DNA of 27,990 nt from a virus, in the IMG/VR virus record IMGVR_UViG_3300027752_000081, positions 1 to 27,990 of that record; one strand, 5' to 3'. The position numbers and the translations under genes are program-made. A model generated the notes under the pieces. The model was not told where the DNA came from. It searched no databases and saw only the letters and a program-made list of their open reading frames with translations. This document shows, piece by piece, positions 1 through 27,990 of this stretch. The first letter of the stretch is position 1. Each line of letters begins with the position of its first letter.

Positions 1-1587
1 ATCAGCAAAGTTAGTTACTGCAGTTAAGTTATTAGCAACTGTAGTTACATTACCTGATATCCCTGCGACTGAGGTAACATTAGAGCTAATCCCTGCAACT
101 GTTGTTACGTTAGCAGACACACCTGCGACTGTATTAATATTGGTTGCATTACCTGCTACAGATGTCACATTAGCATCTATGCCAGCTACTGTATTAACAT
201 TTGCAATATTAGTTGATACCACACCGATATCAGTAGCATCTGCTGCTACAGCATTTATATTGGTAGCATTAGCTACAACAGCATTAATGTTTGTGCTATT
301 ACCAGCAACAGAGGTTATATTACTACTAATGTCTGCTAGAGTATCCATATCACTAACAATAGCAGTTGTACCTAGAGTATTCATATCAGCTACAGCATCT
401 ACTGTACCTAATCTACCAATCTCAGTTGCCACACCAGCAACAGATGTTACATTAGTATTGTTCCCTGCTACTGTAGTAACATTACTAGAAATCCCTGCAA
501 CTGTTTGAATTGCATCTGTTGCATCAGTACCATCTTCAATATCTGCAAGGGTTTGAATGTCTGCACTAATTCCAGCTAATGTACCAATATCTGTACCATC
601 ATTAGCTACTGTAGTAACATTAGCCGCAATACCAGATACTGTACTAACAGCAGAAGATATCCCTGCTACTGTACCAATGTCTGAGCCATCTGCTGCTACT
701 GTAGTAACATCAGAAGCTATTCCAGCTACAGTTGTTACATTAGATGATACCCCTGCTACTGTAGTAACATTAGCTGAAATACCTGAAACAGTATTAATAT
801 TTGTATTGTTATTAGCAACAGTAGTTACATTAGCATTAATACCTGCCACTGTAGAAACATCAGAAGTAATACCAGCAACTGTAGTTACATTTGAAGAAAC
901 ACTTGAAACATTTGATACTGCAGAGCTTATGCCAGCTACAGTATTTACTGCACTAGATATCCCAGCAACAGTACCAATATCTGTACCATCATTAGCTACA
1001 GTTGTTACATTTGCACTTATACCAGATACAGTGGTGACATCACTACTAATACCTGCAACAGTACTAACATTAGCACTAATACCTGAAACAGTATTAATAT
1101 GTGCTTGTTCTGCTGAAGTAGGTTTAGTTGCTAACCATACTGTATTACCTAAGTCATAAACTTTTAAAGTATTACTTGTTGTATTAAAGTATAAAGCACC
1201 ATCAAGTAAAGTATTACTATCATTATCTGTTGTAGGGTCTGCACTTTTAGAACCTAAATACCTATCATCAAAGTTATCTAGTAAAGTTTCTGTATTACTT
1301 TGTGCTAATTCTGCTGCAACTTTAGCTGTAACTGCGTCAGTAGATGCAGAGACTGCTGTATTTTTTAATGCATCTAGTTGTAAAAGTGCTTGACTTGTTT
1401 GTGTATCTAAGTTTGTTTGATCTTCAGTTTGAAAGACACTACCTTGGCCTGATGATGATGCTACAGAAACAGGGCTAACAGAAGAACTAGTTGCACTAGA
1501 AGAGACAACATCTATTTGTAGTTCATCTAAAGAAGTTTCAAAAACTCCACCTTGGGAGTTGTTTGAAGAAATGGTAGGATCAGACAT
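1..1587 (-). CDS. Tail fibre protein with decapeptide repeats (3' end beyond window)
   Basis: The frame is open from the ATG at 1587 through 529 codons to the left edge with no stop, so the C-terminus is missing. A Shine-Dalgarno-like AAGGGA lies about 10 nt upstream. Residues 1-110 are Ser/Thr/Gln-rich and probably attach to the tail. Residues about 110-155 carry FDDRYLGSKSADPTTDND followed by GALYFNTTSNTLKVYD, a motif I recognise from many marine phage tail fibres. From about residue 165 to the edge the chain is almost entirely ten-residue repeats of the type NVTTVAGISS or NINTVAGNAT (30 nt period), more than 30 units with two short interruptions. Repeats of this kind in fibres are thought to form elongated rods; that fold is inference here. 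Receptor specificity would sit in the unseen C-terminus. It is the last visible gene of the minus-strand structural operon, 17 nt after the adaptor gene. Confidence 0.85.
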   Translation of the reverse strand, partial: MSDPTISSNNSQGGVFETSLDELQIDVVSSSATSSSVSPVSVASSSGQGSVFQTEDQTNLDTQTSQALLQLDALKNTAVSASTDAVTAKVAAELAQSNTETLLDNFDDRYLGSKSADPTTDNDSNTLLDGALYFNTTSNTLKVYDLGNTVWLATKPTSAEQAHINTVSGISANVSTVAGISSDVTTVSGISANVTTVANDGTDIGTVAGISSAVNTVAGISSAVSNVSSVSSNVTTVAGITSDVSTVAGINANVTTVANNNTNINTVSGISANVTTVAGVSSNVTTVAGIASDVTTVAADGSDIGTVAGISSAVSTVSGIAANVTTVANDGTDIGTLAGISADIQTLADIEDGTDATDAIQTVAGISSNVTTVAGNNTNVTSVAGVATEIGRLGTVDAVADMNTLGTTAIVSDMDTLADISSNITSVAGNSTNINAVVANATNINAVAADATDIGVVSTNIANVNTVAGIDANVTSVAGNATNINTVAGVSANVTTVAGISSNVTSVAGISGNVTTVANNLTAVTNFAD

Positions 1588-1604
1588 AAGATAATATCCC
1601 TTAG

Positions 1605-2555
1605 TTAAATTAAATTATTTCCATTAAAATTAACTTGAACATTACCACCAGAAGATTTTCTTTTTCTTTCTTCTGTGTTTAATTCATTAATCTCTGCGGA
1701 AAATAAGCTAGCGTATTGAGTAGCGGATTCAGGTTCTGCTAAATAAAAGAAGACTTCTGCTAAAGCACCATTTAATAATACTCTTTCATTTTGATCTTTT
1801 AACCAATTAGAAACTTCTGCACCATAATAAGATTTTGTTACTATTGTTCTTTCTTGTAATGCAGGGGCTGCAGGTATATCCCCATCTGCAACTGTTGCTT
1901 CATAATAAACAGTTGATTGAACCACATCACTTAAAGTATATTGTACTTTTTTAAGATTAGTAGTACTTACTGTAGCACCTGTAGCTAAATTAGTAGGTGC
2001 TGGATTTGCAACAGTAGCTTCTACTATATATGATTCACTTATGTTTGCATTAGCAGCAGTTACATCATAACGTGCAGATAAGTCATAAAGTCTTTTATAA
2101 TAGTAAAGTTCTACTGATGACTCTGTACCATTAGCAGAGTTGTTTTGAAACCCCGGAGATAAAAGAATATTATTTCCTTTCCTTGTCCAATAAGCTAATG
2201 AACTATACTTCTCAGCATACATATCATAAAATGTTCTGATATCTGTTTTTTCATTAAAGACCCGTGTTGTTTGGTTATTACTTCCAATACCACGAATCTG
2301 TATAAATTCTATAAGGTTACTAGGAATATTTAATGAGGTAATCGAGATACCACCATTATTAGAACTAGATGTGTTTGCAGCTAACACCTCAGAAGTGTAG
2401 CTGACTGTTTGTTCCAATGGAGGAACACGAAGATGACGATAAGATTTGTCTGCAGCATAGGTTAAACAATCACCAATAATTGCATCAGATAAAACCTCTT
2501 CATCTCTATTTGACCAATTTCGGACTAATCCTATTAGGTCATTATAACTTCTCAT
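1605..2555 (-). CDS. Head-tail adaptor protein (SU10 adaptor-like)
   Basis: A 316-residue protein starting MRSYNDLIGLVRNWSNRDEE, followed by a mostly helical N-terminal part with CLTYAADKSYRHLRVPPLE. This resembles phage adaptor proteins of the SU10 type, which form the ring between portal and tail. The C-terminal part (LNGALAEVFFYLAEPESATQ) also fits that family. A beta-rich Ala/Thr/Val segment in the middle (about residues 165-235) makes it longer than the 200-residue members I know of and may be an inserted domain. The TTG at 2570 would extend the protein by five residues, but GGGAGG lies just inside that stretch, ideally placed for the ATG at 2555, so I chose 2555. Its position after the capsid gene and before the fibre supports the call. 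Family assignment is from memory of the pattern, not from a search. Confidence 0.6.
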   Translation of the reverse strand: MRSYNDLIGLVRNWSNRDEEVLSDAIIGDCLTYAADKSYRHLRVPPLEQTVSYTSEVLAANTSSSNNGGISITSLNIPSNLIEFIQIRGIGSNNQTTRVFNEKTDIRTFYDMYAEKYSSLAYWTRKGNNILLSPGFQNNSANGTESSVELYYYKRLYDLSARYDVTAANANISESYIVEATVANPAPTNLATGATVSTTNLKKVQYTLSDVVQSTVYYEATVADGDIPAAPALQERTIVTKSYYGAEVSNWLKDQNERVLLNGALAEVFFYLAEPESATQYASLFSAEINELNTEERKRKSSGGNVQVNFNGNNLI

Positions 2556-2576
2556 AGTTGTTCCTCCCAATAAGGA

Positions 2577-2909
2577 TTAGTACGACAATAAATATGCGTA
2601 CTCTGATTTAATAATATTTTTAAACTTTGTCATTAATGTTTTATCTTGCATTGTCTCAGGCTTATGTATATCAATTCCATATTTACTAAGGATATCAATA
2701 GCTACAATATCAGGTATGGTTGCAAACTTCTTATAGCCAATATCTTTTCGTTGACCATTGTCCCTTTCTTGTTTTGCTTTTTCAAGAAAAGGTTTTTCAT
2801 CTTGTTCAACTACCCACGTAGAATCACCTTTTGCTGCACCTGAAGTATACTCAAATGTCCCCTTAAGAGAACCGGGACTCATCTTATCCCCTACTTTCCA
2901 CTTTGCCAT
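2577..2909 (-). CDS. Conserved small phage protein in structural operon
   Basis: A 110-residue protein preceded by AAGGA about 8 nt before the ATG. It is Lys-rich and soluble, with no membrane segment. The N-terminal half (MAKWKVGDKMSPGSLKGTFE) looks like a small beta domain. The C-terminal half (ATIPDIVAIDILSKYGIDIH, then IIKSEYAYLL) is helical and resembles small proteins seen between capsid and tail genes of marine podoviruses. I cannot assign a function; a minor virion or tail-assembly role follows only from position. It sits 21 nt before the adaptor gene and 9 nt after the preceding gene. Confidence 0.75.
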   Translation of the reverse strand: MAKWKVGDKMSPGSLKGTFEYTSGAAKGDSTWVVEQDEKPFLEKAKQERDNGQRKDIGYKKFATIPDIVAIDILSKYGIDIHKPETMQDKTLMTKFKNIIKSEYAYLLSY

Positions 2910-2918
2910 ATTAAATCC

Positions 2919-3119
2919 TTAAGCTGCTGAAACTTGAACAAATCTACCTGACTTGCCAATAAAACCTAATACCGGATTTGCAATTGAAACTGCACTTCCC
3001 GTACCATAAAAATTCGCTGTGTTAATAGAATACCCACCAGCTGATACAGCGGCTTCTTTCCATGAACAATTGTCTGCTGGATATATTACCGCAGTACTAG
3101 TACTTTTAATAACTAACAT
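2919..3119 (-). CDS. Small protein of unknown function
   Basis: A 66-residue protein with GGGAG about 9 nt upstream of its ATG. It starts MLVIKSTSTAVIYPADNCSW and is rich in Ala, Ser, Val and Gly, so it is probably a small beta-rich protein, possibly a virion decoration or connector component. No motif is recognised. It is the first gene after the terminator that follows the major capsid gene, so its expression would depend on read-through or a separate promoter. Confidence 0.65.
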   Translation of the reverse strand: MLVIKSTSTAVIYPADNCSWKEAAVSAGGYSINTANFYGTGSAVSIANPVLGFIGKSGRFVQVSAA

Positions 3120-3142
3120 AAATTATTACTCCCAAATAATTT

Positions 3143-3170
3143 AAAAAAAAGAAGGGGACATAAAGTCCCC
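3143..3170 (-). terminator. Rho-independent terminator after the major capsid gene
   Basis: Reading the minus strand, GGGGAC, a five-base loop and GTCCCC form a perfect 6 bp stem (3154-3170), followed within three bases by eight T residues (3143-3150). It lies 13 nt after the capsid stop codon. A partial terminator here would yield more capsid transcript than downstream connector and fibre transcript, a usual arrangement in phage structural operons. Confidence 0.85.
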
Positions 3171-3182
3171 CTCTGCTAGGTC

Positions 3183-4328
3183 TTACTCAAGACCATAGAT
3201 AGCACCGCAACCTTTAGGGTTACGAACTTCTAGTGTTGTTTCTTCAATCATCATTCCGACAGTTGAATCACCTTTTTGACCAACGTCTACTTCTGTGAGT
3301 GGACGTAGTGTAGCAACATTAAACCACATTGGATCATAGATCAATGCAGCAAAGTCAGCTACATCAGGACGACCTGTTCCAGTGTGAGCAACATTGTTTT
3401 CACCCTTAACTGCGACAACATTTGAAAGACCCATGATGTAGTTAGGAACTACCATGATATCTCCAAAGTCTGACATGTACACATCAACTGATTGACGAAG
3501 TTTTCCGTCACCATCAATGTTTCTACGAACACCTGTATCTCCAACCATTAGGTCAGAGAAATCACGGCGAAGCTTTGGTGACAACATAATACGAGTTGCC
3601 TTTCCACCTTCTTGGTAGATTTTCTGCATGACCGAATCAATATTAGCTAGAGCTAAAGGATCACGATCAGGGGCAGTACCTGCGCCAGCAATAGTAGAAC
3701 GAATCTGAGAGATACCAGCATTGTCAGTACCTGCTGCAGTTCCAGCTGCTGAAGGAGCTTGGTACTCACCAAGATAATCTACAGTAGCCGCTGATTGGAT
3801 ATACGCTTGGAATCCACCAGCAGTACGAGTACCTGCGCCACTTGCAACGTTATAAGAATGAACCATGTCAAACTCAACGTCACGGCGAAGTTCTGTTCCA
3901 CGCTTTTTAAGTTGGTAAGCATACTCATCAGCAACACCAGCCTGATCGACTGCACGGCGAGTACCGGATACAGCAATAGACTTACCATTGATTTGAGTGT
4001 AGTTACCTAAGCGTGAGCGAAGTGGACCAACAAGATGAGCACCAGCGACATAGTCACCTGCGCCTGTGTCTCCCGGTGTGACGTAATCTGTACCTTCAGC
4101 CAACTTAGAGTTGCCCGGAGTTGCCAGTTCGTCTGTTTGCCACTCATGGTAAATAGCCGTAGCTTTTGCTTTACCGATAGAAGAGAGAAAGGGTGTCTCT
4201 TCACGAGTGATCATAGTGATAAAATTTGCCAAGTCTTCACGTTGTGAAACGTCTGCATTATTGCGACCTGAAGTTACGTCTGCCTGAGCACGACCCGTGG
4301 ATACGCCACGACCTGCAACGATTGCCAT
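3183..4328 (-). CDS. Major capsid protein (SU10-like, DUF5309 type)
   Basis: A 381-residue protein. After a short N-terminal arm it carries EDLANFITMITREETPFLSS and then a match to IGKAKATAIYHEWQTDEL, the signature I associate with the SU10-type major capsid family (HK97 fold). The length fits. Residues about 120-160 (GTRRAVDQAG, ELRRDVEFDM) fit the spine-helix region, and the C-terminal part (DPMWFNVATLRPLTEVDVGQ, KGCGAIYGLE) fits the end of such proteins. The gene follows a scaffold-type gene by 37 nt and is followed by a strong terminator. The DNA looks more GC-rich than its neighbours, as expected for a highly expressed gene. Confidence 0.88.
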   Translation of the reverse strand: MAIVAGRGVSTGRAQADVTSGRNNADVSQREDLANFITMITREETPFLSSIGKAKATAIYHEWQTDELATPGNSKLAEGTDYVTPGDTGAGDYVAGAHLVGPLRSRLGNYTQINGKSIAVSGTRRAVDQAGVADEYAYQLKKRGTELRRDVEFDMVHSYNVASGAGTRTAGGFQAYIQSAATVDYLGEYQAPSAAGTAAGTDNAGISQIRSTIAGAGTAPDRDPLALANIDSVMQKIYQEGGKATRIMLSPKLRRDFSDLMVGDTGVRRNIDGDGKLRQSVDVYMSDFGDIMVVPNYIMGLSNVVAVKGENNVAHTGTGRPDVADFAALIYDPMWFNVATLRPLTEVDVGQKGDSTVGMMIEETTLEVRNPKGCGAIYGLE

Positions 4329-4365
4329 TGTTATTGTTCTCCGATATAAGAAATATTGTTAATTG

Positions 4366-5454
4366 TTAATTACCTAAAGATCGGGAAGCAAGTTGTTTTA
4401 GAAAAGCCATTTGATCGTCATTAGATGAGTCTGATTTAAAAGCTCTCGCTTTAACCATAGCATCTTGATCTGATTGCGCTTTTGTTGAAGATTTAGCTTT
4501 TTTAATTGGAACTTTTTTACTAGGCGTAGACTTGCGTTTAGCTTGTCCTTTTGTTACACCTTGTTTTAAAAGACGATAATCATTTACAAATTTAACCATA
4601 ACAGGATCTACGACAGTGTCGAGAACCTCTTCTGCAATACCTTCAGTGAGAGCAAACTCTCTAATTTCTAAAGCTATTGTTTCATTAAATCCGGGGATGT
4701 ATTGGTCTATACTAGTATTAAAATATTCTAAAGCTTCATTCCAATAACCTTCATTGATATTGTCTTGTTGCTGTTCAATATTTTTTACTAGACCTTCCCG
4801 TGTTTTACGTGCTTTCCAATAATTTTGTTGTGCTATTTCACGTTGATCTTTCAATTCGGAAAGTTCAAAAGTGTCACCATCTGCACGAGCTTTACTAATT
4901 TTAGCTTCAATGTCATGGTATGCTTTTGCGAAATTTTGTTCTCCATTAAGAAGCACAGCTGCACTTGCTTGACCAAGCTTGTTGATCTCAGTAAGCTGTG
5001 TTTCACGCTCGGCTTCTAACTCCTTACGAGCTTCACCTAACTCTCGACCCTTGTTAGAAAGAGATTGTTCAGTAGAGTAACCTTTAATAAGATCACTAAA
5101 AGATACTTCTTGTTCTTTGCCATCTATTTTGACAATAACTTTTGCATCTAAGTCTAAATCTTCCGTAGAGTAAACAGCAGTCTCTTGGGTAGCCGCAGCA
5201 TCCTCATCTTCTGTTTCTTCATCTTCGTATCCAACTTCTTCTTCATCTCCATTAACGACTTCATCAGATCCATATGGGTCTTCCGTATCTGATTCAGACG
5301 GGCCAACTTCAGGAATCTCTTCATCGGGTAGCGATTCGGCAACAAATTGTGATTGCGCCATAACAGCATCCAAGAGTTCATTTTCAGTTAGACCATTGTT
5401 TACTTCCGCAGGAATGTCATCCGTATTGGGTAGAGATTCTTTTGCTTCAGCCAT
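4366..5454 (-). CDS. Head scaffolding protein
   Basis: A 362-residue protein without membrane segments. Residues 1-95 are strikingly acidic (runs of Asp/Glu such as GDEEEVGYEDEETEDEDAAA). Residues about 100-120 form a short motif (VIVKIDGKEQEVSFSDLIKG) seen in phage scaffold proteins. Residues about 130-240 are a long charged coiled coil (GRELGEARKELEAERETQ). The C-terminal 70 residues are basic and Lys/Ser-rich (KRKSTPSKKVPIKKAKSS). An acidic start, helical centre and basic capsid-binding tail just upstream of the capsid gene is the scaffold layout. No protease motif is visible. Confidence 0.8.
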   Translation of the reverse strand: MAEAKESLPNTDDIPAEVNNGLTENELLDAVMAQSQFVAESLPDEEIPEVGPSESDTEDPYGSDEVVNGDEEEVGYEDEETEDEDAAATQETAVYSTEDLDLDAKVIVKIDGKEQEVSFSDLIKGYSTEQSLSNKGRELGEARKELEAERETQLTEINKLGQASAAVLLNGEQNFAKAYHDIEAKISKARADGDTFELSELKDQREIAQQNYWKARKTREGLVKNIEQQQDNINEGYWNEALEYFNTSIDQYIPGFNETIALEIREFALTEGIAEEVLDTVVDPVMVKFVNDYRLLKQGVTKGQAKRKSTPSKKVPIKKAKSSTKAQSDQDAMVKARAFKSDSSNDDQMAFLKQLASRSLGN

Positions 5455-5466
5455 AATATTTTATCC

Positions 5467-5700
5467 TCAATTATTTGTAGTTGATGTTTTTGCTGTAGGT
5501 TTAGTTACAGTTTTTTTAATTGGCTCTTCTACTTTTAGTTTAGAATTACCATCATCATAACGATCCTTTAATGAGTATAGTGACACTAAAGTTTCTGCAT
5601 TCATTTTTGTTTTACCGGGGCTACGCATAGAGTCGTACTCCAGTAAATTAATCATATCTTGTATATTTTTGATAACTTTTACGTAATCAATCGTTCTCAT
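5467..5700 (-). CDS. Small protein of unknown function
   Basis: A 77-residue protein lying between the scaffold gene and a small upstream gene that it overlaps by 14 nt. The first 50 residues look helical (VIKNIQDMINLLEYDSMRSP, LVSLYSLKDRYDD); the last 25 are Lys/Thr-rich and probably disordered (KKTVTKPTAKTSTTNN). No known motif. TGGAGGACAACA just before the ATG gives a good ribosome site. A role in head assembly is inferred only from position. Confidence 0.65.
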   Translation of the reverse strand: MRTIDYVKVIKNIQDMINLLEYDSMRSPGKTKMNAETLVSLYSLKDRYDDGNSKLKVEEPIKKTVTKPTAKTSTTNN

Positions 5701-5998
5701 TGTTGTCCTCCATGAACTTTATATTCTTACCTAGCATTTCATACTCTACTAGTTTTTGACGAACATCACCTAATGACAAAGCAGAGTTATAAATAAACTC
5801 TCTTGTCTTAGTCTCATGTGGTTCAGTCTTTAACCAATGCATAAAATATGTTACTAGCAGTTCACCGTAAGCGTCATCAAAAAACTCTTGACGTTCTTTA
5901 GATGCAAAGGCTGCATTTACTAATGCTTCTTTTGCTAACACATCGGGATGAATTTTATTACCCAGAACCTTCTCGCCTGACTTCCTATATTTTTCCAT
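5687..5998 (-). CDS. Small protein of unknown function
   Basis: A 103-residue, mostly helical, charged protein starting one base after the portal stop codon. It contains VLAKEALVNAAFASKERQEF and later LLVTYFMHWLKTEPHE; the end is acidic (MEDNNEND). No motif I can name. Its placement between portal and scaffold suggests a head-morphogenesis partner, but that is inference. Confidence 0.65.
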   Translation of the reverse strand: MEKYRKSGEKVLGNKIHPDVLAKEALVNAAFASKERQEFFDDAYGELLVTYFMHWLKTEPHETKTREFIYNSALSLGDVRQKLVEYEMLGKNIKFMEDNNEND

Positions 5999-5999
5999 A

Positions 6000-8183
6000 T
6001 TAACCCTGTGGTCCTTCCATTTGTGGTGGACCCTGTTGTTGTGCGGCCTGTGGTGGGGCCATGATTTGTTTAACTATATTAAGTATAGCGTCAAAGTTTG
6101 GATGCTCCTCTAGGGTTGCACCTTCTTTTACAGACTTAATATTTAGATCAGCCCACTCTTGATAATGCCTATCAATAGCTACTGCCATCTGACGAGAGTT
6201 ATCATCTAAAGTGTTACGAGCTTGAGCCTTAGTGTACGTGACATTAGCTTCTTGTAAACCAATATCTGCTTGAGCTTTTGCTAACTCCATTTGTTTAGCT
6301 TGTTCTGCTTGTTTAGCTTGTTGTTCCATTGCCTTAGCTGCTTTTTCTTTAAACTCATCTTCTGTATAATCTACAAAGAAATCATTAGAGTCTAAACCCA
6401 TAGCTTCTACCAGTTGTGTAACCACATTAGCTGGAGCTTCTGGTTTAATTATTAAGCCTACACCCTGCGCTTTTAATGCAGGTAGTATTTCTTGACCTAA
6501 AGATCTAAGCTTTTGAATTTTGTTTTGATTAGAATTTTCACCAATATCTACAAATATTTCACATTCAAGATTATGAGGGAGATCAGCTGGATTAATTGTA
6601 GAGAACGAGTGGGCTACTTTACAAGTAACTTTTTCATTCATACACTTACGTAAAGTGTGGTAGACACCCAGACATAATCTTTTAAATCCTGTTTCTGCAA
6701 ACCTTCTAGCAACTTGTTGAATACGTTTTTGTGATGCAGATTGTACTGCCGCCATTTTTTGTTCTGAATTACCAGAGACATACAACGTATCATTTAAACC
6801 TTGCGCTGCCTTAGACATACCTGTGGCTTGTTCCTTAACCATCTGTAGATGCTCAAGTAAAGGCACAGTACCTGTAGCCATAGCTTCAGGAACCATAGCA
6901 GACACGGCATTGTTAGGGTTGCCGTTGGTTGGTATGATTTGTTTTGGTTTCATATTTTGCAATGCACTAAAGTCTACAACATTTGGATCTGCAAGTTTTG
7001 GAGAATAGTTTGTAAGATATGTGTTTTCAACAAACCCTCTTAGAATTGCTGTAGATGCTAAAGTAGATGAGCGAGTGAAATCAGCAATGGATAATCCATA
7101 AAACTCAAATGGTATATTAATAGGGGACAAAGAAGCAAGGGGGACCATGTCCACATCTTCTTCTAATAGCACATGGCTACCTGCTATAATAAATCTTTTA
7201 AGCTCTGCAATACCATCACCATCACGATCAATACGTAACCAACATTCAGTTACAGTAACTTCACGGTTTGCTTCAAGCGGTGTTAGGTCTAGACTAGCAG
7301 AACCTTGCCAGTACTCTTGACCTGTAATAAGTTTTCTTGCAGCAACATCCTCAGTGTATCGAGAGTTGCTGTTCCAATTATTTGATCCTAATGCATCCCA
7401 ATCGTTTTCAGTAAGAGACTCAGACATCTCAGGCCACATCTTACGCATCTCTGAACGAGTGTAAGTAGATTGAAGACCAATGAATTCTGCATCCTCAATA
7501 GAGGAAGCCTCTCTAGATATTCTAAAACTTTCTGGGGGAATAAGTTCTAATTTAACTTTTGACTTATTTATTTTTCTACGTAGACGTACATCTACATAAA
7601 CAATTTCAGCCTCTCCATTTTGTAGTACATCATTTTCAAAATTTAAATCACCAACAATTTCAAGACTATCATCTGCTAGTATTTCATCAAGCTTATCTGA
7701 ATTAATCTTTTCGTATTCTTCAAAGATATACTCATAATCTTCTACGTAATCCCAACGAATGATCCCATTCTTCCATAGTAAAGCACATTTCATCCATGAC
7801 TCTAGTATAGACCAACCATCATTCTGTTTAAAAAGACAATAGTTAACAAGTAATGATGCATCTTTGGCAGACTTAAAAGCCCCCGGAGTATCATTGTAAG
7901 GTACAAAACGAGCTAGTCTTTGGTTGTTTAAAAACAAATCAGACAAAATTGCAGCATAAGCTTCTACTGTTTCTGTAGTAGATGTATCTACAATGCTTGA
8001 AACCCCTTGGGGAGACAAGTGTCCTGCAGGAATACCTGCGTATTCGTAAGTACTTTTAACTCTTTCATAAGCTAGATCAGAGGAATTCAGCCAATCACCT
8101 ACAGAGTTTTGAACTCCTGATTCAATTAAATTAATTAGCTGCTCATCTGTAACTTTTTCTTTATAGCCATAACGAGCCGCCAT
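6000..8183 (-). CDS. Portal protein (P22-like)
   Basis: A 727-residue protein of the size expected for a P22/SU10-type portal, the dodecameric ring through which DNA is packaged. The N-terminal half carries helical wing segments (SSDLAYERVKSTYEYAGIPA). The central part holds VTECWLRIDRDGDGIAELKR and FYGLSIADFTRSSTLASTAI, typical of this family. The segment LLEHLQMVKEQATGMSKAAQ is a stem or clip-type helix, and the stretch from about residue 620 is an Ala/Gln/Lys-rich coiled coil (AAKAMEQQAKQAEQAKQMEL) like a P22 barrel helix. The end is Pro/Gln-rich. Its ATG overlaps the stop of the 47-residue gene upstream (TAATG), suggesting coupled translation. Confidence 0.88.
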   Translation of the reverse strand: MAARYGYKEKVTDEQLINLIESGVQNSVGDWLNSSDLAYERVKSTYEYAGIPAGHLSPQGVSSIVDTSTTETVEAYAAILSDLFLNNQRLARFVPYNDTPGAFKSAKDASLLVNYCLFKQNDGWSILESWMKCALLWKNGIIRWDYVEDYEYIFEEYEKINSDKLDEILADDSLEIVGDLNFENDVLQNGEAEIVYVDVRLRRKINKSKVKLELIPPESFRISREASSIEDAEFIGLQSTYTRSEMRKMWPEMSESLTENDWDALGSNNWNSNSRYTEDVAARKLITGQEYWQGSASLDLTPLEANREVTVTECWLRIDRDGDGIAELKRFIIAGSHVLLEEDVDMVPLASLSPINIPFEFYGLSIADFTRSSTLASTAILRGFVENTYLTNYSPKLADPNVVDFSALQNMKPKQIIPTNGNPNNAVSAMVPEAMATGTVPLLEHLQMVKEQATGMSKAAQGLNDTLYVSGNSEQKMAAVQSASQKRIQQVARRFAETGFKRLCLGVYHTLRKCMNEKVTCKVAHSFSTINPADLPHNLECEIFVDIGENSNQNKIQKLRSLGQEILPALKAQGVGLIIKPEAPANVVTQLVEAMGLDSNDFFVDYTEDEFKEKAAKAMEQQAKQAEQAKQMELAKAQADIGLQEANVTYTKAQARNTLDDNSRQMAVAIDRHYQEWADLNIKSVKEGATLEEHPNFDAILNIVKQIMAPPQAAQQQGPPQMEGPQG

Positions 8184-8326
8184 TATTTATAACCCCCTTT
8201 TGTGGGGATTGGTTTTGAACCCATTAGGTTTTCAGCAGTGTAAGCTCCAGCCTTGGGCAGTTCCCTTGGCTTTACTTGTTTTCCTTTCCCTTTAGTTTCA
8301 GGGAGTGGTTGTATAAATCGAGACAT
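8183..8326 (-). CDS. 47-residue protein coupled to portal
   Basis: A short frame starting at an ATG with AGGAAG 7 nt upstream and ending in TAATG shared with the portal start. The product begins MSRFIQPLPETKGKGKQV and ends KPIPTKGGYK; it is basic, Lys/Pro/Gly-rich, without a membrane segment. The good ribosome site, the exact overlap with portal and the location in the head operon support a real gene. I do not recognise a family. It could be a small head protein or a leader that sets portal translation. Confidence 0.65.
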   Translation of the reverse strand: MSRFIQPLPETKGKGKQVKPRELPKAGAYTAENLMGSKPIPTKGGYK

Positions 8327-8375
8327 TCTATCTTCCTATCTATCTATCATCTATGAGTTAAATTTGTGTAAGCCC

Positions 8376-8449
8376 TATAAAAGTGCCTTGATATGGCAGC
8401 AAGTCTAGACATAACAATTTTTAAGCTGGTACGTCAAGACACTTTTATA
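8376..8449 (-). other. Long RNA hairpin, 16 paired positions
   Basis: On the minus strand TATAAAAGTGTCTTGA pairs with TCAAGGCACTTTTATA over all 16 positions, 15 Watson-Crick and one U.G. An inner CAGC/GCTG pairing shortens the loop further. On the plus strand the U.G becomes a C-A mismatch, so the pairing fits an RNA read in the direction of the structural operon better than a plus-strand RNA or a perfect DNA palindrome. Confidence 0.7.
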
Positions 8450-8485
8450 AAGCCTGTGCGAACTTTGTTCCGGTAATGAAGAGAA

Positions 8486-8524
8486 CACCCGAAGGTGGCA
8501 TAGTTTCTTCCTTTAGCTATGCCA
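8486..8524 (-). other. Adjacent hairpins, one with a UUCG tetraloop
   Basis: On the minus strand TGGCATAG (8517-8524) pairs with CTATGCCA (8496-8503), and CACC-TTCG-GGTG (8486-8497) forms the very stable C(UUCG)G loop. They share two bases, so they may stack or compete. UUCG hairpins are known from other phages as mRNA stabilising or terminating elements; only a weakly T-rich stretch follows, so terminator function is doubtful. Confidence 0.6.
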
Positions 8525-8593
8525 GACTAAATGAGGACAATGGAAGTCTGTAAGTCCTAAGACAAATTCTTGTTCTCCTTAAAGGAGTTCATA

Positions 8594-10246
8594 TTATAAC
8601 CAATTGGTATTATCCGGTTCCCAGTTACTCATTCGATCTTTCCATGAGATCCGGTTTAAGACAAGTCTATCGTAATGTGTACGCATGACCTCACAAGCCA
8701 TTGCTAAAGCCATCACGGTATCGTCATGGGTTCCGGGGGCTGCTTCAGTCCTACCTGTGCTGGTAGAGATATAATCTTTTAGTTCTTGTATCATAATGTT
8801 ACTAGGGATGTATAAAGCTTCATCGTTAATTAGTTTTTTTAAATTACCAATAATAGCTGGCTTAGTGCTGAGAGTAGTTCTAAACCCAAGCCTTACACCT
8901 TCTTCATTAGAGACATTAGCAATCTTAGTTTGTTTGTACATGTTAACATAATTCATTGCTTCTAGTCTTTGTAATGTAGCTATCCCCATTGAATTAGATT
9001 CAACACACAAGAATGCATTATTGTAATATCTTCCTAAATAAAATAGCAACTCCCCAAATGTACTAGGGTCAATGTGGTTATCTCTATATAACCCAAGCAC
9101 TTTATATTCTTTATCTAAGACAACAGCTGTACTGTAATCTTGACCAACACCTAAACTAACATCAGCAGCAATAACATAAGGTGTGTCAAACTTAGGGTAA
9201 TCCCATAAATGTAACTTACCTTCTTTGCTATTATCAAACATCTTGGAATTATTATCCCATGTTTTTGTTCCTAATATAGGTTGGGGTATTAAAGAGTTTA
9301 ATTTATCAATATCAAATACATTAGCCCCAGAGACAACAAAAGCTTCATCAGCTGTTGATGGGTACTCTTGTTTAAACTTAAGCTCCCCACTCTCGGCTAT
9401 TTTTAATCTTCTCCAGTATAATTGTCCTAATGAAAGATTAAAATTATTTTTAATTTTTTCTTCTTCATCAGTTAACTCCATACCTTCAGGTGCTTCCCTA
9501 GTGTACTCTGGTGTCCAAAACCAAGGTAGGAAGATTGGTGTGTATTCATTCTCCCCAGCTACTGCTCCTTTCCAGAGTCTGTAGAATTCTCCTTGAGCAC
9601 CATTCGCTGTACTCTCAAGTATAACCTCTGTACCTTGGGCCTGAGATATACCTTGAAATAATCCAGCCAAGATCTTCTCATCGTGTTGCCAAAATGCAAC
9701 CTCTGATAAGTGTGCAATGGTAGGAGTTGTTCCTCTACCAGCCTCAGGTGCTCCCGCCGTATAGAGTCTATAAGATCCTTTGGCTGCTTTGTCTGTGTAC
9801 GCAGGGGTTTTGATAATAATTTCTTTTGCATTACTTCTATCTTCTTGAGGTTTTAAATCACCTTGCATGTTTTGGATAACACTCTTACTCATAGAAAATA
9901 AAGCATCACTAGTAGCACTGTCGTGTGCCATAACAACAGATCTAGTGTGTTGAGCAAAGTATGTTTTCCAAAAGACTCTTCCAGCACAATACGTAGAGAT
10001 ACCTTGTTGTCTAGCTTTTAAGATTATAGCTCTAACTTTACCTGTCTCTTCTAATTGTGTTTGTAATTTTTCTGTAATGTATTTCTGGGAATTGTTTAAC
10101 TTAAAAGGTACAAACCCTTGTGTTGCATCTTTAGTTACAATTTTTATTTGTTCTTCTGCAAACTTAGCAAAGTCTAAAGAATAAGCTTTAAGTTGAATTC
10201 TTTTTTCTTTTTCTTTAATAAGTTTTGATAATTCTTTTTTATTCAT
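8594..10246 (-). CDS. terL: Terminase large subunit
   Basis: A 550-residue DNA-packaging motor and nuclease. The N-terminal ATPase shows FKLNNSQKYI (the adenine-binding Q motif type), the Walker A variant LKARQQGIST (about residues 76-85), a Walker B-like segment TIAHLSEVAFW with the catalytic Glu, and the coupling motif ILESTANG. The C-terminal RNase H-fold nuclease shows YVIAADVSLGVGQDYS (first Asp), LCVESNSMG (Glu) and GTHDDTVMALAMA (Asp pair). All key residues are present and the length is typical. TTG at 10258 is an alternative start, but GAGGACA lies within that stretch and fits the ATG at 10246. It is the first gene of the minus-strand structural operon. Confidence 0.92.
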   Translation of the reverse strand: MNKKELSKLIKEKEKRIQLKAYSLDFAKFAEEQIKIVTKDATQGFVPFKLNNSQKYITEKLQTQLEETGKVRAIILKARQQGISTYCAGRVFWKTYFAQHTRSVVMAHDSATSDALFSMSKSVIQNMQGDLKPQEDRSNAKEIIIKTPAYTDKAAKGSYRLYTAGAPEAGRGTTPTIAHLSEVAFWQHDEKILAGLFQGISQAQGTEVILESTANGAQGEFYRLWKGAVAGENEYTPIFLPWFWTPEYTREAPEGMELTDEEEKIKNNFNLSLGQLYWRRLKIAESGELKFKQEYPSTADEAFVVSGANVFDIDKLNSLIPQPILGTKTWDNNSKMFDNSKEGKLHLWDYPKFDTPYVIAADVSLGVGQDYSTAVVLDKEYKVLGLYRDNHIDPSTFGELLFYLGRYYNNAFLCVESNSMGIATLQRLEAMNYVNMYKQTKIANVSNEEGVRLGFRTTLSTKPAIIGNLKKLINDEALYIPSNIMIQELKDYISTSTGRTEAAPGTHDDTVMALAMACEVMRTHYDRLVLNRISWKDRMSNWEPDNTNWL

Positions 10247-10626
10247 GTGTGTCCTCAAGAATAATGGGTGTACCCCGTGGGGTTACTAAGGAAAACTGTG
10301 AGATTGCTGTGTAAGCGTATGCGTATAACACACCATATATATACCCCCTCATAATATTCTAGTACCCCCCTAAAAATAAGTAGAGGCTTCTCTCTGGTCC
10401 TCTCTCTGGTACTACTAGTCAGTCAGGTAGATAGACATTAGTTACTACGAGATCATCTCTTAGAAGGTATAAGGGTAGCTCTCAGCCTATAGTTATCCCT
10501 AAAAGGAGTGCATATTAAGTTATTGCAGAGACTCTAAGGAGATATTGGTGGGGTATTGTGGAGTATCGTGAGTACCTGTGGGGAAGACAAGATCTTAAAC
10601 AAACTACTAAATACTCTCAAACTTAC

Positions 10627-10655
10627 TAGATCCACGCAAGGGCGTGTCTCTTTAA
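10627..10655 (+). repeat. Hairpin element, copy A
   Basis: This copy is TAGATCCACGCAAGGGCGTG followed by TCTCTTTAA. The core CACGC-AAGG-GCGTG makes a 5 bp stem and is followed by TCTCTTT. It matches copies at 12101 and 15805. The outer arm is GAT here rather than GAG, which weakens the extended stem. It lies 87 nt upstream of the first plus-strand gene. Confidence 0.8.
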
Positions 10656-10658
10656 TAC

Positions 10659-10702
10659 GGATAATCTCAGTGTAAGTAGTGCCTCTCTTCTGATGATTAT
10701 CC
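10659..10702 (+). other. Inverted repeat before the first early gene
   Basis: GGATAATCTCAG pairs with CTGATGATTATCC, 8 bp plus 4 bp separated by one bulged T, around a 19 nt loop. It sits between hairpin element A and the ribosome site of the first plus-strand gene. It could be a 5' leader structure or an operator for a dimeric protein. Confidence 0.55.
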
Positions 10703-10741
10703 ACTTAATTAAAATACATACTCTTAAGGAGAGTTTCAACC

Positions 10742-10927
10742 ATGATCGGATATTCAGATCACAAACAAACTATTGGGGACATCCTCAATTCATTTCCTCA
10801 TATGGATTTCCAAGAAGCATTCGAGTACAGCGAAAAGCTCGGTTGCAAATACAAATCCTACCCACAAAAACCAGCTAAAGGTACAGAGGATCCAGAGTTA
10901 GAAGCTTTATTCAACTCTGCTCCCTAA
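10742..10927 (+). CDS. Small early protein of unknown function
   Basis: A 61-residue protein and the first gene of the plus-strand arm. AAGGAG lies 9 nt before the ATG inside an 18 nt segment repeated before the membrane peptide at 11464. The product starts MIGYSDHKQTIGDILNSF and is soluble with an acidic C-terminal end. No family recognised. First-position small genes in T7-type phages often act on the host, but nothing in the sequence shows that here. A strong terminator follows at once, so it may be expressed as a separate unit. Confidence 0.75.
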   Translation: MIGYSDHKQTIGDILNSFPHMDFQEAFEYSEKLGCKYKSYPQKPAKGTEDPELEALFNSAP

Positions 10928-10941
10928 GCAAGAAAGTCTCT

Positions 10942-10976
10942 CATGCTCCCAATATAGGGGGCATGGGTGGTTTTTT
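10942..10976 (+). terminator. Terminator after the first early gene
   Basis: CATGCTCCC, a six-base loop and GGGGGCATG form a 9 bp stem with one T.G pair on the plus strand, followed after GGTGG by six T residues. The wobble pair supports plus-strand use. Confidence 0.85.
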
Positions 10977-10983
10977 AAGGTAG

Positions 10984-11012
10984 CCAACATCCCAAACCAA
11001 CATCCTAACCGA
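10984..11012 (+). repeat. Three tandem CC(A/G)ACA motifs
   Basis: CCAACATCC, CCAACATCC and CCGACA follow each other at 12-13 nt spacing directly after a terminator and just before the ribosome site of the next gene. The same motif follows the terminators at 12921 and 15684. Confidence 0.6.
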
Positions 11013-11028
11013 CACAAGGAGAGTTCAA

Positions 11029-11388
11029 ATGAACTACATTTATATAGCAAACAACAAAATGGTTACAGCAAACTCATTCAATGAACTTGCAAAGAAACTT
11101 GCTGAGGATATCAAATACAACTCCTTAGCATGGTCACAAGTATCTCTTCCAAATACAGCTTCAATTGCAAACGCTAAAAATAAATTGTTCTCCAAAGCAA
11201 ACAACGTGCTAGAAGAAAACATGCAGTCTATACTCGACATAACATTCGAGAAAGACATAGAGACTACCTCTAAAGCAAAGGTTGATGCACTATTCAGCCT
11301 ATACTTTAAGATGGTAGATGCAAAGCTAGATTGTCACCCATTATGGCATAAGGCTGTAACCCACCTTGGAGCAGAACTTCAGATTTAA
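11029..11388 (+). CDS. Early protein of unknown function
   Basis: A 119-residue, largely helical, soluble protein starting MNYIYIANNKMVTANSFNEL. AAGGAGAG lies 6 nt upstream of the ATG. It has no recognised motif, no cysteine cluster and no membrane segment. It is isolated between a terminator and a hairpin (11413-11431), so its expression may be separate from its neighbours. Confidence 0.75.
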   Translation: MNYIYIANNKMVTANSFNELAKKLAEDIKYNSLAWSQVSLPNTASIANAKNKLFSKANNVLEENMQSILDITFEKDIETTSKAKVDALFSLYFKMVDAKLDCHPLWHKAVTHLGAELQI

Positions 11389-11412
11389 ATCAATAACTTA
11401 CGAATATGAACT

Positions 11413-11431
11413 CCTTCTAGGCACTAGGAGG
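11413..11431 (+). other. Intercistronic hairpin
   Basis: CCTTCTAG, loop GCA, CTAGGAGG form an 8 bp stem with one T.G pair on the plus strand, 25 nt after the preceding stop codon. No T run follows, so it is more likely an mRNA processing or 3'-end stability structure than a terminator. Confidence 0.55.
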
Positions 11432-11463
11432 TTACTATTACCCATACTCTTAAGGAGAGTCAA

Positions 11464-11559
11464 GTGGATATGATTGACACCTTCTTCTTGAATAGCTCTA
11501 CTACTATACTCATCTATGTGGTGACTATAGTAGTGGTGTCTTACTTTCAATCACTATAA
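11464..11559 (+). CDS. 31-residue membrane peptide
   Basis: GTG start 6 nt after AAGGAG; an ATG two codons later is a possible alternative. The peptide is mostly one membrane helix, TILIYVVTIVVVSYF, preceded by MDMIDTFFLNSST. A perfect ribosome site, an exact 18 nt repeat of the leader of the first early gene, and a stop 14 nt before the next ATG support it. Function unknown; a short phage membrane peptide could alter the host envelope or a host membrane protein. Confidence 0.55.
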   Translation: MDMIDTFFLNSSTTILIYVVTIVVVSYFQSL

Positions 11560-11572
11560 AGGATTAATAATA

Positions 11573-11731
11573 ATGGAAATATGGAAAGAGAAATTCCCAG
11601 AGGTAACGTTCACTGATAAGGTAACTGTTATCTTTGAAGATGGTACGGAGCAAACAGAAAAACATTTGTTCCTTGATGAAGACCTGTCTCACATTGAGTG
11701 GTCTAAAGTTCTTAATTGCTTTGAGGTGTAA
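11573..11731 (+). CDS. 52-residue acidic protein of unknown function
   Basis: Starts MEIWKEKFPEVTFTDKVTVI and ends NCFEV. AAGGA lies 10 nt before the ATG. The alternation of charged and hydrophobic residues in VTFTDKVTVIFEDGTEQTEK suggests a small beta sheet. It ends 3 nt before the next gene, whose ribosome site GAGG lies inside its last codons. No family recognised. Confidence 0.65.
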   Translation: MEIWKEKFPEVTFTDKVTVIFEDGTEQTEKHLFLDEDLSHIEWSKVLNCFEV

Positions 11732-11734
11732 ATA

Positions 11735-11968
11735 ATGATTATATCTAAAACAAATGTCTTTACAGGCAAATATGGTCAAATGGATCTACCAATAACCATA
11801 GAACAAATCAAAGAGTGGGAAGATGGTGCTCTAATACAGAATGTCTTCCCTAATCTCACAGTTGATCAAAGAGAGTTCATAATGACAGGAACACTACCGG
11901 GGGACTTTCCTTACGATCAAGATGCTCAAGAAGCAAGCTGTGCCACAGTATCATGGGACTATATTTAA
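11735..11968 (+). CDS. Small conserved phage protein, paralogue of the gene at 19092
   Basis: A 77-residue protein with the pattern TG....M.L.IT..QI, then QNVFPNLTVDQREFIMTG and a following Leu-Pro-Gly. This matches a small family seen in many phages and plasmids (typically TG, FPxLTxxEREFxxTGxTPEEW) with no known function to my knowledge. The product of the gene at 19092 shares the same pattern, so the genome carries two diverged copies. Good ribosome site within the end of the upstream gene. Confidence 0.75.
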   Translation: MIISKTNVFTGKYGQMDLPITIEQIKEWEDGALIQNVFPNLTVDQREFIMTGTLPGDFPYDQDAQEASCATVSWDYI

Positions 11969-11981
11969 AACGAGGTATACT

Positions 11982-12083
11982 ATGACTGATTTTGAAATGT
12001 GGGCATTTGTGATAATGTTCTATAGCAGTGCATTAATCGTGTTGGTTGGTCTTGGAGCATGGTGTTTCAAGCTAATTAAATAG
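11982..12083 (+). CDS. 33-residue membrane peptide
   Basis: ATG preceded by CGAGG at 6 nt. MTDFEMW is followed by one membrane segment, AFVIMFYSSALIVLVGLGAW, and a short basic end CFKLIK. Acidic before and basic after the helix suggests an outside-N, inside-C orientation. Function unknown. The gene ends 18 nt before hairpin element B. Confidence 0.55.
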   Translation: MTDFEMWAFVIMFYSSALIVLVGLGAWCFKLIK

Positions 12084-12403
12084 TGCATATTAAAACAACT
12101 TAGTGGAGCCACGCAAGGGCGTGTCTCTTTAAAATGGAAGATCTCCAGATATCTGGTCTAAAGATTATTCTATGAGAGCAAGTCTCTCCCCACGTAGCAG
12201 TAGAATTCCGATTAAGACTTTCGGAGCGTGGGAAAAACCTGCAGAGCAAAATAGGTCTTGAGGACTGTGGTCACACCGTGAAAGTCGGCAAAGCATCTTA
12301 CGTGCTCCATGGAAATCAAGATATCAACCCAGATACTGCCAAGCAAGTCTTAGTAAGTCTGGGGAATTCTATAAATTACTTCCATTTAAACCAAGAGGAT
12401 CCT
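12084..12403 (+). promoter_or_regulatory. Long structured leader of the SSB gene
   Basis: A 320 nt stretch before the SSB start. It holds hairpin element B (12101-12132), the palindrome CCAGATATCTGG (12145-12156), a GAGAG/CTCTC hairpin (12174-12188), and CCCACG/CGTGGG (12189-12232) enclosing TCCGA/TCGGA. The SSB frame stays open upstream to about 12176, including a GTG at 12278, but no ribosome site fits there, and AGAGGA is well placed before the ATG at 12404. A long folded leader before an abundant nucleic-acid-binding protein would suit autoregulation; that is inference. Confidence 0.5.
12101..12132 (+). repeat. Hairpin element, copy B
   Basis: TAGTGGAGCCACGCAAGGGC followed by GTGTCTCTTTAA. 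CACGC-AAGG-GCGTG is the core; GAG and CTC extend the stem by 3 bp across one mismatch; TTT follows. Shared with copies at 10627 and 15805. The segment AGTGCATATTAA just upstream (12083) is also found at 10508, upstream of copy A. Confidence 0.8.
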
Positions 12404-12907
12404 ATGGAAAACATTCAAAACATCAAACGCTCATACCGAATTGATAATGTCACCCTTAATTGGGCTAAGTTAGATAAGCCGGTAAACCCATACGGTCAAC
12501 TCCAATGGGAAATGCAGATTGCTACGACAGACAAAGCTCTTGCTGAGTCCCTCTCAGAGAACCACTTCAGAGTTCAAGAGAAAGAGTCTGGCATCTTCAC
12601 CGTAAGCCTTAAGCGTAAAGCTATTAAGGTGGATGGTGAACCCAATAAGCCTGTCACTGTAGTTGGTTCAGACTTAGCTCCATTAACTGGCTCTATTGGT
12701 AATGGTAGTGTTGGTAATGTCATCGTATGGCAAAACTACTACGATAAAGCTGGTCGTCAAGGGGTTGTTTCAACTCTAACTGGTGTTCAAGTTACAGATT
12801 TAAAAGTCTATAACTCAAGCACTGCTGGCTTTGACGTAGTATCTAGTAACCCAACCACTGCTACTGCAGACGCTATTGAAGATGCTGAAGACGCACCTAT
12901 GTTCTAA
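12404..12907 (+). CDS. Single-stranded DNA-binding protein
   Basis: A 167-residue protein starting MENIQNIKRSYRIDNVTLNW. It contains KPVNPYGQLQWEMQIATTDK and then VVGSDLAPLTGSIGNGSVGN followed by VIVWQNYYD, a pattern I associate with ssDNA-binding proteins of T7-type marine phages (OB fold, gp2.5 role). The last dozen residues are acidic and end in Phe (DAIEDAEDAPMF), the classic tail used to contact polymerase and helicase. It would coat ssDNA during replication and recombination with the polymerase, helicase and exonuclease encoded downstream. Its start was set by AGAGGA before the ATG; it is followed by its own terminator and preceded by a long leader, so it is probably strongly and separately expressed. 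Confidence 0.8.
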   Translation: MENIQNIKRSYRIDNVTLNWAKLDKPVNPYGQLQWEMQIATTDKALAESLSENHFRVQEKESGIFTVSLKRKAIKVDGEPNKPVTVVGSDLAPLTGSIGNGSVGNVIVWQNYYDKAGRQGVVSTLTGVQVTDLKVYNSSTAGFDVVSSNPTTATADAIEDAEDAPMF

Positions 12908-12920
12908 CTGCAAAGTCCCA

Positions 12921-12958
12921 TGAGGCTATTCCGTACATTTCGGGGTAGCCTCAGGCAT
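12921..12958 (+). terminator. Terminator after the SSB gene
   Basis: TGAGGCTATTCCG and CGGGGTAGCCTCA form a 13 bp stem with two T.G pairs on the plus strand around a 7 nt loop. Only four T residues follow after GGCA, so termination may be partial. The motif AAACCGACAT follows at 12966. Confidence 0.7.
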
Positions 12959-12990
12959 TTTAGATAAACCGACATAGCGTAAGGAAAAAT

Positions 12991-13200
12991 ATGAAAAAAG
13001 TTACATTTCCATCTTGCAGTTCTGCCGCCATAGGTATATTAGATGCAGGTAAATCAATAGCATTAACAGAGTTTACTACAAGTGAATTTAACTACTTAGC
13101 AAATATGATCCACGAGAAACTTACGGACAGAGGGTACAAAAGCGATCACACGTTTAATTTCGATGTAATTGTTCGTTTCTCGCCAGAGTGGAAGGAATGA
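12991..13200 (+). CDS. Small protein of unknown function
   Basis: A 69-residue protein starting MKKVTFPSCSSAAIGILDAG, with AAGGA 9 nt upstream. The end reads FNFDVIVRFSPEWKE. A mixed alpha/beta small domain is likely. No family recognised. It begins the long run of tightly packed small genes between the SSB and TerS-like genes and ends 4 nt before the next start. Confidence 0.7.
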   Translation: MKKVTFPSCSSAAIGILDAGKSIALTEFTTSEFNYLANMIHEKLTDRGYKSDHTFNFDVIVRFSPEWKE

Positions 13201-13204
13201 CAAC

Positions 13205-13549
13205 ATGAATAAAGCAGTATTAATAGACCCATATGTGGGTGAAATAACAGATGTAGTAGTTGGCGATTGGAGAGACATACAAAAACTATTAAAGTGTGAT
13301 TGCTTCGGTAGTGGAGGTTACACAAAGACAAATGATGCTATCTATGTAAATGATGAAGGTCTTTATACTGAAACTATGTATGTCAAGATTCCAGATTTGT
13401 ATCCTGATCCTTATGCTGGTCGTGTATTGATCTTAGGGATGGATGAAGATGGAGACTCAGCAGATTCAAATATGTCTGCTAAAGATGTTAAAAAGATGGA
13501 GCATGAGTTTCTTAATAGTTCACAAGTGAAGGCTTTATACGCATACTAA
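13205..13549 (+). CDS. Unknown protein, possibly DUF3846-like
   Basis: A 114-residue protein starting MNKAVLIDPYVGEITDVVVG. The layout, a strand starting at the N-terminus, a helix (DWRDIQKLLKCD), a segment AIYVNDEGLY and then DPYAGRVLILGMDEDGD, resembles DUF3846-type phage proteins, in which VNEEG and a late glycine-valine strand are conserved. That match is from memory and weak. AAGGA 7 nt before the ATG at 13205 was used to choose the start over an in-frame ATG at 13169 within the previous gene. Confidence 0.65.
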   Translation: MNKAVLIDPYVGEITDVVVGDWRDIQKLLKCDCFGSGGYTKTNDAIYVNDEGLYTETMYVKIPDLYPDPYAGRVLILGMDEDGDSADSNMSAKDVKKMEHEFLNSSQVKALYAY

Positions 13550-13599
13550 TTATCTGCATACCAATAAAATTCTAAAATGATTCACAAAGGATATTAATT

Positions 13600-13887
13600 A
13601 TGACCAAACTGAAAAGAATTGGCAACAACATAGTAGAAGTGCAAACAAACAATGTCAAAATGTTATTCTCATATGAAACATGTGTAGCACTAGAAATAAC
13701 CAATTGCTCATATTATACCGAAGGTTCATACTACCCAATTGTAGTAGACGAGAACCCTGTGTGGGGAAATGAAAGTGGCATAAGTAGAACAACACATAGG
13801 CATATAAAAAAATGGTTAGAAGATCGTAACTTTACTTATATAACACATGAAAAATTTGTAGACACATTGGATGCTTTACATGATTGA
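13600..13887 (+). CDS. Conserved small phage protein of unknown function
   Basis: A 95-residue protein. It begins with LKRIGNNIVEVQTNNVKMLF, continues SYETCVALE, and later has SRTTHRHIKKWLEDRNF. The pattern FSY.T.VA...(about 30).SRTT..H..KW is one I have seen in many phage and archaeal small proteins, all without known function. AAAGGA lies about 10 nt before the ATG. Its stop overlaps the start of the next gene. Confidence 0.7.
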   Translation: MTKLKRIGNNIVEVQTNNVKMLFSYETCVALEITNCSYYTEGSYYPIVVDENPVWGNESGISRTTHRHIKKWLEDRNFTYITHEKFVDTLDALHD

Positions 13888-14065
13888 TAGTCCATACAAA
13901 AATAAAACATGGGAGTTCTTCGTAACACCCTTAGTGTTTGCAACTGCACTACTAATTAAACTTTTGGTACTCACTGCTCCAGTAGGATATGAAATAGTAT
14001 TCACAATAAGAGCATTGAGTGATGATGAATTAATGGAAATTGAGGATAACTGGGATGATTATTAA
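13880..14065 (+). CDS. Single-pass membrane protein of unknown function
   Basis: A 61-residue protein (MIDSPYKNKTWEFF) with one clear membrane segment, FVTPLVFATALLIKLLVLTA, and an acidic tail (DDELMEIEDNWDDY). It overlaps the preceding stop by 8 nt; an in-frame ATG at 13871 is the alternative start. It is too acidic at the C-terminus to look like a typical holin, and no lysis gene is adjacent. Confidence 0.6.
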   Translation: MIDSPYKNKTWEFFVTPLVFATALLIKLLVLTAPVGYEIVFTIRALSDDELMEIEDNWDDY

Positions 14066-14273
14066 CATACCTAGCATAACTAAAGAACGTGGGTACATAG
14101 AAGAACTATACGATGATAAAATTCTATCTGCAGATATTATAGAAACAATTGTAGACAATTACATGGATGTAATGGCATGGAAAGGATGGGATCCTAGCAG
14201 TATTGTAAGTGAATCAAAAATACTAACAAAAACGCTATCATGGAGTTCAAACTATAACCAAGGGGTTAAGTAA
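14055..14273 (+). CDS. Small protein of unknown function
   Basis: A 72-residue soluble protein starting MIINIPSITKERGYIEELYD. It overlaps the preceding gene by 11 nt and its stop shares a base with the next ATG (TAATG). GAGGAT lies about 9 nt before the chosen ATG; a TTG at 14040 would extend it by five residues but has no ribosome site. No family recognised. Confidence 0.65.
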   Translation: MIINIPSITKERGYIEELYDDKILSADIIETIVDNYMDVMAWKGWDPSSIVSESKILTKTLSWSSNYNQGVK

Positions 14274-14554
14274 TGGATATATCAATAGAAAAAGCAAAAG
14301 CACTATTCCTAACTGAAGTGTGCCGAAGAATCTATAATGAACACACAATGTCCCAAAATGTATATGAATCATATTCTGATGATTGCATCTATAATTTAAA
14401 ATACAAAAGCTCTTTATCAGGTTATCAACGATGTATCACAGACTTAATAGGCTGGTCTAAAGAATCTGAAGAATTCGATAACGAAATAAAAGAATTTATA
14501 AATGCATACTGTATTAACTTAACGAGGTTTCTAAAGGCTCAATCAGATGGATAA
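14273..14554 (+). CDS. Small helical protein of unknown function
   Basis: A 93-residue protein starting MDISIEKAKALFLTEVCRRI, mostly helical, with four cysteines but no metal-binding spacing. Start and upstream stop overlap as TAATG, so translation is probably coupled. No family recognised. Confidence 0.65.
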   Translation: MDISIEKAKALFLTEVCRRIYNEHTMSQNVYESYSDDCIYNLKYKSSLSGYQRCITDLIGWSKESEEFDNEIKEFINAYCINLTRFLKAQSDG

Positions 14555-14687
14555 AAGCACAGAAAACTTCCTGCTTGATATCCTTGAAGGCACAATGAAA
14601 GCTCAAATAGAACAAGCAGAAGAACTAAAAATAATGCGTAACTATATGTACCAATTTTTAACTTTGTTAACAATAAAGGAAATCTAA
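14547..14687 (+). CDS. 46-residue helical protein of unknown function
   Basis: Starts MDKSTENFLLDILEGTMKAQ and runs into a helix, IEQAEELKIMRNYMYQFLTL. It overlaps the upstream gene by 8 nt, with AAAGG 8 nt before the ATG. The next gene starts 1 nt after its stop. Amphipathic rather than membrane-spanning. Unknown function. Confidence 0.55.
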   Translation: MDKSTENFLLDILEGTMKAQIEQAEELKIMRNYMYQFLTLLTIKEI

Positions 14688-14688
14688 T

Positions 14689-14889
14689 ATGAAAACATTA
14701 CTTGATCAAATCTTTGCAAATGCAATCACCCGTAGACGTAGTAATTTGGATACAGCTGATGTTCTATTTAGACGTACAACAAATCGTTACGCACGTAAAG
14801 GTACAATGTCTAATAACAAAAGCTACTTGATGGTAGGTAGGGATGACACAACTGGAAAATTCATTTCAGTTAATCAAGCCTCTGCGTAA
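14689..14889 (+). CDS. Arg-rich small protein of unknown function
   Basis: A 66-residue basic protein (AITRRRSNLD, FRRTTNRYARKG) with AAAGGA 8 nt before the ATG. The charge suggests nucleic-acid contact, but no DNA-binding fold can be read from the sequence. Its stop overlaps the ATG of the next short gene. Confidence 0.6.
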   Translation: MKTLLDQIFANAITRRRSNLDTADVLFRRTTNRYARKGTMSNNKSYLMVGRDDTTGKFISVNQASA

Positions 14890-14975
14890 TGCTACTAAAA
14901 GCTCAAGTAGCTATAATTTCAATACTAATGCCACCAGTGGTTATCCTGTCGTTTATGTCGTTATTCGCAGGATAA
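14889..14975 (+). CDS. 28-residue hydrophobic peptide
   Basis: ATG overlaps the upstream stop as TAATG. The peptide is almost all membrane helix, VAIISILMPPVVILSFMSLF, with a central Pro-Pro. There is no separate ribosome site, so translation would be by coupling. A short frame of this kind could be chance, but the overlap and hydrophobicity match the other short membrane peptides in this operon. Confidence 0.4.
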   Translation: MLLKAQVAIISILMPPVVILSFMSLFAG

Positions 14976-15005
14976 CTACCATATCAATCAAAACAAGAGA
15001 AATAA

Positions 15006-15239
15006 ATGCCAAAAGTTCAACACACTAAAAAAGGACTAGTATTAATAGATGATTGGTATCCTGAAGATATTCATAAAGTAAGTACTGAAATACTAAAATT
15101 AAAACTAAAAGACACTGAAGTTAAAACTGTTATGTATGACATAATGAATACCTATGATGCAAACAATGGTATAAACTGGGACACCATAGAAAACTCTATC
15201 AAAAAACTATTTGATTTAAATGAACTTCAAGGAGCATAA
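15006..15239 (+). CDS. Small protein of unknown function
   Basis: A 77-residue protein starting MPKVQHTKKGLVLIDDWYPE, charged and helical. A weak AAGAGA site precedes the ATG. The ribosome site of the next gene (AAGGAG) lies in its last codons. No family recognised. Confidence 0.65.
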   Translation: MPKVQHTKKGLVLIDDWYPEDIHKVSTEILKLKLKDTEVKTVMYDIMNTYDANNGINWDTIENSIKKLFDLNELQGA

Positions 15240-15243
15240 TCAC

Positions 15244-15540
15244 ATGGTAGATTGGAATATAAAAATGTATGAAGATCTTGACGAAAACATTGATATAGCA
15301 CTAAAGAACTCAATAACAAAACTAATAAATGGTATTGATGATCTGACTTTCGATCAAATTGATACACTAGATAAAATCGTAAGTGATACTGCTGAAAAAT
15401 ATTCAGATGGTGTAAATCAACCTGATATAATTCAAGCAATTACTGCATACCAATGTTACGCAGATAAAAAACTAAAAACTGCTGTGCTTAATCATTTACA
15501 TGGTAGAGATAAATTCTACGGGGAAAGTTATGGAGAATAA
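15244..15540 (+). CDS. Small acidic helical protein of unknown function
   Basis: A 98-residue protein starting MVDWNIKMYEDLDENIDIAL. AAGGAG 9 nt before the ATG at 15244 decides the start over an in-frame ATG at 15220. Its helices carry regular Ile/Leu spacing (ITKLINGIDDLTFDQIDTLD). It overlaps the next gene by 11 nt. No family recognised. Confidence 0.65.
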   Translation: MVDWNIKMYEDLDENIDIALKNSITKLINGIDDLTFDQIDTLDKIVSDTAEKYSDGVNQPDIIQAITAYQCYADKKLKTAVLNHLHGRDKFYGESYGE

Positions 15541-15673
15541 ACCATTTCAAGTAAAATACCCCTTAACTAAAGAAGAAGCTATAGAATATATGTTCCAATA
15601 CCAATACTCTCGTGAGCGTAAAGATGGACGTACATTCAGAAACTTCTTAATACGTAAACTCGGTAAAAGATAA
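15530..15673 (+). CDS. 47-residue basic protein of unknown function
   Basis: Starts MENKPFQVKYPLTKEEAIEY and ends FLIRKLGKR; the second half is very basic (SRERKDGRTFRN). GGGGAAAG lies 5 nt before the ATG, inside the upstream gene. It is the last gene before a terminator, so it closes the small-gene operon that starts after the SSB gene. No family recognised. Confidence 0.6.
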   Translation: MENKPFQVKYPLTKEEAIEYMFQYQYSRERKDGRTFRNFLIRKLGKR

Positions 15674-15683
15674 TGACAATCTG

Positions 15684-15739
15684 GGCTATCCTTAACACTC
15701 TAACAGTGTTTTGGGTGGCCTAGATATCTTTATTTTTTT
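15684..15739 (+). terminator. Terminator closing the small-gene operon
   Basis: GGCTATCC pairs with GGGTGGCC (two U.G pairs on the plus strand), and after a TT/TT internal loop AACACT pairs with AGTGTT around CTAAC, giving 14 bp in all. A run of seven T residues follows 12 nt after the stem. Two CCGACATCCC motifs and hairpin element C come next. Confidence 0.7.
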
Positions 15740-15743
15740 ATAA

Positions 15744-15795
15744 TAACCGACATCCCAGATCTGCATCTTTTTTTCGGTAACCGACATCCCAGATC
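15744..15795 (+). repeat. Two perfect 18 nt direct repeats with the CCGACAT motif
   Basis: TAACCGACATCCCAGATC occurs at 15744 and again at 15778, a 34 nt period. The second copy is also part of a palindrome, TCGGTAACCGA. The same CC(A/G)ACAT core follows the terminators near 10980 and 12966. Confidence 0.8.
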
Positions 15796-15804
15796 AGGCA
15801 TTTA

Positions 15805-15834
15805 TAGTGGAGCCACGCAAGAGCGTGTCTCTTT
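15805..15834 (+). repeat. Hairpin element, copy C
   Basis: TAGTGGAGCCACGCAAGAGC followed by GTGTCTCTTT. Same stem as copies A and B; the only core change, G to A, lies in the four-base loop. It ends 17 nt before the ATG of the TerS-like gene, so in this copy the element borders the ribosome site. Confidence 0.8.
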
Positions 15835-15851
15835 GACAAGGAAAAAATATA

Positions 15852-16238
15852 ATGGCATTTAATCCAAAATCTTTACAAAACTTAGCACCTCAAATAACAT
15901 CTGTCGAGAAAGCTAGGGAAATGCAAAAGAAATCTGTACAATCACGTATGGCTAATAGAGAAGCAAGAGAAAGACTTAAGCTAACAGCTGCAGAGATGAA
16001 AGTCGATGTAGATGAACTAACTAATGAAGTGTCTGCTGTTGGTTGTTTAAAAGTTCTTTTAGTTAAATATATGCAAGAGGGTGAGTATGATGAGGCGGCA
16101 AAGATAGCTACAACCTTAGCTGAGTTTGAGACTCCAAAACTTGCACGAGTCGATCAAACAAATACAGAAATATCCACTGAGGAACTATCTGATGATGAAC
16201 TTAACAACAAACTCAGAGAACTTGGATTTAAAAATTAA
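15852..16238 (+). CDS. Putative terminase small subunit
   Basis: A 128-residue helical, charged protein. The N-terminus (NPKSLQNLAPQITSVEKARE) and basic helix (SRMANREARERLKL) resemble small proteins annotated as TerS in T7-type marine phages, as does the end (FETPKLARVDQ, then TEELSDDELNNKLRELGF). TerS recognises genome DNA for packaging and recruits TerL. If correct, it is far from TerL and on the other strand. AAGGA lies 9 nt before the ATG, and hairpin element C directly precedes it. An alternative is an unrelated DNA-binding protein. Confidence 0.4.
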   Translation: MAFNPKSLQNLAPQITSVEKAREMQKKSVQSRMANREARERLKLTAAEMKVDVDELTNEVSAVGCLKVLLVKYMQEGEYDEAAKIATTLAEFETPKLARVDQTNTEISTEELSDDELNNKLRELGFKN

Positions 16239-16410
16239 AGAGATTCTTCAATGTATTGAAGGATATAAAGAAGATCTCGATAAAATGATAGAAACTGATG
16301 AAATTGATAATAACGAATACAAAGAAATACTAGAAGAAGTAAGTGAACATGCAGCATCGTTGATTGTTCAAATGAGGATTAAACATGACTACGGGCAAGA
16401 AGAAGATTAG
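16192..16410 (+). CDS. Small acidic helical protein of unknown function
   Basis: A 72-residue protein starting MMNLTTNSENLDLKIKEILQ, with heptad-like Ile/Leu spacing. It overlaps the upstream gene by 47 nt and the next by 26 nt. GAGGA 8 nt before the ATG at 16192 sets the start; an in-frame ATG at 16126 lacks a ribosome site. No family recognised; it may bind one of its overlapping neighbours. Confidence 0.55.
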   Translation: MMNLTTNSENLDLKIKEILQCIEGYKEDLDKMIETDEIDNNEYKEILEEVSEHAASLIVQMRIKHDYGQEED

Positions 16411-16840
16411 AACGTGTCTAATGGGGTATTGTGAAGCAACTAATAGTAATAAAGATATATGTGACTTATGTTATTATAGATTTAAAGGTGAGCTTGGCGT
16501 AAAAATGTCTCAAGTGGTGCGCTTTATGATAAAAAGAGCAGTAGAAAGAAATAAATATGAAGTCAACATTACCAAAGAGGACATATATAATGTTTGGTCT
16601 GAAGACAACAAGTGTCCTATACTCCACACAATATATAAAATTGGTAATGAAGACTATGATACCTCACCTAGCTTAGATAGAATAGACCCAAGACTTGGAT
16701 ACACACCAGATAATATTCAAATTATTTCAAGTCTAGCAAACAGAATGAAAAACAATGCAACTGATGAGCAACTATTAAAGTTTTCTCATTATTACATAGA
16801 GTATTATAGGAAATGGTATGAATCAAACGTGGTTAATTAA
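16385..16840 (+). CDS. HNH-type endonuclease
   Basis: A 151-residue protein. The C-terminal half has SPSLDRIDPRLGYTPDNIQI, then ISSLANRMKNNAT, a pattern typical of phage HNH-fold nucleases in which SLDRID and N-x-x-x(I/V)-x-S-x-x-A-N-x-x-K are conserved. The N-terminal part has cysteines at 11, 16, 26 and 29 (last pair CDLC), a possible zinc site. Known roles for such proteins are packaging-associated nicking or homing; it sits next to the TerS-like gene, which favours the first, but this is not shown. GAGGAT precedes the ATG, which overlaps the gene upstream. Confidence 0.65.
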   Translation: MTTGKKKIRTCLMGYCEATNSNKDICDLCYYRFKGELGVKMSQVVRFMIKRAVERNKYEVNITKEDIYNVWSEDNKCPILHTIYKIGNEDYDTSPSLDRIDPRLGYTPDNIQIISSLANRMKNNATDEQLLKFSHYYIEYYRKWYESNVVN

Positions 16841-16892
16841 AGTAATAGGGGTGGTAGTAATTTGGATGCTAGCAATGATAATACTAGTGTAA
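16818..16892 (+). CDS. 24-residue membrane peptide
   Basis: ATG with AGGA 5 nt upstream, overlapping the end of the HNH gene. The peptide is MNQTWLIK followed by VIGVVVIWMLAMIILV, a single short membrane helix to the last residue. Function unknown; it belongs with the other very short membrane peptides in this arm. Confidence 0.45.
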   Translation: MNQTWLIKVIGVVVIWMLAMIILV

Positions 16893-17032
16893 AATTTAAA
16901 AAAGAATGGGAGTTAATTTTAGGGCATGAATTAAAAAATTACAAAACACCTTTTGCAGATGAAGTCTACAGTATTTATCTAGAACTAAAACAAATAGAGG
17001 ACAACAATGAAATTAAAAATAGAAAACAATGA
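16862..17032 (+). CDS. 56-residue protein with TTG start, unknown function
   Basis: An open frame overlapping both neighbours, starting at TTG with AGGGG 9 nt upstream. The product (MDASNDNTSVKFKKEWELIL, then LADEVYSIYLELKQ-like helices) is charged and helical with codon use like its neighbours. It fills an otherwise empty 114 nt gap. No ATG is available in this frame, and part of the overlap with the DUF3310 gene may be non-coding, so the call is tentative. Confidence 0.4.
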   Translation: MDASNDNTSVKFKKEWELILGHELKNYKTPFADEVYSIYLELKQIEDNNEIKNRKQ

Positions 17033-17249
17033 AGAGTGGGATGTTGTAAATAAACCTAAACATTACCATAAGAATGGCATGGAAGTCATTGAAGTTATTG
17101 ATGCTTTTACTCCTGATTCTTATTCATATTGTATGGGTAATGCTATTAAATATTTATTAAGACATCAAGAGAAAGCCGCACCTGTTCAAGATTTAGAAAA
17201 GTGTGTTTGGTATATTAATAAAATGATGAATGATTGGAGAAACTCTTGA
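17007..17249 (+). CDS. DUF3310 family protein (T7 gp1.7-like region)
   Basis: An 80-residue protein with VNKPKHYHKNGMEVIEVIDA, YCMGNAIKYLLRHQEK and LEKCVWYINKM. This is the DUF3310 pattern (HY...G.E.I, GNAIKYL.R...K, DL.KA.WY). T7 gp1.7, a nucleotide kinase, contains a related region, so a role in dNTP supply is plausible, but a stand-alone domain of this size may not itself be a kinase. GAGGACA precedes the ATG. Its TGA overlaps the TTG start of the DNA polymerase gene. Confidence 0.8.
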   Translation: MKLKIENNEEWDVVNKPKHYHKNGMEVIEVIDAFTPDSYSYCMGNAIKYLLRHQEKAAPVQDLEKCVWYINKMMNDWRNS

Positions 17250-19081
17250 GCACTTTATTATTTGACATAGAGGCAGATGGTATATATGCAACAAAGGTAT
17301 ATTGTATTGTCACAATTGATGTTGACACTAAAGAAGTTAAAAGTTATGGCCCAAAAGATATCTTGGTGGGATTGGATTCTCTTATATCCGCTGATCGCCT
17401 TGTCGGTCATAATGTTATTGGCTATGATATCCCTACCTTGGATCGCCTTTATAGCACTTCTCTTTTAAACAAACCTGTACATGACACTTGGGTTATGTCC
17501 CAAACCTTACGTTATACACGTTCTCATAAGCATGGACTTGCAGGTTGGGGTGAACACTTAGGTAACAAAAAGATTGATTATAATGATTGGTCACAGTTCT
17601 CTGAAGAGATGCTAAAGTATTGCATACAAGATTGTAAAGTAAACTTAGAGGTATACCAAGAACTCTTAAAAGAATACACTAATATCTATAAAACTAACCC
17701 ATTGATTCAAAAGGGATTACAGGTAGAGCAAGCAATAGCTAAAGCAAATGTAATGATGAAGAGAGATGGTTGGAACTTTGATTATGACTTAGCTGTACAA
17801 ACAGAAGCAATGTTTGTAGAACGTATGCATCAAATAGAACGCATCCTAGAACCTAAGCTAGGAACCAAAGAGGTATTCATTGATAAAGAACCAAAACAAC
17901 CTAAGTTTAAAAAGGACGGGACGTATACTGCTGCTACCGCTAGGTCGCTCTCAGAGTACTTCGGAGAAGAAATCAAAACAACTGATACAAAAAGAATGCC
18001 CGCCGGAACAAACTACCAAAGATCTAAAGTAGAACAGATTGATCTAGGGCAAATTGCTTTAGTAAAAGAATGGTTGCTAGCTCAAGGTTGGGAACCAGAT
18101 GATTACACTAGAAAGAAAATGCCAGATGGTAGCTGGAAAAACATGGGTCCAAAGATAACAGAAACTTCACTAAAGAAATTTGGTGATGATGGATTAAGAA
18201 TATCTGAGTATTACACTTTACGTAATAGGTTATCAGTTCTTGAAGGTTGGAAAGATAAGGTAGTAGATGGAAGATTACACGGAAACATGTGGACTATTGG
18301 CACTCCGTCATTCCGTTGCAGACACGAAGTCATTGTTAACCTCCCTTCAGTTAATGCTACCTACGGCAAGCCAATGCGAACTATTCTCAAAGCAGACAAA
18401 GATGATGTCATCGTTGGATGTGACTCTTCAGGAAACCAGCTTAGAGGACTGTGTCACTATCTTAAAAACCCTGAATTTACAAATGAAATTATTAATGGAG
18501 ATCAACACCAACGTAATGCAGATGCTCTCTCAAAAGCGATTGGCAGCAAGGTAACTAGGCAGACAGCCAAGGGTTTCCTATACTGTTATATGTTTGGTGG
18601 TGGTGCTGCAAAACTAGGGGAGGTTCTGTGTGGTTATCGTAATCAAAAGTTAGGTGCTAAAGCCATAGAAGAATTTTCATCTTCAATCAAAGGGTTAAAA
18701 GAACTTAAAGGTAAAGTAGAATCTGAATGGGAGAATCGTAAACTAACTCAAGGAGTTGGTTGGATTCAAGGACTCGATGGTCGTCCTGTATTTGTACCAA
18801 GCCAACATCAATGCCTTAACTATTTGCTACAATCAGCAGAAGGTATTACATGTAAAGCTGCAGTAGCTTACGCTATGGATAAAGTTAAAGAAGAAAAACT
18901 AAGGGCAAAACTTCGTATCTTTTACCATGATGAGCAAGCTTGGTCATGTCACCCAGATGATGCTGATAAGCTAGGTAAGATTTTAAAAGACTCATTTAAA
19001 GAAGCACCTCAATGGTTTGCTGTCAACTGTATGGAAGGCGGTGACTATGTAGTAGGTGAATCATATGCAGACGTTCACTAA
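17246..19081 (+). CDS. DNA polymerase, family A (T7-like)
   Basis: A 611-residue replicative polymerase with proofreading. 3'-5' exonuclease motifs: LLFDIEADG (D7, E9), VGHNVIGYDIPTL, and YCIQDCKVNLEVY. Polymerase motif A is VGCDSSGNQLRGLCHYL, motif B RQTAKGFLYCYMFGGGAAKL, and motif C IFYHDEQAW (H561, D562, E563). In motif B the residue four after the catalytic Lys is Tyr, as in T7 (Y526), not Phe as in E. coli Pol I (F762). It is shorter than T7 gp5 (704). The start is TTG at 17246, overlapping the upstream TGA, with GGAGA 5 nt before it; TTG at 17234 has no comparable site. It should work with the primase-helicase and SSB encoded nearby. Confidence 0.93.
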   Translation: MSTLLFDIEADGIYATKVYCIVTIDVDTKEVKSYGPKDILVGLDSLISADRLVGHNVIGYDIPTLDRLYSTSLLNKPVHDTWVMSQTLRYTRSHKHGLAGWGEHLGNKKIDYNDWSQFSEEMLKYCIQDCKVNLEVYQELLKEYTNIYKTNPLIQKGLQVEQAIAKANVMMKRDGWNFDYDLAVQTEAMFVERMHQIERILEPKLGTKEVFIDKEPKQPKFKKDGTYTAATARSLSEYFGEEIKTTDTKRMPAGTNYQRSKVEQIDLGQIALVKEWLLAQGWEPDDYTRKKMPDGSWKNMGPKITETSLKKFGDDGLRISEYYTLRNRLSVLEGWKDKVVDGRLHGNMWTIGTPSFRCRHEVIVNLPSVNATYGKPMRTILKADKDDVIVGCDSSGNQLRGLCHYLKNPEFTNEIINGDQHQRNADALSKAIGSKVTRQTAKGFLYCYMFGGGAAKLGEVLCGYRNQKLGAKAIEEFSSSIKGLKELKGKVESEWENRKLTQGVGWIQGLDGRPVFVPSQHQCLNYLLQSAEGITCKAAVAYAMDKVKEEKLRAKLRIFYHDEQAWSCHPDDADKLGKILKDSFKEAPQWFAVNCMEGGDYVVGESYADVH

Positions 19082-19091
19082 TGGGGACACA

Positions 19092-19304
19092 ATGAAAGTA
19101 TCTAATATATCAAAACTAACTGGCAATCGTAACTACATGGAGTTAGATATTACTTCTGATCAAATTAATGCTTACAACCATAATGAAGATTCAGTTGCAA
19201 ATATCTTTCCTACTTTAACAAACAGTGAGAAAGTCTTTTTAATATCAGGGGTAACACCAGAAGAACTAGAGGAGAAGGATGATGTTAACATTAATAGACG
19301 CTGA
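19092..19304 (+). CDS. Small conserved phage protein, paralogue of the gene at 11735
   Basis: A 70-residue protein starting MKVSNISKLTGNRNYMELDI, then IFPTLTNSEKVFLISGVTPE. It shares with the protein at 11735 the pattern TG....M.L.IT..QI, FP.LT......F...G. and Pro. GGGGACA lies 2-8 nt before the ATG at 19092; an in-frame ATG at 19056 lies in the polymerase gene. It overlaps the next gene by 26 nt. Function unknown. Confidence 0.7.
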   Translation: MKVSNISKLTGNRNYMELDITSDQINAYNHNEDSVANIFPTLTNSEKVFLISGVTPEELEEKDDVNINRR

Positions 19305-20049
19305 CTCAATTCTATTTAAAGTATGTTGTGTACATGATAGTAAAAGTAAAATACGTAAGCATCTAAAAGAAGACTTAACAAAAATAGATGCTGATTGTAT
19401 GATGGGACAACTACACATTGCTGTAAAAGGTAAGGGTAATTTTCGTTATAAAGTATTTAAAAACTATAAGTCTAATCGTCCATCTTTAGCTGAAGACTTT
19501 AAAGATAAACTTAACTATGCTCACAGTTGGTTGTTAGATAATTATCCAGCAACTACAGCAGATGGTATGGAAGCAGATGACTTAGTATCTATATGGGCAT
19601 GGGAAGCTATTAGAAAAGAGCAACCTTTTATTATAGCACACATAGATAAAGACTTAGATCAAATCCCCGGACAACATTACAATTACAATAAAGAAACTCG
19701 TTACTCTGTATCTGAGATAGAGGGTTATCAAAAGTTAATTGAACAATGGATTACAGGGGATAGTGCTGATGGTATTCCAGGTATCAAAGGATACGGCAAG
19801 GTCAAGGCTAAAAACATAATGAATGGAGTAGCATTAGAAACATTAGAAGATCGTGTCAGGCAAAGCTACAAAAGCCAAGGATACTCTAACGAATACTGCC
19901 AACAAATGTATGACTGTGTATACATGCTACAGTCATGGGATGAATTATATGTACATGAACCATCGCTTAAACCTGAAACCAATATCAGCGAATCGAATGT
20001 TTTACAGGATGAAACAGAAGACTGCAGACTACAAGAGGTATCAGAATGA
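19279..20049 (+). CDS. 5'-3' exonuclease (T7 gp6-like, FEN/PIN fold)
   Basis: A 256-residue nuclease with the metal-site series LIDADSI, FKNYKSNRP, DGMEADDLVS and IAHIDKDLDQIPG, then GDSADGIPGIKGYGKVKA, the helix-three-turn-helix DNA-binding element. All acidic residues expected for the family are visible. In T7 the matching enzyme removes RNA primers, resects ends for recombination and breaks down host DNA. GGAGAAGG precedes two adjacent ATG codons; I kept the first. The C-terminal 31 residues overlap the RusA-like gene and are Glu/Ser/Thr-rich without conserved motifs. Confidence 0.9.
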   Translation: MMLTLIDADSILFKVCCVHDSKSKIRKHLKEDLTKIDADCMMGQLHIAVKGKGNFRYKVFKNYKSNRPSLAEDFKDKLNYAHSWLLDNYPATTADGMEADDLVSIWAWEAIRKEQPFIIAHIDKDLDQIPGQHYNYNKETRYSVSEIEGYQKLIEQWITGDSADGIPGIKGYGKVKAKNIMNGVALETLEDRVRQSYKSQGYSNEYCQQMYDCVYMLQSWDELYVHEPSLKPETNISESNVLQDETEDCRLQEVSE

Positions 20050-20329
20050 TGTAAGAGATATGGTCATATGGTTAGATGGTGATAAATTTGAATGGCCTTT
20101 TGGATCAGAACAAGTATTTGTTTGTGTCCATGCAGGTCTTTCAAATAAAGCAGCTGACTTAGACAACATCATCAAACCTCTACTAGATACCTATCAAGTT
20201 ATGTATGATGACTTCAATGATAAAAATGTATACGGGATCTCCATGTTTAAAGATTTAGTACCAAGGGGATCTGAGTATTTAGATGTCAGTATAATAAGGA
20301 AAAATAATGATACAAATGACAACACCTAA
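19955..20329 (+). CDS. RusA-like Holliday junction resolvase
   Basis: A 124-residue protein. LNLKPISANRMFYRMKQKTA followed by DYKRYQNDVRD matches the RusA opening (L.L.P.S.NR.Y......KT..Y..Y...V). ADLDNIIKPLLD followed by VMYDDFNDKNV is the RusA catalytic region, with two Asp of DLDN, a Lys four later and Asp of YDD. RusA cuts four-way junctions. I chose ATG 19955 because the RusA-type N-terminus begins there; an ATG at 20009 would remove it. The ribosome site is weak. This choice makes the first 95 nt overlap the exonuclease gene in another frame. It overlaps nrdB by 23 nt. Confidence 0.75.
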   Translation: MNHRLNLKPISANRMFYRMKQKTADYKRYQNDVRDMVIWLDGDKFEWPFGSEQVFVCVHAGLSNKAADLDNIIKPLLDTYQVMYDDFNDKNVYGISMFKDLVPRGSEYLDVSIIRKNNDTNDNT

Positions 20330-21263
20330 AGACACTTACACTGTTGACTATCCAGCAGCAGTTGAGTATCGCAATAAACAAGCAGCAATATTCTGGCCTC
20401 CAGATGAAATCAAAGTAGGGAAAGATAAACAAGATATCTTAGTTAACATGACTCCTTCAGAAAGACATGGTGTTATTACAACATTAAAACTATTTACAAA
20501 GTATGAGTTAATAATTGGTGAAGAGTTTTGGTTAACTAAAATTATGAATGCATTCCCTAGACCTGAGATACAATCTATGGCTGCTTTGTTTGGAGCTATG
20601 GAGTTGTCTGTACATGCACCATTCTACGCTAAACTTAATGAGGAACTAAACCTTGCGACTGATGAGTTCTATAATTCGTACCTTGAAGATCCAGTACTAT
20701 CGGATAGAATTAAATTCTTGGATAAGATTTTATCGAGTGAAGATTTGGTGTTTGCTTTGGCTGCGTTCTCTTTTATTGAAGGTGCGGTCTTATACTCTAG
20801 CTTCGCCTTCCTTAAACACTTCCAAACAAACGGAAAAAACAAACTACTAAATGTTGTAGCTGGAATAAACTTTTCTGCTAGAGATGAGTCCCTACATTCA
20901 GAAGCAACTGGGTGGTTGTACCAACAGTACATTCAAGAGGCAGGTATAAATCCTTTAGATTATGAAGATCGTATTAAAGAAATAGCTGGAGTAGTATATG
21001 AGCATGAGAAAGCAATCATTCAAAAAATATTCTCGGAAGGAGAGATCGAGGGAATTACTGAAACACAATTGGATTCATTTGTTAAATCAAGAATCAATGT
21101 CTGTCTTAGAAACCTTGGGTATAAAAACTTATACGAAGTAACATACAACCCAATAGCAGATTATTTTTATAAAGGGATTAATGGGTACAGTATGAATGAC
21201 TTCTTTGTCTCTGTTGGTAATCAGTATGAACGCAGTTGGACAGGAGAAGGTTTTACATTTTAA
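20307..21263 (+). CDS. nrdB: Ribonucleotide reductase class I, beta subunit
   Basis: A 318-residue diiron-type protein that supplies the radical to NrdA. Likely ligands are E67 (FTKYELIIG), E99 and H103 (MELSVH), E158 (FSFIEGAV), and E194 and H197 (RDESLH). A Tyr follows H103 by four residues (Y107), the position of the radical Tyr. Salmonella NrdF numbering is D67, E98, H101, Y105, E158, E192, H195, so length and spacing are close to NrdF, but the first ligand here is Glu and the E-H spacing is one longer. The C-terminus (SWTGEGFTF) is the aromatic tail expected to bind NrdA. No nrdI lies nearby. AAGGA precedes the ATG. Confidence 0.92.
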   Translation: MIQMTTPKDTYTVDYPAAVEYRNKQAAIFWPPDEIKVGKDKQDILVNMTPSERHGVITTLKLFTKYELIIGEEFWLTKIMNAFPRPEIQSMAALFGAMELSVHAPFYAKLNEELNLATDEFYNSYLEDPVLSDRIKFLDKILSSEDLVFALAAFSFIEGAVLYSSFAFLKHFQTNGKNKLLNVVAGINFSARDESLHSEATGWLYQQYIQEAGINPLDYEDRIKEIAGVVYEHEKAIIQKIFSEGEIEGITETQLDSFVKSRINVCLRNLGYKNLYEVTYNPIADYFYKGINGYSMNDFFVSVGNQYERSWTGEGFTF

Positions 21264-21277
21264 ACCTCGGAGGATAG

Positions 21278-22966
21278 ATGAGTATTTATAATAGACTAAG
21301 TGAAGAAAGAAAGAAGTTACAAGCAGAAGGGGAGTGTCCTCTCTGGTATACCACTGGGGGTTACCAACTGTTTAAAGAGAAGTACTCTTACCCAGCAGGG
21401 ACTACACCAAAGCAACAATACAAACGTATAGCAGACACGCTCTCAGTACACACTGAGAACCCTCATAAGTGGAAGGAGATATTCTTTGAATTGTTGTGGA
21501 AAGGATGGTTGTCCCCATCAACACCTGTTCTTGCAAATGTTGGAACGACCAGAGGACTTCCCGTTTCTTGTGCGGGATCCTACATTGGCGACAGTGTTGA
21601 CGCAATCTATTCAGCCAAAAGAGAAGTGGCTGCTCTTACAAAGCAAGGTTTCGGCACTGCTTCATACCTTGGAGATCTTAGACCACGAGGTACAGAGATT
21701 AGTGTCGGAGGGAAAGCTTCAGGAACTCTACCAATCTTAAAAGGATTCCAGTTAGATATGGAGTATGTTGCACAAGGTACTTCACGAAGAGGTTCTTGGG
21801 CAGGGTACATACCAATAGAACATGGAGACTTCTATGAGGTGTGTGAAGATTTACAACACAACCCTGATGGGAATAACATTGGTTGGTGTATATCAGATGA
21901 CTTTATTAAAAGATTAACTGAAGAAGATGAAGATGCACTGGCTAGGTATAAGGCAGCTATGCATACTAAGATGCTAACTGGTAAAGGTTACTTCTTCTTT
22001 ACTGATAAAGCAAATGCTAAACGTCCAAAATGGTATGTAGACTTAGGCTTAGATATTAAATCTCCACAACTGTGTGCTGAAATAATGTTGCATAGTTCTG
22101 AAGAGTATACATATACTTGTGTACTATCATCAGTTAACTTAGCTAAGTATGATGAGTGGGAACACACAGATACAATCTTTAATGCAACAAACTTTCTTGA
22201 TTGTGTATGCCAAGAGTTCTTAGAAAGAAGTAAGAACCTACCGGGATTAGAAAAAGCATGGTCATTTACAAAGAAAAGTAGAGCTTTAGGTTTAGGAGTA
22301 TGTGGTTTCCACACTGCTTTACAACAAAGAGAGATTGTCTATGGTTCTTTTGAAGCTATGATGTTTAACAGTAAAGTGTTTGAACAGTTAGATAGTGAAT
22401 CTAAAAGAGCTAGTAAGTACTTAGCAAAAACTTGGGGCATACCTAAGTGGATGGAAGGTTATGAGTATGCTAACACACATCGTATTGCAATTGCTCCTAC
22501 CAAATCAACAGCACTTATCATGGGTGGTATCTCTGAAGGTATCAATCCTGACACAGCTATGGTATACACACAACGCACAGCAGCAGGTGAAGTAGATAGG
22601 ATTAACCCAGAGCTACACAAACTAATGCAGAAGCGTGGGGTTTATAGTAAGAAAACAGTTGAAAGAATTAGAGACAACATGGGATCAATCCAAAATGAGG
22701 AATGGATGAGTGACAAAGAGAAAGAGGTATTCCGTACAGCCTTTGAAATCCCACAGAAGTCAGTGGTTCAGATGGCTTCAGCAAGGGCGAAGTACATTGA
22801 TCAGTGGCAAAGTCTTAACTTGTTCTTTAGTGCTGAAGAAGATGAGTCCTATATCAATGAGGTACACAGGGAAGCGTTCTTAGATCCTAACATCCTAGCT
22901 TTGTACTATGTGTATTCTAAAGCAGGAGTTCAAGCATCAAAGGATGAGTGTGTAGCATGTCAGTAA
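21278..22966 (+). CDS. nrdA: Ribonucleotide reductase class I, alpha subunit
   Basis: A 562-residue catalytic subunit that reduces ribonucleotides. Visible active-site elements are C98 (LPVSCAGS), C266 and E268 (SPQLCAEI), C281 (TCVLSSVNL), the Tyr pair 543-544 (ALYYVYSK) for radical transfer, and a C-terminal C558-x-x-C561 for re-reduction. It is far shorter than E. coli NrdA (761) and lacks the N-terminal ATP-cone, so dATP feedback through that domain is absent. At the position of Asn in the usual NLCxE motif it has Gln264. CGGAGGAT gives a strong ribosome site. The stop overlaps the thyX start by 10 nt. Confidence 0.93.
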   Translation: MSIYNRLSEERKKLQAEGECPLWYTTGGYQLFKEKYSYPAGTTPKQQYKRIADTLSVHTENPHKWKEIFFELLWKGWLSPSTPVLANVGTTRGLPVSCAGSYIGDSVDAIYSAKREVAALTKQGFGTASYLGDLRPRGTEISVGGKASGTLPILKGFQLDMEYVAQGTSRRGSWAGYIPIEHGDFYEVCEDLQHNPDGNNIGWCISDDFIKRLTEEDEDALARYKAAMHTKMLTGKGYFFFTDKANAKRPKWYVDLGLDIKSPQLCAEIMLHSSEEYTYTCVLSSVNLAKYDEWEHTDTIFNATNFLDCVCQEFLERSKNLPGLEKAWSFTKKSRALGLGVCGFHTALQQREIVYGSFEAMMFNSKVFEQLDSESKRASKYLAKTWGIPKWMEGYEYANTHRIAIAPTKSTALIMGGISEGINPDTAMVYTQRTAAGEVDRINPELHKLMQKRGVYSKKTVERIRDNMGSIQNEEWMSDKEKEVFRTAFEIPQKSVVQMASARAKYIDQWQSLNLFFSAEEDESYINEVHREAFLDPNILALYYVYSKAGVQASKDECVACQ

Positions 22967-23586
22967 AGTTAATAGCAGCAAGCGTACCTCAGATACCAGA
23001 GTGTAATACGCTTAAACAATTAGTTGCTTATTGTGCAAAGGTATCTAACCCTAGCAATCAAGCTAACCATGAAACAGCAGATAAGTTATTTGATTACTTA
23101 AAGAAACATTCTCACTGGTCACCTTTCGAGATGGTAAGTATGACAATAGAAATTAAAACTACTAGAGATATTGCTAGGCAAATACTTAGGCATAGAAGTT
23201 TTAGCTTTCAAGAGTTTAGTCAAAGGTACGCTGAAGTTGAAGCACCTTTTGAATTTAAAGAAGCAAGAACACAAGACCTAAAGAACAGGCAGAACAGTGT
23301 AGTAAGTGAAGATGAAAAGTTTAAACTGGAGTGGCATCGTTGTCAGTCTAGAGTTATGTGGATGGCAGAACAAGAGTACAAGAACGCTTTGGATATGGGC
23401 ATTGCTAAAGAACAAGCAAGAGCCTTACTTCCAGAGGGGTTAACTCAAAGTACCTTGTATATGGCGGGAACATTAAGAAGCTGGCTTCATTACTGTGATC
23501 TGAGGTGTGCCAATGGTACACAAAAAGAACACATGTTGATTGCAGAAAAATGTAAAGATATAATAACTAAATTATTAGAAGAGTAA
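22957..23586 (+). CDS. thyX: Flavin-dependent thymidylate synthase ThyX
   Basis: A 209-residue enzyme that makes dTMP from dUMP with FAD and methylenetetrahydrofolate. The signature RHRSFSFQEFSQRYAEV matches RHRx7S exactly. HWSPFEM before it and the late RSWLHYCDLRC segment, where most members have the FxxxR residues for dUMP, also fit. ATG 22957 was chosen with AAGGA 12 nt upstream; a GTG at 22948 is too close to that site. It overlaps nrdA by 10 nt and forms a nucleotide supply block with nrdB, nrdA and the MazG-like gene. Confidence 0.95.
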   Translation: MSVKLIAASVPQIPECNTLKQLVAYCAKVSNPSNQANHETADKLFDYLKKHSHWSPFEMVSMTIEIKTTRDIARQILRHRSFSFQEFSQRYAEVEAPFEFKEARTQDLKNRQNSVVSEDEKFKLEWHRCQSRVMWMAEQEYKNALDMGIAKEQARALLPEGLTQSTLYMAGTLRSWLHYCDLRCANGTQKEHMLIAEKCKDIITKLLEE

Positions 23587-23596
23587 AGAGGACAGT

Positions 23597-23920
23597 ATGA
23601 GCACAGCATTACACACATTAGAACAAAATATTTTAAGATGGGGACACGATAGGGGTATACTTATTAATGGTAAACCTGAGTCACAGTTTTTAAAGTTAAC
23701 CTCAGAGTTAGGAGAGTTAGCAGACAACATCGCTAAGGGTAGACACATTGCTGCAAGAGATGACATAGGTGATATAATAGTTGTGTTAATAATGATAGCT
23801 GATCTTATCAATACAGACATAACCACATGCTTGCAGATAGCATACAGTGATATCAAAGATCGTAAAGGTTATTTAAATGAACAAGGTATCTTCATAAAGA
23901 AAGGAGATACAGGGACTTAA
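23597..23920 (+). CDS. MazG-like nucleotide pyrophosphohydrolase
   Basis: A 107-residue all-helical protein. SELGELADNIAKGRHIAARD followed by DIGDIIVVL matches the MazG-type ExxE(12-28)ExxD motif with the second Glu replaced by Asp (DxxD). Such enzymes hydrolyse NTPs or dNTPs to monophosphates; in phages they may clean the dNTP pool or act on (p)ppGpp, which cannot be decided here. AGAGGACA precedes the ATG. It lies between thyX and the primase-helicase gene. Confidence 0.8.
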   Translation: MSTALHTLEQNILRWGHDRGILINGKPESQFLKLTSELGELADNIAKGRHIAARDDIGDIIVVLIMIADLINTDITTCLQIAYSDIKDRKGYLNEQGIFIKKGDTGT

Positions 23921-23940
23921 TAAATTAAGAGGACAATATA

Positions 23941-25590
23941 ATGAACGCAATTGATGAAACCACACGGTGTGTTAAGAGACACCAACCTTGTGAAGATTGT
24001 ATGAGTAGTGATGCTCTTGCAACTTACAATGATGGACACAGTTATTGTTTTAGTTGTATGAAGTATACCCCGTCAACAGAAGGACAAGACATGGGAGCAG
24101 CAGTTATAGAATTTACAGATAGGAATACCGCAGAGTCAATAGGAAGTATATCTACTTACAGTAGCTACCCTATGTCTTCTAGAGGTATTAATAAAGAGAC
24201 AATTGATTACTTCAATGTTAAGATGAGTGTTAACGAGGATGGCTCTCCAGAAGCACACTTCTACCCATACACACACAAGGGTAAAATCATTGCGTATAAG
24301 AAACGAACACTGCCTAAAAACTTTTCAACTGTAGGTAAGTTTAATAATGTAGAATTGTTTGGGCAGTCACAAGCATCTGCATCAGGTGGTCAGAAATTAA
24401 TTATTACTGAGGGTGAGATAGATTGTTTAGCTGTTGCTCAATCTATGTATGAAAAATACAATAAGTATTACTCAGTAGTTAGTATACCTTCAGCATCTCA
24501 GACTAAATCTATTTTAGAAAACAGAGACTTTGTACGTAAGTATAAAGAAGTTGTCTTGATGTTTGATCAGGATGATGCTGGTGCAAAAGCAGTCGAGCAA
24601 GCTGCTAAGATTATTGGTATAGATAAAGTAAAAGTAGCCTCCTTCAACTTCAAAGATCCTTCTGAACTATACGTAGCAGAGGGTAAAGAGGGGGTGCTAA
24701 ATGCAGTATGGAATGCATCAAGTTATAATCCTGCTGGTATCCTTACAGGTGAGTCCATTTGGTCCCACTTTAAGGATAGGCAAAACGCTCAGAGTGTTCC
24801 ATACCCTGACTGTTTAAATGGACTCAATGAAAAATTAGGAGGTATGCGTCATGGGGAGATTACTTTATTTACTTCTGGTACTGGGAGTGGTAAAAGTACT
24901 GTTATTAAAGAGATCGTTCTGGACATTCTTAAACGAACAGACGATAAGGTTGGCCTCATATCTCTTGAGGAATCTGTCGGTGACACTGCAGAAAAGTTCA
25001 TTGCTATGCAACTGCAACGTCCACTACAAGGAGAACATCCTTTATCGGATGAGGAACTCAGAGATGGGTTCAACTCAGTATTCGGTGATGAACGCCTTGT
25101 ATTACTTGATCATCAAGGATCTGTCAGTGACGCTTCTCTCTTGGACAAGATTGAATACATGGCACTTATGGGGTGTAAGTATTTGGTCCTTGATCATATT
25201 ACAATTGCAGTATCTGAAGGAGCAGCTGGACTCACTGGTAACGAAGCTGTCGATAAAGTAATGTCAGATCTTCTTAAGATTGTTAAGAAGCACAACGTGT
25301 GGTTAGGTCTTGTATCTCACTTACGTAAAGCTATGGGTGGTAAGTCATTTGAAGAAGGTCATCTTGCATCTATTGATGACATCAAAGGATCAGGTTCAAT
25401 TAAACAAATTAGTTTTGACATCATTGCATTTGCTAGAAATGTAGTAGCTGAATCACCAATAGAACGTAACACTATTAAACTGAGAGTGTTAAAAGCAAGA
25501 TTCACAGGTTTCACAGGAGACTGTGGTACATCTGTGTACAATCCTAAGACAACACGCTTGTCTGTTGGAGGTCAATTCGATTATACTTGA
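23941..25590 (+). CDS. Primase-helicase (T7 gp4-like)
   Basis: A 549-residue bifunctional protein, close to T7 gp4 (566). The zinc finger has C17, C20, C36 and C39, the same numbering as in T7 gp4. The TOPRIM primase has LIITEGEIDCLA and VLMFDQDDAGAKAVEQAA. The RecA-type helicase has Walker A SGTGSGKST (about residues 312-320), Walker B YLVLDHITI, motif H3 LGLVSHLRKAMGG, SIDDIKGSGSIKQISFDIIA, and the Arg-finger region KARFTGFTGDCG. It makes primers and unwinds the fork in 5'-3' direction with the family A polymerase. AGAGGACA precedes the ATG. Confidence 0.95.
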   Translation: MNAIDETTRCVKRHQPCEDCMSSDALATYNDGHSYCFSCMKYTPSTEGQDMGAAVIEFTDRNTAESIGSISTYSSYPMSSRGINKETIDYFNVKMSVNEDGSPEAHFYPYTHKGKIIAYKKRTLPKNFSTVGKFNNVELFGQSQASASGGQKLIITEGEIDCLAVAQSMYEKYNKYYSVVSIPSASQTKSILENRDFVRKYKEVVLMFDQDDAGAKAVEQAAKIIGIDKVKVASFNFKDPSELYVAEGKEGVLNAVWNASSYNPAGILTGESIWSHFKDRQNAQSVPYPDCLNGLNEKLGGMRHGEITLFTSGTGSGKSTVIKEIVLDILKRTDDKVGLISLEESVGDTAEKFIAMQLQRPLQGEHPLSDEELRDGFNSVFGDERLVLLDHQGSVSDASLLDKIEYMALMGCKYLVLDHITIAVSEGAAGLTGNEAVDKVMSDLLKIVKKHNVWLGLVSHLRKAMGGKSFEEGHLASIDDIKGSGSIKQISFDIIAFARNVVAESPIERNTIKLRVLKARFTGFTGDCGTSVYNPKTTRLSVGGQFDYT

Positions 25591-25598
25591 GGACACAT

Positions 25599-27728
25599 AT
25601 GAGTTTAGATAACGTGACGGGGTACTTAGTTGCTAAGATAGGCAGCAAAGGTAAACCCTCAGTTGGAGTAAGCATACTGAAAGGGTATGGGAACATACGT
25701 CCTCATCTCTTTCAGCTATCTCTAATAGCACTTGATAGTATCATTGCTTTAATAACTAAGAACAACCCTCCCTCAGATCCTGCAGGGATATCAAAGCTAA
25801 CCTTCGTATCCTCACGTATTGGATCAGAAGTTGCAAGCAGGTTATTCGATAGCCCATTAGAGTGGAAGAACGCTGTAAGGCTAGGAGATCTCTTTGTAGA
25901 GGCGTTCTACCAACTAGGCTACATTGATATTAAGTATCCTAAAATAAGAGACAGCAGCTACACTGTGGAGTTCACAGCCTTAGGTCTAGAGTTCATTAAT
26001 GAGATGCCTGAATCCCTAGATCCTTATCGACTACGTGGCACAGTGTTTGAAGAGCCACAAGAAATAAACACATTGATCCAGAAGCACCCATTGTTAAAAG
26101 GATTAGACAGCAGATACCCAATCGTTAAAGGTTGGGGAGTTCCTGAAGCTACTTGCTTTCTAGCTATGAAAGATTTACCATGCATCAAGGCTGCAAATAA
26201 GTTACAACAAACAGCATGGAAAATTAATGATAAAGTTTTAGAAGCAGTCTTAGAAGTAGACATGCAAGATGAGATTGATTCTTGTGAGGATGAACTAGAA
26301 AAAGAAAGATTAAAATCTAAACAACTTAAACTATCATACACTAAACGTAAAGCAAAGGTGTTACAAGGTACTGCATTCTATCAGCTATTAGATTTTGATT
26401 ACAGAGGTAGGATATATTACAGAGAAAGTATATTAAACTTTCAAGGTTCAGATTATGAACGTGGTTTATTTTTATTTAATGAATCAAAAGTAGTTGATGA
26501 TAAGGGACTACGTTGGCTTAAGATACATGCGGCTAACTCATTCAATGCATCTTATGATATTCAAAACTTACCTGTCTGGATTACGTCAGATTATAAAACC
26601 TATCTACAAAAACAAGGATTAGAAACAATATCTGTTGATAAAATGACACTCAATGATAGAGCGTTGTGGACTGAGAACAACATGGATATGATTGAAATGG
26701 TTTCTTATTTTAATTCTTTAGCAGAATGTGAAAAGCCTGTGTCTTTCTTAGCTGTTGCACATGAACTGGTAAGGTACTACATGTTTACATCTGGTGGGTT
26801 AGATTACTTTTCTTCCCTACCCATACCTATAGATGGTGCTAACAATGGGTGGCAACACTTAGGTGCTATCTCTAAAGACTATAGAACTGGTGAGTTAGTA
26901 GGTCTAGTCCCTGTAGAAATACCAAAAGATTTCTATGTTCAAACTGCTAGTAAGCTAATAGAACTTACTAAAGATAAAGAACGATTAGAGATCTTAAACA
27001 AAATGCCTATGAAGAAAATTAGAAAAGGTATTAGTAAACGTGGTAGTATGACTAGAGCTTACTCTGCTGGTGCTCAGAAGATTGCAGAAAACATGATCAA
27101 TGATCTACGTAAAGAAGGTTATGATACAGAGTATGGTATCACAGAGAAACACTGTAAAGGATTCTCACACGATCTAGTAAAAGCAATTGCTGCAGTATGC
27201 CCTGGACCCTTAGAAACTATGAAGTACCTACAGAGGACAGCACAAAGAGTCCTAGAGTATGGTGAGAATAGTATCTCTTGGATAACACCCTCTGGTTTTT
27301 ACGTGCATTATGAAAAGTATTATGAAAGACAAGAGAAAGTTAAAGGTACTATTGTTGGAGTAGGTAAGAGAGATCAAGTGTATCATGTGGGTTTAGTTGT
27401 ATCTGATAGACCAGACCCTAGAGGATTTGCATGTGGTATATCACCTAACTATATACACTCATTAGATGCTAGCCACATGGCTAAAGTTATTGATGCATGG
27501 GATGGAGAGTTTGGTGCAGTACACGACAGCTTCTCTACACATGCTTGTGATGTGGATAAGTTATGTCTATTAACTAAGCGTGTCTTTATTGACATGTATG
27601 ATTACGATAATTACTTTGACATGATAGAAAGAAGTATCATTAATGATGTTGAAGTAACTGTACAACAACCTACATTAGGTTCATTAAATATTAAAGAGGT
27701 AATAAAAAGTGAGTATTTCTTCTCGTAA
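25599..27728 (+). CDS. Single-subunit DNA-directed RNA polymerase (T7-like)
   Basis: A 709-residue phage RNA polymerase. Core motifs are DFDYRGRIYY (DxxGR, near residue 268), IPIDGANNGWQHLGAISKD (motif A, Asp near 412), KRGSMTRAYSAGA (motif B, Lys and Tyr near 480) and VHDSFSTHACD (motif C, Asp near 642). The C-terminus SLNIKEVIKSEYFFS matches the foot of T7 RNA polymerase (ends DFAFA). It is about 170 residues shorter than T7's 883, mostly in the N-terminal promoter-binding part, so promoter melting or recognition may differ. TGAGGACA lies 5 nt before the ATG; the TTG at 25587 is less likely. Unlike T7 it is encoded near the end of the arm, not first. Confidence 0.95.
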   Translation: MSLDNVTGYLVAKIGSKGKPSVGVSILKGYGNIRPHLFQLSLIALDSIIALITKNNPPSDPAGISKLTFVSSRIGSEVASRLFDSPLEWKNAVRLGDLFVEAFYQLGYIDIKYPKIRDSSYTVEFTALGLEFINEMPESLDPYRLRGTVFEEPQEINTLIQKHPLLKGLDSRYPIVKGWGVPEATCFLAMKDLPCIKAANKLQQTAWKINDKVLEAVLEVDMQDEIDSCEDELEKERLKSKQLKLSYTKRKAKVLQGTAFYQLLDFDYRGRIYYRESILNFQGSDYERGLFLFNESKVVDDKGLRWLKIHAANSFNASYDIQNLPVWITSDYKTYLQKQGLETISVDKMTLNDRALWTENNMDMIEMVSYFNSLAECEKPVSFLAVAHELVRYYMFTSGGLDYFSSLPIPIDGANNGWQHLGAISKDYRTGELVGLVPVEIPKDFYVQTASKLIELTKDKERLEILNKMPMKKIRKGISKRGSMTRAYSAGAQKIAENMINDLRKEGYDTEYGITEKHCKGFSHDLVKAIAAVCPGPLETMKYLQRTAQRVLEYGENSISWITPSGFYVHYEKYYERQEKVKGTIVGVGKRDQVYHVGLVVSDRPDPRGFACGISPNYIHSLDASHMAKVIDAWDGEFGAVHDSFSTHACDVDKLCLLTKRVFIDMYDYDNYFDMIERSIINDVEVTVQQPTLGSLNIKEVIKSEYFFS

Positions 27729-27909
27729 GAACTATAACATTAACACACTAAGAGGTGCGACTAACGATGATGACATGGATGTCTGTAAAACATTAGGATT
27801 AGATCCATCATTAGCCTACACCAAAAATATTATACAAGCACAACTGGATCGAGATGTTGATCCTAAACTACATAAAGAAGTGTTGCATAAGTTAAAGAAA
27901 CACATGTAA
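27709..27909 (+). CDS. Small protein downstream of the RNA polymerase
   Basis: A 66-residue protein starting at GTG (MSISSRKNYNINTLRGATND) and overlapping the RNA polymerase gene by 20 nt, with AGAGG about 9 nt upstream. The C-terminal half is basic and helical (QAQLDRDVDPKLHKEVLHKL). No family recognised. The terminator begins at its stop codon, so it closes the plus-strand arm. Confidence 0.7.
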   Translation: MSISSRKNYNINTLRGATNDDDMDVCKTLGLDPSLAYTKNIIQAQLDRDVDPKLHKEVLHKLKKHM

Positions 27910-27960
27910 AAAAAAGCCCCTCTAGAGTCCTCAAAGGATTCTAGGGGGGTTATTTTTTTT
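27908..27960. terminator. Bidirectional terminator at the end of the plus-strand arm
   Basis: CCCCTCTAGAGTCCT and AGGATTCTAGGGGGG form a 15 bp stem with two G.T pairs around CAA. T residues follow on the plus strand (27950-27960) and a run of A precedes (27908-27915), so it can work in both directions, as expected between converging genes. Confidence 0.92.
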
Positions 27961-27967
27961 ATTATTA

Positions 27968-27990
27968 TTAATGTCCGTAGAACTGTAGAA
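27968..27990 (-). CDS. Possible 3' end of a convergent gene
   Basis: On the minus strand the last bases read Leu-Gln-Phe-Tyr-Gly-His-stop, ending 8 nt from the T-rich arm of the bidirectional terminator. A converging gene would explain why that terminator is symmetrical. Only seven codons are visible, so this is a guess from context. Confidence 0.25.

Follow-up and report, generated by a model that had tools for sequence, protein, structure and literature searches.

Putative template-strand hairpin promoters of early genes in a group of marine phages outside the Schitoviridae

Work on how an RNA polymerase recognizes an extruded DNA hairpin has dealt essentially with a single system, that of phage N4, and a search of the open literature found such hairpin promoters described for N4-like phages only. 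The N4 promoters P1, P2 and P3, located at positions 95, 564 and 4553 of the genome, ahead of gp1, gp2 and gp15, each consist of a hairpin followed by TTAT or TTTT and a GG, which lies 10 nt past the loop in all three cases. The virion RNA polymerase of N4 (vRNAP) contacts a purine at position -11. These promoters act in the template strand and contain a sheared G:A pair in the loop (PMC4496689), and the virion polymerases of N4-like phages are free of cysteine, a property that has been linked to passage through the tail and the periplasm (PMC3715699).

The DNA analyzed here (hereinafter, the window) is an entire IMG/VR record of 27,990 bases that represents a genome fragment. Its minus strand carries late genes (tail fibre, major head protein, scaffold, portal and TerL), and its plus strand carries small early ORFs and the genes for a single-stranded DNA-binding protein (SSB), DNA polymerase, exonuclease, NrdB, NrdA, ThyX, MazG, a primase-helicase and a T7-like RNA polymerase. 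The tail fibre gene (positions 1-1100, minus strand) contains imperfect 30-nt (10-aa) repeats. On the plus strand, the hairpin CCACGCAAGGGCGTGTCTC occurs exactly at 10632-10650 and 12109-12127, and a third hairpin, at 15813-15831, carries a single substitution, a loop G replaced by A (Table 1); a fourth copy was not found in the window with up to three mismatches allowed, and the number of copies expected by chance in shuffled sequence is 0. An earlier note on this DNA had described three plus-strand copies whose only core change falls in the loop, a description that holds, although the coordinates it gave (10627, 12101 and 15805) are those of a TAG just upstream of the hairpins proper. Also as described there, the inner stem CACGC/GCGTG is identical in 3/3 copies, and GAG/CTC extends the stem in two of them; these are copies 2 and 3, in which a single C-T mismatch separates the inner and outer parts of the stem. 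When folded as DNA, the template strand of copies 1-3 yields -6.3, -8.8 and -9.0 kcal/mol, respectively (z from -3.8 to -4.8), and is more stable than the sense strand.

All three hairpins are intergenic, being located, in agreement with the same note, ahead of the first early gene, the SSB gene and the ORF that it called TerS-like, a 128-aa product for which no family match over a curated cut-off was detected. Copy 3 lies 21 nt upstream of this ORF, and copy 2 lies 277 nt upstream of the likely SSB start, which we place at ATG 12404 rather than at GTG 12278 because the homologues begin at this ATG. Copy 2 is thus separated from the SSB gene by a non-coding leader of ~275 nt (12128-12403), which is long also in two relatives (L009 and L012).

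Table 1. Coordinates of the hairpins, motif 2 and adjacent genes in the window, and examples of the second RNA polymerase gene in relatives
Feature	Coordinates	Strand	Details
Motif 2, CCTAAAAGGAGTGCATATT	10498..10516	+	~130 nt upstream of hairpin copy 1; conserved in L009, L013 and L014
Hairpin copy 1	10630..10660	+	CACGC 10633-10637, loop AAGG 10638-10641, GCGTG 10642-10646, T-rich stretch, GG 10659-10660 (candidate +1)
First conserved early ORF	10742..10927	+	61 aa; 64% identical homologue in L009; downstream of copy 1
Motif 2, CCTAGAAGGAGTTCATATT	11403..11421 (11412)	-	Points towards terminase and late genes; conserved in L009 and L013
Hairpin copy 2	12106..12137	+	GAG, C-T mismatch, CACGC-AAGG-GCGTG, CTC; GG 12136-12137
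Single-stranded DNA-binding protein	12404..12907	+	Gp2.5-like, weak match; downstream of copy 2
Hairpin copy 3	15810..15841	+	GAG, C-T mismatch, CACGC-AAGA-GCGTG, CTC; GG 15840-15841
Conserved 128-aa ORF ('TerS-like')	15852..16238	+	Downstream of copy 3
T7-like single-subunit RNA polymerase	25587..27728	+	713 aa, 9 Cys
Second polymerase, L087	4054-7440	-	Unannotated before
Second polymerase, L098	8066-11794	+	Unannotated before
Second polymerase, L072	8975-12586	-	Unannotated before

An exact-pattern search of viral contigs for the window hairpin retrieved two contigs only, which come from a single sample and are nearly identical to the window. Relatives were retrieved through the DNA polymerase, and this search, proposed as a check in the earlier note, located hairpins at the same places: the gene order is kept, and the elements precede the first early gene, the SSB gene and the TerS-like gene, with an extra hairpin ahead of the primase/RNAP cluster in three relatives. 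Each genome has 2-5 copies, all of them on the early strand. Four copies each are present in L018, L019 and L024, as well as in a 55-kb record (G001; 4/4 on the early strand). Both loop and stem sequences differ between clades. The closest relative with the stem of the window (L012) has GAGCCACGCAAGCGTGTCTCTTTAATAAGGAGA, and the loops of other clades are as varied as AA, CCAAGA (L035 and L037, five copies per genome), ACAAG (L049 and L065) and ACAGG (L074), with ATCC/ATTC in L028 and TTC/TAC in L014; one genome has the N4 P1 hairpin unchanged. A strict perfect-stem family finder detected no clear hairpin excess apart from the GCAAGC and CCAAGA clades, outside of which it is unfit as a negative control, having missed interrupted stems. 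A motif of a different kind, AACCGACA(T), often with a terminator-like sequence nearby, recurs in non-coding spacers of the window (10984, 12970, 15744 and 15778) and in L014, L049, L062 and L078.

In a small test on new genomes, fetched through the polymerase and limited to two (the remaining ones lacked the early region), G026 yielded two ACAAG-type elements on the early strand, found with the pattern of that clade, and G023 yielded four copies of TTGTGTTGCTTCGCAACCCAA between TerL and SSB. The inner hairpin of the latter, GTTGC-TTC-GCAAC, is N4 P1 letter for letter, and its build is that of the window element, namely 5 bp, a Py·Py mismatch and 3 bp. These four copies form an array (L139; G023 57665-57823) with spacings of 45, 68 and 45 nt.

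The structure of the hairpin family is kept while the paired bases vary. In an alignment of 23 elements, for which 500 shuffles and slid versions served as controls, 75% of the cells are paired vs 57.5% in shuffles, 29 cells are changed on both sides vs 12.7, and the covariation score is 0.368 vs 0.107±0.022 (0/500 shuffles), exceeding all slid versions. Given that the elements are kin, the shuffle control alone overstates significance, and the argument rests on the slid control and on differing stems inside single genomes: the three copies of L030 have three stems (ACCG/CGGT, CTCG/CGAG and GTCG/CGAC), and several different Watson-Crick-paired stems surround one CCAAGA loop within individual genomes. 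Because the two sides of a stem vary in concert, including between copies of the same genome, it is the fold that is kept; the three inner stems of the window itself are identical. Near-symmetrical sites repeated ahead of early genes could also be palindromic operators for a dimeric DNA-binding regulator, but the half-sites differ between copies in one genome yet stay complementary, their spacing shifts by 2 nt between the window and L012, and the asymmetric loop and the 3' flank are conserved, all of which renders this explanation very improbable. Conservation of the loop and flank is also unneeded in intrinsic terminators closing the upstream unit, to which the hairpin plus TCTCTTT of the window bears some similarity; the stem is just 5 bp and the T run 3, many copies in relatives, including those of L009 and L010, have no T run, and the terminator-like sites of the window at 10940 and 27915 are stronger than the hairpins and different in appearance, such that a terminator function is highly unlikely.

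The mismatches bear on which strand folds. At nine stem positions counted outward from the loop in all elements, the sense strand has 298 Watson-Crick, 53 Py·Py, 5 A·C, 4 G·T and 0 Pu·Pu cells. Members of a clade are not independent in this count, but the pattern is seen, at differing positions, in five or more clades. A sense C·T corresponds to a template G·A, so that the template-strand mismatches are of the G·A type, and the preponderance of sense Py·Py over Pu·Pu suggests that the working hairpin is probably template-strand DNA rather than sense RNA. Tandem TC/TC on the sense strand is tandem GA/GA on the template strand, a known stable sheared arrangement; the elements of L009, L030 and L014 show weak DNA folding under standard energies, which may under-credit tandem G·A motifs. 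Location between transcription units, along with T-rich sequence after some copies that a simple scan calls terminator-like, would fit hairpins with a function in the sense RNA, where they could direct processing or antitermination, affect stability or serve as attenuators at the borders between genes. The mismatch asymmetry, the rarity of G-U cells in the sense strand (4/360), the T-less copies of relatives and the absence of any match in an Rfam search with the elements all speak against such a role, which would also leave unexplained the near-constant distance to a downstream G[G/A] described below, and we regard it as quite unlikely; the RNase III-type site and the attenuator listed in the earlier note are disfavoured by the same strand asymmetry.

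Downstream of the elements, an AT-rich stretch is followed by G[G/A] at a near-constant place. A GG, which the earlier note does not mention, occurs 18-19 nt past the loop in 3/3 copies of the window (10659, 12136 and 15840), that of copy 3 overlapping a ribosome-binding site; G[G/A] is found at this distance in 10-11 of the 12 copies of the window's clade and at 16 nt in the L049 and L074 clades (6/6 and 10/11 copies). The position of the G is less regular in L018-type genomes, and no clear GG position was found for the four copies of G023. On sequence grounds, the GG is a candidate for the +1 of transcription.

The T7-like enzyme is the sole polymerase encoded in the window and is kept in all hairpin-bearing relatives, and a GG start would suit an enzyme of this type; the hairpins could thus be its promoters, which corresponds to the 'promoter of the phage RNA polymerase' of the earlier note. 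However, T7-type enzymes read double-stranded sequence, which leaves the compensatory stem changes unexplained, and the T7-like enzyme appears to have a better candidate promoter, including that of the late genes, in motif 2 (YCTA[TAG]AAGGR..ATAT; CCTATAAGGG-type). Motif 2 is present on both strands, near TerL and TerS, and also points towards late genes, whereas hairpins were detected on the early strand alone; it was identified in the window, L009, L013, L014, L035, L049, L062, L065 and L074, and an exact-pattern search of seven further records did not detect it. Furthermore, no hairpin family was found in Roseobacter phage CRP-7, the nearest named phage (TerL 61%, RNAP 36% identical, similar gene order), which has a T7-like enzyme. 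Hence it is unlikely that the T7-like enzyme reads the hairpins, and the earlier note probably had the wrong enzyme, given that a polymerase of the virion module in relatives fits better. Separately, CRP-7 (MK613349.1) contains three TATAGTCC..ATTAAAAGG-like copies at 2027, 7148 and 14765, one of these just before the RNA polymerase gene, and this motif is a likely phage promoter.

The virion-module enzyme, a second single-subunit RNA polymerase, is encoded in the majority of relatives with contigs long enough to cover its locus, where the gene closes the structural (late) module and is convergent to the T7-like polymerase gene. In an alignment (A1) of 18 second polymerases, all single-subunit polymerase motifs are present (in L087 numbering, QGFNGR with R504, YIDGKTNG with D656, K740-xxx-M744-xxx-Y748-G749 and IYDAFK with D951), and the equivalents of T7 R425, D537, K631, Y639 and D812 are invariant. 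PHROG 414 matches one member (3e-7), and an AlphaFold model (pLDDT 73, pTM 0.71) matches the T7 RNAP fold (E 4e-16) and, in a fold search of viral models, several Schitoviridae virion polymerases, e.g., that of phi50-12 at 5e-14. An hhalign profile comparison with N4 gp50/mini-vRNAP gave a probability below 1%, with no significant match, and neither a PDB profile search nor a tblastn search of named phages produced a match; in CRP-7, a second polymerase was not detected, and the protein at the corresponding place has no polymerase motif. Cysteine is absent from 15/18 second polymerases and occurs once in 3/18 (about 1,200 aa), and the T7-like enzymes contain 7-13 Cys in about 710 aa. The neighbouring large proteins of the late module are nearly Cys-free too, so that Cys depletion marks the whole ejection module rather than the polymerase alone. 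The window contig stops just before the place of this gene, and no contig overlapping its right end was found with a 21-nt exact pattern; the phage presumably carries the gene beyond the contig end. Gene position, the basis of this assignment, suggests packaging of the second polymerase into the virion and its injection, and it may well be the enzyme that reads the hairpins. The hairpin classes follow the trees of both polymerases, and given that the two genes share much of one tree, this co-variation alone cannot point to the reader enzyme.

We consider it likely that the window hairpins are early promoters read as template-strand DNA hairpins by a virion-carried, injected RNA polymerase, and among the four options of the earlier note the 'hairpin promoter' is the best supported. 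Under this scenario, a single-subunit RNA polymerase in the virion would enter the cell along with the genome and recognize the fold, the loop and the closing bases of the hairpin in the template strand. Transcription would start at the GG ~18 nt downstream of the loop and proceed rightward through the first early genes, the SSB gene and the genes for replication. The T7-like polymerase, translated from this early RNA, would in turn use a different, double-stranded motif of the CCTATAAGGG type, which occurs on both strands and in part faces the late genes. Absence of the hairpins before late genes, which the note would have taken as refutation, does not count against them because N4-type early hairpin promoters are not expected there.

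We further lean towards the view that an uncultured marine group outside the Schitoviridae has its own virion-injected single-subunit polymerase with template-strand hairpin promoters, in which the loop and the spacing diversified by clade. If so, an N4-type system either spread and diverged far past the N4 relatives or arose twice. Such a lineage, a second one beside that of N4, diverse in sequence and rich in natural promoter-polymerase pairs, would allow comparative tests of the recognition code, of what G·A pairs and spacing contribute, and of how virion polymerases originated, and would add a previously unannotated polymerase of marine phages and possible orthogonal polymerase-promoter pairs.

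Compared with known systems, the elements resemble T7-type promoters (Autographiviridae) in the presence of several copies per genome, a phage single-subunit polymerase and a G start. They differ in that T7-type promoters are double-stranded motifs without a conserved hairpin, with 23 bp conserved in T7 from -17 to +6, whereas here the sequence varies, with compensation in the stems, and the fold is kept. By the features compared, the hairpin phage group is not a member of the N4 family (Schitoviridae). The stem of the window consists of 5 bp, a mismatch and 3 bp, with a 4-nt loop (2-6 nt in other clades); the GG lies about 8 nt further from the loop than in N4, where transcription starts 11 nt from the loop centre; and the template-strand loop is CCTT/TCTT, rather than 3 nt with a central purine (-11) and a G at -8, the N4-kind 3-nt loop being found only in the L014 and G023 elements. 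The second polymerase has 1.1-1.3 kaa vs 3.5 kaa in N4 gp50, the T7-like enzyme is a single chain vs the heterodimeric RNAPII of N4, and the records of the group, up to about 60 kb, are another difference. The group shares with N4 P1-P3 a hairpin (formed by the template strand in N4 and probably also here) in few copies on the early strand only, a T-rich spacer followed by GG, and placement at early units including the first gene. In the relatives, the second polymerase combines the catalytic motifs of single-subunit polymerases with scarce Cys (0-1) and, like gp50, is encoded at the end of the late module beside ejection proteins. Further likenesses to N4 are the exact P1 hairpin in G023, a GAA loop in L014 and GGAT/GAAT template-strand loops in L028.
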